From: Halobacteriales archaeon QS_4_62_28
Lineage (GTDB): Archaea; Halobacteriota; Halobacteria; Halobacteriales; Haloarculaceae
Length of the DNA stretch: 64,000 nt
Reading direction: 5' to 3'
Assembly: GCA_003021685.1 (NCBI GenBank)
Contig: PXRO01000017.1
Coordinates: 1-64,000 of the forward strand
Shown: positions 1 to 64,000 of the stretch, one piece after another
Position numbering within the stretch: position 1 is the stretch's first letter
Layout: every line of letters begins with the position of its first letter
Position numbers and translations under genes: made by a program
Notes under the pieces: model-generated
Told to the model about the DNA's origin: nothing
Database searches by the model: none
What the model saw: only the letters and a program-made list of their open reading frames with translations

Positions 1-23
1 AAACCTCGGCGTTTACGCCGAGG
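1..23 (+). mobile_element. Right-end hairpin of a TnpB-type (IS200/IS605) element lying to the left of the window
   Basis: Bases 4-12 and 15-23 form a perfect 9-bp stem with a TT loop, preceded by AAA. The same hairpin, 22 of 23 bases identical, occurs in opposite orientation at 16954-16975, directly downstream of the intact tnpB gene. By that comparison this copy belongs to an element whose tnpB lies on the plus strand before base 1. The flank begins at about base 24, just past the stop codon of the next gene. The element's identity is inferred from this hairpin alone. Confidence 0.65.
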
Positions 24-29
24 AGGATG

Positions 30-554
30 TCATACGATTGAGTCCGGTCGCGTCGAGAAGTACTCGAACACCAGTCCGAGACCGACGCCGTAGACGACGT
101 GGGCCACCAGCGTCAGGGCGGCGTAGCCGGCCAGTGCGAGACCGGACTGGCCGGTGTAGAAGCCGAGCACGAACCCGGTCCAGATAGCAAAGCCGAAGAA
201 CGCGCCGCTTACGGGGTCGCGCTGGCCCGGCAGGTACGCTTTCAGCGAGGCGAACAGCAGCGGCCACGGGAACATCCCGCCGCCCAGGAAGATGATGTAC
301 CCGACGAGGATCGGCGGGACGAGTTCCTCGATGCCGACCAGTTCGGTCAACAGGGCGAAGGCCTCTCGTTCGAAGAACCCGAGACTCTCGGCAATCAGTA
401 ACACGACGGTCATCATCGCCGTACCGACCAGTCCGCCAGCGGCACCGACGATTCCGTCGCCGACGATGCCCATCAGACTGTCGAACTCTTCGTTGTCCGT
501 AGTCAGGTCCTCGACGTTGGTCGGATCGTCGACCCCTGGTGACCTATCAGCCAT
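30..554 (-). CDS. Conserved haloarchaeal membrane protein upstream of the oxidase operon
   Basis: The 174-aa protein has an acidic N-terminus of about 30 residues followed by four to five hydrophobic segments, so it should sit in the cytoplasmic membrane. It resembles the small membrane proteins often found beside haloarchaeal cytochrome oxidase genes (possibly DUF6789; recalled, not searched). The ATG at 554 is preferred over one at 569, and the longer reading frame back to 1175 only shadows coxB. It is divergent from coxB across a 123-bp intergenic region. A role in oxidase assembly or haem transfer is inferred from position only. Confidence 0.75.
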   Translation of the reverse strand: MADRSPGVDDPTNVEDLTTDNEEFDSLMGIVGDGIVGAAGGLVGTAMMTVVLLIAESLGFFEREAFALLTELVGIEELVPPILVGYIIFLGGGMFPWPLLFASLKAYLPGQRDPVSGAFFGFAIWTGFVLGFYTGQSGLALAGYAALTLVAHVVYGVGLGLVFEYFSTRPDSIV

Positions 555-667
555 GTCGTGTCGTAACATACCAAGAGATAAAAAGATTCCCGCACGTGTT
601 CGATACCCCGCCCTCACGTGTAATTCTACTGTCCATAATACATAAGACCCGGTGCTATCAATCATAA

Positions 668-677
668 GGAAGGTGGT
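668..677 (+). promoter_or_regulatory. Shine-Dalgarno-like stretch before coxB
   Basis: A purine-rich GGAAGGTGGT directly precedes the ATG at 678 and resembles the anti-16S consensus GGAGGTGAT. It supports that start and suggests a leadered transcript, unlike the many leaderless genes elsewhere in the window. Confidence 0.5.
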
Positions 678-1382
678 ATGCTCCGACACACCGTGATTCA
701 GAACGTCCCGATTGCACACGCTGGCGGGGTCCGGACGCCAGCGGCGGTGTTCAACGAGATCTTCACCGTGTTTCTGGGTCTGGGAACGCTCGTCGGCATC
801 GTCGTCTGTGCTTACACCGTGTACAACGCGTACGCGTACAGGGACACGGGCGAGGAATCGAAAGCCGACGCCGACCGGCCCGAACTCGGCGAACTCCCCA
901 CCGGCGGCGGTGGTGGCAAGAAACTGTTCCTCTCTTTCGGGATCAGTGCGATTATCGTCCTCTCGCTGATCGTCTGGACCTACAGCACCTTGCTGTACAT
1001 CGAGACGGGTCCCGACAGCCAGCAGGTCCAGGAGAACGCCCTGGAGATCAATGTCGAAGGATACCAGTTCGGCTGGCAGTTCGAGTATCCAAACGGCCAG
1101 ACGACCTCCGGAACGTTGCGCGTCCCGCAAAACGAGATGGTGATGTTGAACGTCACTTCGAGGGACGTGTTCCACAACTTCGGATCACCGGAGTTACGAT
1201 TCAAAACCGACGCCATCCCCGGCCAGTCGACGAAGACCTGGTTCGTTGGACAGCAGGCTGGGACCTACGAGGCAAAGTGCTACGAACTGTGTGGGACGGG
1301 CCACTCTTATATGAACGCGACAGTCGAAGTCATGCCACGAGACGACTACCAGCAGTGGTACAACGGAAGTGAGAGCGAATGA
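678..1382 (+). CDS. coxB: Cytochrome c oxidase subunit II (CuA subunit)
   Basis: The 234-aa subunit II takes electrons from a small carrier, probably halocyanin, into a haem-copper oxidase. Two membrane helices (about 25-50 and 83-107) anchor an extracellular cupredoxin domain. The binuclear CuA ligands are visible: His166, Cys201, Cys205, His209 and Met212 in the CYELCGTGHSYM segment. The intervening Glu203 is also typical. The stop overlaps the coxAC start by 4 bp (ATGA), indicating translational coupling. The length and ligand set are normal for the family. Confidence 0.96.
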   Translation: MLRHTVIQNVPIAHAGGVRTPAAVFNEIFTVFLGLGTLVGIVVCAYTVYNAYAYRDTGEESKADADRPELGELPTGGGGGKKLFLSFGISAIIVLSLIVWTYSTLLYIETGPDSQQVQENALEINVEGYQFGWQFEYPNGQTTSGTLRVPQNEMVMLNVTSRDVFHNFGSPELRFKTDAIPGQSTKTWFVGQQAGTYEAKCYELCGTGHSYMNATVEVMPRDDYQQWYNGSESE

Positions 1383-3943
1383 GTGATCTACCACCGAAAT
1401 CCTCGATCAGGCGGTGGTTCTTGACGACCAATCACAAGGACATCGGCATCCTCTATCTCGTCACGGCGCTTTTCTTCCTAGTCTTTGGGGGTCTACTGGC
1501 GATGCTGTTTCGTGTGGAACTGCTGACGCCAGCGGCCGACTTCCTCGGCGAGAGCGGCTACAACCAGGCCGTCTCGACGCACGGTCTCCTGATGGTGTTC
1601 TGGTTCATCTCGCCGTTTGCCTTCGGCTTTGCGAACTACATCGTCCCGCTCCAGATCGGGGCCGACGACCTGGCCTTTCCGCGCCTGAACGCGCTGTCGT
1701 ACTGGCTGTACCTCTTTTCCGGTATTCTCTTTGGCATTTCCTTTTTCCAGGGCGTGACGTTCCCGGGTGGCTGGACGATGTACGCGCCCCTGAACACCCC
1801 GGCGTATATGCCCGGCGAGGCACTCGGGGCCACGTCGGTCGTCCTCGCGATGATCATGTTCGTCGCCGCCGTGACGCTTGGCTCGGTGAACTTCCTGACG
1901 ACGATGTACCGGATGCGCGCCGAGGGCCTTCGGATGCGGGACATCCCGATGTTCTCGCTGTCGATCAACCTCACCGTCTGGATGATGCTGTTTGCCTTCG
2001 CCGCGCTGCTTGCGGCGCTGATAATTCTCTCCTCGGATCACATCATCGGCACGAACTACTTTACATACCAGATCGACGGTGACACGTTCGCGACCAACGT
2101 GAACAACCCCGGATCGTCGATGCTGTGGGCGCATCTGTTCTGGTTTTTCGGCCATCCAGAGGTGTACATCGTTTTCTTCCCCGCCCTCGGGGTCATGGCC
2201 GAGTGCTTCCAGACCTTCACTGGCCGCCGACTCGTCGGCCGGAAATGGTTCATCATCTCGATGGTGCTTGTGGCGCTCCAGAGTTTCATCGTCTGGATGC
2301 ACCACATGTTCCTCACCGGGATCAACTTGGAGATCAAGACGCTGTTCATGGCGACGACCATCGGGATATCGCTCCCCTTCGACCTGATGGTGTTCTCGCT
2401 GATCTACACCATGATCAAGGGCCGCGTGCGCTACATGACGCCGTTCCTGTTCTCGCTGGGTGCGCTCTTGCTCTTTATCCTCGGTGGCATCACCGGCGTC
2501 TTCCTCGGGGCCGTCGTGCTGGACTACCAGTTCCGGGGCACCTACTGGGTCGTCGCACACTTCCACTACGTGATGGTCGCGGGCGCGACTGCCCTCTTTG
2601 GCGGCCTCTATTACTGGTACCCGAAGATGACCGGCAAGATGTACAACGAGTTCCTCGGGAAGGTCCACTTCGCCGTCTACTTCATCGGCTTCAATCTGCT
2701 GTACTTCCCGATGTTCATCGCCTGGGAGACGCCACGCCGGGTGTTCAACTACCCGGTCGAACTCACCGTCTGGCACAACCTCTCGACGGTCGGGGCGATC
2801 ATTCTCGGTGGCTCCTTCCTCATCATGTTCTACAACCTCTTCGTGAGCTACTTCCGGGGTGCGGAAGTCGGCGATCAACCCTGGGAGTTTGCCACCTCCG
2901 CCGAGTGGGCCGTCGCCTCGCCACCGCCACTGGAGAACTTCGACGGCGTTCCGAGCTATGCCAGCGGCACACTGGAGTTCCTCTCACCCAGCGACGTGGC
3001 CAAGCGCCAGTCAGGCCACAGCGGTGCGGCCGCGGACGGCGGCACCGCAGAGACCAGCCCCGCGACTGACGGTGCCGGAGCGGAGGCCGGGGCACTTGCG
3101 ACGACAGAAACGGCCCTCGCCACTGGCGCTGGGACGGCAGAGCCGACGGGCCACGAACACGCCAGTCACGCCAGTTTCTGGCCGTTCATGATCAGTCTCG
3201 GTGGGTTCCTGCTGTTCCTCGGACTTTCGGGGATCAGGACCGGATCGATGCTGTACACCTCGCTGGCGCTCGTGGGCGGCATCCTCGGCTTTGGCTCGCT
3301 CGTCGGGATGGCACAGGAACCCTTCTTCGCGCCGGAGACGGCCATCGCCGAACGGTGGCCCTTCGCCGATGTCGAGAAGATGAAACTCGGGATGTGGACG
3401 TTCCTCGCGAGCGACATCGTCCTCTTTGGCGCGTTCATCGGCTCCTACGCGTTCATCCGCTTTGCCTACGGCTGGGAGGCCTGGCACCACGACCTCATCC
3501 CGGAAGCCCACGTCACCTTTCCCGGACTGGTCAACACCTATCTCCTGCTCACGTCGAGTTTCGCCGTCGTACTGGCGATGGTCGCCGCCGAGAAAGAGTC
3601 CCGTGCGGGCGTCATGGCCTCGCTCGGTGCGACCTTCGCGCTGGGCGTTGGCTTCCTGATCAACAAGGGCATCGAGTGGCAGCACCTGTTCCACATCCAC
3701 ACCGAGGCGTTCCCCGAGGGGTGGGCGATCACGACGAACCTGGCGTCCTCGACGTTCTACCTGACGACGGGACTCCACGCCGCCCACGTCATCATCGGTC
3801 TGATCATCGCCGGCTACATGTTCTTCCGGTCGTGGAACGGCGCGTACCTGGGCGACGAGAAGCCAATCGAGTACTTCGGACTGTACTGGCACCTGGTCGA
3901 CATCGTCTGGCTGTTCCTGTTCCCGCTGTTCTACATCCTCTGA
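1379..3943 (+). CDS. coxAC: Fused cytochrome c oxidase subunit I/III
   Basis: This 854-aa protein fuses the catalytic subunit I (about 1-530) to a subunit III module (about 665-854) through an Ala/Gly/Thr-rich linker near 545-600. Subunit I shows the low-spin haem ligand His68, the HPEVY motif near 259 (CuB His, D-channel Glu and His-Tyr crosslink residues of A1-type enzymes), a CuB His pair near 308-309, and the haem ligands in VAHFHYV near 393-395. Subunit III begins with a GMWTFLASD segment. The protein reduces O2 and pumps protons in the cytoplasmic membrane. I/III fusions are known in haloarchaea. It overlaps coxB by 4 bp. Confidence 0.96.
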   Translation: MSDLPPKSSIRRWFLTTNHKDIGILYLVTALFFLVFGGLLAMLFRVELLTPAADFLGESGYNQAVSTHGLLMVFWFISPFAFGFANYIVPLQIGADDLAFPRLNALSYWLYLFSGILFGISFFQGVTFPGGWTMYAPLNTPAYMPGEALGATSVVLAMIMFVAAVTLGSVNFLTTMYRMRAEGLRMRDIPMFSLSINLTVWMMLFAFAALLAALIILSSDHIIGTNYFTYQIDGDTFATNVNNPGSSMLWAHLFWFFGHPEVYIVFFPALGVMAECFQTFTGRRLVGRKWFIISMVLVALQSFIVWMHHMFLTGINLEIKTLFMATTIGISLPFDLMVFSLIYTMIKGRVRYMTPFLFSLGALLLFILGGITGVFLGAVVLDYQFRGTYWVVAHFHYVMVAGATALFGGLYYWYPKMTGKMYNEFLGKVHFAVYFIGFNLLYFPMFIAWETPRRVFNYPVELTVWHNLSTVGAIILGGSFLIMFYNLFVSYFRGAEVGDQPWEFATSAEWAVASPPPLENFDGVPSYASGTLEFLSPSDVAKRQSGHSGAAADGGTAETSPATDGAGAEAGALATTETALATGAGTAEPTGHEHASHASFWPFMISLGGFLLFLGLSGIRTGSMLYTSLALVGGILGFGSLVGMAQEPFFAPETAIAERWPFADVEKMKLGMWTFLASDIVLFGAFIGSYAFIRFAYGWEAWHHDLIPEAHVTFPGLVNTYLLLTSSFAVVLAMVAAEKESRAGVMASLGATFALGVGFLINKGIEWQHLFHIHTEAFPEGWAITTNLASSTFYLTTGLHAAHVIIGLIIAGYMFFRSWNGAYLGDEKPIEYFGLYWHLVDIVWLFLFPLFYIL

Positions 3944-3950
3944 GGTGATA
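3942..3950 (+). promoter_or_regulatory. Consensus Shine-Dalgarno of coxD, embedded in the coxAC stop
   Basis: The coxAC stop codon TGA is the start of TGAGGTGAT, a close match to the haloarchaeal ribosome-binding consensus, 2 bp before the coxD ATG at 3953. Re-initiation by the ribosome that finishes coxAC is likely. Confidence 0.7.
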
Positions 3951-3952
3951 CC

Positions 3953-4222
3953 ATGACACACACGAAACTGTACACGATCATCTACGTCGTCCTGTTCGCC
4001 TTCGCAACCATCCAGGCTGCCGTCGAGGGCTTTGGCCTCGTCGACGAGAGCTACTGGTTCGCGTTCTGGCTCATCATTGTCCTGTCGGTCGTCAAGGCCG
4101 TCATGGTCGCGGCGTACTACCAGCACCTGCGCTGGGAACCCCGGTCGGTGAGCTATCTCGCCGGTGGTGGCGTACTCGTTGCTCTGGCCCTGACCGCCGC
4201 TGCGGCGTACTCGATTGTCTAG
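3953..4222 (+). CDS. coxD: Cytochrome c oxidase subunit IV (prokaryotic type)
   Basis: The 89-aa protein has three hydrophobic helices and the layout of the prokaryotic COX4 family, with the VKAVMVAAYYQHLRWE segment between helices two and three matching the conserved KxxxVxxxxxHL pattern. It is the small accessory subunit of the oxidase and lies 9 bp after coxAC. Its role is structural or assembly-related in the family. It ends the operon, and the next gene is convergent. Confidence 0.88.
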   Translation: MTHTKLYTIIYVVLFAFATIQAAVEGFGLVDESYWFAFWLIIVLSVVKAVMVAAYYQHLRWEPRSVSYLAGGGVLVALALTAAAAYSIV

Positions 4223-4308
4223 CCCCTACAGCGTCGCTGTCGGGCCAGATCGAACGTCTCGGCGGCCTGCTCTTCTTCTGTTCTCGCATATTGTAATAGG
4301 CCGTCCCG

Positions 4309-4995
4309 CTACTCGAAGTGCGTTCTCGCGTCGTCTTTCGCCCGGTCGATGACCCGTTTCTGGGCGCGCGTCATCGACCGGATCGCCTCGTCTGTGTAGT
4401 CGACGGTCGCCGACGGCAGCGCCCTGGCGAGGCCACCGAGGAGATCCCCAGGATCGATCTCGACGGTCAGTCGGTAGGCGTCGGGCCGGTCGTGCAGTGG
4501 GTCGGTAAACGCGAAATGGGACTCGATCAGCTCGACCGTTCGCTCCCAGTCGTACACCGACGCGGCGGCCCCCCAGATGCTCTCCCCGTTCGCGGCCACG
4601 AGCGGCGCGAGTTCGTCGCCCAGGCGACGCTGCCGGTCGAGCAACGCCGCCTTGATCTCCGCACGGTGCTCGGCGCTCAGCCCCGACTGGAGCGAGTCCC
4701 AGTAGAGGTCCCGCGCCAGTATCTCGTCGGCGAAATTCTCGAAGTCGTCCTCACTTTCGGCGTACGCCAGGACGACCTCGAACTGGTGGAATATCGCGTC
4801 CCGGTACTCGCGCAGTTCCGGCTGGACGATCCGTTTGTCGACGGTGTCGCTGTTTTTCAGTAGTCGGTCGATCACTGCTCCCTCGGGGCCGGTCGCCCCC
4901 CGGAGCGCTCGTGTCACTCTGAACGCCTCGTTGGTCTCGCTTACAAGCGAATTCACGTAACGCTCGAAGCCATCCTTGACAGCAGCGCGTGTCAC
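4309..4995 (-). CDS. Conserved haloarchaeal protein of unknown function
   Basis: I do not recognise this family. About 228 aa are supported: mostly helical, charged and soluble, with no membrane segment or catalytic motif. The open frame runs back to 5151, but its first 50 codons lie in a MITE-like repeat and a low-complexity stretch, so a GTG at 4995 (MTRAAVKDGF...) is preferred. Other GTGs lie a few codons upstream. A perfect 7-bp dyad, CACCCAC-CT-GTGGGTG, abuts this start and could be an operator. The gene is convergent with coxD. Confidence 0.7.
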   Translation of the reverse strand: MTRAAVKDGFERYVNSLVSETNEAFRVTRALRGATGPEGAVIDRLLKNSDTVDKRIVQPELREYRDAIFHQFEVVLAYAESEDDFENFADEILARDLYWDSLQSGLSAEHRAEIKAALLDRQRRLGDELAPLVAANGESIWGAAASVYDWERTVELIESHFAFTDPLHDRPDAYRLTVEIDPGDLLGGLARALPSATVDYTDEAIRSMTRAQKRVIDRAKDDARTHFE

Positions 4996-5010
4996 ACCCA
5001 CCTGTGGGTG
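4995..5010. promoter_or_regulatory. Dyad at the start of the unknown gene
   Basis: CACCCAC (4995-5001) and GTGGGTG (5004-5010) are perfect inverted repeats with a 2-bp spacer, overlapping the proposed GTG start. A similar dyad, GCACCCA-GT-TGGGTGC, occurs at 12413-12428. Operator function is a guess. Confidence 0.35.
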
Positions 5011-5103
5011 CCCCACCTTACTATCGGTTTCGACGCTAGCATTACTGCCAGACACTGGTGTTACTCCCGTGAACGTCGCAGTGTTCAGAACGAGCGAAAC
5101 GCC

Positions 5104-5353
5104 TACAAAGCACTGAAAGCCCTCGGCGCGCTCGCGGCCGCTGCGTGACATACCCTCGCTTCGCTCGGGTAGGGGCCACGCAGCGACGCTCCGCTGGCGC
5201 GAGCGCGCCTCGCCCTTTCATCCGCCAGGTATCGGTCGCTTCACCGTCTAAACCCTGGCGGATGAAAGGGCGAGTGGGCGGTCGGTCCCACCGACCGCCT
5301 TCTCCGCGGCGGCAACTGCCGCCGCGCAAAGCGAGGGCTTTCAATGCTTCGTA
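5104..5353. repeat. 250-bp MITE-like element, copy A
   Basis: The ends (5104-5125 and 5332-5353) are inverted repeats matching at 20 of 22 positions, with GAAAGCCCTCG at their inner side. Inside are a perfect 19-bp inverted repeat (5211-5229 with 5254-5272) and a block of nested palindromes at about 5268-5330. That block reappears inverted at 39165-39222. There is no transposase. It fills most of the 440-bp gap before queD, and the reading frames in it are artefacts of the palindromes. Confidence 0.75.
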
Positions 5354-5436
5354 CATGTTTCTCTCAGTCTCTTATCCAAGCATCATCATACCAGGCAGGC
5401 CGTACCTTTTAAGCACTCGTATCATAATACTCGGGT

Positions 5437-5892
5437 ATGGCTGAAGGAATATCTGACGAGCGGTCGGATGTGATCGCCGCCGCTGGCAAGCGAGAACTCG
5501 TCGTCGGGGGTGACCGGCCGATTCGGATCAGCGCGGGCCACCGGATCATGCACCACGAGGGAAAGTGTCGCCGGCCACACGGGCATAATTACGAGATTTC
5601 GGTCCGTGTCGTCGGCGAACTCACCGAGGCGGGGTGGGTTGTCGACAAGGGCGACGTGACCGACGCCATCGACGACTGGGACCACCGGTTCTTGGTCGAG
5701 GAGGGGGATCCGCTCGTCGAAGCCTTCGAGACGAGCGGCGACGCCGATGCGCTGGTTGTCCTCGGCGAACCGCCGACAGCGGAGGTAATGGCTGTCATCC
5801 TCGAACAGCGACTGGCCGAGCGACTGCCAGACACCGTCTCGGAGATCGACGTGACCGTCCGTGAGACGGGCGAACTCGCCGCGGGGCCGTAG
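5437..5892 (+). CDS. queD: 6-carboxy-5,6,7,8-tetrahydropterin synthase
   Basis: The 151-aa T-fold enzyme makes 6-carboxytetrahydropterin from dihydroneopterin triphosphate, an early step to preQ0, the precursor of archaeosine in archaeal tRNA. Zinc ligands are visible as His35, His48 and His50 (in CRRPHGHNY). Cys44 and the WDHRFL segment near 82-86 supply the catalytic Cys and the Asp/His pair. The first 25 residues are a haloarchaeal extension. It starts the queD-queE-queC operon, and a TATACTC-like AT stretch lies just upstream at about 5425-5433. Confidence 0.93.
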   Translation: MAEGISDERSDVIAAAGKRELVVGGDRPIRISAGHRIMHHEGKCRRPHGHNYEISVRVVGELTEAGWVVDKGDVTDAIDDWDHRFLVEEGDPLVEAFETSGDADALVVLGEPPTAEVMAVILEQRLAERLPDTVSEIDVTVRETGELAAGP

Positions 5893-5893
5893 T

Positions 5894-6679
5894 ATGCCGG
5901 TCAACGCTGATCCGACGGACGAGCAGGCCGTCGACGGCGACGAGCGCCCGCCCGAGGGCAACGCACTGCCGATCAACGAACTGTTTTCCTCGCTGCAGGG
6001 CGAGGGCCGACTGGCGGGCGTCCCGAGCGTGTTCGTCCGGACCAGTGGCTGTAACCTCCGGTGCTGGTTCTGTGACTCCTATCACACCTCCTGGGAGCCG
6101 AGTCACGCCTGGCTCTCGGTCGACGATATCATCGCGGGAGTCCAGTGTCACGACGCCGACCACGTCGTCCTCACCGGCGGCGAACCGCTCATGCACGAGG
6201 AAAGTGCCGTGTTGCTCGACCGACTCGACGAACTGGGCTATCACACCACCGTCGAGACCAACGGGACCATCGCGGTGGACGCGCCCATCGACCTGGCGAG
6301 TGTCAGCCCGAAACTCGCCTCCAGTACGCCGACTGCCGACCGCGACCCGAAAGGCGAGGGGGAGTGGGCCGAGCGCCACGAACAGCGCCGCCTGGACGTG
6401 GACACGCTGGCGACGCTCGTGGACCGCTACCCCTTCCAGTTGAAGTTCGTCGTCACCGGGCCAAAGGACATGCCCGAACTCGAGTCGATGGTCGAGCGCC
6501 TGCGCGACCGGGCCGAGACGACCATCACCGACGCCGACGTGCTCCTGATGCCGGAAGGACAGACCCGCGACCAACTCGACGAGGCCCGCGAGGTCGTCGC
6601 CGATCTCGCGCTGGAGCATGGCTACCGCTACACGCCACGACTCCACGTCGACCTGTGGAACGACGCCCCCGGAACCTGA
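5894..6679 (+). CDS. queE: 7-carboxy-7-deazaguanine synthase (radical SAM)
   Basis: The 261-aa radical SAM enzyme contracts the QueD product into 7-carboxy-7-deazaguanine. Its cluster motif is CNLRCWFC (Cys53, Cys57, Cys60), followed by the family's TGGEPL SAM-binding loop near 95-100. The ATG at 5894 lies 1 bp after the queD stop and is preferred to an in-frame codon at 5861 inside queD. Tight spacing on both sides indicates one transcript. The substrate-binding N-terminal segment NELFSSLQGEG is intact. Confidence 0.94.
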   Translation: MPVNADPTDEQAVDGDERPPEGNALPINELFSSLQGEGRLAGVPSVFVRTSGCNLRCWFCDSYHTSWEPSHAWLSVDDIIAGVQCHDADHVVLTGGEPLMHEESAVLLDRLDELGYHTTVETNGTIAVDAPIDLASVSPKLASSTPTADRDPKGEGEWAERHEQRRLDVDTLATLVDRYPFQLKFVVTGPKDMPELESMVERLRDRAETTITDADVLLMPEGQTRDQLDEAREVVADLALEHGYRYTPRLHVDLWNDAPGT

Positions 6680-6681
6680 AT

Positions 6682-7485
6682 ATGACCGAGGAATCACGCG
6701 ACACGACGGCCACCGAAGAATTGTCCGACACGACGAACACTGATATCGCGAGCCCTGACATGACGGTCGACGCCGAGAACGTCGACACGACGGGCGATCA
6801 GCGAGCAGTCGTCCTTGCCTCGGGCGGGATGGACAGCGCAACGGCGGCCTACGAGGCACGAGCACGCGGCTACAAGGACCTGTCTCTCTTACACACGAGT
6901 TACGGCCAGCAAACCGAGGAGACCGAACTGGCCTGTGCCCGGGCGCTGGCCGATTACATCGACGCGACGGACTTCCTCCACGTCGAGACGGTCCACCTCG
7001 CCCGCATCGGCGCGTCGTCGCTGACAGACGACGATATCGACGTGGCGGAGGCAGACCTCGACAGCGACGAGGTCCCGACCTCCTACGTCCCCTTCCGGAA
7101 CGCCAATCTACTCTCGATGGCCGTCTCCTACGCCGAGGCCAACGACTGCGAGGCAGTGTTCATCGGTGCTCACTCCGAGGACTTCTCGGGATATCCCGAC
7201 TGCCGACCACAGTTTTTCGAGGCGTTCCAGCAGGCGATCGACGTGGGTACGAAACCCGGGACCGACATTTCGCTGGTCGCGCCCTTCGTCGAGTGGTCGA
7301 AGACGGACATCGCCGAACGCGGCCTCGAACTCGGCGTCCCCTACGAGGACACCTGGAGTTGCTATCGCGAGTCGCCGCCGGCCTGTGGCACCTGTGACGC
7401 CTGTGCGTTCCGGTTGCAGGCGTTTCAGGCGCTCGGCGAGCGTGATCCTATCGAATACGAGACGCGGCCCGACTACACGGAGTGA
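6682..7485 (+). CDS. queC: 7-cyano-7-deazaguanine synthase
   Basis: QueC converts carboxydeazaguanine and ammonia to preQ0 with ATP. The PP-loop SGGMDS (47-52) binds ATP, and the C-terminal zinc cluster is the CYRESPPACGTCDAC segment (about 227-241). The ATG at 6682 follows queE by 2 bp. This start gives a Thr/Asp/Glu-rich leader of about 40 residues before the core, and an internal ATG near 6760 is an alternative. The product feeds archaeosine synthesis by TgtA and ArcS-type enzymes not seen here. The stop overlaps the first base of a MITE. Confidence 0.94.
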   Translation: MTEESRDTTATEELSDTTNTDIASPDMTVDAENVDTTGDQRAVVLASGGMDSATAAYEARARGYKDLSLLHTSYGQQTEETELACARALADYIDATDFLHVETVHLARIGASSLTDDDIDVAEADLDSDEVPTSYVPFRNANLLSMAVSYAEANDCEAVFIGAHSEDFSGYPDCRPQFFEAFQQAIDVGTKPGTDISLVAPFVEWSKTDIAERGLELGVPYEDTWSCYRESPPACGTCDACAFRLQAFQALGERDPIEYETRPDYTE

Positions 7486-7564
7486 TACTGTCGGACGGAA
7501 GTCCGTGACGGATTTCGCCACCCCGAGGTGGCGAGAATCTTCAGATAGGTACGTCCGACAGTAT
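7485..7564. repeat. 80-bp MITE with 13-bp perfect terminal repeats
   Basis: ATACTGTCGGACG (7485-7497) and CGTCCGACAGTAT (7552-7564) are perfect inverted repeats. Between them lie GATTTCGC and a hairpin, CGCCACC-CCGA-GGTGGCG. The same termini bound an 82-bp element at 40193-40274, and partial copies occur at 13110, 8876, 42264, 18608 and 50222. It lies between queC and the convergent mgsA, and its left end supplies the last base of the queC stop codon. Confidence 0.8.
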
Positions 7565-7572
7565 GAGCACCG

Positions 7573-7959
7573 TTAGCACTCTGATTCGTCGTCGTTTGCG
7601 AGTCCGTCGAGCAGGTATTCGGCCCCGGTACGGGCCGTCGCTAACGGCACGTCGTGGACCTCACAGATCCGCAACAGTGCAGAGATGTCCGGTTCGTGTG
7701 GCTGTGCAGTGAGCGGATCACGCAGGAAGACGATGCCGTCGATGCGCCCGTCGACGACCTCCGAACCGATCTGGGTATCACCACCCTGCGGACCGGACTC
7801 CTTTCGCTCGACGGTCAGGGACGTCTCCTCCATGATCCGCTTGCCCGTCGTGCCGGTCGTGATGATGTCGAACGTCCCCAGCAGCGACTCGTTCGACTGG
7901 ACGAGTTCGATCATTTCTGATTTCTTTTCGTCGTGTGCGACGAGTGCGACTCGGGTCAT
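7573..7959 (-). CDS. mgsA: Methylglyoxal synthase
   Basis: The 128-aa protein converts dihydroxyacetone phosphate to methylglyoxal and phosphate. Family motifs are present: HD at 9-10, the phosphate-binding GTTG (36-39), SGPQGGD (55-61), and the DPL...H segment (82-88). The ATG at 7959 gives the family's usual length, and upstream in-frame sequence to 8067 lacks homology. A 7-bp dyad 37 bp upstream may regulate it. A bypass from triose phosphates would fit glycerol-rich hypersaline habitats, which is inference. Confidence 0.9.
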   Translation of the reverse strand: MTRVALVAHDEKKSEMIELVQSNESLLGTFDIITTGTTGKRIMEETSLTVERKESGPQGGDTQIGSEVVDGRIDGIVFLRDPLTAQPHEPDISALLRICEVHDVPLATARTGAEYLLDGLANDDESEC

Positions 7960-8375
7960 GTCTCTGGCTGGGACCCACGGGTGCAAAGATGGTGCGGTTC
8001 CACACTGGAACCGATCTGGTAACACCTGGAAACGAGCGTCGTCGGAGCGTGCAGGCACTGTTTGCACTGTGTACTACCGTTCGTGAGAATAGGCCGTGAC
8101 GCGAACAGCGCGCCACGACCCCGTGACCAGACTGACGAATCCGGGCAGCGGTCCGTGCTCGCCTGTGTACGATGTCGGGAACTGCCCTAATGGCATCACC
8201 TCCGTGAGTGATGCAACTTGTGATATGGCACACCACAACATAGTTCTTTCGACCCCGGCCATCGACGCTCCGTAGTATCACCATCGAAAACACGACACGT
8301 CCATCACAGCCGACCCGCTTCCACCGACGTCGTCCGGTTGGTGAACCGGTGCCCGGATGGTGGGGACCGGCAGTA
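7960..8375. other. 416-bp non-coding stretch between mgsA and dcd
   Basis: I see no credible gene in it. It holds a perfect dyad, GGTTCCA-CAC-TGGAACC (7996-8012), 37 bp before the mgsA start, and a short hairpin around CATCACCTCCGTGAGTGATG (8193-8212). Near 8365-8376, at the dcd stop, is GACCGGCAGTAT, which resembles the right terminus of the 80-bp MITE family and may be a relic. Confidence 0.5.
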
Positions 8376-8840
8376 TCAATCCATGTTCTCGTACTGGTAG
8401 TCGCCTTCGTACGTCTCCTCGGTCGCGGCCTCGGCGAGGACGAACTGCGCGATGCGAGCGCCACGTTCTATCTCGATGGTGTGGTGGACCTCCAACAATC
8501 CCTCGCCGCGGCCTTCGTAGCCGGCGTCCCACACCGCCGTATCGAGCATGCAGGAGTTTCGCAGGAGCGACGACCGCGGGTAGACGAACCCGACGTGGGC
8601 CGCCGGAACGGCGACGACTTCGCCGTATTCGACGACGTAAGCACCAGGTCCGAGTCGGTACGTCCCGTCCTCGGGGTCGCGTTCCTCGCGTGTCCCGACT
8701 GTCTTGTCCCCGTGTTCGATCCGGCCCGCTTCGACCTGTTCGTAGACGGCCCCGAGCGTCAGGTCGACGCCGTTTGGCTGGACCTGTGACTCCTCGAGGT
8801 TACCGAGCGCGTCGGCGACGAATCGACCGCTCTTGTACAT
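8376..8840 (-). CDS. dcd: dUTP nucleotidohydrolase of the Dcd family
   Basis: The 154-aa protein belongs to the dCTP deaminase/dUTPase superfamily. Visible motifs are QPNGVDLTLG, the phosphate-binding YPRSSLLRNSCML, the nucleotide-binding TAVWDAGYEGRGEG, and the C-terminal IERGARIAQFV strand. It keeps dUTP out of DNA and supplies dUMP. The ATG at 8840 (MYKSGRFVAD) matches the usual start, and two in-frame upstream codons to 8861 are less likely. Whether it hydrolyses dUTP or deaminates dCTP cannot be decided here. A decayed relative lies at 31271-31647. Confidence 0.87.
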   Translation of the reverse strand: MYKSGRFVADALGNLEESQVQPNGVDLTLGAVYEQVEAGRIEHGDKTVGTREERDPEDGTYRLGPGAYVVEYGEVVAVPAAHVGFVYPRSSLLRNSCMLDTAVWDAGYEGRGEGLLEVHHTIEIERGARIAQFVLAEAATEETYEGDYQYENMD

Positions 8841-8875
8841 GGCGGGGGCGTCGGCGACCACGGTTATGATACTAC

Positions 8876-8920
8876 CGACTGTCCGTCTGTCAAAGATTTC
8901 GCGACCCCGGGGTCGCTACT
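8876..8920. repeat. Partial copy of the 80-bp MITE family
   Basis: The stretch contains CGACTGTCCGTCTGT, then GATTTCGC, then a perfect 16-bp palindrome at 8901-8916. The same order (without termini) occurs inside the 80-bp element at 7485, and 24 of 27 bases match 42264-42290. No complete terminal pair is seen. It lies in the 288-bp gap between dcd and acnA. Confidence 0.5.
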
Positions 8921-9095
8921 ATGCCAGTGGACGAGACGCCCGGAAGTCCCGACCAACAGTTCGGTCCTCACATACCGGCCATGGGTGGAAGCCGTTTGCC
9001 CGTCCTGGCAGAAACTGATTGTCGGTTTCGAGAGCGTTACAATAATGCGACAATCCGGTAGTGACACTGTCAAAAACCCACACGAATACGCGGGA

Positions 9096-9101
9096 TTTAT
9101 A
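9096..9101 (+). promoter_or_regulatory. TATA box of acnA
   Basis: TTTATA is centred about 30 bp before the ATG at 9129, the spacing expected for a leaderless transcript. It lies in an AT-rich pocket within GC-rich flanks. Confidence 0.65.
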
Positions 9102-9128
9102 CGCGCGCGCCGTCCACTCACGAACGTT

Positions 9129-11105
9129 ATGGGACAGACGCTTACGGAGAAAATCCTCGACGACCATCTCGTCGAAGGCGAGTTGACGCCTGGCGAGGAG
9201 ATCGGGATCGAGATCGATCAGGTCCTTACACAGGACACGACTGGAACGCTCGTCTGGCTCCAGTTCGAGGCGCTCGACCTGGACGAGGTCCAGACGGAGC
9301 TCGCCGCCCAGTACTGTGACCACCAGACCTACCAGTTCGACTTCAAGAACACGGACGACCACCGCTTCCTGCGCTCGGCCGCCGGCAAGTTCGGTGCCCA
9401 CTTCTCGCGCCCGGGCAACGGTATCTGTCACAACGTTCACAAGGAGAACTTCGCCGCACCCGGTAAGACGATGCTCGGTTCGGACTCCCACACCCCGACG
9501 CCCGGTGGTCTGGGCGAACTCGCAATCGGTGCCGGCGGCCTCGACGTGGCCGTCGCCATGGGTGGTGGTGCCTACTACATCGACATGCCCGAAGTCGTCA
9601 ACGTCCGCCTCGAAGGCGAACTGCCCGCGTGGGCGACCGCCAAGGACGTCATCCTCGAACTCCTCCGTCGTCTCTCGGTCAAGGGCGGCGTCGGCAAGGT
9701 GCTCGAATACACCGGTCCCGGTGTCGAGAGCCTGTCCGTGCCCGAGCGAACGACGATCACCAACATGGGGACGGAACTCGGTGCGACCACCTCTATTTTC
9801 CCGACCGACGAGCAGACCGAGGACTACCTTAGCCGTCTCGGCCGCGAAGACGAGCACGTCGAACTCCAGCCCGACGACGACGCCGAGTACGCCGACGAAG
9901 TCGTCGTCGACCTCTCGGATCTGGAACCGCTCATCGCCCAGCCGTCGATGCCCGACAACGTCGTGCCGGTGAGCGAAGTCGAGGGTGTCGATGTCGATCA
10001 GGTCATCATCGGTTCCTGTACCAACGGTGCCTACGAGGACATCCTCCCGGCCGCGAAGATGCTCGAAGGCCGCAACACCGCCAAGACGACGAGTATGATC
10101 GTCGCGCCTGGCTCCAAACAGGCCTCCGAGATGCTGGCCCGTGAGGGCTGGACCGCGGAGATGATGGCTGCCGGTGTCAACTTCTCCGAGGCGACCTGTG
10201 GAGCCTGTATCGGCAACGGTCACGTGCCAGCCTCCGACTCGGTTTCGCTGCGCACCTTTAACCGGAACTTCGAGGGCCGCTCGGGTATCCAGGACGACTC
10301 GGTGTACCTCTGCTCGCCCGAGGTCGCCACCGCCGCGGCAATCGCCGGCGAAATCGTCGATCCGCGCGACCTCGCCGAGGAACTCGGCGACCTCGAAGAC
10401 CCCGGCTTCGAACTGGGCGACAGCTACGTCGGTGCCTCCCAGTCGGACCTCATCAGTCCCGAGGACGCCGTCGACGACGAACTCATCAAGGGCCCGAACA
10501 TCGGCGACGTGCCGCTTCGGGACCCGCTCGGTGCCGACATTCAGGGTCCGGCGCTGTTGAAGATGCCGGACAACATCACGACCGACCACATCAGTCCCGC
10601 TAACGCCGACGCGCTGATGTACCGGTCGAACATCCCGAAGCTCTCCGAGTTCACGCTGACTCGCGTCGATGAGACCTTCCCCGAGCGTGCCAAGGAGGCC
10701 GACGGTGGCTTCCTGGTCGCCGGCGAGAACTACGGGCAGGGCTCTTCGCGCGAACACGCCGCTCTCTGTCCGATGTATCTCGGCATCGAGGGAGTCCTCG
10801 CACAGAGCTTCGCCCGCATCCACAAGGCGAACCTCTTCAACTTCGGCATCGTGCCCCTGGAGATCGACGAGGAGACCTACAGGCGGATCGAGCAGGGCGA
10901 CGACGTCGAAATCGTCGACGACGTTTCCGAGGCCATTGCGTCCGGCCAGGAAGCGTTCACCATCCGCGTCAACGACGACTGGGAAGCCACCGCGATGCTG
11001 GATGCCTCCGAGCGCGAACGCCGCTTCCTCGGCGACGGTGGGAAGCTTTCGCACACGAAGGCCAAGCACAGCGAGGGTAGCGGCGCAGCACCCGCAGACG
11101 ACTGA
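9129..11105 (+). CDS. acnA: Aconitate hydratase
   Basis: The 658-aa [4Fe-4S] enzyme isomerises citrate to isocitrate in the TCA cycle. Cluster cysteines are in GSCTNG (about 296) and CGACIGNG (about 357 and 360). Other active-site segments seen are GSDSHTPTPGG and, in the C-terminal swivel domain, GENYGQGSSREHAA. The size is that of the short archaeal/IPM-isomerase-like aconitases rather than the roughly 900-aa bacterial AcnA. The ATG at 9129, 27 bp from a TATA box, is chosen over the frame's upstream codon at 8985. A T-rich tract follows the stop. Confidence 0.95.
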   Translation: MGQTLTEKILDDHLVEGELTPGEEIGIEIDQVLTQDTTGTLVWLQFEALDLDEVQTELAAQYCDHQTYQFDFKNTDDHRFLRSAAGKFGAHFSRPGNGICHNVHKENFAAPGKTMLGSDSHTPTPGGLGELAIGAGGLDVAVAMGGGAYYIDMPEVVNVRLEGELPAWATAKDVILELLRRLSVKGGVGKVLEYTGPGVESLSVPERTTITNMGTELGATTSIFPTDEQTEDYLSRLGREDEHVELQPDDDAEYADEVVVDLSDLEPLIAQPSMPDNVVPVSEVEGVDVDQVIIGSCTNGAYEDILPAAKMLEGRNTAKTTSMIVAPGSKQASEMLAREGWTAEMMAAGVNFSEATCGACIGNGHVPASDSVSLRTFNRNFEGRSGIQDDSVYLCSPEVATAAAIAGEIVDPRDLAEELGDLEDPGFELGDSYVGASQSDLISPEDAVDDELIKGPNIGDVPLRDPLGADIQGPALLKMPDNITTDHISPANADALMYRSNIPKLSEFTLTRVDETFPERAKEADGGFLVAGENYGQGSSREHAALCPMYLGIEGVLAQSFARIHKANLFNFGIVPLEIDEETYRRIEQGDDVEIVDDVSEAIASGQEAFTIRVNDDWEATAMLDASERERRFLGDGGKLSHTKAKHSEGSGAAPADD

Positions 11106-11119
11106 TTCACAGCACTTCG

Positions 11120-11135
11120 ACGGTTTTTTTTAAAC
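11120..11135 (+). terminator. T-rich terminator after acnA
   Basis: A run of eight T residues after CGACGG, 15 bp past the acnA stop, matches the oligo-T terminators used by archaeal RNA polymerase. No strong hairpin accompanies it. Confidence 0.5.
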
Positions 11136-11205
11136 TACGCCGGGAGCGCCTGCTTCTCGCTATTTTGCCCGAATCTTGATGCCCTCGGCAGACCGCCCAT
11201 CACGT

Positions 11206-12363
11206 ATGGATACGTTCCGCCAGGTCGAGGCAGACGAACGCGCACGCCACCAAGCGATCAAAGATCACGTCTGGGGGGAGGGTGGACTGCCGGACTACGA
11301 CGGTCCCGACGACGTCCCAGCGTCGCTGGGCGAGCGGTGGGCGTACGTCGTCGATGGCGAGTTCGTCGCTATCTGTACGCTCATGACGCCCGAGGTACGC
11401 CTCGCCGGCGAGTGGCGGCCGGTCGGTGGGATCCGAGGGTTCGTCACGCCACCAGAGTACCGCGGGCGGGGGTACGGCCCCCAACTGCTCGAAGCGGCCA
11501 TCGCGGAGTTCGACGACCGTGGCCTCACCTACTCGCTGCTGTGGCCCGAATCGATCGCGTACTATCGCCGCCATGGCTGGGGACTGGTGAACACGGAGAC
11601 GGCTTACACCTTCCCGCCCGAGGCGATGGCCGATCCGGGCCGCTCGGGGACAATCGAACGCGTCGGGGTCGACGACCTCGATCGACTCGAAGCGGTGTAT
11701 ACAGCGTATGCCAGCGAGTACGAACTGGCGTTCCGGCGGACAGCGCAGTGGTGGCGCGAGCGCGTGCTGGCCGACGCCTGGACCTACTGCTACATGCCCG
11801 CAGACGGCAACGAGGCCGAGGGGTACGTCGTCTATACGATCGATCGCGACGCAGCGACGCTGTCGGTGGCGGAACTCGTCGCCGTCACGGCGCGGGCCCG
11901 CCGGCAGTTGCTGGCCTTCCTGGACCGCCACGAGCCGCAGGTCGAAACCGTCGAGTGGAGTTGTCCCGACGAGCGCCGGTTGCTGACCGAAGCGGTCGAC
12001 CCCGATGCCGTCGCGGCGTCGATCGAACCCGGCGGTATGGGTCGTCTCGTCGACGTGGCGACGGCAATCGCGTCGTTGCCGGCCGACCGCGCCCCGACGG
12101 CGACGGTGACCATCGGCGTGTCTGACCCGCTGGTCGCGGTCAACGACGCCGTGTTTCGCGTCGAATCGGACCTGTCGTGTGCGCGGGTCGAAGCCGACCC
12201 GGCGGTCACCGTGGACGTTTCAGTTCTGTCGCGCCTCTTCGCCGGGACGCTCTCGATCCAGACGGCCGTCGCTCGCGAGGCGGTCACGGCGAGTGATGGA
12301 GCACTGGCGGCACTCGAACCGGTGTTCCAGCGTCGAGACGTGTACGTCAGCGATTTCTTCTAG
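11206..12363 (+). CDS. Eis-like GNAT N-acetyltransferase
   Basis: The protein is about 385 aa from the ATG at 11206. An in-frame ATG at 11176 would add ten weak residues. An N-terminal GNAT domain carries the acetyl-CoA pyrophosphate loop RGRGYGPQLL (about 85-94). It is followed by a second GNAT-like region and a C-terminal sterol-carrier-like domain (about 270-385), the three-part layout of the Eis family. The natural substrate is unknown; Eis relatives acetylate amines. No operon partner is evident. Confidence 0.8.
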   Translation: MDTFRQVEADERARHQAIKDHVWGEGGLPDYDGPDDVPASLGERWAYVVDGEFVAICTLMTPEVRLAGEWRPVGGIRGFVTPPEYRGRGYGPQLLEAAIAEFDDRGLTYSLLWPESIAYYRRHGWGLVNTETAYTFPPEAMADPGRSGTIERVGVDDLDRLEAVYTAYASEYELAFRRTAQWWRERVLADAWTYCYMPADGNEAEGYVVYTIDRDAATLSVAELVAVTARARRQLLAFLDRHEPQVETVEWSCPDERRLLTEAVDPDAVAASIEPGGMGRLVDVATAIASLPADRAPTATVTIGVSDPLVAVNDAVFRVESDLSCARVEADPAVTVDVSVLSRLFAGTLSIQTAVAREAVTASDGALAALEPVFQRRDVYVSDFF

Positions 12364-12378
12364 TCCAAAAACGAAAGT

Positions 12379-12410
12379 GGGGGTGGGATGGTTGGGGGGG
12401 ATGTGGGGGG
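12379..12410 (+). other. Potential G-quadruplex tract
   Basis: Four G-runs of 5, 3, 7 and 6 bases occur in 32 bp, separated by loops of 1, 6 and 4 bases, 16 bp after the acetyltransferase stop. Such a tract on the RNA-like strand could pause transcription or replication. It is followed at once by the dyad at 12413-12428. Function is not shown. Confidence 0.5.
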
Positions 12411-12412
12411 TA

Positions 12413-12428
12413 GCACCCAGTTGGGTGC
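12413..12428. promoter_or_regulatory. Perfect dyad between the acetyltransferase genes
   Basis: GCACCCA and TGGGTGC are separated by GT. The dyad resembles the one at 4995-5010. It may act as a terminator hairpin after the G-rich tract or as an operator. The remaining 189 bp to rimI hold a weak hairpin (GTTGCT...AGCAAC, about 12487-12505) and an AT-rich TTTCTTAGTAAA near 12587-12598 that could be the rimI TATA region. Confidence 0.4.
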
Positions 12429-12617
12429 ATGTAACGTTGCGAGCGTGATAGTTAAGAGCCTTGTGGCATGACGGGGGCCGTGTTAGTTGCTCGCAGGAAG
12501 CAACATGTACGGTATCTTTCGTCGAATACCTACGCTTAGATACCTGATCAGTACCACTCGTTACAACGACGCGGAAGTGCCGCCATTTCTTAGTAAACGC
12601 GCGCCGTAGTGAGGGGC

Positions 12618-13109
12618 GTGACGACTGTCCCAGCCAGCGACACGGAACCACCGACGGTTCGCCCCGCGACGCGCTCGGATCTGCTGGCCATCCATCGGAT
12701 CGAGAAGGCGTCGTTCCCCCAGCCTTGGCCGTTTTCGGCGTTCGAAAGTTACGTGGGTGAACCCGGCTTTCTAGTCGCCGCTGCGGACGACGATGACGTG
12801 TCCGTGTTGCTGGGCTACGTCGTCGCCGACACCGTTCCCAACCACGGGACGCCGCTTGGCCACGTCAAGGACCTGGCCGTCGCTCCCGACTACCGGGGCC
12901 AGGGTGTCGGCAGGACCCTGCTCGAACGAGCCGTCGAGGTGCTCGAATCTGTCGATGCCGGGTCGGTCAAACTCGAAGTCCGAATCACGAACGAGGCCGC
13001 GATCTCGCTGTACCGGTCCTTCGAGTTCGAACATCGCCGCACGATCCCGAACTACTACGGTAACGGCGAGGACGCACTCGTAATGATGCGCACGCTCGAC
13101 CCCGAGTGA
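12618..13109 (+). CDS. rimI: Ribosomal-protein-alanine / N-terminal acetyltransferase
   Basis: The 163-aa GNAT protein has the acetyl-CoA motif YRGQGVGRTLL (about 92-102) and the C-terminal NEAAISLYRSFEFEHRRTIPNYY segment typical of RimI/Ard1 N-alpha-acetyltransferases. It probably acetylates protein N-termini, which is widespread in haloarchaea. A GTG at 12618 is preferred, and another GTG at 12609 would add three residues. An AT-rich TATA-like stretch lies about 20-30 bp upstream. The stop is followed directly by a collapsed MITE remnant. Confidence 0.88.
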   Translation: MTTVPASDTEPPTVRPATRSDLLAIHRIEKASFPQPWPFSAFESYVGEPGFLVAAADDDDVSVLLGYVVADTVPNHGTPLGHVKDLAVAPDYRGQGVGRTLLERAVEVLESVDAGSVKLEVRITNEAAISLYRSFEFEHRRTIPNYYGNGEDALVMMRTLDPE

Positions 13110-13137
13110 TGCTGTTGGACAGAAGTCCGACAGTGTG
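13110..13137. repeat. Collapsed copy of the 80-bp MITE family
   Basis: TGCTGTTGGACAGAAGTCC resembles the left end at 7485 (ATACTGTCGGACGGAAGTCC) and runs straight into GACAGTGT, a degenerate right end. The element looks deleted down to its two termini. Confidence 0.5.
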
Positions 13138-13165
13138 ACCTGTGGCGCGCGACGGAACCACCCGG

Positions 13166-13369
13166 TCAGGCCGAGAGCCAGGCGTACGTCTGGACCGCGC
13201 CGAAAAAGAGTGCGAGCGCCCCGTTCTCTATCGCCAGCAGGACGCCGACAGACGACAGCGACTGTGCGACCAGCGCGACGAATCCGAACACCGTTGCCAA
13301 CAGGAGGTTGTACTTCGCGAGGACGACCCAACACGCCTGATCGAGTTCGATGAGACCATCAGTGCCCAT
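13166..13369 (-). CDS. Small two-helix membrane protein
   Basis: The 67-aa protein contains two hydrophobic segments (about 14-37 and 43-62) separated by a short polar loop, with no other motif. Its hydrophobicity and codon use suggest a real gene rather than a shadow. It lies convergent with rimI, and its ATG at 13369 is 70 bp from the divergent DUF5810-like gene. The function is unknown. Confidence 0.6.
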   Translation of the reverse strand: MGTDGLIELDQACWVVLAKYNLLLATVFGFVALVAQSLSSVGVLLAIENGALALFFGAVQTYAWLSA

Positions 13370-13439
13370 ACGTGTCGTTCTCGCTCGCGACTGATAGGGA
13401 CCGTGTAAGCCATTTCCGTCTCCAGCCCCTGCCAGTGGT

Positions 13440-13802
13440 ATGGGCTATGCCTGTCCGGTCTGCGAGGAGCCCCAGGCCGACGCCGGCCACCTGGCGAACC
13501 ACCTCGCCTTCACGGCGATCACGAGCAGCGGGGACCACGAGGAGTGGCTCGACGAACACGCTCCAGAGTGGGGACAGTTGGGAGAAACGGAACTCGCCGA
13601 GAACGTCGCCGAGTATGCCGAGGAAACCGAGTTCCCGCAGGTCTTCGAAGAGAGCGGCGTCGAGGACCACGCTGTCGACACCCGACAGGCCCGTGCCAGG
13701 GGAAGCGGCGAACTCGACGAGGAGGCGGCGTCGATCCTGGCCGAGGCCCGGGAACTGACCGAGCAGATGGAATCAAGCGACGACGAAGACGAAACCGAGT
13801 AG
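13440..13802 (+). CDS. DUF5810-like zinc-binding haloarchaeal protein
   Basis: The 120-aa protein starts GYACPVCEEPQ and continues ADAGHLANHLAF, a C2H2-type zinc-binding N-terminus (Cys5, Cys8, His17, His21). A very acidic tail of about 60 residues follows. It matches my recollection of DUF5810, a family restricted to halophilic archaea and usually encoded beside DUF5809 as here. A nucleic-acid or protein adaptor role is possible but unproven. Confidence 0.8.
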   Translation: MGYACPVCEEPQADAGHLANHLAFTAITSSGDHEEWLDEHAPEWGQLGETELAENVAEYAEETEFPQVFEESGVEDHAVDTRQARARGSGELDEEAASILAEARELTEQMESSDDEDETE

Positions 13803-13825
13803 TTCCCGCCAGTCCAAGCGCGGGT

Positions 13826-14239
13826 ATGCACACTGACGGGGAGTTCCTGCCGGCGACTGCCGCGGCGGCTCGTGACCGCTACGAGCAACTGGGTGCCAGG
13901 GCACAGGTCGTCGTCAAGGCCGTCGCGAAGGCGATGGCGTTTGACGGTGAGGAGTACAACGAGCGCGTGACCAGCGACGTCATCGAGACTGCTCGCGAGG
14001 CCATGTTCGGCGAGCAGTTGCAGGTTCGGGTGGGGACCAGAGCGGAGTTCGAGGCGTGGCGCGAGGAGGCCGCCCAGTCAGTCGAGGTCATCGGCGCGGA
14101 CAACGTCGGCCACGTCGCCTGGCACGCCCCGCCCTTTGCCGACAGCGCCGTCGCCGCGACGTTCCAGGACGAAGAGCGGGCGGCCGTCTCGACGCTCCGC
14201 CGACAGGCGGTTGCCCGTATCTACCTGGATGTGGTGTGA
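13826..14239 (+). CDS. DUF5809-like haloarchaeal protein
   Basis: The 137-aa soluble protein, from the ATG at 13826, has a helical N-terminal half and a C-terminal segment, EVIGADNVGHVAWHAPPF, that looks like a conserved core. It fits DUF5809, the usual neighbour of DUF5810. The gene lies 23 bp after the DUF5810-like gene, and its stop overlaps the next start (ATGA-type), so the three genes are probably co-transcribed. No enzyme motif is visible. Confidence 0.78.
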   Translation: MHTDGEFLPATAAAARDRYEQLGARAQVVVKAVAKAMAFDGEEYNERVTSDVIETAREAMFGEQLQVRVGTRAEFEAWREEAAQSVEVIGADNVGHVAWHAPPFADSAVAATFQDEERAAVSTLRRQAVARIYLDVV

Positions 14240-14649
14240 TGCGACGGGTCACTCGCAGTCTACTCGTCGGTATCGCCGTCGTGCTGGTCCTCCTGCTCGC
14301 TCTCGGGGCCGTCCCGTCGCTGTTCAAGAGTGGCGACCCCTACTACGTGAACGCAACGCCGACCGAGGGAGACGGCGAGGGGAACGCCACGACGGCGGTC
14401 GACGCCAGCCAGCTCTCCGACCGGACCCATCCCTACACCACGACAGCACTGACAAACGCCAGCGCGAACCGGACTGGCTACTCCGAACCCTACTGGAAGG
14501 GACCGTTCGGTCTCAAGGGCGTGTTCACGCACTCGCCGTTCGACGAGGTGTCGTCGCTTCGCCAGCGCAATCCCAATGCGACCGCCGGCGACCGGGTACG
14601 TCTCAGTGACAATGGGACCGTTTATTTCGTCGCCGTGACACAGGAGTGA
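14239..14649 (+). CDS. Membrane-anchored extracellular haloarchaeal protein
   Basis: The 136-aa protein has one N-terminal helix (about 6-31) after a short RR-containing cytoplasmic start. An extracellular part of about 105 residues follows, with several N-x-T/S sequons. It overlaps the DUF5809-like stop by 1 bp and is followed 2 bp later by the first Nudix gene. I do not recognise the family. Position suggests co-expression with its neighbours, nothing more. Confidence 0.72.
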   Translation: MRRVTRSLLVGIAVVLVLLLALGAVPSLFKSGDPYYVNATPTEGDGEGNATTAVDASQLSDRTHPYTTTALTNASANRTGYSEPYWKGPFGLKGVFTHSPFDEVSSLRQRNPNATAGDRVRLSDNGTVYFVAVTQE

Positions 14650-14651
14650 CA

Positions 14652-15194
14652 ATGACCCGCGAGTCTGCCCACGAGTGGCCTGTCGTCGAATCCGAACCCG
14701 AGTACGAGACGGGGTGGTACACTGGTGGCTACGACCGCGTCGAACAGCCAGACGGGACCGAAAAGTCCTACTACTGGGCCGAACTACCGGACGCCGTCGT
14801 CGTCGTTGCACGCACGGACGACGAACTGGTCGTCGTCGACCAGTACCGGCCGACGATTCGCGAGCAGTGTCTCGAACTACCTGCCGGTATCGTCGAAGAC
14901 GGCGAGTCCTACACGGAGGCCGGCAGACGCGAACTGCGCGAGGAGACTGGCTTCGAGGCCGCCGGCGTCTCCTTGCTGGAGGAGTTCTGGTGTTCGACCG
15001 GCGTGTTGCGCCACCGTCGGGGTATCGTCTTCGCCGAGGGACTGGAACCGACCGAGCGCGAACTGGACGAGAACGAATTTCTCAGCGTTCGAACGATTCC
15101 CACTGAGGACGCACTCGACGTAGCCCGCCGGGAACCCGCCAACGACGCGACCATCGAGGGCATCCTGCTGGCGCGGGCCGAGGGGCTGCTGTGA
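14652..15194 (+). CDS. Nudix hydrolase, ADP-ribose pyrophosphatase-like
   Basis: The 180-aa protein carries a complete Nudix box: GIVEDGESYTEAGRRELREE followed by TGFE (about 81-104), including the metal-binding REL.EE core. The layout resembles ADP-ribose pyrophosphatases (NudF type). The ATG at 14652 is preferred to an overlapping GTG at 14646. The stop overlaps the GTG start of a paralogous Nudix gene by 4 bp. Confidence 0.85.
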   Translation: MTRESAHEWPVVESEPEYETGWYTGGYDRVEQPDGTEKSYYWAELPDAVVVVARTDDELVVVDQYRPTIREQCLELPAGIVEDGESYTEAGRRELREETGFEAAGVSLLEEFWCSTGVLRHRRGIVFAEGLEPTERELDENEFLSVRTIPTEDALDVARREPANDATIEGILLARAEGLL

Positions 15195-15739
15195 ACGGGG
15201 GACAAGACGACACGTCCGAGTGGCCAGTACACGACCGTGTTGTCGTCTGGGAAAACGAGTTCTTCGACGCTGGCTACGATGTGGTCGAGCGACCGGACGG
15301 TGAGCGGGTGAACTATTACTGGATCGATCCGGCCGACGTTACGGTTATTGTCCCGGTGACCGACGGCGAAGTCGTTCTCGTCGAGACGTATTCACCACAT
15401 CTCCGGGGGACGATACTTGGCTGTCCGGCCGGCGCCGTCGAACTGGGTGAACGGCCCGAGGAGGCTGCGGCCCGCGAACTCCGCGAGGAGACTGGCTACA
15501 GTGCGGGCACGCTGACCGAGATCGAGACGGTGCAGGCGGAGGCGTGGGTTCGCTCGGAGTGTAGCGCCTTCGTCGCGACGGACCTCCAGCCAGGCGAGCA
15601 GGAACTCGACGACGGCGAGTATCTGACCGTCCAGCGCGTTCCGATTCCGGACGCCATCGACGCGATCCGCTCGTTCGACGCCGTCCACGGTGTCCAGTTA
15701 CTCCCGCTGTTGCTCGCCCGCGAGGACGGCCTGCTGTGA
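15191..15739 (+). CDS. Nudix hydrolase, tandem paralogue
   Basis: This 182-aa protein has the same length and layout as the preceding Nudix protein and evidently arose by tandem duplication, although the sequences have diverged widely. The Nudix box GAVELGERPEEAAARELREE plus TGYS is intact. Translation starts at a GTG overlapping the upstream stop. Divergence at the substrate-side residues suggests a different nucleotide substrate, which is inference. Confidence 0.84.
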   Translation: MNGGQDDTSEWPVHDRVVVWENEFFDAGYDVVERPDGERVNYYWIDPADVTVIVPVTDGEVVLVETYSPHLRGTILGCPAGAVELGERPEEAAARELREETGYSAGTLTEIETVQAEAWVRSECSAFVATDLQPGEQELDDGEYLTVQRVPIPDAIDAIRSFDAVHGVQLLPLLLAREDGLL

Positions 15740-15778
15740 CCGTGAGGCGTATATGGCTCCCGTTCCCAGAATACAGTG

Positions 15779-16135
15779 ATGGACGGCGAAATCGGTCACG
15801 AGGAACTGGCGTCGATCATCGAGAACGGCGGCGATGCACGGGTCGTCGATATCCGCCCGCCGAGCGCGTACGAGCGGGGCCACGTCCCCGGCAGCGAGAA
15901 CGTCCCACTCCAGCAACTGGTCGACGACATCGAGCGCTTCGAGGGCGACGAGCGCGTCGTCACGCTCTGTCCCGAGGGCAAATCGAGCATCCAGGCCGCG
16001 CGGCTGATCGCCTCCTACGAGGGGTTTTCCGGCCGTGCAGAGAGCTTTGCGCCGGGGCTGGCGAAGTGGGACGGTCCCCTGGAACGCGGTCGTGACGACG
16101 AACCGGCCGACGAAGGCCCCGAAGCACCGTTCTGA
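15779..16135 (+). CDS. Rhodanese-like sulfurtransferase
   Basis: The 118-aa single-domain rhodanese has RPPSAYERGHVPGSENVP, the CH2A-type segment, and the catalytic Cys in the loop CPEGKSS. It probably carries a persulfide for sulfur transfer. The ATG at 15779 is preferred to a GTG immediately before it. An AT-rich GTATATGG lies 28 bp upstream and could be its TATA box. It ends 64 bp before the next gene. Confidence 0.85.
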   Translation: MDGEIGHEELASIIENGGDARVVDIRPPSAYERGHVPGSENVPLQQLVDDIERFEGDERVVTLCPEGKSSIQAARLIASYEGFSGRAESFAPGLAKWDGPLERGRDDEPADEGPEAPF

Positions 16136-16167
16136 CCGCCCCGGTCTGTTCTGTCGCGAGCGGCCGA

Positions 16168-16173
16168 TTTATA
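16168..16173 (+). promoter_or_regulatory. TATA box of the metallo-beta-lactamase-fold gene
   Basis: TTTATA is 27 bp before the GTG at 16200, consistent with a leaderless transcript and supporting that start. Confidence 0.6.
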
Positions 16174-16199
16174 GGCGCTCTCGATCCTACTAGCAGGCA

Positions 16200-16946
16200 G
16201 TGACTGTTCGACACGACGGACTCACCGTCGAGTGGCTCGGCTACGCCACGGTCCGACTCGCGAGTGAGGACACGGTCGTCTACTTCGATCCCGGCCGGTA
16301 CGGTGTGCTCTCCGACGAGTGGAGCCCCGACGACGAGGACCTGCACCACCCGCCCGGACAGGATTACCGGCCCGAGGACGGCGATATCGTCTGCGTGACG
16401 CACATTCACCACTACGACCCTGATGGCATCGACCGGGTGGCCAGCGAGGACGCGACCACCGTCGCATTCGAGGCCATCGACGAACAGGCCGGCCAGCGCG
16501 GCCTGCTGCCCCTCGCCGAACTGCCATACGAGGTCATCACCGTCGGCATGAAAGATTCTCTGACCGTCGGGGACGTACCGATCTGGACGGTCCCGGCGTA
16601 CAACGAACCCGACGGGCCACACACCCGTCCCGACGGCACACCCTACCATCCGGACGGCTTTGGCTGTGGCTTCCTGGTCGAACTCGACGGTACGCGCGTG
16701 CTCTTCCCCGGCGATACGGACGTGCTTCCCGGCCACCGCGCGATAGACGTATCGATCTTTTTCCCGCCAATCGGCCAGCGATTCACCATGGACCGCCACG
16801 AGGCCGCCCGACTTGCGGCGACCATCGAACCCGACCTGGTGATGCCCGTCCACTACAACACGTTCTCGACGCTCTCGACTGATTCGCGGGCTTTCGCCGC
16901 CGACGTGGCCAGCGCTGGCGTCCCTGTTGTTCTCGACGAAGCGTAG
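16200..16946 (+). CDS. Metallo-beta-lactamase-fold hydrolase, UlaG-like
   Basis: The 248-aa protein begins with the EWLGYATVRL strand typical of the UlaG-like group. The usual metal motif THxHxDH is replaced by THIHHYDPDG, so the last ligand position is Pro and an extra His is present. The later ligands FPGDTD and the C-terminal MPVHYNTF His are normal. A hydrolase of phosphodiester or lactone type is likely, with the substrate unknown. Start is GTG at 16200. The stop lies only 8 bp from the TnpB-element hairpin. Confidence 0.8.
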   Translation: MTVRHDGLTVEWLGYATVRLASEDTVVYFDPGRYGVLSDEWSPDDEDLHHPPGQDYRPEDGDIVCVTHIHHYDPDGIDRVASEDATTVAFEAIDEQAGQRGLLPLAELPYEVITVGMKDSLTVGDVPIWTVPAYNEPDGPHTRPDGTPYHPDGFGCGFLVELDGTRVLFPGDTDVLPGHRAIDVSIFFPPIGQRFTMDRHEAARLAATIEPDLVMPVHYNTFSTLSTDSRAFAADVASAGVPVVLDEA

Positions 16947-17001
16947 ATCACCTACCTCGGCGTGAACGCCGAGGTTTGTCGGTGAACTCCCGGTCTATCC
17001 A

Positions 17002-18219
17002 CTATACCGTGGAAGGCGAGTACTCGCCATTCCCGTTCACTGTTCCCGACTTCAGGGCAAGGTGATAGGTTGCCCCTCCAGAACCAGACTTGTGCCGATT
17101 CTGAATGAATTTGTGTGCGATATTTCGCGCCGCGTTGTAGTCTGCGTGCAGTTCTTTGCCGCACTTTTGACAGGCAAACTCGTCACCGTCGCGGTTGTCC
17201 TCGTGTGTGAAGCCACATCCTGTCTTAGAACACCGCTGACTGGTGTATTGTGGATGGACTGTCTCAACGCTGAGTCCCCCCGCTTTGGACTTATACTCGA
17301 CTTGGCGTTTCAGTTCGTTGAACGCCCACTGCTGGAACTTTGAAGTGTCAGAAATTCCGTTTCTGATTCCCTTCAAGTCCTCGAACACAATAGTCGTACA
17401 GCCCTGCGACACAGCCTCGTTCACAAGTTCCTTCGACGCTTGGTGTATAAACTCTTCAGACCAATTAGCGAAGGTGTCTCCGATGGACTGGATGGTGAGG
17501 TGTGCGCTTCGTGTTCCTTGTTGTTGGAGACGAGCGCGACGGCGTTCGTACTCGCGGCGCTTGTGATTCAGGAGGTCGGCGTTCCCGATGAACGCACCTG
17601 TACTGGTGACGGCAAGATACCCGTCCACGTTTCTGTCCACGCCCAGAACTGTTTGGTTCCCGGCTTCTTCCGATGTTTCTTCGCGTTCCTGCTTGACGGA
17701 GACGTGGAGATAGTAGGTATCTATCTGATAGTCGTAGCGGAGCTTCGCGCCCTGCTTTGTCCACTCGTCGCTTTCCATGTACTCGGCTTGAACCGAGTCA
17801 TCTGGATAGACGTATTCAGCATGGACGCGACCGCCACCGTATGCGGCCAAAGAACAGTAGCCGTCGAAGTACGTAATCGCATTCGTGTTGTAGACAGTCG
17901 TGTTCGACGTGAACGCTGGTTTTGAGGTCCGTTCGCCGTCTTTCATCCTCTCAACAACCGATGAAAGAACGTCAGCGGCGTGATTAGCCGCCCCAACGCA
18001 AAGGTCAGCGTGAAGGTCTGTCTCATCGCGGATGTCGTCGTAGATGAGTCGCTGGAGATGATTACCTGCTGTAATCACGTACCCGCTGTCGTCTCCGTCC
18101 CATCCACGGTCTACAAATCGCTGTGCGGCGTCCTGAAACGTGTTCATCGTGCGTTTCAGGTCGCTACGGCGGTCGTCGGGAACAGAGAGTTTCACGACAG
18201 CGGTACGGTTTATCTCCAT
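17002..18219 (-). CDS. tnpB: TnpB RNA-guided nuclease / OrfB
   Basis: The 405-aa protein is apparently intact. RuvC-like catalytic residues are in place: Asp195 (LGVDRNVDG), Glu280 (IVFEDLKGI) and Asp360 (HADYNAARNI). A zinc finger has Cys330, Cys335, Cys350 and Cys353. TnpB proteins are omega-RNA-guided DNA nucleases ancestral to Cas12. The guide RNA normally overlaps the 3' end of the gene and the right end, here about 16951-17100. A TATA box 25 bp upstream supports the ATG at 18219. Confidence 0.9.
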   Translation of the reverse strand: MEINRTAVVKLSVPDDRRSDLKRTMNTFQDAAQRFVDRGWDGDDSGYVITAGNHLQRLIYDDIRDETDLHADLCVGAANHAADVLSSVVERMKDGERTSKPAFTSNTTVYNTNAITYFDGYCSLAAYGGGRVHAEYVYPDDSVQAEYMESDEWTKQGAKLRYDYQIDTYYLHVSVKQEREETSEEAGNQTVLGVDRNVDGYLAVTSTGAFIGNADLLNHKRREYERRRARLQQQGTRSAHLTIQSIGDTFANWSEEFIHQASKELVNEAVSQGCTTIVFEDLKGIRNGISDTSKFQQWAFNELKRQVEYKSKAGGLSVETVHPQYTSQRCSKTGCGFTHEDNRDGDEFACQKCGKELHADYNAARNIAHKFIQNRHKSGSGGATYHLALKSGTVNGNGEYSPSTV

Positions 18220-18243
18220 CTATACGCCACTTGTGGCACTATG

Positions 18244-18251
18244 TTTATAAA
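18244..18251 (-). promoter_or_regulatory. TATA box of tnpB
   Basis: TTTATAAA (palindromic) lies 25 bp upstream of the tnpB ATG, the spacing of a leaderless haloarchaeal promoter. Confidence 0.6.
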
Positions 18252-18459
18252 AGTCCGGGAGTTGGCAGAGTTGTTGAATGTTGTCTGATTCTCGTAGCTT
18301 ACGCGATTCCCGCCCGCCGTGAACAGCGTGGCGTCTCCGACGCCACGGGCAGACGGCGCGACTCCCTCGCTGAATCAAGGTGGCTCTGTGAAAGTCCCTC
18401 GTCACACGGGGCTCAGTGGGGGTAACTGCTCGTCACTGCCACCACAGGTGTGTACTCCG

Positions 18460-18627
18460 GCACGGGTGAAAAACTCGTTTGTATCGGTTGAGGGAACTCC
18501 AGAGTCGTTTGCCGAGGCGCTCACCTCGGGCGACGCGACTGACCGTGCCGGCCACTACCTGGCGTCGTTCGACGCGTGCTCTCCGGTCTTCGCGAGCGAC
18601 GACGGCTACGTCCGACAGTATGACTGA
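18460..18627 (+). pseudogene. Truncated reading frame next to the TnpB element
   Basis: From about 18460 to the TGA at 18627 the frame reads ARVKNSFVSVEGTPESFAEA and continues with haloarchaeal-like codon use. It has no credible start: the open frame runs back into the presumed left end of the element (18319). It looks like the 3' end of a gene cut by the insertion. Its last codons (18608-18621) coincide with a MITE terminus, ACGTCCGACAGTAT. The parent family is not recognised. Confidence 0.4.
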
Positions 18628-18723
18628 CCACCGGATCGGAGTTCTGGACACAGATGCCTGGATGCAGCAATAACACAGGCGAGTATGGGAATACTTTTGT
18701 CCGTCTGTCTCTGTGTTGGTAGC

Positions 18724-19050
18724 ATGGCTAACAACGAGGACGAAGACACTGGTGACGTATCGGTATCGATGCAGATCGATGGTCCATATAACGATGTCGT
18801 CTCGAAGCTCAAAGCCGAGGAGACCACCCAGGATATCCTTACACCACTCCTCGCTGACATGGAGATCCTCCTCGAAACTGTCGAGCGAATGGGCGGCGGG
18901 ACGCGGAGTGCAATCGCAGACCAGTTGCCCGCCGAGATGTCGGCCGACTTCGACGCCGCGGCGGTCGTCGAGACGATGCAGGTCCTCGAACGGTACGACC
19001 TCGTCGTCCTCGAAGGGAACACCTGGAAGCCGGGTCCACGCCTCGAGTAG
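18724..19050 (+). CDS. Hypothetical protein with a winged-helix-like C-terminus
   Basis: The 108-aa acidic protein, from the ATG at 18724, is largely helical. The order of helices and the final AVVETMQVLERYDLVVLEGN segment resemble a winged helix, so DNA binding is possible but not established. It is convergent with the Nudix-eIF2B gene, 9 bp apart. AT-rich sequence (GGGAATACTTTTG, about 18688) lies upstream and could be its promoter. Confidence 0.7.
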   Translation: MANNEDEDTGDVSVSMQIDGPYNDVVSKLKAEETTQDILTPLLADMEILLETVERMGGGTRSAIADQLPAEMSADFDAAAVVETMQVLERYDLVVLEGNTWKPGPRLE

Positions 19051-19059
19051 CCCCGCTGA

Positions 19060-20349
19060 CTACTCCCACTCCGCGAGTGTTCGATGCTCCGTGACGACCG
19101 CCGCTAATCGGTCGTCGGTCAGTATCCCACGTTCCGTGACGATGGCTTCGATGGCATCTGCCGGCGTCACGTCAAACGTCGGGTTCGAAACTGAGAGGTC
19201 GTCGTCACCGTCGTACACTTCGCTCGGATCACGCGCTTCGCGGTCGACGGCATCGTCGGTCGCGATCTTGTCGCTTGCAGTCACGACGTAACACGGCGTC
19301 TCACTCGCCAGTGCAACGCCCCGTGTCCCGACCTTGTTCACGACGCGACCGTCGGGCAGCACCCGGTCGGCACCGACGACGAGGGCGTCAGCGTCCCACG
19401 CGTCGAGTTCTGCCGGAAACGCCGCGTCCGTAGTCAGGGTCACGTCGCTGGTCGCTGCCAGTTGCTCGGCCATACCGACTCCCTCACGGCCGGGCCGGGA
19501 CTCGGCGACGAGGACGGCCGACGGATCGCACTCCTCGATGGCCTGCCGGACAGTGCCCGACCGAGAGAGCGTCCCGACCCGTGCCGGCAAGTGCTCGGCC
19601 GCTGTCGTCGCTGCCTCGCTGTCAGCGGTGATGGCACGATCTATGCCTTCGCGGGTCACACGCTCGATTGCCGCTACCGTTCTTGCCTCGCTGGCCGTCG
19701 CCATCGCGCGATTGATGCGGTTAGTGACGACAGACATCAACGGGCGTGCAGTAAGTAGTTCCCGGGCAAGTCCGGCCAATGTGTCCCAGTCGTCGCCGTT
19801 CGAGACCTCCCGTTGCTCGGCCTCGTGTGCGTCTCGACCGACGGCCGCGATGGTCCCTTCGTCCCGGAGCACTTCGAGTGCGCGCACAGAGAGCCACGCA
19901 GAGCCGTGGTCCCGGTCCTCACGAACAGTTGCGACCCGCGGCCGAACGCGGTCGTAAGAGGTCCAAAGCGCTGGCACGGTATCACGTTCGAGGATTGCCG
20001 TCGGCGAGACCCACTCGTACTCCGCCGTCTCCAAGTTACCTTCGACGGCACATGTATCAGAGTCGAACAGGAACGGGTGAACGCGCCAGCGGGTCCCCAG
20101 TCGCTCTTTCGTGACGACGAACGGGTCTCCGGCCCTGACGAGCGTGACCTGCTCCGGTCCGATGCCAGTTTCCTCGCAAATCTCCGCGTGGGCCACGGCT
20201 TCCGGGGACCGGTCCCTGCCGTCCTCGATGGCGACGTGGCCCGCAACGCCGCTCCACTGTCCGGGATAGGATCCCACATCCTCGCTCCGTCGGAGCAGCA
20301 CGTCGCTCCGGTTACGGAGAAAACAGGTGACAACGCTAGTTTCGCCCAT
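19060..20349 (-). CDS. Nudix domain fused to an eIF-2B-like domain
   Basis: The 429-aa protein joins an N-terminal Nudix domain (about 1-140) to an eIF2B-alpha/methylthioribose-phosphate isomerase-like domain (about 170-429, with GADRVLPDGRVVNKVGT as the family signature). The Nudix helix reads AEICEETG, so the first Arg of the REUxEE consensus is Ala while the metal-binding Glu residues remain. The C-terminal half could be a sugar-phosphate isomerase rather than a translation factor. The start is ATG at 20349, divergent from the phosphoesterase. Confidence 0.82.
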   Translation of the reverse strand: MGETSVVTCFLRNRSDVLLRRSEDVGSYPGQWSGVAGHVAIEDGRDRSPEAVAHAEICEETGIGPEQVTLVRAGDPFVVTKERLGTRWRVHPFLFDSDTCAVEGNLETAEYEWVSPTAILERDTVPALWTSYDRVRPRVATVREDRDHGSAWLSVRALEVLRDEGTIAAVGRDAHEAEQREVSNGDDWDTLAGLARELLTARPLMSVVTNRINRAMATASEARTVAAIERVTREGIDRAITADSEAATTAAEHLPARVGTLSRSGTVRQAIEECDPSAVLVAESRPGREGVGMAEQLAATSDVTLTTDAAFPAELDAWDADALVVGADRVLPDGRVVNKVGTRGVALASETPCYVVTASDKIATDDAVDREARDPSEVYDGDDDLSVSNPTFDVTPADAIEAIVTERGILTDDRLAAVVTEHRTLAEWE

Positions 20350-20426
20350 ATCGAGGGAAGGGTCGGTATCCGAATCAATCCTGTGGCAACCACGGCCTTT
20401 TCGACGGCGGCGCTCGAAGGGAGTCT

Positions 20427-20915
20427 ATGGACGTTGCACTCATCAGCGATACGCATGTGCCCTCCCGAGCGCCGGGGATTCCAGACGAGTTCCGCGAGCG
20501 AATCGCGGCGGCCGACCACGTCATCCACGCTGGCGACTTCGACTCGAAGGAGGCTGTCGCCGACGTTCGGGACCTCGCCGAGTCCCTGACGGCGGTGGCG
20601 GGGAACATGGATCCACGTGGTGGCCCTCCCGACACCGCGTCGGTCGAACTCGGCGGCGTCGAGTTCGTCGTCACTCACGGTACTGGCCCGACGCGTGGCT
20701 ACGAGGACCGTGTGGCCACCATCGTCCGAGAACAGGGTGGTGCGGGTGCTATCGGCGTTTCGGGCCACACACACGAGGTGATGGACCGGGTCCACGACGG
20801 CGTTCGCCTCCTCAATCCCGGTTCGGCGACTGGGGCCCCACCGGCAACGAGACCGACGATGATGACCGCCAGTGTCGCCGACGGTGACTGTGACGTGACG
20901 CTTCAGGAACTGTAG
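20427..20915 (+). CDS. YfcE/MJ0936-type metallophosphoesterase
   Basis: The 162-aa protein is a minimal calcineurin-like phosphoesterase with all metal motifs: SDTH (7-10), GDFDS (36-40), GNMD (59-62), THG, and GHTHE (113-117). Relatives are Mn/Ni-dependent phosphodiesterases with broad activity in vitro, and the physiological substrate is unknown. The length is normal for the subfamily. It begins 78 bp from the divergent Nudix-eIF2B gene, and cofE follows 112 bp downstream. Confidence 0.88.
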   Translation: MDVALISDTHVPSRAPGIPDEFRERIAAADHVIHAGDFDSKEAVADVRDLAESLTAVAGNMDPRGGPPDTASVELGGVEFVVTHGTGPTRGYEDRVATIVREQGGAGAIGVSGHTHEVMDRVHDGVRLLNPGSATGAPPATRPTMMTASVADGDCDVTLQEL

Positions 20916-21027
20916 ACCGGATCTCTGGCGTTTGACCGCCGTTGTGGTCTGGTCACCAACTGTTTACGCGTTGGCAGAGTCATCCCCTACCGAGTCCCTT
21001 TTTCCGGTGTCACACCCAGAGTGGTGT

Positions 21028-21783
21028 ATGGAGGTCTTCGCGGTCGAGAGACTGCCCGAAATCCGCCCCGGCGACGACCTGGCGGCGCTGATCGAGGAGC
21101 AGGTCGAACTCCGCGACGAAGACGTGATCTGTGTCGCCAGCACGGTCGTCTCCAAGGCCGAGAGTCGCCAGGCCGACCTGGCCGACTTTCCGGCAAGCGA
21201 CCGCGCCGAGGACATCGCCGAGCGAATCGGCGTGGTTGCCGACGAGCAAAAGGACCCTCGATTCGCACAGGCGGTTCTCGAAGAGAGCACGGAACTCCTG
21301 TTCGAAGCCCCGTTCTTGCTCGCTGTCACCCGCTTTGGACACACGACGGTCAACGCCGGCATCGACCGGTCGAACGTCCCCGATGCCGACCTGCTCTTGC
21401 TCCCCGAGGATCCGACGGCCAGCGCCGAGCGGATCCGTGACGGCCTCGACACCGACGCCGCCGTCGTCGTCACCGACACCTCCGGTCGACCGTTCCGCCA
21501 CGGCCAGCGCGGCGTCGCACTGGGGTGGGCTGGCATCCCCGCCGCACGCGACTGGCGGGGCGAACACGACCGCGACGGCCGGGAACTGGGCGTCACCGTC
21601 CAGGCCGTCGTCGACGAACTCGCTGCCGCGTCGAATCTCGTCACCGGTGAAGGTGACGGTGGCACGCCCGTCGGCGTCGTTCGGGACTTCGACTTCGGCG
21701 ACCACGGGGGCAGTGATACCCTCTACAGAGACCCCGATTCCGACCTCGTGCGACAGGCACTCCGCGAGTGGCGCTACGATTGA
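21028..21783 (+). CDS. cofE: Coenzyme F420-0:L-glutamate ligase
   Basis: The 251-aa CofE adds gamma-linked glutamates to F420-0 using GTP. The family core is visible: VASTVVSKAESR near the N-terminus, the VVTDTSGRPFRHGQRGVALGWAG active-site stretch (about 150-172), and a C-terminal RDFDFGDHGGSD segment. The ATG at 21028 gives the normal start (MEVFAVERLPEI), and upstream in-frame sequence to 20932 is intergenic. It lies 3 bp before mer, an F420-using enzyme, so cofactor and user are co-expressed. Confidence 0.92.
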   Translation: MEVFAVERLPEIRPGDDLAALIEEQVELRDEDVICVASTVVSKAESRQADLADFPASDRAEDIAERIGVVADEQKDPRFAQAVLEESTELLFEAPFLLAVTRFGHTTVNAGIDRSNVPDADLLLLPEDPTASAERIRDGLDTDAAVVVTDTSGRPFRHGQRGVALGWAGIPAARDWRGEHDRDGRELGVTVQAVVDELAAASNLVTGEGDGGTPVGVVRDFDFGDHGGSDTLYRDPDSDLVRQALREWRYD

Positions 21784-21786
21784 GCT

Positions 21787-22767
21787 ATGTACGCAATCGA
21801 ACTCACCCCCGAGCATCCAGTCGAAACGTTGGTCGACTTCGCGGTCGAGGCCGAAACTGCCGGCTTCGACGGCGTCGTCGCCAGTCACCACTACAACAAC
21901 CGGGACCAGTTCATGGCCCTGACCGCGATGGCCCAGGCCACCGACGAGATACTGCTCGGTCCCGGCATCGCCAACCCATACGAGACACATCCCGTGACGC
22001 TCGCCTCCCGGGTCGCGACGCTGTCGGAACTGAGCGACGGCCGCGCCATTTTCGGCGTCGGCCCGGGTGACCAGGCGACGCTGTCGAACCTGGGTTTTGC
22101 CCCCGACCGCCCGCTCCGGCGTGTCCTTGAGACGTTCAAAGTCGCTCAGGACCTCTGGGACGGCCAGCGCGTCGACCACGACGGGACCTTCGAAGCCCAC
22201 GACGCCGGCCTGAACTACGACGCCGGCGAGATTCCGGTGTACGTCGGCGCACAGGGCCCACACATGACGCGGATGGCCGCAAAGCACGCCGACGGTGTGC
22301 TGTACAACGGCTCCCATCCGCGTGACCTCGAATGGGCCCGCGAACAGGTCCAGAAGGGCAACGCGGAGCGTCCCGAGGAACGGGGCGCGTTCGACCTGGC
22401 GGCCTACGCCAGCGTCTCCGTCGCCGAGGACCCGGCAGTCGCCCGCGAGGCCGCCCGGATTCCGGTCGCCTTCATCGCCGCTGGCTCACCACCGCCGGTG
22501 CTCGACCGCCACGGCATCGACGCCGACCGGGCCGAGGCGGTCGGTACAGCGATCTCGGCCGGCGACTTTGGCACAGCTAGTGAGGCTGTCAGCGAGACGA
22601 TGATCGACGCCTTCTGTATCGCCGGCACGCCCGAAACGGTCGAACAGCGAACCGAGGACTTGCTCGAACACGCAGACAGCGTCGTCTTCGCCTCGCCGCT
22701 CGGCCCGGACGTCTCGCAGGCTATCGACCTGCTCGGGGCGGTTGTCGACCGGACACGTCAGGTATGA
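21787..22767 (+). CDS. mer: 5,10-methylenetetrahydromethanopterin reductase-like F420 oxidoreductase
   Basis: The 326-aa luciferase-like (LLM) TIM-barrel flavin/F420 oxidoreductase has the ASHHYNNRDQF and GPGIANPYETHPV segments characteristic of Mer. In non-methanogenic haloarchaea Mer homologues probably serve folate-type C1 metabolism rather than methanogenesis. It directly follows cofE (3 bp). Its last 47 bp overlap the end of a small antisense-oriented gene. Confidence 0.88.
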   Translation: MYAIELTPEHPVETLVDFAVEAETAGFDGVVASHHYNNRDQFMALTAMAQATDEILLGPGIANPYETHPVTLASRVATLSELSDGRAIFGVGPGDQATLSNLGFAPDRPLRRVLETFKVAQDLWDGQRVDHDGTFEAHDAGLNYDAGEIPVYVGAQGPHMTRMAAKHADGVLYNGSHPRDLEWAREQVQKGNAERPEERGAFDLAAYASVSVAEDPAVAREAARIPVAFIAAGSPPPVLDRHGIDADRAEAVGTAISAGDFGTASEAVSETMIDAFCIAGTPETVEQRTEDLLEHADSVVFASPLGPDVSQAIDLLGAVVDRTRQV

Positions 22768-22942
22768 TCAGGTCGACGGCGGCACCCAGCGTCAGGTAGC
22801 CAAAGACCGCAGACGACGCGCCAACGAACAGGGCACCGAACGCGATCAGCAGCGCCGAGAGCGGGTCGGAGAGCGCGATGTCGATGAAGCGGTCCGGAAA
22901 GGAGACGATGCTGTCGAGCAGCTCCATCACGAGTGATTGCAT
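22721..22942 (-). CDS. Small membrane protein overlapping the 3' end of mer
   Basis: The 73-aa protein has one long hydrophobic stretch (about 23-59, possibly two helices) after an amphipathic start, MELLDSIVSFPDRF. It uses the ATG at 22942, with 22927 an alternative. Its C-terminal codons overlap mer on the other strand by 47 bp. Similar convergent small membrane genes are common in haloarchaea. The function is unknown. Confidence 0.65.
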   Translation of the reverse strand: MQSLVMELLDSIVSFPDRFIDIALSDPLSALLIAFGALFVGASSAVFGYLTLGAAVDLIIPDVSGRQPPRAGR

Positions 22943-23027
22943 GGGTCGACATTGTGTCGCGAGGGACTTGATTTCCCCGGTCCTGCTCGTCGATACTGAC
23001 AAAAGTACGCCGCTCGAAACCTGAGAC

Positions 23028-23357
23028 ATGCCTGAAGACGCCTCGCTGGACGACTTTCTCGGCGGTGGCGACGACCAGTCTGACGAGGACGACGGCCGTC
23101 ACGATTCGCCGACCGATTCACCGGACAACAACGAGTCGGACGCGCCAGTGGACGACGAGGCCACCGACGCCCCAGCGGATGCGGAAGCCGAACCGCTGGA
23201 GGACGGGGACCACGTCTCGTCCGGGACGGTCGAATTGGCGACGACGACGGCCGCCTGGTCGCTCGATGGGGCGGCCTGCAGTGCGTGTGGCACCGTCGTC
23301 GAGCAGCGCTGGCGCAGTGACGACGGACTGGTCTGTCCGACGTGCAAGGAGTGGTGA
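23028..23357 (+). CDS. Acidic protein with a C-terminal zinc ribbon
   Basis: The 109-aa protein starts MPEDASLDDFLGGG, continues with about 45 very acidic low-complexity residues, and ends with a four-Cys zinc ribbon (CSACG...CPTCKEW, about 85-109). The layout matches a small haloarchaeal family (possibly DUF7573; recalled, not searched). A role as an adaptor or nucleic-acid-binding module is plausible. It stands alone, divergent from the small membrane gene. Confidence 0.75.
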   Translation: MPEDASLDDFLGGGDDQSDEDDGRHDSPTDSPDNNESDAPVDDEATDAPADAEAEPLEDGDHVSSGTVELATTTAAWSLDGAACSACGTVVEQRWRSDDGLVCPTCKEW

Positions 23358-23519
23358 CCGTTTGTGCGTGTTAGCGGCTGCCACCCAGCAGTATTACAAG
23401 CACAGGACTCCAAGGGGATGCTACGATTCGGAGTTCGCGCGCCAGTGAACACCTGTTTGAGACGGTCCACACCGGGGATGTGGGCCTGATACACACAGGG
23501 ACGCTGCCCGGTACAAAAC

Positions 23520-24482
23520 ATGACAGATACGGACACATCACGAGGGCCACAGTCGGACACGACCCTCAGCGACGCCTACGATGTTGTGACGAAGGTAATC
23601 GAGAACGTAGAACAGGTCATCGTCGGTCATCATACCGAAATCGAACACATTCTGACGGCGATGCTTGGCCGGGGCCACGTCCTGCTCGAAGATGTCCCTG
23701 GCGTCGGCAAGACGATGCTCGCCCGGGCTGTCGCAGCCTCCTTCGACGGCTCGTTCAAGCGCATCCAGTTCACGCCGGACCTCCTCCCCGCCGATGTGAC
23801 CGGCGTCAACGTGTACAACCAGCAGTCCGAGCGCTTCGATTTCCAGCCCGGACCGATTTTCGCTAACGTCGTGCTGGGCGACGAGGTCAACCGGGCACCG
23901 CCAAAGACACAGTCGGCACTGCTAGAGGCGATGGAAGAAGAGCAGGTCACCGTCGACGGCGACACTCGTGACGTCCCGACACCGTTTACGGTGATTGCGA
24001 CACAGAACACCGTCGAGCAAAATCGGACCTACGATCTACCGATTGCTGAACTCGACCGTTTTATAAAGAAATTACACCTGGGGTATCCCGACGCCGCCGA
24101 CGAGTCGGACATGCTCGAACGTGTCGTCGGGAACCACCCAATCGAGACGCTCTCGCCGGTCGCGAGCCTCGACGAGTTCCGGCGGGCACAGGCGACTGCC
24201 TCGAACGCGACTATCGAAGCGCCGCTCCGTGACTACACGACCCGTCTGGCACGGTACACCCGGGAACACGGACAACTCGGCGTGAGTCCACGTGGCAGTA
24301 TCTCCCTGCTTCGGGCCGCACAGGGGAGAGCGATTCTCGACAACCGCGATTACGTCATCCCGGACGACGTTCGGACGGAGGCGACAGTGGTCATGCCCCA
24401 CCGGATTCGGACCGACCGTTCCGACCAGACCGGGTCCGACCTCGTCCAGCAGGCCCTCGACACCGTCCCTATCGAAGAATGA
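23520..24482 (+). CDS. MoxR-family AAA+ ATPase
   Basis: The 320-aa MoxR ATPase has Walker A GVGKT (61-65), Walker B with VVLGDEVNR (about 116-124), and the sensor-1 ATQNT motif. MoxR proteins act as chaperones that assemble or insert metal centres into partner proteins, often with DUF58 and VWA-type partners. The stop overlaps the DUF58 start by 4 bp. The three-gene order MoxR-DUF58-transglutaminase recurs in bacteria and archaea and is linked to cell-envelope processes. Confidence 0.92.
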   Translation: MTDTDTSRGPQSDTTLSDAYDVVTKVIENVEQVIVGHHTEIEHILTAMLGRGHVLLEDVPGVGKTMLARAVAASFDGSFKRIQFTPDLLPADVTGVNVYNQQSERFDFQPGPIFANVVLGDEVNRAPPKTQSALLEAMEEEQVTVDGDTRDVPTPFTVIATQNTVEQNRTYDLPIAELDRFIKKLHLGYPDAADESDMLERVVGNHPIETLSPVASLDEFRRAQATASNATIEAPLRDYTTRLARYTREHGQLGVSPRGSISLLRAAQGRAILDNRDYVIPDDVRTEATVVMPHRIRTDRSDQTGSDLVQQALDTVPIEE

Positions 24483-25459
24483 AACTGACACGCCGTGGGA
24501 TCACTGCGCTCCTAGTGGTTGCAGCCGCCGTCGTGATGGCCTGGCTCTCCGGACCGCGGTCGCTGAACGCCGTCGCCGCGCCGCTGTTGATCGCAGTTGC
24601 CGCCGGCGCGCTTCAGGTCCATCGGGCCGAGCCACCGACCATCGACCGGACCCGGCCGCGGCGTGGCTTTCCCGGCGAAACTCGGGGCATCTCACTCACT
24701 GTCGATGGGACCGGCGTCGCGGAAATCTCCGAGCAGTTCGGGTCGGGATTGTCGGGACCGACCGATTTCGAGCAGTCACTGCCAGCAACAGTCAGCTACG
24801 AACTCACGTACGAACAGCGCGGCGTCCACGAGATAACCGGAACGACCGTCTCGGTTCGCGACGTACTTGGACTGGTCGAGACACGCTACGAGTTGCCCGA
24901 ACGGACCGAGGTGATCGTCTATCCCGCCGTCCACTCGCTTACCAACGCCGAGACGTTCTTCGGGAGTATGGGATTCGAGGAAGGCGACCGGAGCGAGTTC
25001 GACCGCCTCCGGGAGTACGTCCCCGGGGACTCGCTCCGGGACATCCACTGGAAATCGAGCGCCAAGTACGACGACCTGCTGGTGACCGAGTTCACCGATC
25101 CGACGAGCGACGACACCGTCTCGATTGCCGCCCACGCGGGTCGCAACCACGCCGACGAGATGGCGACTGCGGTGGCGACGGTGTTCGTTGCCCTCCAGCG
25201 GGCCGGCTTGCAGGCCGATCTGACCGTGCCGAGTGGCTCGATTGGTGCGGGTCGTGGCCAGCACCAACAGCAACGGGCGCTGGAGTTACTCGCGCGAACG
25301 ACGAGTGGAACGGTCGACAGGGACACCTGGGAGGCCGCAGACGTGCGGATCGAAGCCAGTGATCGCGGTGTCACGATCACTATCGGTGACCGTGATCACG
25401 ACCTGCAGGAACTGGCTGGGACACGGGACAATCCGCTTGTCGCGGAGGGTGCGCTATGA
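24479..25459 (+). CDS. DUF58 domain protein
   Basis: The 326-aa protein has two N-terminal hydrophobic helices (about 8-45), a beta-rich middle region, and the DUF58 signature REYVPGDSLRDIHWKSSAK (about 180-198). DUF58 proteins are membrane-associated partners of MoxR ATPases. The protein is coupled by 4-bp overlaps both to the MoxR gene upstream and to the transglutaminase gene downstream. Confidence 0.9.
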   Translation: MKLTRRGITALLVVAAAVVMAWLSGPRSLNAVAAPLLIAVAAGALQVHRAEPPTIDRTRPRRGFPGETRGISLTVDGTGVAEISEQFGSGLSGPTDFEQSLPATVSYELTYEQRGVHEITGTTVSVRDVLGLVETRYELPERTEVIVYPAVHSLTNAETFFGSMGFEEGDRSEFDRLREYVPGDSLRDIHWKSSAKYDDLLVTEFTDPTSDDTVSIAAHAGRNHADEMATAVATVFVALQRAGLQADLTVPSGSIGAGRGQHQQQRALELLARTTSGTVDRDTWEAADVRIEASDRGVTITIGDRDHDLQELAGTRDNPLVAEGAL

Positions 25460-27666
25460 GCCGCTCGAATCGGCAGTCCGGTCGGCGAATCCGCTCCCTG
25501 TTCGATGGGGCCGATACGACGCGAGCGGCGGCGCTGGTGGCCGTCGGCGCGACGCTCGGAACCGCCCTGCAGATACTGTATCACTTCATCGACGTGGTCG
25601 GTCTCCCCTCGCGCTTTCTTTTGCTCGTCGCGCTCTCGATGATTGCTGCGACGGTGCTCGCCCGCGTTCTCAGGCCCCGAATCGCCGTTGCCATCGGTAC
25701 CGTGTTACTGGCTGCCGGTCTCTGGTGGTACCTTCAGCAATTGAGCGGGGCGGCCCAGTTCGGGGCACTGATCAACGATACGCTCGCGTTGCTGACCGGT
25801 AACTCCCTGCTCCGGATTTCGAACATCCGTGCCTGGGCACTCGGTGTCACCCCTGGTCCCGTCTTCCTGACGTGGTACTTCGCGGTGCGACGCCGCTATG
25901 GCATCGCTATCGCGGTCGCTGGTGGGACGCTCGGCTTTCTCGTCCTGACCGGGGATGCCGACCTGATGACGACCCTCTCGGGTGTCATCGCCGGCACTGC
26001 TGGGCTGGGTTTCGGCGATTTCGACCGGCGGCGAGAACCGATTGTCGACGCCGAGACGATTCTCGTCATCGCGGCCCTTATGATCGTCGTTCCGTCGGTC
26101 GTTACGGTCGTACCCGCGACGGCCGGTGCCTCCCTCGAAATTTCGGGGTCCAGCGGGGCCGACACCGTCGAGGCGAGTCTGTTGCAGTCCGGTGATCAGC
26201 TCTCGGTGCAGGGATCGATCAGTCTCTCACCGGCGGTCCGATTTACCGTCACCAGCACCGAGTCCCGGTACTGGCGGATCGGGAGTTTCGACCGGTACAC
26301 CGGTGACGGGTGGATCAGGACGACCGATTCCAGACAGTACGACGGCGGGCAACTCCAGCGCCCGCGCGGGCCAAACCGAATCGTCGACCAGACGTTCCGG
26401 GCCGAGACGAGCGCTCAGGTGATGCCAGCGGCCTGGAAACCCATCTCAGTGTCTGGTAACAGCGGAACGCTGGTCGACGGCGACGGGAGTCTCGACACCA
26501 GTGCGACGATCACCAACGGCACGTCCTATCAGGTAACCAGTGCGGTCCCGACGGTGTCTCCCGCGAAACTCAACGAGACAGGGCAGTCCTACCCACGGCG
26601 GATCGAGGACAGGTACACGCAGTTGCCCGAGAGCACACCCGACCGTGTCACCCGGCGGACCGACCGCCTCACCCGGAACGCACGCACGCCATACGAGACG
26701 GCCGCAACCGTCGAACAGTGGCTCGAGAGCAATCGCGAGTATTCACTGGCTGTCGACAGGCCAGCGGGCTCGATTGCTGACGCGTTCCTCTTCGAGATGG
26801 AGGCCGGCTACTGTACGTACTACGCGACGACGATGGTGACGATGCTGCGAACGCAGGACATTCCGGCACGGCTGGCTGTCGGCTACACGCCGGGTGAACG
26901 CGTCGACGAGGACCGCTGGGTCGTCCGTGGTCTCGATGCCCACGCGTGGGTCGAGGTCTACTTCGAGAAGTACGGCTGGGTCACGTTCGATCCGACGCCG
27001 GCAAGCGACCGCGGGTCGGTCGAACAGGACCGGATCGAGACGGCCCGCGAGCGGAATATGACGAACGTCGACACCGGCGAGACCGGCGGCGAGGAGTGGA
27101 CATCCACGCCGACAGTAACGCCGGAACCACTCACGAATTCGAGTGGGGCTAACGGGTCTACTTCATCGACATCGACGCCGCCGGGCGGAGGCCAGCCAAC
27201 GCCGCCGCCAGGAGCCATCAGGGGCGATGGCTCGAACCAGACGCTCATCGAGACGAACACCAGCGACACCGCGACCGGCGGCAGTGGTACCGATCCCAGT
27301 CGCTCGCTCCCCTCTCGCCAGGAGACGGCACTCGGGTTGCTTGCACTGGTCGGGACAGTGATCGGTGCTCGCCGGAGTCACCTCGGCCAGCGCGCGTACC
27401 GAGCCGTCTGGCTCCGGTATCAACCGCGCGACGGACCGCAGACAGATGTCGAACGCGCGTTCCAGCGACTGCTGTACGCGCTCGGTGAACGCCACGAGCG
27501 CTCTCGACGACCCGACGAAACGGTCCGGGAGTACTTCGACGCCGTCGATGCCGACGAGCGTGCCCGAGAGGTCGGCGCGATCCGCGAGCGCGCCCGCTAC
27601 AGTGGCTCTGTCGACGAAGCAGACGCAGACAGGGCCGTCCGGCTCGTGAACGAACTGGTTCGCTGA
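25456..27666 (+). CDS. TgpA-like membrane transglutaminase-fold protein
   Basis: The 736-aa protein begins with five to six membrane helices (to about 220). An extracellular transglutaminase-like domain follows, with a catalytic triad at about Cys453 (EAGYCTYYAT), His496 (LDAHAWVEVYF) and Asp512 (TFDPTPAS). A Ser/Thr/Pro-rich stretch (about 540-615), a further helix and a cytoplasmic DUF4129-like tail complete it. Such proteins may crosslink or cleave envelope proteins. It is the last gene of the MoxR operon. Confidence 0.9.
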   Translation: MSRSNRQSGRRIRSLFDGADTTRAAALVAVGATLGTALQILYHFIDVVGLPSRFLLLVALSMIAATVLARVLRPRIAVAIGTVLLAAGLWWYLQQLSGAAQFGALINDTLALLTGNSLLRISNIRAWALGVTPGPVFLTWYFAVRRRYGIAIAVAGGTLGFLVLTGDADLMTTLSGVIAGTAGLGFGDFDRRREPIVDAETILVIAALMIVVPSVVTVVPATAGASLEISGSSGADTVEASLLQSGDQLSVQGSISLSPAVRFTVTSTESRYWRIGSFDRYTGDGWIRTTDSRQYDGGQLQRPRGPNRIVDQTFRAETSAQVMPAAWKPISVSGNSGTLVDGDGSLDTSATITNGTSYQVTSAVPTVSPAKLNETGQSYPRRIEDRYTQLPESTPDRVTRRTDRLTRNARTPYETAATVEQWLESNREYSLAVDRPAGSIADAFLFEMEAGYCTYYATTMVTMLRTQDIPARLAVGYTPGERVDEDRWVVRGLDAHAWVEVYFEKYGWVTFDPTPASDRGSVEQDRIETARERNMTNVDTGETGGEEWTSTPTVTPEPLTNSSGANGSTSSTSTPPGGGQPTPPPGAIRGDGSNQTLIETNTSDTATGGSGTDPSRSLPSRQETALGLLALVGTVIGARRSHLGQRAYRAVWLRYQPRDGPQTDVERAFQRLLYALGERHERSRRPDETVREYFDAVDADERAREVGAIRERARYSGSVDEADADRAVRLVNELVR

Positions 27667-27695
27667 TCGCCGTCGAGAAAAGCCCCTCCCGACAG

Positions 27696-28023
<328 letters not shown>

Positions 28024-28090
28024 GAGTGACTGTTGTACGTCTGTACGGGATCGATCTCACGACAGCGTGTGACCGACCCGGTAATCAGTC
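28024..28090. repeat. Hairpin repeat between convergent genes, copy 1
   Basis: The core CGGGATCGATCTCACGACAG followed by CGTGTGACCGACCCGGT aligns without gaps to 60477-60558 over about 60 bases. It begins just after the eIF1 stop and covers the stop codon of the convergent membrane gene. A bidirectional terminator is the simplest reading. A small mobile hairpin element is the alternative. Confidence 0.6.
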
Positions 28091-28366
28091 GTAGGTGACG
28101 AGACTGTACATCATAAACAGGAAGCCAAACGTCGTGAGTCCGCTGTTGACGAGTAGGAGAGACCGGACCCCCTGAAAGTCGTTCGCGAAGGCACCGATCA
28201 TCGTCGCAGCCGCGCCAGCGACTGCCAGCGCGAATCCCAGTGAGAGATGTAACATCGCGCTACGTGATGTCTGGACGTACGCGCGCATTGCCATCCCGAC
28301 CATGGTCAAGCCAGTGGCTACGAAAACGAGTGTCGAGATCGCATAGAGGAGTTCTATTATCGGCAC
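28085..28366 (-). CDS. Membrane protein of DUF7521 type
   Basis: The 93-aa protein has three hydrophobic helices (about 6-28, 41-62, 70-90). It resembles the haloarchaeal DUF7521 family (recalled), which is typically encoded next to an ArsR-like winged-helix regulator. Here the regulator gene lies 99 bp upstream on the same strand. The two probably form a sensing or regulatory pair, with the function unknown. The last codons lie in a hairpin repeat. Confidence 0.75.
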   Translation of the reverse strand: MPIIELLYAISTLVFVATGLTMVGMAMRAYVQTSRSAMLHLSLGFALAVAGAAATMIGAFANDFQGVRSLLLVNSGLTTFGFLFMMYSLVTYD

Positions 28367-28465
28367 TGTCCAACCGTTGCGTACTTCCGGTATTAAACCC
28401 GTCCTCGAAAATATCTCTCCTGATAATCATATAGTGAACTGATAACGGGCGACAGATTCGACTGG

Positions 28466-28801
28466 TTACCCTTCAGAGAGCGTGCGCCAGGCCTCGTCGA
28501 GTTTGTTCGTTATCTCTGACCGCTCTTCGACGTTGACCGACAGTCCGTCGTCGAAGCCGACCCGGACTTCCTCGACCGACCGACGATACACTTTGATGCG
28601 TCGGCGGTCGTCCGACAGGATGTTGTCGTGCAGCTCCAGCAAACCGTGTTCGGTCAGTTCGTCGATGCGGCGGTAACACGTCGCAATCGGAATCCCCAGT
28701 TCGTCACTGAGTTCCTGCGCTGACGCGGGCTCGTCCGTGGCATCCAATATTTCTGCGCTGTATTTGTTCCCGAGCGTCTGCAGAATATCCACTGAAGCCA
28801 T
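28466..28801 (-). CDS. ArsR-like winged-helix transcriptional regulator
   Basis: The 111-aa protein has a winged-helix DNA-binding domain: helix-turn-helix around SAQELSDELGIPIATCYRRIDEL (about 27-49), then a wing containing DDRRRIKVYRRS. No metal-binding cysteine pair is present, so it is probably not a metal sensor. It is transcribed ahead of the DUF7521-like gene. AT-rich sequence (ATATAAAACTATCG, about 28828-28841) lies upstream and supports the ATG at 28801. Confidence 0.85.
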   Translation of the reverse strand: MASVDILQTLGNKYSAEILDATDEPASAQELSDELGIPIATCYRRIDELTEHGLLELHDNILSDDRRRIKVYRRSVEEVRVGFDDGLSVNVEERSEITNKLDEAWRTLSEG

Positions 28802-28952
28802 CGGTTATCAATGAGTATATTCTGTCGAATATAAAACTATCGCCGATGATATCGACAGTAATCCCCTGATTACTGTCTGGTTCGGAATCCCGAAAAACAG
28901 GCCAGAGACCGCTCTAGTACCGTTGTTTTCTAGAATAATAATGAGTATCGTA

Positions 28953-29678
28953 TTAGATAGGCGAGTCTTCTTCGCTCATCATCGAGAACGCACTGGCATT
29001 CTCGTGTACATCGATACCACCCCAGGAGATCTCCATCGGATAAATGTCAGTTTCGATGTCCTGTTTGCGCATTTTCGCGACCCAGAGATACCGGTTCACG
29101 CCAGCGTCGGTCGGCGTCTGGATGAGATAGATGTTTCCGTCGGTGAGATAGTTCTCCAACCCGATGTCGGTGTCTGGAAACACCGCACCCTGTTCGTTGG
29201 TCATCAGGGTCGTCAGTTCGTTGTTGCTGAGGATGTCGGTGAACTTCAACAGGTACGTGCGTTTTTCCTTCTCGTTATCGAAGAACAGTTCGAACATGGT
29301 TAGCGAGTCAAGCACGAGACGGTCGTAATCGTCGTTTTTCAGGTCGTCGAGCAGCAGTTCGATCGAGGACGAAAAATCGTTTTCACGTAGCAGGACCTGC
29401 TTATCGTACACTTTGATGTCGTCGCTCTCGACGTGCTCGGGCCACCTGTCGAATCCGATTGATTCGGCTGCTTCGCGGAGGTCGGACTCGTTTTCCTCGA
29501 AGGAGAGATAGATCCCTTTCTCGTCGAACTGTTCGACCCCGCTGTAGATGTACTGGAGTCCGAGAATCGACTTGCCAGCACCGGGGTTTCCACTCACGAG
29601 TGTCGTCGAGTTCGTTACGATGCCACCGTTCAGGATTCCGTCGAGGCCATCGATGCCCGTTTTCGTTAGTTCGATCAT
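28953..29678 (-). CDS. KaiC-like RecA-superfamily ATPase
   Basis: The 241-aa protein is a single KaiC/RadA-like ATPase domain with Walker A GNPGAGKS (30-37), LSFEENESDL and Walker B RLVLDSLTMFEL. Such proteins in haloarchaea are signalling ATPases or gas-vesicle/motility-type regulators, and a circadian role is not implied. The codons are noticeably less GC-rich than those of its neighbours, and flanking DNA is AT-rich, so it may be a later acquisition. A TATA-like GAATAAAAAAG lies about 50 bp upstream. Confidence 0.85.
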   Translation of the reverse strand: MIELTKTGIDGLDGILNGGIVTNSTTLVSGNPGAGKSILGLQYIYSGVEQFDEKGIYLSFEENESDLREAAESIGFDRWPEHVESDDIKVYDKQVLLRENDFSSSIELLLDDLKNDDYDRLVLDSLTMFELFFDNEKEKRTYLLKFTDILSNNELTTLMTNEQGAVFPDTDIGLENYLTDGNIYLIQTPTDAGVNRYLWVAKMRKQDIETDIYPMEISWGGIDVHENASAFSMMSEEDSPI

Positions 29679-30027
29679 TGGTAATGTATTCGGGTGTAAC
29701 AGTCAGGAACTGAGTTGACTTCCGAGTTTGAATAAAAAAGTCTTGCTCTCGCTAGCTCGAATGAACCACCAGTAGACGGAGGCAATGATACATTCAGCGC
29801 GGGGGTCTGTGGCGGCCGAGATATACCAACCGTTCCGTCCACCGGCATACTACCCCCATCGAGCAATCACATGGACTTAAAACTGCCCTCTATACTATCA
29901 AAGTTGATTCCTCGTCACCGTCTACTGGGACGAGAATATCGAAGGAATATCAATCGAGAGGACGAGATAAAGCGTCGCTATCGGTCGATTCCGGCCCACA
30001 CGCTCACGACCTGGGCCGGCACACCAC
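29679..30027. other. 349-bp AT-rich intergenic region
   Basis: I see no supported gene. An open frame from 29871 reads into the next gene antisense with poor codon use. The first 80 bp should hold the promoter of the KaiC-like gene (TTTTTTATTCAAAC on the minus strand, about 29727-29740). The base composition is lower in GC than the flanks. Confidence 0.5.
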
Positions 30028-30456
30028 TCAGCCGTCGAGATCGCGGGCGATATCGGCAAGCGAGTCGTCCGGGGCGTCAGTCGCCGAGTAGACGACCCGG
30101 GTCCCCGGCGTTCGAAGGCCGTACTTGTATCCCGCCGTCACGACATCCAGATGGGCCGACCCGTCCAGAGACACGTCGGCGTCGCGGACCCACTCGACCA
30201 GACGGTTCTCGCCGCCGTCCTCGTGGGCGAGGCGCGTGTTGTCGGCCACACGCTGGATCGTGCGCGTGCCCGTCATGGTCGTTTCGACTATGGCGTGGTA
30301 CTCCGTCCCGTCGAGAACGCATTCGACGACATCGCCCTCGTCGAGGTCGACCGAATCGGGTAACTCGATCCGCGGCCGGTCGGTCCTGCCGACACGGCCA
30401 ACAGTGACCCGGTGGGTCGTGACAGCGTCGTGGTCGCTCGGAAGGCGGTCGACCAC
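30028..30456 (-). CDS. DUF7112-like haloarchaeal protein co-transcribed with S6e
   Basis: The protein is about 142 aa from a GTG at 30456. Beta-rich, it contains RPRIELPDSVDLDEGDVVEC, which resembles a SpoVT/AbrB- or swapped-hairpin-type barrel. It resembles a family I recall as DUF7112. The GTG lies 1 bp after the S6e stop (30458), so the two genes are coupled. The open frame to 30687 is a shadow of S6e. A ribosome-related role is inferred from context only. Confidence 0.72.
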   Translation of the reverse strand: MVDRLPSDHDAVTTHRVTVGRVGRTDRPRIELPDSVDLDEGDVVECVLDGTEYHAIVETTMTGTRTIQRVADNTRLAHEDGGENRLVEWVRDADVSLDGSAHLDVVTAGYKYGLRTPGTRVVYSATDAPDDSLADIARDLDG

Positions 30457-30457
30457 G

Positions 30458-30847
30458 TTACTCGTCGCTCTCGCCCAGCAGTGCAGCGACATCACCGCTC
30501 CCGTGTTCGGAGATTCGGGCGTTGATCTGGGCCGTCTCGTCGCTGATCTCGCGACCGCGGACCGTGATGCGCTTGCGCTCGCCGTCGCGGGACGGCTTGT
30601 AGCCGACGCCGCCGTCGGTGAGGATCGATTTCGTGGCGACGCCACGAACGTCGGCCCGCATCGGTCGACCGGCCGTGTCAGAGCCACCGGTCAGTTCGAG
30701 GGTGAAGCCGTCGAGACCGACAGCGCCGCCCTCGACTTCCTCGCCGAGTTCGCGGCCGATAAAGCGGTTTGCGTCCTGTCCGTCGACATCGATCTGATAC
30801 GTCGTGCCTGTTTCCGGATCGGAAACGGCGACCGTGAATTCTGCCAT
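30458..30847 (-). CDS. rps6e: 30S ribosomal protein S6e
   Basis: The 129-aa archaeal S6e, a small-subunit protein shared with eukaryotes, shows the family core [12 protein letters not shown]...[18 protein letters not shown] and [19 protein letters not shown]. It lacks the long basic C-terminal helix of the eukaryotic protein, as is usual in archaea. A TATA box at 30868-30876 on the minus strand is 22-30 bp from the ATG. Confidence 0.95.
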
Positions 30848-30867
30848 ACCCCTGGTATTCGACGGCG

Positions 30868-30876
30868 CTTAAAAAG
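30868..30876 (-). promoter_or_regulatory. TATA box of rps6e
   Basis: The minus strand reads CTTTTTAAG about 25 bp before the S6e ATG (30847), fitting a leaderless promoter. Confidence 0.55.
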
Positions 30877-30943
30877 CGCGTCGGAACCACTTTCTCGCCG
30901 CCGTCGACGGACGACCTGCCGATCTGTCCGAGGAGATTAGCTC

Positions 30944-31032
30944 CGAAAGCCCCCTTCCGCTCGTGGGCTATGCCTCGCTGCGCGCTTCGCGTGCTCGCGT
31001 CGGCTTGCACCACGAGCGCTCGGCCCCTTTCG
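30944..31032. repeat. 89-bp imperfect hairpin element
   Basis: CGAAAG/CTTTCG ends and an inner CGCTCGTGG/CCACGAGCG pair (30958-30966 with 31010-31018) make a long imperfect hairpin. It is distantly like the GAAAGCCC-type MITE family, but homology is not demonstrated. It lies in the 423-bp gap upstream of S6e, which also contains a remnant at 31114-31163. The open frames reported across the gap are not credible genes. Confidence 0.45.
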
Positions 31033-31113
31033 ATGTCCCACCCACAGCAGGCCTGCCTTTCCCCTGCTCGGCTACCGAGATGCCCTCGCGGCCGCTGTCA
31101 CTGTCTGCGTTCA

Positions 31114-31163
31114 CGTCCGGGGACTACACCTCGGCCTCGACAATCGTGCTCACGCGTGCGTTC
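31114..31163 (-). pseudogene. 3' fragment of a second dCTP-deaminase-like gene
   Basis: This 50-bp stretch matches 31261-31310 at 47 of 50 positions and on the minus strand reads NARVSTIVEAEV-stop, parallel to NARVSRIVEAEA-stop of the neighbouring pseudogene. Sequence beyond the match is unrelated. It is either a relic of a tandem paralogue or a partial duplication. Confidence 0.5.
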
Positions 31164-31270
31164 CCCGTTGTCATCTTTTTGTGCGTCGGGTATCCTCACT
31201 CCGTTGCGGGTACCCTCGCACAAAAACATGGGTGAAAAAACCGGACGCGAATGCAGTGAGCGTCCGGGGA

Positions 31271-31647
31271 CTACGCCTCGGCCTCGACAATCCTGCTCAC
31301 GCGCGCGTTCTCCTTGATCTTGATGCCAGCGCCCACGACACTGAGCGGCACGCGGGGCAGTTCGTTGACGGTGATTCGTTGTACTCGATCAGGTACTGGC
31401 CCTCCCGGAGCGTCCACCACTCGTAGTCGTCGTCCGGGTTGCGCTTGCTCGACTCGTGGGATGTGGTCCGTGCGGGTTCCAGTTCGCCCCCGCCGAAGTC
31501 GATGCGCCCGGGTTCGATCACCTCGTATACGTCGGCAACGGTCAGGGCAAAGCCCGTGCCCTCTGTCTGGATCGGTTCGTGGATGCTGTCTGTGACGTAT
31601 TGCTCGAACACACGTAAACAGTTGGCGCGTGGGCTCAAAAATCTCAT
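31271..31647 (-). pseudogene. dCTP deaminase/dUTPase-like gene with internal deletion and frameshift
   Basis: The 5' part (ATG 31647) reads VTDSIHEPIQTEGTGFALTV ... NPDDDYEWWTLREGQYLIEYNE, like the small haloarchaeal dCTP-deaminase-type proteins. At about 31374 the frame shifts to ITVNELPRVPLSVVGAGIKI ... NARVSRIVEAEA. As I recall the family, roughly 20-25 residues should lie between the halves, so a deletion not divisible by three is likely. Neither single frame gives a full protein. The dcd gene at 8376-8840 may supply the function. Confidence 0.62.
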
Positions 31648-31718
31648 ACTGACTGGGTGTTGGCATCCGCCGTGTCTGGGAGTAGCGTTATGTGAACTCG
31701 ATTGGATATCTTGACCGC

Positions 31719-32366
31719 ATGTCAGAGAAGACAGTCTACGAGTCAGAAGCGAAGCGCAGTCGGCGTGACATCGCATCGTACTTTCGTCGGCTGGCCCGCG
31801 CGCTCAGTCGGGGCGAACCGGTCCCGGCCGACGAGGAACAGACGGTGACGGTCGATCCACCGGCAGAATCCGACCTCGAAATCGAGGTCGAGCGTGAGGA
31901 CGACGAGGTCAGTCTCGAAATCGAGATGGAGTGGACGGAGGAGTCGGGCGACATCGAGACCGACGTGACCGCGAGCAAAGCGCGGTTCGAGGTGTACGAA
32001 GACAGCGCCCAGGAGTGGCGCTGGCGACTCGTGCACCGCAACGGGAACATCATCGCCGACAGCAGCGAGGGGTACGCCTCCAAACAGAAGGCAAAGCAAG
32101 GACTCGAGAGCGTCGTCAAGAACGCACCCGGGGCCTACGTGAGCGACCAGTCAAAGGAGGCCGAGGACGAACCCGAAACGGGCGGCAGCAACGCGACGTT
32201 CGAACTCTTCGAGGATTCGGCGGGCAAGTACCGCTGGCGACTCGTGCACGACAACGGAAACATCATCGGGAACGGCGGGCAGGGCTACTCCTCGAAACAG
32301 AAGGCAAAGCAGGGGCTGCGGAGCGTCAAGCAGAACGTGCGGGGCGCGCCCGTCGAACAGGGATAG
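31719..32366 (+). CDS. Amphi-Trp domain protein with two HVO_2922/DUF1508-type repeats
   Basis: The 215-aa protein has an N-terminal amphi-Trp domain (about 1-85, ending in the strand-rich EIEVEREDDEVSLEIEMEW). Two repeats follow (about 88-140 and 158-210), each with FEVYEDSAQEWRWRLVHRNGN-like and SKQKAKQGL motifs. DUF1508 domains are small beta-hairpin folds, thought in haloarchaea to dimerise. The repeats probably arose by duplication. The ATG at 31719 is preferred over 31692. Confidence 0.85.
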   Translation: MSEKTVYESEAKRSRRDIASYFRRLARALSRGEPVPADEEQTVTVDPPAESDLEIEVEREDDEVSLEIEMEWTEESGDIETDVTASKARFEVYEDSAQEWRWRLVHRNGNIIADSSEGYASKQKAKQGLESVVKNAPGAYVSDQSKEAEDEPETGGSNATFELFEDSAGKYRWRLVHDNGNIIGNGGQGYSSKQKAKQGLRSVKQNVRGAPVEQG

Positions 32367-32374
32367 GCCGCCGG

Positions 32375-33469
32375 TTACCCGTTGAACCCGTCTTCCCAGC
32401 GAAAGCGCCCGGCTTCGAGCACCGATTCGCCATCGACGGCGAGGCGGCCCGACTCCCGTAAATCGGTGATGAGATCCACGTGGACGGCGCTGTCGTTGCC
32501 CGATCCGTCGGGGACGCAGGCGTCGTAGGCCCGGCCCAGCGCGAGGTGGACGGTGCCACCCATCTTCTCGTCGAAGAGGATGTTGTCCGTGATGTGGTCG
32601 ATGCCGCGGTTCATCCCGATACCGAGTTCGCCCAGTCGCCGGGCACCGTCGTCGGTGTCGAGTATCTCGCCGATGACCGCCGCGCCCCGATCGGCGTCGT
32701 AGTCGACGACAGCGCCGTCCTCGAAGGCGAGCCAGGCGTTCTGAACGCGCCGGCCGTTGACTGTCATCGGCACGTCGAGGGTGACCTCTCCCTCGGTCGC
32801 CGTCGGGGCGGTAAAGACTTCACCGGAGGGGAGGTTGTGCGAGTCGTAGGCCACCGACGCGGCGGAGTTGACCGCTCGTCGGTCCTCGATGGACATCGTC
32901 AGGTCGGTGCCCTCGCCGACGAGTCGGATCGCACTGCCCGCGTCGAGCAGGCCTTTCAGTTGTGCCATCTCCTCGGCCAGTGACTCCCAGTCCCGGAGCG
33001 TGGCGTCGTAGACGAACTCGCGGTAGGCGTCGATGTCCATCCCGGCCTGCTGAGCCATCGCTCGCGTCGGGTGCTGGGTCGAGATCCAGTCGGTGTCGAG
33101 GCGGGCCTCCCTGATAGCCCGCCGGGCGCGGTCGTAGGCCTGCCGGCGCTGTCCGGGGACGCCGCTCGATTCCGCGGTGTTTCGTGCCCCTTCGAGAACG
33201 AGGACGCTGTCGGCGTGTTCGTACAGGTGGCGCTCGTAGTCGGGATTCTCGTCGAACGCATCGTCGTGGGCGCTGAGGTACGCCCGCGTCATCTCGGCCG
33301 ACCCATAGGTCGCGAGCAGGTTGGCTCCGCGTTCACCCAGCGCTTCGGCCACAGCGACGGCGAGGTCGTGGGCACCCTCGTCGACGTGAACGACCACGTC
33401 GTCGCCGGCCTCGATCCGTGCGCTCCAGTCGACCAGTACCGCGGCGTGTTCCTGAATCCGCTGCTCCAT
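32375..33469 (-). CDS. M29-family aminopeptidase
   Basis: The 364-aa metallo-aminopeptidase is of the thermophilic M29 type (aminopeptidase T/S). The NLPSGEVFTAPTATEG segment holds one of the paired-metal Glu ligands, and the C-terminal GMNRGIDHITDNILFDEKMGGTVHLALG supplies further ligands. It removes N-terminal residues in the cytoplasm. Start is ATG at 33469. The gene is convergent with the amphi-Trp gene and lies 58 bp past the end of the oxidoreductase gene. Confidence 0.9.
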   Translation of the reverse strand: MEQRIQEHAAVLVDWSARIEAGDDVVVHVDEGAHDLAVAVAEALGERGANLLATYGSAEMTRAYLSAHDDAFDENPDYERHLYEHADSVLVLEGARNTAESSGVPGQRRQAYDRARRAIREARLDTDWISTQHPTRAMAQQAGMDIDAYREFVYDATLRDWESLAEEMAQLKGLLDAGSAIRLVGEGTDLTMSIEDRRAVNSAASVAYDSHNLPSGEVFTAPTATEGEVTLDVPMTVNGRRVQNAWLAFEDGAVVDYDADRGAAVIGEILDTDDGARRLGELGIGMNRGIDHITDNILFDEKMGGTVHLALGRAYDACVPDGSGNDSAVHVDLITDLRESGRLAVDGESVLEAGRFRWEDGFNG

Positions 33470-33527
33470 ATCCGACAGTCGGACGGTTCGGATAAAATAG
33501 CGGCGTCCCCTTCGCGTGACCCGACAT

Positions 33528-34511
33528 CTATCGGTGCTCGACTGGCACTGGCGTTCCGTGCTCGGCCGCCTCGGCGAGGGCGTCGATGGCGGCCATGTTG
33601 TTGACAGTTTCGGCACGGTCGACTCGGGGCGTCTCACCGCGTTCGACCGCATCGGCAAAGCCCTCGACCTGCAGGCGGTACTGGTCAACACCGCCGAAGG
33701 TCTCGGTGCGTTTCTCGCCGTCGACCTGGTAGGTCAGCGAGACGGACTGGTCGGGGTCGACACTGAAGGCGTCCCTGGCCCGGAGCCAGCCATCCTCGGC
33801 CAGGACGCGGTACCCGTTGGTCAGCGGCGTGTCGAAGCCACCGGTGACGTGGGCGGTGACGCCGCCGTCGTACTCGAGCATGCCGGCCAGTTGTGAGTCC
33901 ACGCCGGCGTCGTACGTGTCGGCGGCACGGGCGTAGGCCCGGTTCGGTTCACCGAGAAAGCCCCGCGTGGCGCTGACGGCGTAGCACCCGACATCCATCA
34001 GTGCACCACCGGCCAGGTCGGGAGCCAGTCGGATGTCGTCGGTCCGGTCGCCTATCCGGAAGGTGAAGGTCGACTCGACGTGGCGCACCGCGCCGAGTTC
34101 CTCACTGACGATTTCTCTGGCACGTTCGGTGCGCGGGTGGAAGCGGTACATGAACGCCTCCATCAGTGTCACGCCTCGCTCCTCGCAGTGCTCGAAGACC
34201 GCCCGTGCCGTCTCGGCATCGGGTGCCAGTGGCTTCTCACAGAGGATGTGCAGTCCGGCGTCGGCGGCCGCGCGGGTCCACTCGGCGTGGTGGCTGTTGG
34301 GCAGCGGGTTGTAGACAGCATCGATGTCTTCGTCAGCGAGCAACGCGTCGTAGCTACCGTAGGAGCGCTCGATGCCCATGTCCTCGGCGACCGTTCGTGC
34401 GCGCTCACCGTCACGGGAGGCAATCGCTCCGACCGTGTGTTCACTGGCCTGTATCGCTGGAATCACGGATTCGATACCGATCTCTGCCGTGCTAAGGATC
34501 CCAAACTCCAT
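33528..34511 (-). CDS. Gfo/Idh/MocA oxidoreductase, sugar dehydrogenase-like
   Basis: The 327-aa protein has an N-terminal Rossmann fold, the conserved CEKPLA catalytic-Lys motif (about 93-98), and a C-terminal alpha/beta domain with DVGCYAVSATRGFLGEPN. It resembles the NADP-dependent D-xylose/D-glucose dehydrogenases of the family described in Haloarcula and Haloferax, but the substrate cannot be assigned here. No xylose-pathway genes lie nearby. Start is ATG at 34511, and the frame's 5' extension to 34697 is not coding. Confidence 0.85.
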   Translation of the reverse strand: MEFGILSTAEIGIESVIPAIQASEHTVGAIASRDGERARTVAEDMGIERSYGSYDALLADEDIDAVYNPLPNSHHAEWTRAAADAGLHILCEKPLAPDAETARAVFEHCEERGVTLMEAFMYRFHPRTERAREIVSEELGAVRHVESTFTFRIGDRTDDIRLAPDLAGGALMDVGCYAVSATRGFLGEPNRAYARAADTYDAGVDSQLAGMLEYDGGVTAHVTGGFDTPLTNGYRVLAEDGWLRARDAFSVDPDQSVSLTYQVDGEKRTETFGGVDQYRLQVEGFADAVERGETPRVDRAETVNNMAAIDALAEAAEHGTPVPVEHR

Positions 34512-34587
34512 ACGAGGCGTTCGAACGAGGGAGTGATAAACGCTCCCGCGTCCGGCGGTCCGCTCGGTCACGCGGTGTGCCGTCGGA

Positions 34588-34863
34588 TCAGTACGGTTGT
34601 TGCTGTCGGCTGGGATGTTCCAGGTGGAGTTGCGTCGCGGGGAGTTCCGTAACACACTGCTTGCAAAACCGGTATGCGCTGTCGTTTTTCGCGCCACACT
34701 CCGGGCAGCGACAGACCCCCTCCTCGACCTGCTCTGGCACGTCGGTCGACTCGGCGTCGAGCGTCGTTCCGGACTCCTCGGAGCGGTAGGCGTACAGGAG
34801 CGTTACGAGATGCGCGCCGAGCAAACCCGCAATCGCAACGTACACCCACTCGTTCCCCGGCAT
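34588..34863 (-). CDS. Membrane-anchored zinc-ribbon protein
   Basis: The 91-aa protein has one N-terminal helix (about 6-26), a polar acidic stretch, and a zinc ribbon, CRCPECGAKNDSAYRFCKQC (about 49-68). The layout resembles small haloarchaeal families such as DUF7577 (recalled). Start ATG at 34863 is preferred because the helix then begins at once. It is divergent from the DUF6735-like gene by 92 bp. The function is unknown. Confidence 0.75.
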   Translation of the reverse strand: MPGNEWVYVAIAGLLGAHLVTLLYAYRSEESGTTLDAESTDVPEQVEEGVCRCPECGAKNDSAYRFCKQCVTELPATQLHLEHPSRQQQPY

Positions 34864-34955
34864 GTGTAGATGTACGTAGAGTGACCACTTGAGTATTGTG
34901 CCAATGGTTGTCACTCTCCCGCGAGTTTTTCATCGAACACGGAACCAGCGCCGGC

Positions 34956-35504
34956 ATGGCACACCGTACGCTGGTCGCGTACCGGACGGGCGACACCTGC
35001 ACTCTCCACTACGCACACTGGGGTGAGAACCTGGGGGAAGCGATCACGCCGACGACACCGTTTGGTGGCCCAGCAGCGAGCGACGACCGTCCGGACCTGT
35101 CGGCAGTGGCCGAGCGATTCGGCTTCGATGTCGTGACACGGGACGACGGGCGGACGCGAGTCGAGACGGAGCCGCTCACGACCGACGTGACACCGGACGC
35201 CGTCCTGTCGGCCATCGACGCCAGCATCGAGACGCTGATCGTCGTCGACGCCGAGTGTGCGACCCGGACCTATCTCGTCTGCCCGCTCGGGGTCGACGGC
35301 GAGGGTCGTCTCGTGCTCGTCGGTCCGACAGACGAGGAGCGCAGACTTCGGAGGTGGATCCAGTCGGTCAAGTCTCGGTTGGGCGAACGTGTCGACGAGG
35401 GGGCCCTCCCTGCGGAGACGGCCCAGCGCGTCCTCCGACACGCACTCGAAACGCGGGCCGCCGTTCACGAACGCGACGACGCGTCGTTTTTATTTGCCGA
35501 CTGA
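34956..35504 (+). CDS. DUF6735-like haloarchaeal protein
   Basis: The 182-aa soluble protein starts MAHRTLVAYRTGDTCTLHYA, followed by a HWGENLGEAITP segment, a start that fits the DUF6735 family as I recall it. No catalytic motif is recognisable. It ends 13 bp before nucS on the same strand, so co-transcription is likely and a role near DNA repair is conceivable. The ATG at 34956 replaces an in-frame upstream codon at 34896. Confidence 0.75.
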   Translation: MAHRTLVAYRTGDTCTLHYAHWGENLGEAITPTTPFGGPAASDDRPDLSAVAERFGFDVVTRDDGRTRVETEPLTTDVTPDAVLSAIDASIETLIVVDAECATRTYLVCPLGVDGEGRLVLVGPTDEERRLRRWIQSVKSRLGERVDEGALPAETAQRVLRHALETRAAVHERDDASFLFAD

Positions 35505-35517
35505 CTACCGGACGGAT

Positions 35518-36249
35518 GTGAGCACGGAAGCGGGACCACAGCTAGTCCATCCGACCCCGGCAGAGACCGCCATGCTCGTCGGACAGGGGCTCGCCGACGA
35601 CGCGCTGATAACGCTCTTTGGCCGCTGTCGCGTCGAGTACGACGGACGAGCGACAAGTACGCTCGGACCGGGCGACCGCCACGTCATGCTGAAGCCAGAC
35701 GGAGCCGCACTCGTTCACACAGACGAGGGCCAGCAACCGGTCAACTGGCAACCACCGGGCTGTGAGCACACCGTCGCCGTCGAGTCGGAGACGGTCGTCG
35801 TCGAGAGCGAACGCTCGACGCCCGCCGAGTCCCTCCGGATCACCTTCGAGGCAGTCGTCCACGCCGCCGCCTTCGACGTGACCGACGCCTCGGAACTCTC
35901 ACTGACCGGAACGGAGTCGGACCTCCGCGAGCGCATCCTCGACGACCCCGACCTGGTCGAACCAGCCTTCACGCCGCTGGCGACAGAGCGGTCGACACCG
36001 GCCGGTGCAGTCGACATCTACGGCGAAGACGACGACGGGCGAACAGTCGTCGTGGAGTTGAAACGCCGGCGAGTCGGTCCCGACGCCGTCGGCCAGCTAT
36101 CACGGTACGTCGGGGCACTCGAACGTGACCTGCACGACGACACCGAGGTGCGCGGTATCCTGGTCGCGCCGTCGGTGACCGACCGCGCCCGCGAATTACT
36201 GGCCGAAAAGGGACTGGAGTTCGTCTCACTGGAACCGCCCGGCGAGTGA
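35518..36249 (+). CDS. nucS: Mismatch endonuclease NucS/EndoMS
   Basis: The 243-aa NucS cuts both strands at certain mismatches (non-canonical mismatch repair in archaea and actinobacteria). The catalytic nuclease core is intact: AVDIYGED (Asp near 165), then VVVELKRR (Glu and Lys near 179-181), then a conserved GQLSRYV helix. The N-terminal domain handles dimerisation and DNA binding. A GTG start at 35518 is in frame and gives the standard length. It is convergent with a mutS gene 60 bp away. Confidence 0.92.
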   Translation: MSTEAGPQLVHPTPAETAMLVGQGLADDALITLFGRCRVEYDGRATSTLGPGDRHVMLKPDGAALVHTDEGQQPVNWQPPGCEHTVAVESETVVVESERSTPAESLRITFEAVVHAAAFDVTDASELSLTGTESDLRERILDDPDLVEPAFTPLATERSTPAGAVDIYGEDDDGRTVVVELKRRRVGPDAVGQLSRYVGALERDLHDDTEVRGILVAPSVTDRARELLAEKGLEFVSLEPPGE

Positions 36250-36309
36250 CGACGCTGTTCGAGGAGCCACACACCGCCCAGTGAGCGCTCGTCCCGCAAG
36301 CGACCCCAG

Positions 36310-39009
36310 TCACTCCGGATCGAGGTCGTCCTGCAGATCCGCCAGCGCGTTCATGGCCTCGATTGGCGTCATCGTCGCCACGTCTAAGTCCCGCAGTTTC
36401 GCCCTGAGCGGATCCGTCCGGGCGACGGTCGCGGCGTCGTCTGGCCCGTCGGCCGACACGGCGTCCGACGGGTCGTGGCCGTTGGTTCGGGCGGCGCGGT
36501 CGTCGCTGCCGACACTGGTCGTCCGTTCGTCGGCCACGTCGCCCGTTTCCGGGTCGCCACGGTGCTCTTCGAGCAACGTGCGGGAGCGCTCGACGACGGC
36601 GTCGGGGACACCGGCCAGTTGGGCCACCTCGATTCCGTAGGAGGCCGCGGCCGCACCCGGCGCGACGCTGTGCTCGAACACCACGTCGCCGTCGTGGCGC
36701 GTCTCGAAGTGGCAGTTGCGGACGCCCGGCAGGTCCTCGGCGACGGCCGTCAACTCGTGATGGTGGGTTGCAAAGAGGGTGTAGGCCCCGATCTGGTCGT
36801 GAATGTATTCCGTGACAGCCTGTGCGATGGCGAGACCATCCGCTGTCGAGGTGCCCCGACCGACTTCGTCGAGCAGGATCAGGGAGTCCTCGGTGGTGCC
36901 CGCGAGGATGTCGGCGAGTTCAGTCATCTCGATCATGAACGTACTCCGGCCGCCGGCGATGTCGTCGCTGGCCCCGACGCGGGTGAAGACGCTGTCGACG
37001 ACCGGGAGACTGGCCTCGCGTCCGGGGACGAAACTCCCCGCCTGGGCCAGCACACAGAACAGTGCGACCTGGCGCATGTACGTCGATTTGCCGCTCATGT
37101 TCGGGCCGGTGAGAATCGTGAAGAACGCGTTCGGGGTCAACTCGGCGTCGTTGGGCACGAAGGAGTCCTCGGCCCGTTCGACAACGGGGTGGCGACCGGC
37201 GGTGATGTCGATGGCATCCGCGCCCACGCTGGGCCGGCAGTAGTCGTGGTTGGCAGCGACTTCGCCGAAGGCCACCAGCACGTCAAGCGTCGCGAGGCGG
37301 TCGGCCAGCGCCTGAATGCGCTCGGCCTCGGCGGCGACGGTCCCCCGCACCGCACAGAACAGGTCGTATTCGAGGTCGTCGGCCGCTGTCTCCGCTCGCA
37401 TGATCGTCTCCTCTCGCTCCTTGAGTTCGGGCGTGTAGAACCGTTCGGAGTTTTTCAACGTCTGGCGACGCTGGTAATCCTCTGGTACCCGGTCGAGATT
37501 GGCGTTCGTCACCTCGAGGTAGTAGCCATGCACCGAATTGTGGCCGACTTTCAGCGAGTCGATGCCGGTCCGCTCGCGCTCGTTGATCGCCAGGTCGTCG
37601 ATCCACTGCTTGCCGGACTGTTCGGTGGCGCGTAGCTCGTCTAAGTCTTCGTCGTAACCGTCCCGGATCAGGTCGCCCTCGGTCACTTCCTGTGGCGGGT
37701 CCTCGCGGATGGCCGCCTCGATCTCCTCGCGCACGTCGGCGACCGGGTCGAGGTGTTCGTGGAGGTCAGTTAGCAATGGACTGTCGGCGTCGGCCAGACG
37801 TGTGCGCACGTCGGGCACGACAGCGAGCGTCGACGCCAGCGAACGCAGGTCACGGGCGTTCGCTCGCCCGCGCGAGACACGCGAGATCAGCCGTTCGAGG
37901 TCGTACACGTCGGCCAGCAGGTCGTGGAGTCGTTCGCGCGTCTGGAGGTCGGCGACCAGTTCTGCGACGGCCTCGTGACGCCGCTCGATCCGCTCGCCGT
38001 CGAGTAGTGGTCGGCGAAGCCAGTCGTTGAGCTGGCGACGGCCCAGCGCACACGCCGTCCCGTCGACGGTGTCAACCAGCGTTCGGTCCTCGTGGCCCCG
38101 GACAGAGCGACGCTCGAACAGTTCGAGGCTGTCGAGTGCGACCGCGTCCAACAACATGTATTCCCGCGGATCGTACCGCGTGAGGTGATTGAGGTAGTCG
38201 AGGTGGCCGCCCTCGCCGTCGGCGATTTCGTCGCTCGTCCCCGCGCTGCCCCCACGGGTGTACTCGGCGTATTCGAGCAACGCACCGCAGGCCCGCACCT
38301 CCACGTCGGCGGCCAGCAACGACTCCGGCTGGCCGAAGTAGGTCCGCACCCGGTCGGCGGCGGCGTCACGCTCGAAGACCGCCTCGTCGTAGGGCGTGAC
38401 CATACAGGCAGAACCGAACACGTCTGTCTCGCCCTCGATACCCGGCCCGACGATTCCCTCGGCGGGTGCGAACCGCCCGACCTCGTCGGCAATCGACCCG
38501 GCGTCGTCGGCACTCGTCGCGTAGAAATCGCCAGTCGACACGTCAAGCAGTGCCAGTCCGTACTGTCGAGAGTCCGTCGTCAGTGCCGCGACGTAGTTGT
38601 TGTCAGGCGATTTCAGGAGTGCGTCCTCGGTGAGCGTGCCGGGTGTGATGATCCGCGTGACTGCCCGCTCGACGATGCCAGACACCTCGTCGGGGTCCTC
38701 GACCTGGTCGGCGATGGCGACGCGATACCCCGCATCCAGCAGCGTCTCGACGTAGCTCTCGGCGTTGTCGATGGGTACCCCCGCCATCGGGTACGTTCCT
38801 GTCGAATCCTCGCGCTTCGTCAGCGTAATCTCACAGAGGCGTGCGACTCGTTCGGCCGCGCCACAGAACGCCTCGTAGAAATCGCCGACCTGGAAGAGCA
38901 CCAGCGAGTCGTCGTAGCGTCCACAGAGGTCGTAGTACTGACTCATCATCGGCGTCAACTCATCGGCGTTCTCGGCCATCTTTTCCGGTGGCCCCAGCGC
39001 CGCGTCCAT
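36310..39009 (-). CDS. mutS: DNA mismatch repair protein MutS (first copy)
   Basis: The 899-aa MutS1-type protein retains the mismatch-reading Phe-x-Glu motif in GDFYEAF (Phe44, Glu46). Connector, lever and clamp domains follow, then an ABC-type ATPase with Walker [11 protein letters not shown] (about 634-643), [10 protein letters not shown] and an HH-containing FATHHHELT. The tail (about 795-870) is acidic and low-complexity. Start ATG 39009 fits the TATA-like TATTTTAAC on the minus strand at about 39031-39038. A second full MutS lies at 47356. Confidence 0.95.
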
Positions 39010-39030
39010 ACCTGTGCGGGGGGTCGCGGC

Positions 39031-39038
39031 GTTAAAAT
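39031..39038 (-). promoter_or_regulatory. TATA box of the first mutS
   Basis: The minus strand reads TATTTTAA 22-29 bp before the ATG at 39009, supporting that start over the frame's upstream extension to 39078. Confidence 0.55.
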
Positions 39039-39142
39039 AGACTGCGGGTCCGGTCGGCGGGGTCGCGTTACAACGCACCGACTGTGCCGCACAGATCCGT
39101 CATTCATGAGCAGTGTTTAGATAAGCGACCAAGAGAAACGCT

Positions 39143-39316
39143 TACAAAGCACTGAAAGCCCTCGTTTTGCGCGGCGGCAGTTGCCGCCGCGGAGAAGGCG
39201 GTCGGTGGAACCGACCGCCCACTCGACCGCTCCGGGGCTCGCTGTCGTCCGAGAGAGCCCAGCGCAGCGAGCCGCGGGACCGCAACTGCACGAGGGCTTT
39301 CAGTGTCTCCGATGTA
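39143..39316. repeat. MITE-like element, copy B
   Basis: The left end (39143-39164) is identical to that of the 250-bp copy A. The right end, CGAGGGCTTTCAGTGT (39291-39306), is its inverted repeat. A palindrome-rich block at about 39165-39222 matches copy A with about one mismatch but in inverted order, while the rest of the interior differs. It occupies the 390-bp gap between mutS and the next membrane protein. Confidence 0.72.
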
Positions 39317-39399
39317 TTCGGCACGGTTACTTATTCGAGCAGTACCCATCCACAGCAGCGTACGTTTATGTACCATCGGGGATCGAACCGGGCACGACA

Positions 39400-40188
39400 A
39401 TGACGCTGCGAATCGCACTCGCTCTCAGAAACGGGGTCGGCAACCTCACCAGTCGAACCGGTATGCAACTGCTCGTCACGTACACGACCGCATTCGTCCT
39501 CTTCCAGGCAGCGTACAACGGGCTGATGGCGCGGCCCTACGAGCGGATGACGGTCTACGGAACCCGGGATATTCGGGCGATGCAACCGGCCATGATCGAG
39601 GCGACGTGGCTCCAGGTTGTCGTCCTGATACTCAGCGTGTTCGCGATGGGGTACCTGTCAGTCGTGGCGATTCGCACGTTCGCCGCGCGCGCCCGGCGGT
39701 CGTTCCCGGCGGATGCGACGAGTCGGAAGATGACCAGAGCAGTACACGACTTCTTTGTCGGCGGGGTCGCGTGCGCAGTCCTGTCCACTGTCGGGCTGGC
39801 CGCCTTCGTCGTGCCGGGGCTGTTTGCCATGGTGAGTTTCGTCTTCGTCGTGGTCCACGTCGCCGACCAGAGTGAGGGGCTCGCCACCGCCTTCCGCCGT
39901 AGCTGGCGACTTGCGAGTGGCAATCGTCTCAGAATCTCCACGTTGTTACTCGCAGTCGGGCTGATCGGCACGGCGACTCTCGTCGTCAGCGCCGTCGGCG
40001 GGGCATTACTCGTCGGGGCGAATGGCCCGCTGGGTGCCATTAGCCTGGGGCTGGCCGTCGTCACTGGCCCGATCTCGCTGTACGGACTCGCAGTGCTCAC
40101 CGACGCCTACACGCAGCTTCGAGACAGCGAAGTGGAGATATCCGACGGGCAATCGACCACTGCCGACGCCCCGTCGGCGACAGTCTGA
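39400..40188 (+). CDS. Multi-pass membrane protein
   Basis: The 262-aa protein has about five hydrophobic helices (about 20-40, 68-88, 118-150, 185-212, 214-235) and ends with a polar Ser/Thr/Asp tail. The central helix pair followed by GLATAFRRSWRLASGNRLR resembles the haloarchaeal DUF7847-type or glycerophosphodiesterase-linked membrane domain (recalled). It has no catalytic residues and a transport or scaffolding role is unknown. Start ATG 39400, with TTTATG about 34 bp upstream. Confidence 0.78.
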   Translation: MTLRIALALRNGVGNLTSRTGMQLLVTYTTAFVLFQAAYNGLMARPYERMTVYGTRDIRAMQPAMIEATWLQVVVLILSVFAMGYLSVVAIRTFAARARRSFPADATSRKMTRAVHDFFVGGVACAVLSTVGLAAFVVPGLFAMVSFVFVVVHVADQSEGLATAFRRSWRLASGNRLRISTLLLAVGLIGTATLVVSAVGGALLVGANGPLGAISLGLAVVTGPISLYGLAVLTDAYTQLRDSEVEISDGQSTTADAPSATV

Positions 40189-40192
40189 TACG

Positions 40193-40274
40193 ATACTGGC
40201 GGACGGAACGTTTGATACATCCCAGCCGTCACGGTCCCCGGTCTAAATGTATCATTGCTTCCGTCCGACAGTAT
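40193..40274. repeat. 82-bp MITE, second full copy
   Basis: ATACTGGCGGACGGAA (40193-40208) and TTCCGTCCGACAGTAT (40259-40274) are inverted repeats with one mismatch in 16. The outer 13 bases match the element at 7485. An inner pair, GATACAT/ATGTATC, is specific to this copy. It begins 4 bp after the membrane protein stop and ends 14 bp before a small convergent gene. Confidence 0.78.
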
Positions 40275-40288
40275 CACAATGGTCCCTA

Positions 40289-40438
40289 TCAGGCCGATGC
40301 ACGGTCGGTACCGATCTCGATGGCGTAGTCGGACTGTATCCAGGCCGCGGAGTTCGTCCGGTCGTAGACGATAGTATCGCCACCGCCGGTCGTGAACGCG
40401 CCGTATTGCTCGTCAGAACTGGTCTGTGAGTCAGTCAT
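40289..40438 (-). CDS. DUF7331-like 49-aa protein, first paralogue
   Basis: A 49-aa acidic protein with the core YGAFTTGGGDTIVYDRTNSA followed by AWIQSDYAIEI. A second gene 217 bp upstream on the same strand encodes a protein of identical length with the same pattern, which is good evidence that both are real. It matches a small haloarchaeal family I recall as DUF7331. TATA-like ATATATTGC lies at about 40468-40476. The function is unknown. Confidence 0.72.
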   Translation of the reverse strand: MTDSQTSSDEQYGAFTTGGGDTIVYDRTNSAAWIQSDYAIEIGTDRASA

Positions 40439-40655
40439 CGCGTGATCGAAACGTGTAGAGCGATACCATATATTGCTTTCATGAATGCGATAGGGAATAC
40501 TAGTATCATATTAGGATGCTAACCGATCATGCAGACCCTGCCGTCGCGTGTCTAAGCGGCCGTGTCGTCACCAAACTGTATCAATAAAGTGGGAAAAGAG
40601 ACCGTCTGTCGGATGGATACCGTCCTATGGAGCAACCGTTCGTGTCCAGTCGCGG

Positions 40656-40805
40656 TCACTCGCCATCCACGTCGAGCGCGTAGTCCGACTGGACCCAGGC
40701 GTCCGGATTCTCGCGGTCGTAGACCACGAAATCGCCATTGCCTGTAACGAACGTGCCGTACTTGTCTGTCTGTTCTCCACCTGTCTGATTAACTGTACCT
40801 GACAT
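40656..40805 (-). CDS. DUF7331-like 49-aa protein, second paralogue
   Basis: A 49-aa protein whose core, YGTFVTGNGDFVVYDRENPD followed by AWVQSDYALDV, parallels the neighbouring paralogue at about 60% identity. The equal length supports the ATG at 40805 rather than the open frame's extension to 40892. The AT-rich region just upstream (about 40838-40880, TATATCC and TTTATTATTT) should hold the promoter. The conserved AW.QSDYA motif may be a binding surface. Confidence 0.72.
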   Translation of the reverse strand: MSGTVNQTGGEQTDKYGTFVTGNGDFVVYDRENPDAWVQSDYALDVDGE

Positions 40806-40944
40806 TGTCCCATGCCACCCGGCGTATCGAACCGGGATGCCACCACTATATCCCCAAGTATCATAAACATTTATTATTTCCATTCTCAACAACAGTGATA
40901 TAAGAACCAGTATCCATTAGGGCGGCCCGTTCGACGGTTCATCC

Positions 40945-42249
40945 ATGACACGACGTGGTGCACCAGTGACACTGCCGGTCGTCCTGACGGTCGCCGGCAG
41001 CGACAGTGGCGGCGGTGCGGGAATCCAGGCCGATTGCAAGACTATCGAGGCTGGCGGTGCGTTCGCGACGAGTGCGATTACGAACGTCACTGCTCAGAAC
41101 ACCCAGGGCGTTTGCGGGACACACGCTCTCCCATCAGCGGCCGTGCGGGACCAGATCGAGGCAGTACTGGACGACTTCTCGGTCAACGCAGTGAAGACCG
41201 GCATGCTCGGCACGGAGACGTTAGTCGAGACGGTGACCGACTACGCCGACGACCTGCCCGCGCTGGTCGTCGATCCGGTGATGGTCGCGGCGAGCGGGGA
41301 CCGACTACTCGAACCCGAAGCCGAGGCCGCCTACGAGGACCTGATCGGGACGGCGACGCTCGTGACGCCAAACGTCGACGAGGCCGAGGTCCTGACCGAC
41401 GTGACTGTCTCCGATGCCGACACGGCGCAGCGTGCGGGCGAGGCACTGCTCGAACTCGGTGTCGACGCGGCACTCGTCAAGGGCGGGCACGTTCCCGGCG
41501 ACGAAGTCGTCGATACACTCGTCACGCCGTCGTCGGTCGAGACGTTTCGCCACGACCGGATCGACACCGACGCGACGCATGGCTCTGGCTGTGCGCTGTC
41601 GAGTGCCGTCGCGACCCGCCTCGCACACGGCGACGATATCCAGACCGCTGTTGGCACGGGAATCAGCCTGCTCTCCAGGGCCGTCCGGTACAACGTCGCT
41701 GTCGGCGAGGGGCCGGGCGCAGTCCATCACATGGTCGAAGTACGGAACGAGGCTGCTCGTGAGGAAACCATCAACGCCGTCGAGTCGGTCCTTAGCGGCC
41801 TCGCTGACGAGCGGGCAACGGCACTGCGACCAGTGGGTCTCACCAACGTCGCCGGTGGGACACCCTACGCCGAGTCGCCGGCCGACGTGGCCGCCGTCGA
41901 GGGCGGTATCGAGGTGACCCGGAACGGACTGCGAACGAATCGCAGCGTGGCCTTCGGAGTTGCCGATCAGCCAGCGGCGACGCTGCTTGCCGCACGCGAG
42001 CACGACCCGGGCGTTCGCTTCACACTCGTCTGTGACGCGAACGCACCTGTCGTCGACGCACTGGCGGTACTGGACGGACCAGTTGCGACCGCCGACGCCG
42101 ACGAGCGGATGGCTGCAGCGTTCGAAGCCCACGAGCAGACGCCGGCGGCAGTCGTCGACCAGGACAGCGACCGACTCGTTCTGCTGGCACCGACAGCCGA
42201 GATGCTCTTAGAACAGGCCCGATCAGTCGTTACCACTGCCGAGGAGTGA
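40945..42249 (+). CDS. thiD: ThiD-ThiN fusion: HMP-phosphate kinase / thiamine-phosphate synthase
   Basis: The 434-aa protein has an N-terminal ribokinase-fold ThiD (about 10-255, with AGSDSGGGAGIQAD and the catalytic THGSGCALSSA) that phosphorylates hydroxymethylpyrimidine phosphate. It is joined to a C-terminal ThiN domain (about 270-434), the archaeal thiamine-phosphate synthase. Many archaea have this fusion, sometimes with ThiN acting as a regulator. Start ATG 40945. No TPP riboswitch is visible upstream. A degenerate MITE follows the stop. Confidence 0.93.
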   Translation: MTRRGAPVTLPVVLTVAGSDSGGGAGIQADCKTIEAGGAFATSAITNVTAQNTQGVCGTHALPSAAVRDQIEAVLDDFSVNAVKTGMLGTETLVETVTDYADDLPALVVDPVMVAASGDRLLEPEAEAAYEDLIGTATLVTPNVDEAEVLTDVTVSDADTAQRAGEALLELGVDAALVKGGHVPGDEVVDTLVTPSSVETFRHDRIDTDATHGSGCALSSAVATRLAHGDDIQTAVGTGISLLSRAVRYNVAVGEGPGAVHHMVEVRNEAAREETINAVESVLSGLADERATALRPVGLTNVAGGTPYAESPADVAAVEGGIEVTRNGLRTNRSVAFGVADQPAATLLAAREHDPGVRFTLVCDANAPVVDALAVLDGPVATADADERMAAAFEAHEQTPAAVVDQDSDRLVLLAPTAEMLLEQARSVVTTAEE

Positions 42250-42263
42250 CAGCCAGAGACGAC

Positions 42264-42336
42264 CGACTGTCCGTCTGTGACCGATTTCGCGGCGGCGAAA
42301 AGCGCCACGCCACGGCAGGAGACCGGCAGTATTAGG
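42264..42336. repeat. Degenerate MITE copy after thiD
   Basis: CGACTGTCCGTCTGTGACCG followed by ATTTCGC resembles 8876-8902 at 24 of 27 bases. A short GGCGGCGAAAAGCGCC hairpin-like stretch and, at about 42322-42333, GACCGGCAGTAT follow, a possible degraded right end. It overlaps the stop region of the convergent secreted-protease gene. Confidence 0.45.
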
Positions 42337-44533
42337 TCCGTCGATGCAGGACCGTTCCGAGCGCCACCAGCAGGAGAGCCAGGCCAAGGACCACCACGTC
42401 GTGACCCGGTCCGTCCGCACTGGTCGTGGCCGTCGCGGGTGGCTGACGCGTCGTCGGCCGATCTGTCGGGGTGGCAGTCTGTGGTGGGTCCCCTTCGGAC
42501 GTCGCTGTCGGCAGGGATTCGACGGGGGAGACAGCTACCTCGATTGGGGGCGCACCCCCCGCGCCGACCGAGACGTGTCCCGCCTCTGGCAACCCGATCT
42601 GTTCGGTGACGGCCGTCGTGTTGTTGGCCGGGAGGGTGACCCGCGTCCTGTTGAGGGCTTCGAAGTTGCGGGTGAACACGACAGTGACTTCACCTGGCAC
42701 TGTCGCCCCGTTTTCGACGGTTGCAGTCAGGGAGACTGACTCGCCTTGCTGAACGCGCGAACGGTCGACAGCGAGGCCGACGACCCGTGCGCTGGCCGGC
42801 CGCCGGACAGTCACGTTGACCGTCCTGCCGTCGACGGTAGCCTGGTAGCGCCCCGGCGTGGGGAAGCGATGGGAGAGCGGAACAGTTTTCGAACGTGCGG
42901 CACCGATTTCGCCGCTCGTCTCGTTGACCGTCGTCCCGTTGACCCGGAACGAGAGATTGTACTGACCGGCCGTCCCGCCAGAATTCTTGACGACCGTCGA
43001 GACGGTCAACCGCTCGTTCGTTACGAGCGAGATCGGTTCCCCCCCGTCGACGGTCTCGGTCCGGTAGGGGCCGGCAATCCGGTACGCATCGCCGCCACTG
43101 ACCGGTGGGACCGTGTAGCCCACTCGTGCCGGCAGCTGTCCGAACACGGCCGCGTGGGTCGTCCGATTCCACATCGTGAGAGGAGACCGGGACTCGGTAT
43201 ACCGCTGTCCAGTGGTCCGCAGTTCCGGCCCGCCCGCCTCTGACAGTGCATAAAGGAAATCCGACTGTGTCACCGGTCGTCGCTCGTCGTTCATCGCCCG
43301 GAACACGTCCTGGAGCGTCCGTTCGCGGTCCGTCGTGGTCCGGAGCTGTCGGTCGAGTTGACCGGCCGTGAGCGCACCTCTGTGGTAGTCAGAGTACTCC
43401 TTCCAGGTCGAGACGCTCGCGAGGACGGTCCGGTTGTAGTCCGGTGTCGCGCCAGTCTGCATGCGTCGGCTGAAGGCGTCGAACTCGATGGAGTCCTGTT
43501 CCAGTGCGAGAAACGCAGCGTAGTACGACGCCGACGCTTCCTCGAACCACAGCGTGCGATCCGTCAGCGTGAACGACTGGCGCGAGTGGACGTACTCGTG
43601 CACCCAGGCGTTGTCCGGTTCGTCGAGTTGCTCGTCTGCCCCGACCCACATATCTGAATCGCCCGTCTGGAGGCCGCGAACCCCCCACGAAACCCCCTCG
43701 GTGGGCGCAGCGACGGCGAACACGGAGTCGTCCCGGTCGCCGACACGCAGCGCGTCGGAACTGGCCGCGAGCGCGTCGAGCACCGCTGTTGACGACTCGT
43801 TCATCGCGGCGGCTTCGGGGACGACGAGCCTGAACGCCTGACCGTGGGCTTGCCGCTGGTGGACCTCGTGCTCACCGAGATACACGATCCACTCGCCGAC
43901 CGCGCCCGGCCCGACTGTTGCAGTCCGTCGGTTGTACTGGATCGCCGAGCGACCAGTCCGTTGCCAGTGGGTCTCTGTCGACGGGCGCTCGAACAGCGAC
44001 CAGTTCCGGGTATCGGCATAGAGCAAGCGGCTGTCGGTTACCTGCGGATCGGTCCGATTGACCGTCTCGTTGACCGATAGGTGGTACGTTACCGTCGGTC
44101 GCTGGGTCCGGCCCGTCCACTCGAAACGAGTCGCGTTGTGACGGGTGAAACCGTCTCGCCCCGTCACCACCGCGTCGGCGGGTACGGATGTCTGGAGCGA
44201 AACGATCTGGTCGGGAACGGTGTACACGAGCTGGACCTGCACGACGCCGGGGCGGTCGGGGACGCGCTCGAACCGCTGTGTGAGAAAGAGCGTATGGTCG
44301 CGCGTCCCGGTTACGCCGCCGAGTGTGGGCGACGCTGGCTCCTCGCCCGGAACGACACTGCCCGCAGGGGGAGGGACAGATGGGGCTCCCGACGCCTGGC
44401 CCTGGCCAGCTGCTGTCGCCTGCGACGACAGGACACTCCGGTCTGACGGCGGGGCGGGATCACTGACTGCGACTGATGGCATGACACCACCAGTCACGGT
44501 CAGAATGACCACCAGCGTGAGTGTCCCACGCAT
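42332..44533 (-). CDS. Secreted, membrane-anchored HExxH metalloprotease-like protein
   Basis: The protein is about 733 aa. An N-terminal signal segment (about 1-26) is followed by a Ser/Pro-rich stretch, a beta-rich domain, then a gluzincin-like active site: HEYVH (about 316-320) with a downstream Glu in WFEEASASYYAAF. CARDB-like beta domains (about 500-660), a Thr/Pro-rich linker and a C-terminal helix before a short RRT tail suggest surface anchoring. ATG 44533 fits the TATA at about 44553-44560. The substrate is unknown, and M1/M61-like families are the nearest guess. Confidence 0.75.
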   Translation of the reverse strand: MRGTLTLVVILTVTGGVMPSVAVSDPAPPSDRSVLSSQATAAGQGQASGAPSVPPPAGSVVPGEEPASPTLGGVTGTRDHTLFLTQRFERVPDRPGVVQVQLVYTVPDQIVSLQTSVPADAVVTGRDGFTRHNATRFEWTGRTQRPTVTYHLSVNETVNRTDPQVTDSRLLYADTRNWSLFERPSTETHWQRTGRSAIQYNRRTATVGPGAVGEWIVYLGEHEVHQRQAHGQAFRLVVPEAAAMNESSTAVLDALAASSDALRVGDRDDSVFAVAAPTEGVSWGVRGLQTGDSDMWVGADEQLDEPDNAWVHEYVHSRQSFTLTDRTLWFEEASASYYAAFLALEQDSIEFDAFSRRMQTGATPDYNRTVLASVSTWKEYSDYHRGALTAGQLDRQLRTTTDRERTLQDVFRAMNDERRPVTQSDFLYALSEAGGPELRTTGQRYTESRSPLTMWNRTTHAAVFGQLPARVGYTVPPVSGGDAYRIAGPYRTETVDGGEPISLVTNERLTVSTVVKNSGGTAGQYNLSFRVNGTTVNETSGEIGAARSKTVPLSHRFPTPGRYQATVDGRTVNVTVRRPASARVVGLAVDRSRVQQGESVSLTATVENGATVPGEVTVVFTRNFEALNRTRVTLPANNTTAVTEQIGLPEAGHVSVGAGGAPPIEVAVSPVESLPTATSEGDPPQTATPTDRPTTRQPPATATTSADGPGHDVVVLGLALLLVALGTVLHRRT

Positions 44534-44552
44534 CACCGCGCCCATTATCCCT

Positions 44553-44560
44553 ATATTGTA
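44553..44560 (-). promoter_or_regulatory. TATA box of the secreted protease-like gene
   Basis: The minus strand reads ACAATATA 20-27 bp before the ATG at 44533. This favours that start over the in-frame codons at 44545 and 44590. Confidence 0.5.
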
Positions 44561-44634
44561 CACCACCGGACAAATAGCTGACCCGGTCATCGCTTTCGTT
44601 CGGATATCGAGACTACAGTGACTGTTGTAACTGA

Positions 44635-46629
44635 CTAGTGTCCTGGATAGTCCCGTTCGAAGCGGTCGTCGACCTCGTCCGAATCAATGTGGATTAGCAC
44701 TGGCCGACCATGCGGGCACGCCCACGGGTTGTCACAGTCATCGAGCGTCGATAGTAGGTCGACGACCGACCCGTCGGTTAGCGATGTGTTCCCTGTTATC
44801 GACGGGTAGCAAGCCATGTCCGATACCAGTTCGTCGGCGACGGCTTCGACAGTCTGTTCCGCCGCTTCTTCCCCCGTTACCAAGTCGGCCAAGACGTCGC
44901 GGAGTACCGACGGTCCGATCGATTCGGCGACAAGCGCGGGGACGGTCGTCACTGTCACCGTGCGGTCGTCGACGCGGTTCGCGTGAAAGCCCAACCGGGC
45001 AAGCGCATCTTCGTAGCTGTCGAATAGCGCGGCTTCCCCGGCGGTCAATTCGAGCTGGACCGGTTCGGCTAACGCTTGCGTGGTCGTTTCGCCTTCGAAG
45101 CGTTCCTTCAGCCGTTCGTAGTTGATTCGTTCGTCGGCGGCGTGCTGGTCGATCAGGATCAGTCCGTCGTCGGCTTCGGCGACGATGTACGTGTCGTGTA
45201 GCTGGCCCAAGACGCGAAGGTCGGGGAAGCTCTCGAACTCCGCCGACGTGTGCGCGTCGTCGCCACCGAGGGTCGTCTGGGTGTCCGGTTCTCGTGTGGT
45301 CGGCGACCGAGACGGGCGGGGGTGGGGCGATGACGCCGTCGAATCTGACGACGGCGACCTTGGCGTCGTATCTTCTGACGACGAACCCACGGGTGACGAC
45401 GGCGAAGACGCCGACCGGGTCGATTCGGTATCGGGCGACTGTCGGGACGTCCCGGCGTCGGTCGTGGATTCGGACGTGTCGTTGACGGCGGTGTCATCGG
45501 TGCTATCAGTCGTCGATTCGTCGCTGTCGCCGGACGTCGACGACGGTTCTATCGCCGTTTGATCAGGGGCGCTTCGACCGCGTGGGGCCGACGACCGAAG
45601 GACACCTCCGTCGCGTAGCGCATCTTCGACGACAGTTTGTACCTGTTGCTTGACCGCTTCCTCTTTGATCCATCTCACCTCCATCTTGCGCGGGTGAACG
45701 TTCACGTCGACCGTCGCCGGATCAACCTCGCAAAAAAGCACGGCGAAGGGATAGCGGTCGGGGGCCAACTGGGTGTCGTAGGCGTCGACGGTGGCCTCGC
45801 GTACGGTGTCGGCCCGGACGTAGCGCCCGTTGACGTACGTCGAGAGGTACTCTCGACTGGCGCGGTTCGTCTCGGGGTGGCTCACCAGTCCAGTGACCGA
45901 TTCCAGTGGTCCGTCCGGAATGGGTTCGTCGTCGACGCGGATCATCGACTGGGCGACCTCGCGCCCGTAGACCGACAGCACCGTCTCCTCTAGACTGCCC
46001 TGCCCGGTCGTCGCGAACGTCTCGCGGTCGTCGTGTTCCAGCGACACCGCTACGTCCGGGTTCGCCAGCGCGTAACTGGTGACGACGGTGTTGACGTGGG
46101 CGAACTCCGTGCTTTCCTGCTTGAGATACTTCCGGCGGGCCGGCACGTTGTAGAACAGATCTGCTATTTCGACGGTCGTTCCGGCCGGACAGCCTGCTGG
46201 CTCGACGCCGGTCACCTCGCCGCCCTCCACGATCAGTTCGGTGCCGCTGGGCGAGTCATCCGCGCGCGGGCGGGTGGTGATCGTCAGGCGCGACACCGCG
46301 CCGATGGCGTGTAGCGCCTCACCGCGGAAGCCAAGCGTCGCGACGCCGCCGTCGAGGTCGTCGATGGTCCTGATCTTGCTGGTGGTGTGTTCCTCGACGG
46401 CCCGCTGGACGGCTTCCCGTCCCATCCCGACGCCGTCGTCGGTCACGCGAATCCCGTCGATCCCGCCCGATTCGACGGCGACCGAGATGCGACTGGCGTC
46501 GGCGTCCAGCGCGTTCTCGACGAGTTCCTTCACGACGCTCGCCGGGCGTTCGACGACCTCGCCCGCAGCGATGCGTTCGACGGTCTCCGAATCGAGTTGC
46601 CTGATGTTCGTGTCGGACCCTTCGCTCAT
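44635..46629 (-). CDS. mutL: DNA mismatch repair protein MutL, endonuclease type
   Basis: The 664-aa MutL has the N-terminal GHKL ATPase (VENALDADAS, DDGVGM, LGFRGEALHAIG), a Ser/Thr/Asp-rich linker of about 110 residues (about 345-455), and a C-terminal dimerisation domain. The endonuclease motif DQHAADERINYE (about 489-500) and CPHGRP (about 634-639) are present, so it should nick DNA as PMS2-type MutLs do. It is not directly joined to either mutS: a divergent small gene separates it from the second copy. Confidence 0.95.
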   Translation of the reverse strand: MSEGSDTNIRQLDSETVERIAAGEVVERPASVVKELVENALDADASRISVAVESGGIDGIRVTDDGVGMGREAVQRAVEEHTTSKIRTIDDLDGGVATLGFRGEALHAIGAVSRLTITTRPRADDSPSGTELIVEGGEVTGVEPAGCPAGTTVEIADLFYNVPARRKYLKQESTEFAHVNTVVTSYALANPDVAVSLEHDDRETFATTGQGSLEETVLSVYGREVAQSMIRVDDEPIPDGPLESVTGLVSHPETNRASREYLSTYVNGRYVRADTVREATVDAYDTQLAPDRYPFAVLFCEVDPATVDVNVHPRKMEVRWIKEEAVKQQVQTVVEDALRDGGVLRSSAPRGRSAPDQTAIEPSSTSGDSDESTTDSTDDTAVNDTSESTTDAGTSRQSPDTESTRSASSPSSPVGSSSEDTTPRSPSSDSTASSPHPRPSRSPTTREPDTQTTLGGDDAHTSAEFESFPDLRVLGQLHDTYIVAEADDGLILIDQHAADERINYERLKERFEGETTTQALAEPVQLELTAGEAALFDSYEDALARLGFHANRVDDRTVTVTTVPALVAESIGPSVLRDVLADLVTGEEAAEQTVEAVADELVSDMACYPSITGNTSLTDGSVVDLLSTLDDCDNPWACPHGRPVLIHIDSDEVDDRFERDYPGH

Positions 46630-46715
46630 TGCTGCTCCCTACCGGGGCGAACGTCTTGAGCCTACGGTCTCCCCGTGGGGACAAGTTGATAATCCCCTAT
46701 CGAGTACGCTCGTGT

Positions 46716-47138
46716 GTGCCAGAGGGCTACGCACCATCCGACGTTCCCCTGTACGAAGACCGGAGTAGCCGTGACGACGCCTATTACGCGGCAGAAGCCG
46801 AGGAACGCCCCTTCTTCGCCATCGAGCAGTATGAAGAGGGGTACGCAATCACGTACGACCTCTTGCCGGCCGGGCAGGAACTCTCCGAACCGATGCGCAA
46901 GGAACTGAACGAACAGGTCACTCGCCGTGTCGAGGGCGTCGTCGGCGACGAGTCCCTGGCGACCGTCGAGGTGTCACGCTCCATCGGCGCGTCGCTTGGC
47001 AACATCTCGTTTTTCCAGCGCGAGGCGACAGCACGCGATATCGCGTCGGTGGTCTCTCGTCTGGCCTTAGACGAGACGAACTGGGTCGAAGCCTCCGGGC
47101 CGGGCGACGTGCCCCCGACAGAGATCCAGAAAAACTAA
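46716..47138 (+). CDS. Haloarchaeal protein of unknown function between mutL and mutS
   Basis: The 140-aa acidic soluble protein starts at a GTG (46716), giving MPEGYAPSDVPLYEDRSSRD. It has an aromatic-rich motif (FFAIEQYEEGYAITYDLL) and a C-terminal GNISFFQREATARDIASVV helix. No family is recognised with confidence. It is divergent from mutL (86 bp) and convergent with the second mutS. Its stop TAA is followed within 2 bp by the end of a possible remnant on the other strand. Confidence 0.72.
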   Translation: MPEGYAPSDVPLYEDRSSRDDAYYAAEAEERPFFAIEQYEEGYAITYDLLPAGQELSEPMRKELNEQVTRRVEGVVGDESLATVEVSRSIGASLGNISFFQREATARDIASVVSRLALDETNWVEASGPGDVPPTEIQKN

Positions 47139-47139
47139 A

Positions 47140-47355
47140 CTACCGCCCTCGTCCAGCGGAGTGGGGTCCGTTCCCTCGCTGGTCGGTGGCTCGGAGTTCG
47201 GACGTACCGAAGACTGGCTTACAGGTCTCGCCGGCGAGGAACGTCTCGAAGGCCTCGTACGTCGAGGCAGCGGAACACTGGAGGTCGATCTCGGCACGGA
47301 CCAGCGGCGGGCACGAGTTCCGTAGTCTCGCGGCCGCGACACCGGTCCCGGGTCG
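47140..47355 (-). pseudogene. Coding-like frame directly downstream of the second mutS stop
   Basis: In the same frame as mutS, after its TAG (47356-47358), 71 codons remain open to a TAG at 47140. They include PPLVRAEIDLQCSAASTYEA and have mostly G or C third positions, but no ATG, GTG or TTG. It may be a remnant gene or a lost mutS extension, or chance composition. No function is claimed. It fills the gap before the convergent gene. Confidence 0.25.
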
Positions 47356-50169
47356 CTACTCTTCGAGCATCTCTTGCCACGCCTGAACTTTCGCTATCAG
47401 TTCGACCGGTGGCGTCTCGTTGACGTCGACGTCGCCCAGTTCCGCGAGCACGTCCTCGGCCGCCGGGTCGATGCCGCTGGCTCCCTCGCCGCCACTGGCT
47501 TCCTCGCTTACCGCGTCGTCGGCCGTGCCGCCGTCGGCGCTGGCCGTCCCCGCAGTCCCCTCACTGCCGGCTGCGGTATCGTCGCGCTTACCGGCAAAGC
47601 TCCCCGACTGGAGGTCGAAGACGGCCTGGACCGGCTCGCCGGACCCGCTGCCCCTCGCCTCGATGGCTTTCTCCTCGCGCAGTCGATCCAGCACCGTCCG
47701 TGAGCGGTCGACGACTGGTTCGGGAACGCCGGCCAGGTCGGCGACGTGAATCCCGTACGAGCGGTCGGTCGCGCCGTCCCGGACCGTTCGCAGGAACGTC
47801 ACCTCGCCGTCCGTCTCGTCGGTAGCGTGTGACTCCGTCCCGCGGGCAGCCGGTGGTTCGCCGGCGACGGCGACGTGGACGTTGTGAACTCGCTCCAGGT
47901 GGTCTGCGAGCGTCGTCAGTTCGTGATAGTGGGTCGCAAAGAGGGTCTTGGCCCTGATCTCGTTGTGCAGGTACTCCGTGGCCGCCCACGCAATGGAGAT
48001 GCCGTCGTACGTCGCGGTACCCCGTCCCACCTCGTCTAAGATAACCAGCGACTCGTCGGTCGCCGAGTGGAGGATGTTGGATAACTCCTGCATCTCGACC
48101 ATGAACGTCGACCGACCCTGGGCGAGTTCGTCCAGCGCCCCGACGCGAGTGTAGATACCGTCGACCAGGCCGACCGTCGCCGACCGTGCGGGGACGAAAC
48201 TGCCGACCTGGGCCAGCAGCGTGATCAGGGCCGCCTGGCGCATGTACGTCGACTTCCCGCTCATGTTGGGACCAGTGACGATCAGGAACTGTCGATCCCC
48301 GCCCGCGTACCCGCTGGCACGCTCCTGATCCGGCGACGAAGCCGCCCCGTCCATCGCCAGGTCGTTGGGGACGAACTCGGTGGTCTGCTCGACGACGGGG
48401 TGGCGGCCGGCCTCGACTGCGAGTTCGCGCCCGTCGGTTAGTTCGGGCCGGGTCCAGTCGTTGCGGACGGCGTGAATCGCCAGCGACGCCAGCGCGTCCA
48501 GTTCCGCCAGCACTCGCCCGACGTCTTGTAGGAGTGCGGCGTTCTGGGCGACCCGGTCACGGAGCGATTCGAACAGATCGTACTCCAGGTCGTGGCGCTG
48601 TTCTTCGAGGCGGAAGACGGCCCGCTCTTTCTCCTGTAGTTCGTCGGTCGTGAACCGCTTGGAGTTTTTCAACGTCTTGACCTGGTCGTACTCGGCGGGC
48701 ACGTCGTCGGCCTCGCTCTTGCCGACCTGGATGTAGTAGCCGTCGGTCTTGTTACGGTCGACCGAGAGGTGGGTGATGCCCGTCCGCTCTTTCTCCCGTT
48801 CGGGCAGGGTTTCGAGCCACTCCAGGGCCGACTCGTGGCCCTCGATCACCTCGTCCAGGTCGTCGTCGTACCCCCGGCAAAACAGGCCGCCCTGCGTGAC
48901 CGTCCCCGGCGGATCCTCGACCAGTGCCTCGTCGAGTTCTATCACGAGGGCGGCGACGGCCTCGCGGTCGATCCGGGCGAGTGCGTCGGTCAGCGGCGAG
49001 TCGGCGAGGCGGTCGTCGCCGTCCAGCAACTCCCCCACGGCCCCGACCAGATCCAGCGTCTCGGCGACGGCCCGCAGGTCACGCGCGTCGGCGCTGCCCG
49101 AAACCGCCCGCGAGGCCAGCCGTTCGAGGTCGTAGGCGTCGGACAGCGTCTCGCACAGCTGCTCGCGGGCCATCGCGGCCTCGGCGAGCGCGCCGATACC
49201 GGCCTGGCGACGCGTGAGTTCGCCGAGGTCACGGCGCGGCCGCTGCAACCACTCTCGGAGCGTGCGCGCACCGGCAGCGGTGGCAGTGTGATCGACGGTC
49301 TCGAACAGCGATCCCTCGCCGTTGCCCTGCATCGTCTCGGTGAGTTCGAGGTTGCGCTGTGTCGTCGCGTCGAGGTCGACGTGGTCGGTCGCGCCGTAGG
49401 CCTGCAACCGGGTCACCGACGCCAGCGTGCCGACGCCGGTCTCCTCGACATAGGACAGCACTGCCCCGGCGGCCTGGAGTGCGGCCTCGTCGTCTGCGAT
49501 ACCGACGCTCTCGACTGTCTCGGGGCCGAAGTGTTCGCGAACCCGGTGGCGCGCTCGCCCCGGCGCGAACGATTCCTTCGTGTGTACCGTCAGTGCGGCG
49601 TCGGTCCGCTCGCGCAGTCGGTCGAGGAAGTCGTCGTCGCCACGTAGGAGTGGTCCCGGCAACACCTCGGCGGGGTCGAACTTGTATAGCTCCGTCTGGA
49701 CACGTGTTCGGGCGTTCTCGTCGTCGAGTTGGGTGACGTGGAACTGACCGGTCGTCACGTCGGCGACGGCCAGACCGTAGGCGTCCCCGCCAGTGCCCTC
49801 GACGACGGCCGCGAGGTACTGGGCGGCGTCGTCGCTCGTCTCTATATGCGTCCCTGGCGTGACGACACGCGTGATCTCGCGGGCGTGGCCGTCTTCGGTC
49901 TCGTGCTGGTCGGCGACAGCGACCCGGTAGCCCCGTTCGACCAGCGCGGAAACGTAGGGCGTCAGGTCGTCGACGGGGACTCCGGCCATCGGATACGAGG
50001 ATCCGTGTGAGGATTTCTGGCTCACCTTCAGGTCGAGTTCGTCGGCGACGGCTTCGGCGTCCTCGTCGAAAAACTCGTAGAAGTCGCCACACTGCATCGC
50101 CAGCAGGTCGGCGTCACTGTCTGCCTTCAGCGAGAGAAACTCTCCGACGATGCCCGTCGCCTCTGTCAT
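47356..50169 (-). CDS. mutS: DNA mismatch repair protein MutS (second copy)
   Basis: The 937-aa protein is a second complete MutS1-type protein with mismatch motif GDFYEFF (Phe30, Glu32), Walker [11 protein letters not shown] (about 630-640), [13 protein letters not shown] and FATHYHELT. It differs from the first copy throughout and carries an Ala/Gly/Thr/Ser-rich acidic insertion near 855-905. The ATG at 50169 is preferred to a TTG two codons upstream. Length and domains suggest both copies work, and paired MutS proteins are known in haloarchaea. Confidence 0.95.
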   Translation of the reverse strand: MTEATGIVGEFLSLKADSDADLLAMQCGDFYEFFDEDAEAVADELDLKVSQKSSHGSSYPMAGVPVDDLTPYVSALVERGYRVAVADQHETEDGHAREITRVVTPGTHIETSDDAAQYLAAVVEGTGGDAYGLAVADVTTGQFHVTQLDDENARTRVQTELYKFDPAEVLPGPLLRGDDDFLDRLRERTDAALTVHTKESFAPGRARHRVREHFGPETVESVGIADDEAALQAAGAVLSYVEETGVGTLASVTRLQAYGATDHVDLDATTQRNLELTETMQGNGEGSLFETVDHTATAAGARTLREWLQRPRRDLGELTRRQAGIGALAEAAMAREQLCETLSDAYDLERLASRAVSGSADARDLRAVAETLDLVGAVGELLDGDDRLADSPLTDALARIDREAVAALVIELDEALVEDPPGTVTQGGLFCRGYDDDLDEVIEGHESALEWLETLPEREKERTGITHLSVDRNKTDGYYIQVGKSEADDVPAEYDQVKTLKNSKRFTTDELQEKERAVFRLEEQRHDLEYDLFESLRDRVAQNAALLQDVGRVLAELDALASLAIHAVRNDWTRPELTDGRELAVEAGRHPVVEQTTEFVPNDLAMDGAASSPDQERASGYAGGDRQFLIVTGPNMSGKSTYMRQAALITLLAQVGSFVPARSATVGLVDGIYTRVGALDELAQGRSTFMVEMQELSNILHSATDESLVILDEVGRGTATYDGISIAWAATEYLHNEIRAKTLFATHYHELTTLADHLERVHNVHVAVAGEPPAARGTESHATDETDGEVTFLRTVRDGATDRSYGIHVADLAGVPEPVVDRSRTVLDRLREEKAIEARGSGSGEPVQAVFDLQSGSFAGKRDDTAAGSEGTAGTASADGGTADDAVSEEASGGEGASGIDPAAEDVLAELGDVDVNETPPVELIAKVQAWQEMLEE

Positions 50170-50650
50170 GTCCAATCCTGTGAGCGACGCAATCGTAAGG
50201 GTTGTGGGTCGAGGTCAATCGTACTGTCGGACGTAATTACTTCACGCTGTGGCAAGTGAACTACCCCGACCTACCGCGCTCGGGCCTACCCGACCCTTGC
50301 TTGTTGAGGTTGAGGCTTCCTGGTTCCGTGTCGGAGCTTGCATCCGACGTGGACACAGCGGCTCCAGACTCCGCAGGCGACTTCCCTTTACGGGCGGTTC
50401 GGAGTGTCCCACTCCTACCTGTTGGACGCTCGGCCACAACCCACGGTGCACGCTTCTTGTCGCGTTTGAACACTGTCGGAAGCGTGGCGAGCATCGTACT
50501 ACCTGCTTCGACCGCAGGGGTTGTAAACGTGGCGGAGAACGTGTTTGCGACCCGTGCGGGCGCTGTATCTTCTCCGGTCGCTCCGTGGAGGGAGGGGGAT
50601 TAGCGCCCTCACCGCAGAGGCTAAGCCCTCGCGGCGTTGATGGGCGTGGT
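50170..50650. other. 481-bp non-coding, repeat-like tract
   Basis: It begins with a single MITE terminus, TACTGTCGGACGT (50222-50234). A structured region follows with CCCCGACCTACCGCGCTCGGG (50264-50284), and ends in GC-rich hairpin-like sequence around AGCGCCCTCACCGCAGAGGC (50601-50620). Frames on both strands are open but poor. A plus-strand Cys-rich segment (about 50495-50575, CxxxxxC...CDPCGRC) is notable. A decayed IS200/IS605-derived element is one possibility, not demonstrated. Confidence 0.45.
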
Positions 50651-51595
50651 ATGAGTCGACTGGTAACGTTCGGCGAGACGGCACTGCGGGTGAGCCCGCC
50701 GGATCAAGAGCGCCTGGAGACGGCGACGGACGTATCACTGGCTACCGACGGGACCGAGAGCAGTGCCGCTGTCGCCGCGTCGCGACTGGGCGCGCCAGCA
50801 GTCTGGCTGTCGAAACTCCCCGAGACGATACTGGGCAAGCGCGTCGCCGCCGAACTCCACGAATCCGGACTGCAGACACAGATCGTCTGGGAGGCCGACG
50901 GTCGGCAGGGACTGCAGTTCGTCGAACGGGCGAGTAAACCCCGCGAAGACGTGGTCGTCCAGGACCGCGCCGACAGTGCGATGTCGCTGGTCTCGACCGA
51001 CGACATCCAGATGCCGACGGTTCAGAACGCCGACGTGTTCTTCGTCAGCGGATCGACGCCGGCACTATCGCCGACCGCTCGCCGGACGACCGATGCACTC
51101 TTCCGTGCCTGTGAAGGGACCTGCGTCTTCGACCTGGATTTCCAGCCCGGCCTCTGGTCGCTGTCGGCGGCACGCGAAGCCTTGCTCGATATGCAGGACG
51201 CGATTGATGTCCTCGTTGCAAGCGAGGCAGACGTCAAGGAGGTGTTCGACCGCTCGGGCAAGCCTCGTCAGATCGCCCACTCCATCGCCTCGGAAGGGGA
51301 CTTCGAGCAGGTGATCATCACCCGAAGCGAACAGGGAGCGGTCGCGTGGCACGACAACGTCATTCACGAACAGGACATCATCGAGACCGAAACCGTCGAC
51401 GACGCAGGCACCCACGAGGCCTTCGTCGGTGGGGTCCTCCAGCAACTGTACGAGGAGGAATCGACCGACCGGGCGATTACCTACGGGACTGCGATGGCGG
51501 CGCTGACTCGAACGATTCGTGGAACGCTGCCGACCGTCTCGGCCGACGAGGTAGAGCGACTGGTCGAGTCGCTCGACGACAGTGCCAGACGGTAG
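50651..51595 (+). CDS. PfkB-family sugar kinase homologue with altered catalytic motif
   Basis: The 314-aa protein has the PfkB fold and resembles haloarchaeal 2-keto-3-deoxygluconate kinase (VTFGETALRVSPP start, VAASRLGAPAVWLSKLP). The usual GAGD anion-hole and catalytic-base motif, as in DxxGAGDxFxGG, here reads DDAGTHEAFVGG (about 250-261). Gly is replaced by His and the catalytic Asp by Glu. Activity may be lost or changed. ATG 50651. No pathway partner lies nearby, so the substrate is unknown. Confidence 0.82.
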   Translation: MSRLVTFGETALRVSPPDQERLETATDVSLATDGTESSAAVAASRLGAPAVWLSKLPETILGKRVAAELHESGLQTQIVWEADGRQGLQFVERASKPREDVVVQDRADSAMSLVSTDDIQMPTVQNADVFFVSGSTPALSPTARRTTDALFRACEGTCVFDLDFQPGLWSLSAAREALLDMQDAIDVLVASEADVKEVFDRSGKPRQIAHSIASEGDFEQVIITRSEQGAVAWHDNVIHEQDIIETETVDDAGTHEAFVGGVLQQLYEEESTDRAITYGTAMAALTRTIRGTLPTVSADEVERLVESLDDSARR

Positions 51596-51652
51596 CACGG
51601 CGTTCGAGCGAGACCGACGAAGGGAAACCGACAGGTCTCATACGGCAACGCG

Positions 51653-52939
51653 ATGGAAGTCGAGTTCCTCGGTGGCGCGGGTGAAATCGGTCGGAGCGCG
51701 GTCCTGATCGACGACTCGCTGTTGCTGGACTACGGCATGGCCAGTACGTCCCCGCCACAGTACCCCGTCGGCACGGTGAATCCAGATGCTGTCGTCGTGA
51801 GCCACGGCCATCTCGACCACGCCGGTGCGGTGCCGTCACTGCTGTCGGGGAGTGACCGTCCTCCCATCCACTGGACCCCGCCGACGCGTGACCTGACGCT
51901 GACCCTCGCAGCAGACACGCTGAAACTCCACGGACAGACGCCCCGCTGTCCCTTTACCAACAACGACGTACGTCGCGTCACTGAGGTGTCAGAAACCCAC
52001 AGCTACCAGGAGTCGTTCACGGCCGCTGGCTACGAGGTGACGTTGTTCAATGCCGGCCACATCCCCGGGAGTGCGCACGTCCTCGTCGACGATAGCGAGG
52101 TGCAGCGCACCTCGGACACGCAGTCCGATGACGGCGCGACGCGACTGCTCTACACGGGGGATTTCCACACCGACAGCCAGCGCCTCGTCGACGCGACGAC
52201 CGCTCGCCCGGACGCAGACGCCGTCATCTGTGAGTCGACCTATTCCGACGTTGCCCACGAAACCAGATCGAGCGTCGAGGAGTCGTTCGTCGAGACCCTT
52301 CGCACGACGGTCTGGCAGGGCGGGACGGTGGTCGTCCCGGCGTTTGCCATCGGGCGCACCCAGGAGATCATGCTGGTCTGTGCGGCCCACGACATCGACT
52401 GCTACGTCGACGGGATGGGCCAGCGCGTCACCGAACAGTTACGCCACCACCCCGACTTTCTCCGGGACGGTGACGCACTGCGTGGCGCGACAGCGAACGC
52501 CCGCTTCGTCGACGGTCGAGACGGCCAGCGCCGCCGGATCGCCGACCAGAATACCGTCATCGTCACCACCTCGGGGATGCTCTCGGGCGGGCCGGCAATG
52601 ACGTACATCCCGGCGATACGCGACCGCCCGGTCAACACCATCGCGATGACGGGCTATCAGGTCGAAGGGACGCCCGGGCGGGACCTGCTGGACACTGGTA
52701 GCGCCGAAATCGACGGGCGAGTGATGCCCGTCAGCGCACAGGTCGAACTGTTCGATTTCTCGGCACACGCCGACCGGGCCGGCCTGCTGTCCTTCCTGTC
52801 AGCGTACCGTGACAGCGAGGTGCTGGTCACCCACGGCGACCGCTGTGGGGCCTTCGCCGAGGAACTGCGTTCAGACGGGTACGACGCCAGCGCGCCCGAA
52901 CTGGGCGACACTGTGACAATACAATCACCTCGCTCGTAA
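51653..52939 (+). CDS. Beta-CASP ribonuclease of the metallo-beta-lactamase fold
   Basis: The 428-aa protein has the metal motif HGHLDH (51-56), a further His in AGHIPGSAH, Asp in YTGDFH, and the beta-CASP motifs PAFAIGRTQE, TTSGMLSGGPA and the C-terminal FDFSAHADR. It lacks the N-terminal KH domains of archaeal aCPSF1/FttA and so belongs to the aCPSF2-like or RNase J-like single-module group. It processes or degrades RNA, probably as a dimer. Start ATG 51653, 57 bp after the kinase gene. Confidence 0.9.
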   Translation: MEVEFLGGAGEIGRSAVLIDDSLLLDYGMASTSPPQYPVGTVNPDAVVVSHGHLDHAGAVPSLLSGSDRPPIHWTPPTRDLTLTLAADTLKLHGQTPRCPFTNNDVRRVTEVSETHSYQESFTAAGYEVTLFNAGHIPGSAHVLVDDSEVQRTSDTQSDDGATRLLYTGDFHTDSQRLVDATTARPDADAVICESTYSDVAHETRSSVEESFVETLRTTVWQGGTVVVPAFAIGRTQEIMLVCAAHDIDCYVDGMGQRVTEQLRHHPDFLRDGDALRGATANARFVDGRDGQRRRIADQNTVIVTTSGMLSGGPAMTYIPAIRDRPVNTIAMTGYQVEGTPGRDLLDTGSAEIDGRVMPVSAQVELFDFSAHADRAGLLSFLSAYRDSEVLVTHGDRCGAFAEELRSDGYDASAPELGDTVTIQSPRS

Positions 52940-52997
52940 CGAAACCGGTTCGATCACGTCCCGAACTAAATTATAGGTGGCGGTCCCAGATCCTCAC

Positions 52998-53180
52998 ATG
53001 GACCCTGACGATGTCAGCGTCGAGGTCGAGGTCGAAGTGGAAATAGACACTACCGAACTCGAGGCCGAAGTCGAGGAGGCGACCGAGTACGAAGCCACGC
53101 TCGAGGGCGATGGTATCGAAATCGAACTCGAAGCCGAAGTCGAATTCGCCGAGGACGACGAAGACAGTCAAGACGAATAG
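52998..53180 (+). CDS. Small very acidic protein
   Basis: The 60-aa protein begins MDPDDVSVEVEVEVEIDTTE and is almost entirely Asp, Glu, Val and Thr in alternating pattern, predicting beta-strands or disorder. The repeated GAGGTCGA codons make the reverse strand open too, so existence is less certain than usual. The ATG at 52998 is chosen over a GTG at 52977. The function is unknown. Confidence 0.5.
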   Translation: MDPDDVSVEVEVEVEIDTTELEAEVEEATEYEATLEGDGIEIELEAEVEFAEDDEDSQDE

Positions 53181-53215
53181 CTTCGGTTAGAACGTCGGGC
53201 GCGTGCCGAGTGCGC

Positions 53216-53377
53216 TCAGTCCCCGTCGCGCTGTTTGAGCCACTCGTCGAGCAGGTCCCGAATCGCCGCGTCGCGGTTGTCGCGGTGTTCTACAAAGGCT
53301 TTCTCGTCGATCTCGTCGAGTAACTCCTCGTCCAGTTCGACCTCCACGGATTCCAGATCGAGATACGCCTCGTTCAT
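53216..53377 (-). CDS. Ribbon-helix-helix-like 53-aa protein
   Basis: The 53-aa protein (LDLESVEVELDEELLDEIDE ... NRDAAIRDLLDEWLKQRDGD) follows the strand-helix-helix pattern of ribbon-helix-helix/CopG proteins, with a beta-strand of alternating residues and a putative turn at HRDNRD. It may be a DNA-binding repressor or an antitoxin-like protein, but no toxin gene is adjacent. A TATA box at 53402-53411 is 25-34 bp before the ATG. Confidence 0.75.
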   Translation of the reverse strand: MNEAYLDLESVEVELDEELLDEIDEKAFVEHRDNRDAAIRDLLDEWLKQRDGD

Positions 53378-53401
53378 TGGTTCGAAACTGACGGACTTGG
53401 G

Positions 53402-53411
53402 CGGTATATAT
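53402..53411 (-). promoter_or_regulatory. TATA box of the ribbon-helix-helix gene
   Basis: GGTATATATC on the plus strand gives GATATATACC on the minus strand, 25-34 bp before the ATG at 53377. Confidence 0.6.
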
Positions 53412-53499
53412 CCTCGTCAGACAGCCGTCTGGCGTTCGTATGACACTGTCTCGCCAACGGGTAAACGGAATATAATACCTTTGAAGGTCGTAATAGTTT

Positions 53500-53511
53500 C
53501 ACCGGCCGGTG
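53500..53511. promoter_or_regulatory. 12-bp perfect palindrome before an unknown gene
   Basis: CACCGGCCGGTG lies 15 bp before the ATG at 53526 and downstream of a TATAATACC at about 53471-53479. The position between TATA and start suits a repressor site, and the neighbouring ribbon-helix-helix protein is a candidate binder. This is conjecture. Confidence 0.35.
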
Positions 53512-53525
53512 TCGTACGATACCAC

Positions 53526-53933
53526 ATGGCACGAACTACTGATCACTCCGAGCTGACCGATACGGAACGGGAAGCACTCCACCGCCTCCAGCTCGGCGTC
53601 GAGCACATTTACCGTGGCTACGGGTCCTTGCTGGCCTGTCATCACAGCATCGGGCACGGGATAGACCACTTCGAGGCGGCCCGCGAACTACTGCGCGAGG
53701 CCGGCCACGAGGAGTACGCCGACGCCTTGCGCGACGAGATTATCCCGTCGGGCTTCGTCGGTGAGCAGTGGACGTACGAACTCGTTGACGACGTCCGGAC
53801 CGGTTTCGTGGCCGACGTGACCGACTTCGAACGGGCGATCAGGGCAGACCTCGCCGACGGCACGCCACACGTCAGCGAGCGGGCGCTCAAGCGACGCTGG
53901 CGCGACCGAATCGGTGGCTGGAACGAAGAGTAG
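53526..53933 (+). CDS. Helical haloarchaeal protein of unknown function
   Basis: The 135-aa protein is almost wholly helical, with conserved-looking His-rich stretches (LLACHHSIGHGIDHFEAAREL, about 38-58) that could bind a metal, and a C-terminal basic segment, ALKRRWRDRIGGW. It resembles uncharacterised haloarchaeal proteins, and no family name is offered. ATG 53526. It is convergent with the oxidoreductase operon 19 bp away. Confidence 0.75.
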   Translation: MARTTDHSELTDTEREALHRLQLGVEHIYRGYGSLLACHHSIGHGIDHFEAARELLREAGHEEYADALRDEIIPSGFVGEQWTYELVDDVRTGFVADVTDFERAIRADLADGTPHVSERALKRRWRDRIGGWNEE

Positions 53934-53952
53934 CGCCAGTCAGCCGGGCGCG

Positions 53953-54687
53953 TTACTCGCCAGTGAGACTCGGGTGGGTCTCCTGTTCGTCGGGATGTGG
54001 CTCGGCGAGTGCATCACGCAGGACCGCCCTGCTCTCGTCCTCGCGACGGCGACTCTCGGTCCCGTCGATCTCCTCACACCCTGGTGGAACCTCGCGCCCG
54101 CGGTCGGTGAAGTAGCCCGTCGGCGCGACCCAGTCGTGATAGAACGGCGTGTCGTCGTCTTCGAGCAGCGTCACTGCGACTTCGGCCCCGTGGCCGGCAC
54201 AGACGACGGCCTGGTGGGGCTTCTCTGCGAGTCGCCCGGCCGCATAGAGGCCGTCGACGCCGGTACGGCCGTGTTCGTCGGTGTCGAGGAAGGTCTTGCC
54301 GCGGTCGAGCAGGCCGACGCCCTCGACGCCGTCGAGATAGCTCGTCTCGTTTTTCGTCGCGGCGATCACGTACTCACTCTCGTAGCGGTCGCCATCCTCG
54401 CTTTCGACGGTGAAGCCGTCGTCGGTCGCCGTGACGGTCGTGACCGTCGCAGTCTGGCGCTCGACGCCCGCCGCTTTGGCCTGGTCGCCCAGCAGGTCGA
54501 GCAACTGCCGGGCGTTGATCCCGGCAGGGAAGCCCGGAAAGTTCTCCAGGTGGGCGTTGCGCCGGAGGATCGACTCGCCGGCATCGAGGACGAGCGTTTC
54601 GAAATCCGCGCGGGCGGTGAAGACGCTGGCCGACAGGCCGGCGACGCCGCCACCGACGACCACGATGTCGTACTCTGGATCAGTCAT
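53953..54687 (-). CDS. FAD-dependent pyridine-nucleotide oxidoreductase, siderophore locus
   Basis: The 244-aa flavoprotein has the FAD-binding GGGVAGLS motif, the SILRRNAHLENFPGFPAGIN segment of thioredoxin-reductase-like proteins, and a C-terminal GVDGLYAAGRLAE motif. The redox-active CxxC of thioredoxin reductases is absent and the NADPH domain is reduced. Coupled to an upstream paralogue (8-bp overlap) and a siderophore-binding lipoprotein, it may reduce ferric siderophore or iron inside the cell. Start ATG 54687. Last gene of the minus-strand operon. Confidence 0.82.
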   Translation of the reverse strand: MTDPEYDIVVVGGGVAGLSASVFTARADFETLVLDAGESILRRNAHLENFPGFPAGINARQLLDLLGDQAKAAGVERQTATVTTVTATDDGFTVESEDGDRYESEYVIAATKNETSYLDGVEGVGLLDRGKTFLDTDEHGRTGVDGLYAAGRLAEKPHQAVVCAGHGAEVAVTLLEDDDTPFYHDWVAPTGYFTDRGREVPPGCEEIDGTESRRREDESRAVLRDALAEPHPDEQETHPSLTGE

Positions 54688-55570
54688 CGATATTCGACTC
54701 CGCGTACGCACGGATTATATCGTCGTCGAGTTGTGCCAGCAGTCGCCGCTGTCCCTCCCGGTCACGGCGTTTCCGTTCTTCCTCGTCGACACACCGGTCG
54801 AGAAACTCGACTGCGAGGTCTTGGCGGGCACATTCGAGTAGTTCGCCGTCGATGTCCTCGTCTTCGGGCACCATCTCGCGCTCGAACCACTCGTCGACGT
54901 GCTCGTTCCAGCCGTCACCGCCGTAGCGGTTCTCGTCGACCACCCAGTCGACGTAACGGTCGGCGACCGCGGGCCAGTAGCGCTCCCGGAGGTCGTCACG
55001 AATCAACGACAGGGCCGCCCGCGCGCCGTGGCCGGCGTTGATGCTCGCCTGGTGGGCCGTCTCGTCGGTCAGCCAGCCACAGGCATACAGGCCGTCGATG
55101 TCGGTTCGTCCCGCGTCGGTGACTAGGAACGGCTCACCGTCTGCGGCGTCAAGGTCCTTGAACGAGTCGAGCCAGTCGCCGTCGTAAGCCGACGCGGCCA
55201 GGACGCTCGTCGTCCGGACTGTCCGGTCGGCGGCGGTCTCGACGCGAAATCGGGCCGGCGTATCGCCGATTCGTTGGGCCGTCTCGACACGCTCATCGAC
55301 GACCGTCGCACCCTCCGCGGTGGCCTGATCCCGGCCGAGCGCGAGGAAACGCCCGGGGCTGATCCCGCCCGGGAAGCCGAGGTAGTTCTCCAGGTGGGCA
55401 CACTGCTCGATAGCCGACGCTCCCCGGGCGAGCACGATGGTCTCGAATCCGAAGCGAGCGAGGAACACCGCCGCCGAGAGGCCGCCGGTCCCACCGCCGA
55501 CGACGACCACGTCGCGGTCGACTGCGGTGTCGGGGGCGGTCGCCGGCGTCTCCGTCCGAAGCGTCGTCAT
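54680..55570 (-). CDS. FAD-dependent oxidoreductase paralogue, siderophore locus
   Basis: The 296-aa flavoprotein has GGGTGGLSAA for FAD binding, an EQCAHLENYLGFPGGIS segment parallel to its downstream paralogue, and TDIDGLYACGWLTDE. It also lacks a CxxC disulfide. A helical C-terminal extension (about 215-296, charged) is unique to this copy. Its ATG overlaps the binding-protein stop by 4 bp and its stop overlaps the next gene by 8 bp, so all three are translationally coupled. It is probably a reductase for imported iron complexes. Confidence 0.82.
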   Translation of the reverse strand: MTTLRTETPATAPDTAVDRDVVVVGGGTGGLSAAVFLARFGFETIVLARGASAIEQCAHLENYLGFPGGISPGRFLALGRDQATAEGATVVDERVETAQRIGDTPARFRVETAADRTVRTTSVLAASAYDGDWLDSFKDLDAADGEPFLVTDAGRTDIDGLYACGWLTDETAHQASINAGHGARAALSLIRDDLRERYWPAVADRYVDWVVDENRYGGDGWNEHVDEWFEREMVPEDEDIDGELLECARQDLAVEFLDRCVDEEERKRRDREGQRRLLAQLDDDIIRAYAESNIDD

Positions 55571-56793
55571 AGATTGCCGTCGATGATGTCGATAACCCGC
55601 CGGCGGTCGAACAGCCGGTTTTGGGCCGGTACCGACGGAAACTGCTCGGGATCGAACACACCGAACTCGTCGGGGTACAGTTGCTGGGCCTTCATTTCTG
55701 TCTGCAAGAGGTTCACGAGCGGTCCCTGTTCGCCGTACGCGCCGGGGTAGACGTTGCCGTTCTGGACTGCCGTCAACTGGCTCCCGACGGGGTCGTCTGC
55801 CATCGGTGTGACGTACTGCTCGCGGAACGCCGACGCCGAGAACGAGTCCGTGTCGCCGGTCGTCCCGATGCCCCAGTGGACGACCAGGATCTCGGGATCG
55901 ACTTCGAGCAGTTTCTCGTAGTCGATCTCACCGCCCTCCATCGAGTCGGGGAACGCACTGGCCACGTCGAGGTCGCGATACGGTTTCATTTCGTAGCCTT
56001 CATCCTGCGTGTTTAGCGGGTAGAAGACGCCGTTTGCGGGGTCTGACCCACCGTTGATCAGACCGACCGTCGGCCGCTCGCTCTCGGCGGGGAGTCGCGA
56101 CTGGATGTCCGTCCGAACCGACTCGTGAACCTCGACGATGGCCCCGTAGCGCTCCCGTTCCTGAAAGAGATCGGCGAGTCGCTCGAAGGCTCCATACAGC
56201 GAGTAGAGCTTGTAGTCGTGGAATTCCCGGCGTCGCCGACAGTTGTTGCCAAAGAACGGCGCGACGTTCTCGCTGATCTCCTCGGTGTCTGCCTGCTCCC
56301 AGTCGTCGTCCCACCCTGTCCCGTGCATGTAGTTGGGGTCCATCAGGATTACGTCGGGATCGAGTTCGTAGAACACTTCTTTGCTCCAGCCGCCACCGTC
56401 CCAGTTTGCCAGCGCCGGGAACGACTCCGGAGCGGGCGCGTCGAGGTCGAACGGGTCGAAAAAGAAGCTCGGGATCATGTTGCCGGCCGCGAGGAAGCCG
56501 TCGCGCTGGCCCAGCGCGAAGGCCATGTCGGCCCACGCGCCGTTGTAGACGAGCCAGGACTCGGGGACCGACTCGAAGGTGAGACAGCCCGCGGGTTCGA
56601 TACAGGCCTCGTAGCTGCTTGGAGTCGTCGTCGCCGTCTCGTCGTCCCCGGTGATCGTCTGGCCATCCATCGCAGTATCAGTCGTAGTGTTCTCGTTGCC
56701 AGACGATTCGGTGCATCCCGCGAGGAGTCCCCCTGCAATGAGCGCGCTACTGCCTGTGAGTACGTCGCGTCGCGTCTGCTGTGATCGTTCCAT
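55567..56793 (-). CDS. Iron-siderophore-type ABC substrate-binding lipoprotein (first)
   Basis: The 408-aa protein has a Tat signal RRDVLTGSSALIAGGLLAGC with lipobox Cys, then a Thr-rich spacer and a periplasmic-binding fold of the iron-complex class. It shares the segment ESVPESWLVYNGAWADMAFA with the second binding protein (DSVPETWVANNGSWADMGIA), showing common ancestry. It captures ligand outside the cell for the FecCD permease. A TTAGG-N4-CCTAA operator lies 7 bp before its ATG (56793). The ligand is inferred to be a ferric siderophore. Confidence 0.88.
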   Translation of the reverse strand: MERSQQTRRDVLTGSSALIAGGLLAGCTESSGNENTTTDTAMDGQTITGDDETATTTPSSYEACIEPAGCLTFESVPESWLVYNGAWADMAFALGQRDGFLAAGNMIPSFFFDPFDLDAPAPESFPALANWDGGGWSKEVFYELDPDVILMDPNYMHGTGWDDDWEQADTEEISENVAPFFGNNCRRRREFHDYKLYSLYGAFERLADLFQERERYGAIVEVHESVRTDIQSRLPAESERPTVGLINGGSDPANGVFYPLNTQDEGYEMKPYRDLDVASAFPDSMEGGEIDYEKLLEVDPEILVVHWGIGTTGDTDSFSASAFREQYVTPMADDPVGSQLTAVQNGNVYPGAYGEQGPLVNLLQTEMKAQQLYPDEFGVFDPEQFPSVPAQNRLFDRRRVIDIIDGNL

Positions 56794-56800
56794 GTATGAT

Positions 56801-56814
56801 TTAGGTCTACCTAA
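56801..56814. promoter_or_regulatory. Iron-box operator 1
   Basis: TTAGGTCTACCTAA is a 14-bp palindrome 7 bp upstream of the first binding-protein ATG. Its half sites match the DtxR-type consensus. Confidence 0.75.
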
Positions 56815-56836
56815 CAATTGAAAACGGTGTCGATTT

Positions 56837-56850
56837 TTAGGCCAGCCTAA
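56837..56850. promoter_or_regulatory. Iron-box operator 2
   Basis: TTAGGCCAGCCTAA lies 22 bp further upstream of operator 1 and 5 bp past the stop of the small gene at 56856. Confidence 0.75.
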
Positions 56851-56855
56851 AAGTC

Positions 56856-57173
56856 TTAGACTGGCTCGGTGTGCTGTCCTGTTCCCCCGTCCGGGTTCGC
56901 GACGCGCGGCGGGCCGTCGTGAACGACGAGTGCGTGTGCGGGCGCATTGGCGTCGAACTCCCCGAGCAGGGCACGATAGCGCGTCGCGAGTCGAGCGGCA
57001 AGGACCGCTGTCTCACGGTCAGGGAAGGCGAGGCCGTCGACCGGAACCGGGCAAACCCCGCGCTTCGCACACGCGACTCTGAACCGCCCGTCAGGGTCTG
57101 CGATACCCTCGATACAGTGTCGCAGTGGTGCAAACGAGGGAGCGCCGGCCGATTCTGATGATTCGAGGGGCAT
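56856..57173 (-). CDS. Small haloarchaeal protein in the iron locus
   Basis: The 105-aa soluble protein contains LRHCIEGIADPDGRFRVACA followed by a PVPVDG...FPDRETAVLAARLATRY segment, resembling a small haloarchaeal family (possibly DUF7552; recalled). Two Cys residues (near 36 and 41) might bind metal. It lies between the divergent promoters and the binding-protein gene. The operator at 57234-57247 is 60 bp upstream, so it is probably iron-regulated. The function is unknown. Confidence 0.72.
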   Translation of the reverse strand: MPLESSESAGAPSFAPLRHCIEGIADPDGRFRVACAKRGVCPVPVDGLAFPDRETAVLAARLATRYRALLGEFDANAPAHALVVHDGPPRVANPDGGTGQHTEPV

Positions 57174-57233
57174 CCTACGTACTGGTGACGATGTCGGCTA
57201 CCGCTGTCGTCTCCCTCCCGTTTCTCATACGAA

Positions 57234-57247
57234 TTAGGTCAGCCTAA
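57234..57247. promoter_or_regulatory. Iron-box operator 3
   Basis: TTAGGTCAGCCTAA lies in the divergent promoter region, 60 bp from the start of the leftward small gene. Confidence 0.75.
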
Positions 57248-57269
57248 ACCATTAAACCACTTACGATCT

Positions 57270-57283
57270 TTAGGCCAGCCTAG
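57270..57283. promoter_or_regulatory. Iron-box operator 4
   Basis: TTAGGCCAGCCTAG differs from the palindrome at the last base. It lies midway between operators 3 and 5 in the divergent region. Confidence 0.7.
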
Positions 57284-57318
57284 TAGCTCGAACAGAACCG
57301 AAAGTACTAACCTTGCGA

Positions 57319-57332
57319 TTAGGCATACCTAA
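57319..57332. promoter_or_regulatory. Iron-box operator 5
   Basis: TTAGGCATACCTAA ends 7 bp before the permease ATG at 57340. A BRE/TATA-like CGAAAGTACTAA (57299-57310) lies just upstream, so a bound repressor would cover the start site. Confidence 0.75.
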
Positions 57333-57339
57333 AGCAAGA

Positions 57340-58449
57340 ATGGCCGGCACACATCCGACCGACACGATGACAGAGCCAGCACACCGGAACGGCTGGTTCA
57401 CCGGTCGCCTCGCCGCCTTCTGTCTCACGAGCACGGTGATAACGGTGCTCGCGGGACTCGTGCAGGTGAGTTTCGGCTCGTACTCGATGACGATTCTCGA
57501 CGCGTGGTCGGCGGTGTTCGATCTCGATATCCTCTTCGATCCGGCCACCTGGAATGCCTTCCTGCTGGGCGGGGAGATGCCCGAGATGGACGACGCGACA
57601 CTGATCGTCTGGAACATCCGGCTTCCCCGCGTGCTGGTCGGCGTCCTTACCGGCGCGACACTCGCCGTCTCCGGGGCAATCTTCCAAGCGGTGACGCGCA
57701 ACGAACTGGCCAGTCCCTACATCCTCGGCGTCAGTTCCGGGGCCGGGCTGGCTGTGTTGCTAACCCTGGTCGTGTTCACAGGTCTCGCACCCTTCCTGCC
57801 ACTGATCGCCGCGACGGGAGGCACTGTCGCGTTCGCGCTCGTCTACGCCATCGCCTGGAAGGGCGGGACGAGTCCGGTTCGACTGGTGCTTGCCGGCGTC
57901 ATCGTCGGCACCGTCTTCCAGTCGCTCCAGACTGGCGTGTTCTTTTTCGCTGACGACCTGGGTGTGGTTCAGTCGGCCATCGCCTGGACCACGGGATCGC
58001 TGACCGGTACGGACTGGGAGCAGGTCCGGCTTGCAATCCTGCCGGCAGCGTTCGCAATCGTGCTGGCACTCGCGGGCGCTCGACAACTCAACGTCCTGTT
58101 GCTGGGCGAACGGACCGCCCAGTCGCTGGGGATGAACGTCGAACGCGTCCGTTTTGCCCTCTCTGGGGTCGCGATTCTGGCGGCCGGCACGGCTATCGCC
58201 GTTGCCGGCATCGTCGGTTTCGTCGGGCTGATCGTCCCCCACGTCGTACGCAACGTGGTCGGCAGCGACTACCGTCGGCTCGTGGTCGGCTGTCTCTTCG
58301 CCGGGCCGGCGCTGATGGTGGTTGCCGATGTCGGTGCGCGCCTCGCGCTGAGTCCGATCCAGGTCCCGGTCGGCGTCGTCACCGGGCTGATCGGCGGCCC
58401 GTACTTCCTCTATCTGATGCGCAAACAGCAATCGATGGGTGGGATCTGA
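57340..58449 (+). CDS. FecCD-family iron-complex ABC permease
   Basis: The 369-aa permease has about ten membrane helices and the FecCD signatures NIRLPRVLVGVLTGATLAVS, NELASPYILGVSSGAG and VGFVGLIVPHVVRN. The last is near the cytoplasmic coupling helix that contacts the ATPase. As a BtuC/FhuB-type subunit it probably forms a homodimer with two copies of the next gene product. ATG 57340 follows an iron box, and the frame's earlier codon at 57313 lies upstream of it. The stop overlaps the ATPase start. Confidence 0.93.
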   Translation: MAGTHPTDTMTEPAHRNGWFTGRLAAFCLTSTVITVLAGLVQVSFGSYSMTILDAWSAVFDLDILFDPATWNAFLLGGEMPEMDDATLIVWNIRLPRVLVGVLTGATLAVSGAIFQAVTRNELASPYILGVSSGAGLAVLLTLVVFTGLAPFLPLIAATGGTVAFALVYAIAWKGGTSPVRLVLAGVIVGTVFQSLQTGVFFFADDLGVVQSAIAWTTGSLTGTDWEQVRLAILPAAFAIVLALAGARQLNVLLLGERTAQSLGMNVERVRFALSGVAILAAGTAIAVAGIVGFVGLIVPHVVRNVVGSDYRRLVVGCLFAGPALMVVADVGARLALSPIQVPVGVVTGLIGGPYFLYLMRKQQSMGGI

Positions 58450-59300
58450 TGCCGGAGACGAGGCGACGCGAACCGGTGCAGGAAGTGCTGACCGACGAAG
58501 ATGGCGTCCCGGTCGCGAGCGCCCTCGTCGCCGAGGACCTCGACGTGCGATATCCCACCAGCGACGAGGCGGTCGTCGAGTGCGCTCGCCTGGACGTGCC
58601 CGAGGGTGAAGTGACAGCACTCGTCGGCCCGAACGGCAGCGGCAAATCGACGCTGCTGAAGGCGCTGTCGAACCACCTCACGCCCGAATCCGGGACCGTC
58701 CGGCTCCACGGCGAGGCGATCCAGTCGTTCGATCAGACCGAACTCGCCCGCGAGATGGGCGTGCTCTCACAGGAGAACGAATCGCCCGACTCGATCACCG
58801 TCGAGGACCTGGCCTCCCACGGCCGATATCCACACCGTGGCTTTTTCGACCGTGTCAGTTCCGAGGACCGCGAGGCCGTCGAGCGCGCTCTCGAACAGGC
58901 GGGCGTGACCCACCTGCGCGACACCGAACTCGGCCAGCTATCGGGCGGACAAAAGCAACTGGCCTGGATCGCGATGGTGCTGGCTCAGGAGACCGACGTG
59001 CTCTTACTGGACGAACCGACGACGTTCCTGGATCTCCACCACCAGTTTCGCGTCCTGGAGACGGTTCGACAGCTCAACGAGGGCAAGGACGTGACCGTCG
59101 CCGTTGTCCTCCACGATATCGCCCAGGCCGCCCGCTTCGCCGACAACCTGGTTGCAATGAACGACGGACAACTCTACGACTGGGGACCGCCACGAAAGGT
59201 CGTCACCGAGCAACTGCTGGCTGATGTCTTCGGCGTCGAGGCCACCGTCGAGTACGAACCCGAGTTACAGATTCTGCCGCGGCGTGCGCTCGGCGAATGA
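58449..59300 (+). CDS. Iron-complex ABC transporter ATPase
   Basis: The 283-aa ATP-binding subunit has Walker A GPNGSGKST (60-68), signature LSGGQKQ (about 163-169), Walker B LLLDEPTTFLD and the switch His in VVLHD. It belongs to the FepC/BtuD class that powers siderophore and cobalamin uptake. An N-terminal extension of about 25 residues precedes the core. Its ATG overlaps the permease stop (TGATG). The second binding-protein gene follows 58 bp later with its own operator. Confidence 0.93.
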   Translation: MPETRRREPVQEVLTDEDGVPVASALVAEDLDVRYPTSDEAVVECARLDVPEGEVTALVGPNGSGKSTLLKALSNHLTPESGTVRLHGEAIQSFDQTELAREMGVLSQENESPDSITVEDLASHGRYPHRGFFDRVSSEDREAVERALEQAGVTHLRDTELGQLSGGQKQLAWIAMVLAQETDVLLLDEPTTFLDLHHQFRVLETVRQLNEGKDVTVAVVLHDIAQAARFADNLVAMNDGQLYDWGPPRKVVTEQLLADVFGVEATVEYEPELQILPRRALGE

Positions 59301-59339
59301 GCGCGCGAGACGGCCGATTTCGGAACACTTTTGTGTGTT

Positions 59340-59353
59340 TTAGGATGACCTAA
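59340..59353. promoter_or_regulatory. Iron-box operator 6
   Basis: TTAGGATGACCTAA lies 5 bp before the ATG of the second binding protein, showing that this gene has its own regulated promoter. Confidence 0.75.
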
Positions 59354-59358
59354 AAACG

Positions 59359-60471
59359 ATGACCGACGATTCGAGCCGAACGCGTCGAAACGTACTGAAA
59401 GCCGGCGGTACAGTCGGGACCATCGCGCTCGCGGGCTGTGTCGGAACGAGTAGTGAGGAGGAATCGACCGCAACCGAGACGAGTTACTCGGCATCGATCG
59501 AACCGATGGGAACTGTCGAGTTCGACAGCGTGCCCGAGACGTGGGTCGCCAACAACGGGAGCTGGGCCGACATGGGTATCGCACTCGGACGGGAGCCACC
59601 GGCGGGCGTCTGGCTTCCCTCGCGCTATCACACCCAGTACTACGACGAGATCCCGGACGTAAGCGTCGACAAGAGCGGGATGACCGCCCTTTATCAGGAC
59701 GGCGTCAGCAAGGAGCGGTTCTACGCGCTCGACGGTGATGTCCACGTCATGGATCCGAATTTCCTGCAGCATCGCTTCAACGGGTGGGAACAGAGCGACG
59801 TGGACGAGGTGCGCGAGAACGTCGCGCCCTTCTTCGGCAACAGCATTTTCTCGACGGGGTACTCCTGGCACGAGGATTACCAGTACTACTCGCTGTACGA
59901 GGCCTTCGAGAAACTCGCCGCCCTCTTTCAGGAACGGGAGCGCTACGAGGCCTTCGCCACGCTCCACGACGACTTCCAGTCGACCCTCGACGACGTGGTT
60001 CCGGGCGAGGGCGAGCGCCCGGCAGTCGCGATCATGTGGGCCGCCGGCGACCAGCCCGAGGAGTTCTCGCCGTACCTGATCAGCGAGGGAACGAGCTTCA
60101 AACAGTGGCGTGATCTGGGTGTCCGTGACGCACTCGCCGAGACGGACGTGCAGGACTTCCACGAGACGCGTGGCCGGATCGACTACGAGACGCTCTTGGA
60201 GATCGATCCCGAGAACATCATGTTCCGTGGTCAGGAAGCAAAGACTGCCCGGAAGTTCCAGGACACTGTCGTCGCGTTCATGGAGGACCACGACGTGGCC
60301 AGTCAGCTAACGGCCGTCGAGAACGGCGACGTGTACCGCGGCGGCCCGCTGTACCAGGGACCGATCACGAACCTCGTCGTCACCGAACGCGCTGTCCAGC
60401 AGGTGTATGACACCGACGAGACACTGTTCGACCGCCAGCGCGTCGCCGACATCGTCACCGGCGAGTTCTGA
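59359..60471 (+). CDS. Iron-siderophore-type ABC substrate-binding lipoprotein (second)
   Basis: The 370-aa protein is paralogous to the product of 55567-56793. Its Tat signal RTRRNVLKAGGTVGTIALAGC carries the lipobox Cys, followed by a short acidic spacer and the binding fold. Shared landmarks include VAPFFGN, SLYEAFEKLAALFQERERYEA and the C-terminal DRQRVADI. The ligand pocket may differ, so the two proteins could widen the range of siderophores fed to one permease. ATG 59359. A long hairpin follows the stop. Confidence 0.88.
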   Translation: MTDDSSRTRRNVLKAGGTVGTIALAGCVGTSSEEESTATETSYSASIEPMGTVEFDSVPETWVANNGSWADMGIALGREPPAGVWLPSRYHTQYYDEIPDVSVDKSGMTALYQDGVSKERFYALDGDVHVMDPNFLQHRFNGWEQSDVDEVRENVAPFFGNSIFSTGYSWHEDYQYYSLYEAFEKLAALFQERERYEAFATLHDDFQSTLDDVVPGEGERPAVAIMWAAGDQPEEFSPYLISEGTSFKQWRDLGVRDALAETDVQDFHETRGRIDYETLLEIDPENIMFRGQEAKTARKFQDTVVAFMEDHDVASQLTAVENGDVYRGGPLYQGPITNLVVTERAVQQVYDTDETLFDRQRVADIVTGEF

Positions 60472-60476
60472 CCCTC

Positions 60477-60558
60477 ATAGTGATTATTCTCGGTCTTTCC
60501 GGGATCGATCGCACGACAGCGCGCGATCGACCCGGTCATCGGCGACAATAATCACTAT
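60477..60558. repeat. 82-bp inverted-repeat element between convergent genes, copy 2
   Basis: ATAGTGATTATT (60477-60488) and AATAATCACTAT (60547-60558) are perfect 12-bp inverted ends. The interior CCGGGATCGATCGC...GCGATCGACCCGG pairs with a small bulge, giving one long hairpin. About 60 bases align with 28024-28090. It sits exactly between convergent genes, so it could serve as a bidirectional terminator, or it could be a small mobile hairpin element. Confidence 0.65.
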
Positions 60559-60572
60559 CAGACGACGGTCGA

Positions 60573-61523
60573 TCACTCGGCCGTGACCGGTACGTCGAAC
60601 TCGTAGGTGACGCCAGTCAGGTCTTCCGACCGCTCCCAGAGTCGAGCAGCGGTGTCCTCGTCGTCCGAGCGGTCGCTGGACCGCTGTGGTTCGGGCGCGC
60701 CACGCATGTTCATCAGACCGCCGGGACCGACGTACTCGCCGCCCTCGATGTCCTCGTGGGTCGCCGCGTACAGCATCGGGAGCACGCCCGTCTCGGACGA
60801 CTGGGCGAAGAGTCGATTGACCACAGTTGCGAGTGCGGCACCGACGACACCACCACCGGCCTCGCCCGCCCGACGCTGGAGGTCGGTGTCCGCGTAACCG
60901 GGATGACAGACGACACTTGCCAGGTCGAGGTCGGCCTCGCTGCTCCGCCGGTCGAGTTCGTACCCGAAGAGCACGTTCGCGAGTTTGCTCTGTGCGTAGG
61001 CCGACCAGCGGCCATAGGAGCGTTCCCGCTGGAGGTCCTCGAAGTCGATCTCGCCCTGCCTGTGAGCGCCGCTGGACTGGGTGACCACCCGGGCACCGTC
61101 GGTTGCAGCCAGAACGTCCAGCAGGTGGCCGGTCAGTGCGAAGTGACCCAGGTGGTTGATCCCGAACTGTTTCTCGAACCCGTCGGCAGTCTCCGAACGG
61201 GGCAGTGCCATGACACCGGCGTTGTTACAGAGAACGTGTAGTTCGTCGTAGTCACCCGTATACTCTTCTGCGAACCGCGCCACCGAGGACAGATCGGCCA
61301 GGTCACACTCGCGCACGTCGAGGTCGCCATCGGACACGTGCTGACGGATTTCGCGGGCCGCTTGTTCGCCGCGCTCGGTGGAGCGACAGGCCATGACGAC
61401 TGTCGCGCCCTTCTCGGCAAAAGCACGGGTTCCTTCGTAGCCGAGACCACTGTTTGCCCCGGTAACGACGATAGTCATGTCGGCCAGGGACGGCATGTCG
61501 GACTCGCTCCAGTGAGCAGCCAT
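60573..61523 (-). CDS. Short-chain dehydrogenase/reductase
   Basis: The 316-aa SDR has the cofactor motif TGANSGLG (21-28), NNAGVMALP, and the catalytic SGAHRQG Ser with the YAQSKLAN Tyr/Lys pair. The overall layout matches the retinol-dehydrogenase/WW-oxidoreductase-like SDRs common in haloarchaea. The substrate is unknown. ATG 61523 is chosen because the family starts with a short WS.DMP leader, and the open frame to 62030 runs through the eIF1A gene. Confidence 0.88.
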   Translation of the reverse strand: MAAHWSESDMPSLADMTIVVTGANSGLGYEGTRAFAEKGATVVMACRSTERGEQAAREIRQHVSDGDLDVRECDLADLSSVARFAEEYTGDYDELHVLCNNAGVMALPRSETADGFEKQFGINHLGHFALTGHLLDVLAATDGARVVTQSSGAHRQGEIDFEDLQRERSYGRWSAYAQSKLANVLFGYELDRRSSEADLDLASVVCHPGYADTDLQRRAGEAGGGVVGAALATVVNRLFAQSSETGVLPMLYAATHEDIEGGEYVGPGGLMNMRGAPEPQRSSDRSDDEDTAARLWERSEDLTGVTYEFDVPVTAE

Positions 61524-61661
61524 TGTCCGTTTTACCGACTGTACGCATAGAAAGGTCGTCCCAAACGAGAGGGCCGTTGCCATCGCCTGGTTCCCGCTAG
61601 CCATGTGCCACGTTATCTCGGGTCGCCGAATAGTTATCAGTCTCCGACTCGTGCTTGTCGT

Positions 61662-61946
61662 GTGAGCAACGAATCCGGGCGTCGAAACCTTCGGATGCCC
61701 AACGACGACGAACTGTTCGCCGTGGTCACCGAACACAACGGTGGGAACCACGTTCGCGTGCAGTGTGAAGACGGTAAGGAGCGGATGGGACGGATTCCCG
61801 GCCGCATGAAATTCCGAACCTGGATCGAGACGGACGACGTGGTGCTGGTTGAACCGTGGGACTGGCAAGACGAGAAGGCCAACATCGAGTGGCGCTACAC
61901 CAGTCAGGACGCCGACCAGCTCCGCGACGAAGGCCATATTCAGTGA
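61662..61946 (+). CDS. eif1a: Translation initiation factor eIF1A
   Basis: The 94-aa OB-fold aIF1A has the [15 protein letters not shown] start, the [27 protein letters not shown] core and the C-terminal [10 protein letters not shown]. It binds the ribosomal A site during initiation. A GTG at 61662 gives the usual N-terminus, and the ATG at 61695 would remove conserved residues. AT-rich TAGTTATCAG about 25-35 bp upstream may hold the TATA box. It is divergent from the SDR gene. Confidence 0.92.
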
Positions 61947-62004
61947 TTCGCGGCGACGCGACGTCTCTCTCCCGAGCGCAGCCCGGAGAGCGACAGCCAG
62001 CAGG

Positions 62005-63066
62005 TCAGTTTTCGCTCTCGTAGGGTTCACCGACGCGAGCCGGCATCCGCGTCCGACCGTACGCCGCGAGGACGATGATGACGACGACGTAGGGAAGCAG
62101 TCCGGTTAGCGTCGCCGGTACGTCGACGTTGATCGTCTGCAACTGGATCTGGAACATGTCGGCCGCGCCAAACAGCAGTGCCGCCCCGAAGGCACCGACC
62201 GGGTTGTAATTGCCAAACAGGTAGGCGACGATGCCGATCCAGCCGCGGCCATCGACCATCGTCAGACCGCCGCCGACGAAGCCCGACGAGAGGCCGACCG
62301 AGAGGACGGCCCCGCCCAGACCGGCCATCGCACCCGAGAAGATCACCGCGGCGTAGCGAACGCGACTGACGTTCACACCGGCGGTATCGAGCGCTTCCGG
62401 GTTCTCGCCGGCCGCCTGCAGCCAGTAGCCATAGCGCGTCCGGTAGAGAAACACCCACGCAGCGGCCACCAGCAGGAGCGTTAGCACGACCAGCGGTGAG
62501 GTATCGAAGAAGACGTCCCCGAGAAACGGAATCTCGGCGAGGCCGGGGACCGAGACGGCGTCGATCCGGCCGACGCGGGGACTGGACTGGCTGCCCCAGA
62601 TGACGACTGCGGTGAAGGGACCAAAGCCCAGTCCGAGGATCCAGACGGCCAGCCCCGCGACGATCTGGCTGGCCTCGTACCGGAGCAGGATGATCGCGAA
62701 GACGACGGTGTACAGCACGCTCAGGACGACGGCACCGACCAGCCCGATCCAGAGGTCTGTCTGTGTGACCGTTCCCGCCGTCCCGCCCGAGACGAGCCAC
62801 GTGACCGCGACGGCGTTGACCGCCCCGAAGATCATGAACCCCTCCAGGCCGATGTTGAAGACGCCGCTCTTCTCGGCGTACAGCCCGCCGATGGCCGCCA
62901 GTGCAATCGGTGTCGCAGCCCGTATCGAACGTTCGACGAAGCCGGTCGTGAGCAGTGCCGTCAGCGCCACGTCACGCCAGACGGCGACGGCCAGCGCGGC
63001 GACGAGGGCCACGACGAGTACCCCGAGTCGGAGGCGATTCCGCCGAATCGTCCCGGCGACACTCAT
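62005..63066 (-). CDS. ABC transporter permease, nucleoside/BmpD type (second subunit)
   Basis: The 353-aa protein has about eight to nine membrane helices. It shows the family segment RAATPIALAAIGGLYAEKSGVFNIGLEGFM and an internal GVNVSRVRYAAVIFSGAMAGLGGA loop, which define BPD_transp_2 permeases of the nucleoside/purine (YufQ/NupQ-like) group. It pairs with the upstream permease to form the channel. Starts overlap by 4 bp (ATGA at 63063-63066). The binding protein and ATPase would lie beyond the window. Confidence 0.9.
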   Translation of the reverse strand: MSVAGTIRRNRLRLGVLVVALVAALAVAVWRDVALTALLTTGFVERSIRAATPIALAAIGGLYAEKSGVFNIGLEGFMIFGAVNAVAVTWLVSGGTAGTVTQTDLWIGLVGAVVLSVLYTVVFAIILLRYEASQIVAGLAVWILGLGFGPFTAVVIWGSQSSPRVGRIDAVSVPGLAEIPFLGDVFFDTSPLVVLTLLLVAAAWVFLYRTRYGYWLQAAGENPEALDTAGVNVSRVRYAAVIFSGAMAGLGGAVLSVGLSSGFVGGGLTMVDGRGWIGIVAYLFGNYNPVGAFGAALLFGAADMFQIQLQTINVDVPATLTGLLPYVVVIIVLAAYGRTRMPARVGEPYESEN

Positions 63067-64000
63067 CGTCGCTCACTCCCCAGACCAGTCCGACGTGCGG
63101 CCATCCGGAACAGTTCGGGTGCAGCCACGAACAGGATCACGAGGCCGATGACACCGTCGACTAGCTGTGCCGGGATGTCCGTCGTGATCCCGATGAACGA
63201 GCCACCGCGGGAGAGGCCGCCAAAGAGGACTCCTGCCGGGACGACGCCGAGTGGATTGTTCGCGGCCAGCAGGCTCACCGCGATGGCGTCGAATCCGTAG
63301 GTGTGGATCCCCTGCGGGTCGACGTAGCCACCGAGGACCATGATACTGAACACCGCCCCGGTGAGACCGGCGACCATTCCCGAGAACGTCATCGTCCCGA
63401 TGATCGTTCGCTCGGCGCGAACGCCGGAGTAGAGGGCCGCAGATGCCTGTTTACCGCTGGTCACCATATCGTATCCCATCCGGGTCCTGGTCAGCAGGAC
63501 GTACGCGACCGCGACACTCGCGAGTGCGACGACGAGGCCGACGACCGAGAACGAGCCGGTTTCGAACAGGAGGCTGGGGAACTCGACGTACTCCGGAAGC
63601 GAGTCGGTCCGTGGTTCCTGGCGGCCCTCTCCCTGGAAGGGGCCGCTGATCAGGTACAGCACGACGCCCAGCGCGATGAAGTTCAGCATGATCGTCGTGA
63701 TGATCTCGTTGGCGTCGGCGTAGGCCTTCAGCGCTCCCGGGAGGGCAGCGTAGGCCCCGCCGACGGCGATTCCGACGAGCGAGCCAAGGACGATCAGTGC
63801 AACGCCGCCGACGGCCCCCGTCGGCAGGAACGGTGCGAGCCGGAGAATCGCCATCGTCGCCGAAAGCCCGCCGACGATGAACTGGCCCTGGACGCCGATG
63901 TTGAAGATCCCGGCCCGGAACGCGACCGCGACCGCGACGCCGGTCAGGATGTACAGCGAGGACTCTCGGAGCGTGAGCGCGATCCCCCGCTGGCTGCCGA
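63063..64000 (-). CDS. ABC transporter permease, nucleoside type (first subunit, 5' end outside the window)
   Basis: At least 312 codons are visible and the frame is open to the window edge, reading FRAGIFNIGVQGQFIVGGLS before MAILRLAPFLPTG. The gene therefore starts beyond 64000, and the internal ATG at 63854 is not the start. Eight or so helices and the GVRAERTIIGTMTFSGMVAGLTGAVF loop match the YufP/NupP-like partner of the following permease. Confidence 0.88.
   Translation of the reverse strand, partial: GSQRGIALTLRESSLYILTGVAVAVAFRAGIFNIGVQGQFIVGGLSATMAILRLAPFLPTGAVGGVALIVLGSLVGIAVGGAYAALPGALKAYADANEIITTIMLNFIALGVVLYLISGPFQGEGRQEPRTDSLPEYVEFPSLLFETGSFSVVGLVVALASVAVAYVLLTRTRMGYDMVTSGKQASAALYSGVRAERTIIGTMTFSGMVAGLTGAVFSIMVLGGYVDPQGIHTYGFDAIAVSLLAANNPLGVVPAGVLFGGLSRGGSFIGITTDIPAQLVDGVIGLVILFVAAPELFRMAARRTGLGSERR

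Follow-up and report, generated by a model that had tools for sequence, protein, structure and literature searches.

What does a short palindrome do that recurs before the genes of a siderophore-type uptake locus in Halobacteriales archaeon QS_4_62_28, and which protein reads it? The window analysed here, a 64,000-nt stretch of contig PXRO01000017.1 (GCA_003021685.1), contains six sites of the form TTAGG-N4-CCTAA. It is highly probable that these are operators of a metal repressor of the DtxR family, most likely an iron-responsive one, a dimer of which would block RNA polymerase at the site proximal to the gene, with a second dimer bound 36 bp upstream at many promoters.

Sites and genes of the uptake locus

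All six sites reported in a first-pass annotation of this DNA were recovered (56801, 56837, 57234, 57270, 57319 and 59340), five of them perfect and that at 57270 with one end mismatch. Their half-sites had been likened to those of DtxR, and the dyad of the 14-bp DtxR/IdeR operator is indeed present. Dinucleotide shuffles of the window (n = 100, at most one mismatch) contained a mean of 0.25 and a maximum of five sites, with none reaching six. The distances to start codons given in the annotation were also confirmed, with 7 bp separating site 56801 from the minus-strand ATG at 56793, 7 bp separating 57319 from the ATG at 57340, and 5 bp separating 59340 from the ATG at 59359. Site 57234 is likewise found 5 bp ahead of a minus-strand ATG (57228), the frame there comprising 17 codons only, while the DUF7552 gene proper begins 60 bp from this site. 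The pairs 56801/56837 and 57234/57270 have an equal spacing of 36 bp; the nearest neighbour of 57319 is 49 bp away and 59340 has no neighbouring site. The features are as follows.

53953..54687, minus strand: second FAD/NAD-binding oxidoreductase-like protein of the SBP1 unit (ORF, family match)
54680..55570, minus strand: FAD/NAD-binding oxidoreductase-like protein, its ATG overlapping the SBP1 stop (ORF, family match)
55567..56793, minus strand: SBP1, siderophore-type binding lipoprotein, PF01497, 408 aa (ORF, family match)
56801..56814, minus strand: predicted proximal operator for the SBP1 unit, its ATG 7 bp downstream (motif scan, sequence)
56815..56836, minus strand: BRE and TATA-like 22-bp stretch between both SBP1 operators (sequence; consensus of 37 gaps)
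56837..56850, minus strand: predicted distal SBP1 operator, spaced 36 bp from 56801 (motif scan)
56856..57173, minus strand: DUF7552 protein, 105 aa (ORF, family match; three other genomes have BLAST relatives preceded by a site)
57175..57228, minus strand: 17-codon open frame, 5 bp past operator 57234, doubtful as a gene (ORF)
57234..57247, minus strand: predicted proximal operator of the DUF7552 unit (motif scan, sequence)
57270..57283, minus strand: predicted distal operator with one mismatch, spaced 36 bp from 57234 (motif scan)
57319..57332, plus strand: predicted operator for the permease-ATPase unit, its ATG 7 bp downstream (motif scan; 7-bp gap also in two relatives)
57340..58449, plus strand: FecCD-family permease, PF01032, 369 aa (family match)
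58449..59300, plus strand: ABC ATPase, PF00005, 283 aa (family match)
59340..59353, plus strand: predicted operator of SBP2, 5 bp before the ATG (motif scan, sequence)
59359..60471, plus strand: SBP2, second siderophore-type binding lipoprotein, PF01497, 370 aa (ORF, family match)

Distribution of the sites and the genes behind them

The host genome (2.64 Mb) contains ten perfect sites, as opposed to none for a reversed-pattern control. Five of these are located in the window, four stand ahead of genes elsewhere, encoding a PF13343 binding protein, an RGP-family protein, a 52-aa protein and a DUF5059 lipoprotein, and one is an orphan. At up to one mismatch there is no excess in this genome (18 sites versus 44 for the control), so that a one-mismatch site standing alone carries no weight as evidence. 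Three of the eight one-mismatch sites stand 26-36 bp from a perfect site. Sites occur in all 57 genomes of the family-level sample, with between two and 28 per genome (control 0-8), and the 18 genomes of the class in the phylum sample contain 219 sites versus 22 for the control, with one class genome (G069) running opposite (4 versus 9). Among 101 sites in seven genomes, 63 have an ATG frame of at least 50 aa within 12 bp, compared to 201 of 2020 random positions, and 29 are without such a frame within 20 bp. The outer flanking base is T in 160/202 half-sites.

The first-pass annotation had proposed an iron regulon, a proposal against which a motif common genome-wide and without a link to metal genes would have counted. 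Such a pattern was not observed: beside the ten versus zero sites of the host genome, 39 of the 101 sites stand before genes of siderophore or iron families, a result which supports the proposal. These comprise thirty lipoproteins that are BLAST relatives of the PF01497 proteins of the window, and three each of FecCD permeases, IucA/IucC siderophore synthetases and FeoA, with the remaining sites mostly fronting uncharacterised genes or genes of unclear role. Sites were assigned to genes by a scoring rule, under which five of the 101 received no gene and some chosen frames are doubtful, including that chosen at L112, where the rule picked the strand wrongly, a short frame in gene cluster 8 that is overlapped by a DUF5059 frame, and likewise a few of the 74 promoters discussed below.

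Some of the other genes recur with the site. When loci were anchored by tblastn, a site was found in 28/30 loci of the RGP-family gene and 9/9 of DUF5059. The phrase RGP is absent from the best 10 of 512 literature matches. The best NCBIfam models of the PF13343 binding protein score below cut-off and concern aminoethylphosphonate and thiamine; an iron cargo is not supported. The structure model of DUF5059 (mean pLDDT 81.7, pTM 0.51) comprises a cupredoxin and a repeat domain made up entirely of helices. Of its 64 Foldseek matches at E of at most 0.001, the best 50 are to plastocyanin, pseudoazurin or amicyanin, and the best 60 of its 67 sequence matches are likewise blue-copper proteins. An EfeO-like iron protein was considered for DUF5059 and rejected, as these structure and sequence matches lend no support to a kinship of the helical part with imelysin or EfeO.

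Outside the class, the phylum sample yields 135 sites versus 221 for the control and hence no excess. These totals would confine the signal to the class, a reading that was dropped on inspection of the individual loci. Nine of the 52 sites listed are located within 2.5 kb of a listed DtxR-type match, where 0.26 would be expected (a post hoc comparison). In eight of these nine loci the site stands 3-6 bp before feoB (5 loci) or feoA (2 loci), or 17 bp before dtxR itself (1 locus), while in the ninth (L178) it falls inside an open frame. These sites thus tie motif, iron and DtxR together, and further support the iron-regulon proposal. The motif is short and its totals outside the class do not exceed the control, as would be expected of chance palindromes or repeats devoid of regulatory meaning. 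However, considering the shuffled windows, the genome-wide count against the control and the conservation of site positions, such an origin is extremely improbable.

Promoter layout and paired sites

In the 74 distinct upstream regions compared, the site is directly preceded by an AT-rich block resembling a TATA box, with 64-92% A+T at positions -10 to -1. The proximal site is thus situated between the start codon and a TATA box, the latter as predicted from sequence. Two sites frequently occur together, and among the pairs listed (75 pairs from 25 genomes), 43 are spaced at exactly 36 bp and bracket the BRE and TATA elements, while reversed control pairs number zero in each of 145 class genomes. 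The consensus of 37 inter-site gaps has CGAAA at -18 to -14 and a TTTTA-like element at -10 to -6. Spacings of 15, 20, 21, 26 and 29 bp also occur. A helical phasing, in which 36, 26 and 15 bp approximate half-integral turns and the dimers would sit on opposite faces of the helix like those of the actinobacterial 19-bp box, was rejected on account of the 20, 21 and 29 bp spacings; the fixed length of BRE and TATA provides a simpler explanation for the 36-bp spacing.

When iron is plentiful, one metal-loaded dimer would occupy each 14-bp site (16 bp with the flanking T and A). At promoters whose transcripts are probably mostly leaderless, the proximal dimer would take up the interval from the TATA box to the start codon and so keep RNA polymerase from joining, and at many of them the second dimer, 36 bp upstream, would close off BRE and TATA on their far side. 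Under iron scarcity the dimers would be released, and the siderophore uptake genes (SBP1, FecCD, ATPase and SBP2), DUF7552 and other members would be transcribed.

It is unlikely, but deserves consideration, that the distal sites are spare copies inherited with duplicated promoters and that the 36-bp spacing in itself serves no purpose. Many pairs precede related binding-protein genes, some of the listed pairs are common to close relatives, such as G153 and G126, and 47/145 class genomes lack a perfect pair at 15-45 bp. However, the exact 36-bp spacing predominates even though the 22-bp gaps of these pairs differ in sequence, and it recurs before DUF5059, where six of the nine loci have a distal site 34-36 bp away, five of these with one mismatch. 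The stronger form of the repressor reading is a two-sided clamp, in which single-dimer sites 36 bp apart hold the BRE and TATA elements and metal-loaded repressor closes the core promoter from both sides, cooperating through spacing instead of through an overlapping 19-bp box. By the same code, the core iron response of the class would also take in the conserved RGP-family gene, DUF5059 as a cupredoxin lipoprotein with helical repeats, and proteins some 50 aa long. We regard this extended proposal as evenly poised between right and wrong.

The motif belongs to a family already known from bacteria and archaea. A 14-bp TTAGGNNNNCCTAA site, a single copy of which is bound by one dimer, has been proposed from IdeR of Saccharopolyspora, while the DtxR/IdeR box of Actinobacteria is described as 19 bp long (PMC8464063). 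Common to the actinobacterial systems and the present one are TTAGG/CCTAA half-sites separated by 4 bp, targets in siderophore and iron uptake, and a DtxR homologue encoded in the genome. In contrast to the 19-bp box, with its four CCTAA repeats and two overlapping dimers, none of the six window sites has the overlapping half for a second dimer, and the sites occur alone or in pairs at an archaeal BRE-TATA promoter, the pairs mostly spaced at 36 bp. In Archaeoglobus fulgidus, the metal-dependent regulator MDR1 is reported to keep RNA polymerase from the preinitiation complex (PMC2995911). The proximal site described here borders the TATA box downstream, and the TFB/TBP region would in addition be flanked by a second site upstream of the BRE, a comparison in which MDR1 is represented by its mode of repression and not its operator layout. 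In Haloferax volcanii, every siderophore uptake gene of the fhu type is said to be preceded by the 'ferR regulon signal' (Leyn and Rodionov 2015, as cited in PMC11349517). These gene types correspond to those found here, and the signal may well be the same motif. The same source reports that five of eleven Haloferax fhuD paralogues increase more than 4-fold under iron starvation, while the siderophore gene product IucC decreases 10-fold, the latter counting against the proposed iron repressor. No description of the paired 36-bp layout was found in the literature surveyed, outside which fall Leyn and Rodionov 2015 and the Halobacterium Idr papers, where it may already be in print. The layout looks new, and both it and some unexpected genes under the motif recur widely among the haloarchaea.

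Candidate regulators and the metal signal

The first-pass annotation had found no regulator gene in the window, and this holds for the entire contig (C17), with all seven PF01325 matches of the host genome located elsewhere. They include L007 (228 aa; Fe_dep_repress, Fe_dep_repr_C and FeoA, representing HTH, dimerisation and FeoA domains) and L008 (145 aa; Fe_dep_repress and Fe_dep_repr_C). Regulators of this family in Halobacterium and Haloferax (Idr1/Idr2, SirR and TroR) have been tied to iron and manganese homeostasis (PMC11349517, PMC5605881), and are comparable to the present candidates by family rather than by binding motif.

L007 is the somewhat favoured candidate. Searches with L007 gave matches in 18/18 class genomes of the phylum sample (E 3.2e-61 or lower; best listed outside the class 2.9e-29). 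Shorter DtxR-type second matches are about as widespread, occurring in at least 17 of the 18, and choosing the regulator by co-occurrence was therefore abandoned. These second matches leave some room for L008 or another protein in place of L007, as does a 135-aa DtxR-like gene in G023 (L112), whose ATG lies 46 bp downstream of a perfect site. However, the alignments of L008 were read as being without several metal-ligand residues, and in G180 a site precedes a 242-aa three-domain dtxR gene of the L007 kind. Neither L007 nor L008 is preceded by a site in the host genome at up to one mismatch, which was counted against the alternative. A regulator other than L007 thus appears rather improbable.

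The repressor might instead sense manganese, or manganese together with iron, which would make the regulon a general divalent-metal response. When aligned with IdeR (1fx7), L007 has Asp at the positions of both Met10 and Cys102, and so lacks the ligands that favour iron and resembles, at least in kind, the pattern described for manganese sensors (PMC10317159); the signal could accordingly be manganese or both metals. Its best NCBIfam model is also that of a manganese regulator, albeit at 221 bits, far below the cut-off of 350. Against this stand the siderophore synthetases, siderophore-type binding proteins and FeoA behind the sites, the lack of a manganese importer in the 19 of 26 gene clusters covered by the family scan, and the sites before feoB and feoA outside the class. 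A repressor that senses manganese, alone or with iron, is thus improbable, and iron remains the preferred signal.

A 2023 review describes the role of IdeR-type regulators at one-dimer half sites, and their occurrence in other species, as open (PMC10317159). In the haloarchaea sampled, the site takes the single 14-bp form throughout and has a fixed place in the promoter, and the one-dimer question can thus be addressed in genetically tractable archaea. Furthermore, the paired and single sites would bring the RGP-family, DUF5059, DUF7552 and small proteins into iron physiology.

Sites in the window and the genome

The six copies of the 14-bp TTAGG-N4-CCTAA palindrome reported by the first-pass annotation were recovered at 56801, 56837, 57234, 57270, 57319 and 59340, five being perfect and that at 57270 carrying one end mismatch, while dinucleotide shuffles of the window contained a mean of 0.25 sites and reached six in 0/100 cases. 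The window sequence also bears out the annotated gaps of 7, 7 and 5 bp to an ATG, and both divergent transcription units and the separate second binding-protein gene are preceded by sites, as the annotation noted. The genes concerned are:

53953-55570, minus strand: two consecutive FAD/NAD-binding oxidoreductase-like proteins, downstream of SBP1
55567-56793, minus strand: SBP1, binding lipoprotein (PF01497)
56856-57173, minus strand: DUF7552 gene
57340-58449, plus strand: FecCD permease
58449-59300, plus strand: ATPase
59359-60471, plus strand: SBP2, binding lipoprotein (PF01497)

Judged by family, these genes probably form an ABC uptake system of the siderophore type that has a pair of binding proteins. 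Site pairs spaced 36 bp apart precede both the SBP1 and DUF7552 units, and the permease unit and SBP2 have a single ATG-proximal site apiece. The oxidoreductase-like pair after SBP1 may, at a guess, represent ferric-siderophore reductases.

The genome-wide scan suggested as a check (2.64 Mb, 57 contigs, 89.68 % complete) favoured the motif, with ten perfect sites against none for the reversed pattern and approximately one expected for independent bases at the GC content of the window. The remaining five perfect sites occur at two loci:

Contig C6: 8 bp upstream of a binding-protein lipoprotein (PF13343)
Contig C6: 16 bp upstream of an RGP-family gene (reversibly glycosylated polypeptide, PF03214; L005:6706-7863)
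Contig C6: 9 bp upstream of a 52-aa protein gene, with a ferritin-like gene nearby
Contig C37: 5 bp upstream of a DUF5059-cupredoxin lipoprotein gene (L006:6561-8969)
Contig C37: 254 bp upstream of the DUF5059 site, without a convincing gene

The last belongs to a pair (C37:94254-94300; L006:6255-6301) with a spacing of 33, one member mismatched and a TATA-like stretch between. No convincing open frame lies behind this pair, approximately 250 bp before the DUF5059 promoter; it may mark an additional promoter, the remnant of a gene or the start of a non-coding RNA.

Conservation within the class and genes behind the sites

Scanning named genomes for SBP2 relatives yielded 55 loci (672 kb in total) with 132 perfect and 38 one-mismatch sites, against seven matches of the reversed pattern at up to one mismatch. 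A site with at most one mismatch within 12 bp of the ATG precedes 47/55 relatives (43 perfect; gap 4-9 bp) and was absent by this test at eight loci, some being partial matches; at 32 loci another site stands 34-37 bp further up. Sites occur in all 57 sampled family genomes (2-28 each; control 0-8) and number 219 versus 22 for the control in the eighteen class genomes of the phylum sample, with one class genome, G069, showing no excess (4 versus 9).

Every perfect site of seven genomes (this one, three of the same genus and three other family genomes with full site listings; n = 101) was retrieved, and genes were assigned through best-gene choice and BLAST clustering. An ATG with a frame of at least 50 aa lies within 12 bp of 63/101 sites, compared to 201/2020 random positions, most frequently at 5 bp, and none was found within 20 bp of 29 sites. 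Siderophore and iron families account for 39 sites, comprising lipoproteins related to the window PF01497 proteins (30 sites, five of these distal) and FecCD, IucA/IucC and FeoA genes (three each). In 7/7 genomes sites precede the gene for the PF13343 binding protein, for which an iron substrate is putative at most, as well as that of the RGP family. A GMC oxidoreductase gene has one in 6/7; its counterpart here (L173 on contig C50; 83 % identical) has no site within 150 bp 5' of the conserved start region. Other site-fronted genes code for DUF7552, a class-III aminotransferase, a short DtxR-like protein and several proteins without family. Small proteins of 50-55 aa (L005:13955-14110 and relatives in L082, L083, L086, L096, L106, L112 and L115) share a C-terminal stretch including a WIA motif, and most of their genes start 8-9 bp after a perfect site; one of the proteins matches DUF7331 below the cut-off.

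Class-wide, 33 RGP-family matches occur in 31/39 genomes. Among the thirty available as loci (including L136-L163), a perfect site lies 12-20 bp 5' of the start in 28 and within 150 bp past the stop in 26; sites are absent from L135 (60 % identical) and from L134, which belongs to another subfamily (29 % identical). DUF5059 occurs in 9/39 class genomes, and all nine genes start 3-8 bp after a perfect site. The protein has a predicted long all-helical repeat domain and a plastocyanin-like domain, the fold matches listed for its model covering the cupredoxin part only.

Promoter layout and proposed mechanism

Across 74 distinct upstream regions, A+T content is 64-92 % in the ten bases preceding the proximal site, with an A-rich stretch ahead of them, matching expectation for TATA and BRE. 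The 22-bp gaps between proximal and distal sites (n = 37, including one reverse reading of another gap, in L054) carry CGAAA at -18 to -14 and a TTTTA-like element at -10 to -6. At least one perfect-site pair at 15-45 bp occurs in 98/145 sampled class genomes, and in none for the reversed control. In the 75 pairs listed from 39 genomes, which are part of the total and in some cases common to close relatives, the spacing is exactly 36 in 43 and 33-37 in 63. A flanking T in 160/202 half-sites extends the site to a 16-bp form. Many promoters have a proximal site without a distal partner.

The proximal site lies directly downstream of the TATA-like block and stops a few bases short of the ATG. Leaderless transcripts are described as typical of Haloferax (PMC6490895), and one IdeR dimer reportedly binds a site of this kind in Saccharopolyspora (PMC8464063). 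If transcripts start likewise here, a dimer bound to the proximal site in response to metal would cover the stretch needed for polymerase entry, and one on the distal site would shut the upstream side of the BRE. Blocked polymerase entry is reported for LrpA and MDR1 (PMC2995911), whereas here it is proposed from layout.

DtxR-family control of haloarchaeal iron genes through Idr, SirR and TroR is already known, as is a ferR signal preceding fhu genes (PMC11349517). No description of the 36-bp bracket around BRE/TATA, or of the RGP-family gene among site-fronted genes, was found in the literature searched. Both look new; parts may be described by Leyn and Rodionov (2015), outside that search.

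Candidate regulator, metal and sites outside the class

A PF01325 profile search of the genome gave seven matches, none on the contig of the window, consistent with the annotated lack of a regulator gene in the window itself. Two are clear:

Contig C35 (L007): 228 aa, three DtxR domains
Contig C37 (L008:1249-1683): 145 aa, two domains

The shorter homologue has a C-terminal tail that contains cysteine, and the adjoining frame (L008:1709-2200) appears ferritin- or rubrerythrin-like by eye. In G023, another sampled genome, a perfect site lies 46 bp upstream of a 135-aa DtxR-like gene (L112:2379-2783), hinting that a short homologue may regulate itself. L007 appears the better candidate regulator, since its alignment with IdeR retains most ligand positions, but it has Asp at those of Met10 and Cys102. 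Sulfur ligands there are reported to raise iron selectivity, MntR having Asp or Asn and Glu (PMC10317159). These residues would suit a regulator sensing manganese, or manganese and iron, which we nevertheless consider improbable given the many iron genes among the targets and the occurrence of the same site at feo genes outside the class.

Among 82 genomes outside the class, the site total does not exceed the control (135 versus 221). Position is nevertheless informative: the sites listed from these genomes number 52, in 18 genomes, and at least nine fall no more than 2.5 kb from a DtxR-type match, compared to 0.26 expected under uniform placement, a comparison made post hoc among the matches listed. 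At eight of these nine loci (L175-L183; seven genomes) the site is upstream of feoB (3-6 bp, five loci), feoA (5 bp, two loci) or dtxR (17 bp 5' of a three-domain gene adjoining feoB, in G180), while in L178 it falls within an open frame. TATA-like stretches precede these sites too. These loci link the motif with iron as well as with DtxR proteins on grounds that do not depend on the window; they slightly strengthen the iron reading and weaken the manganese alternative. The sites are very probably operators of a DtxR-family repressor, most likely iron-responsive, and the same short ATG gap outside the class suggests that the ATG-proximal layout predates the haloarchaeal siderophore regulon.
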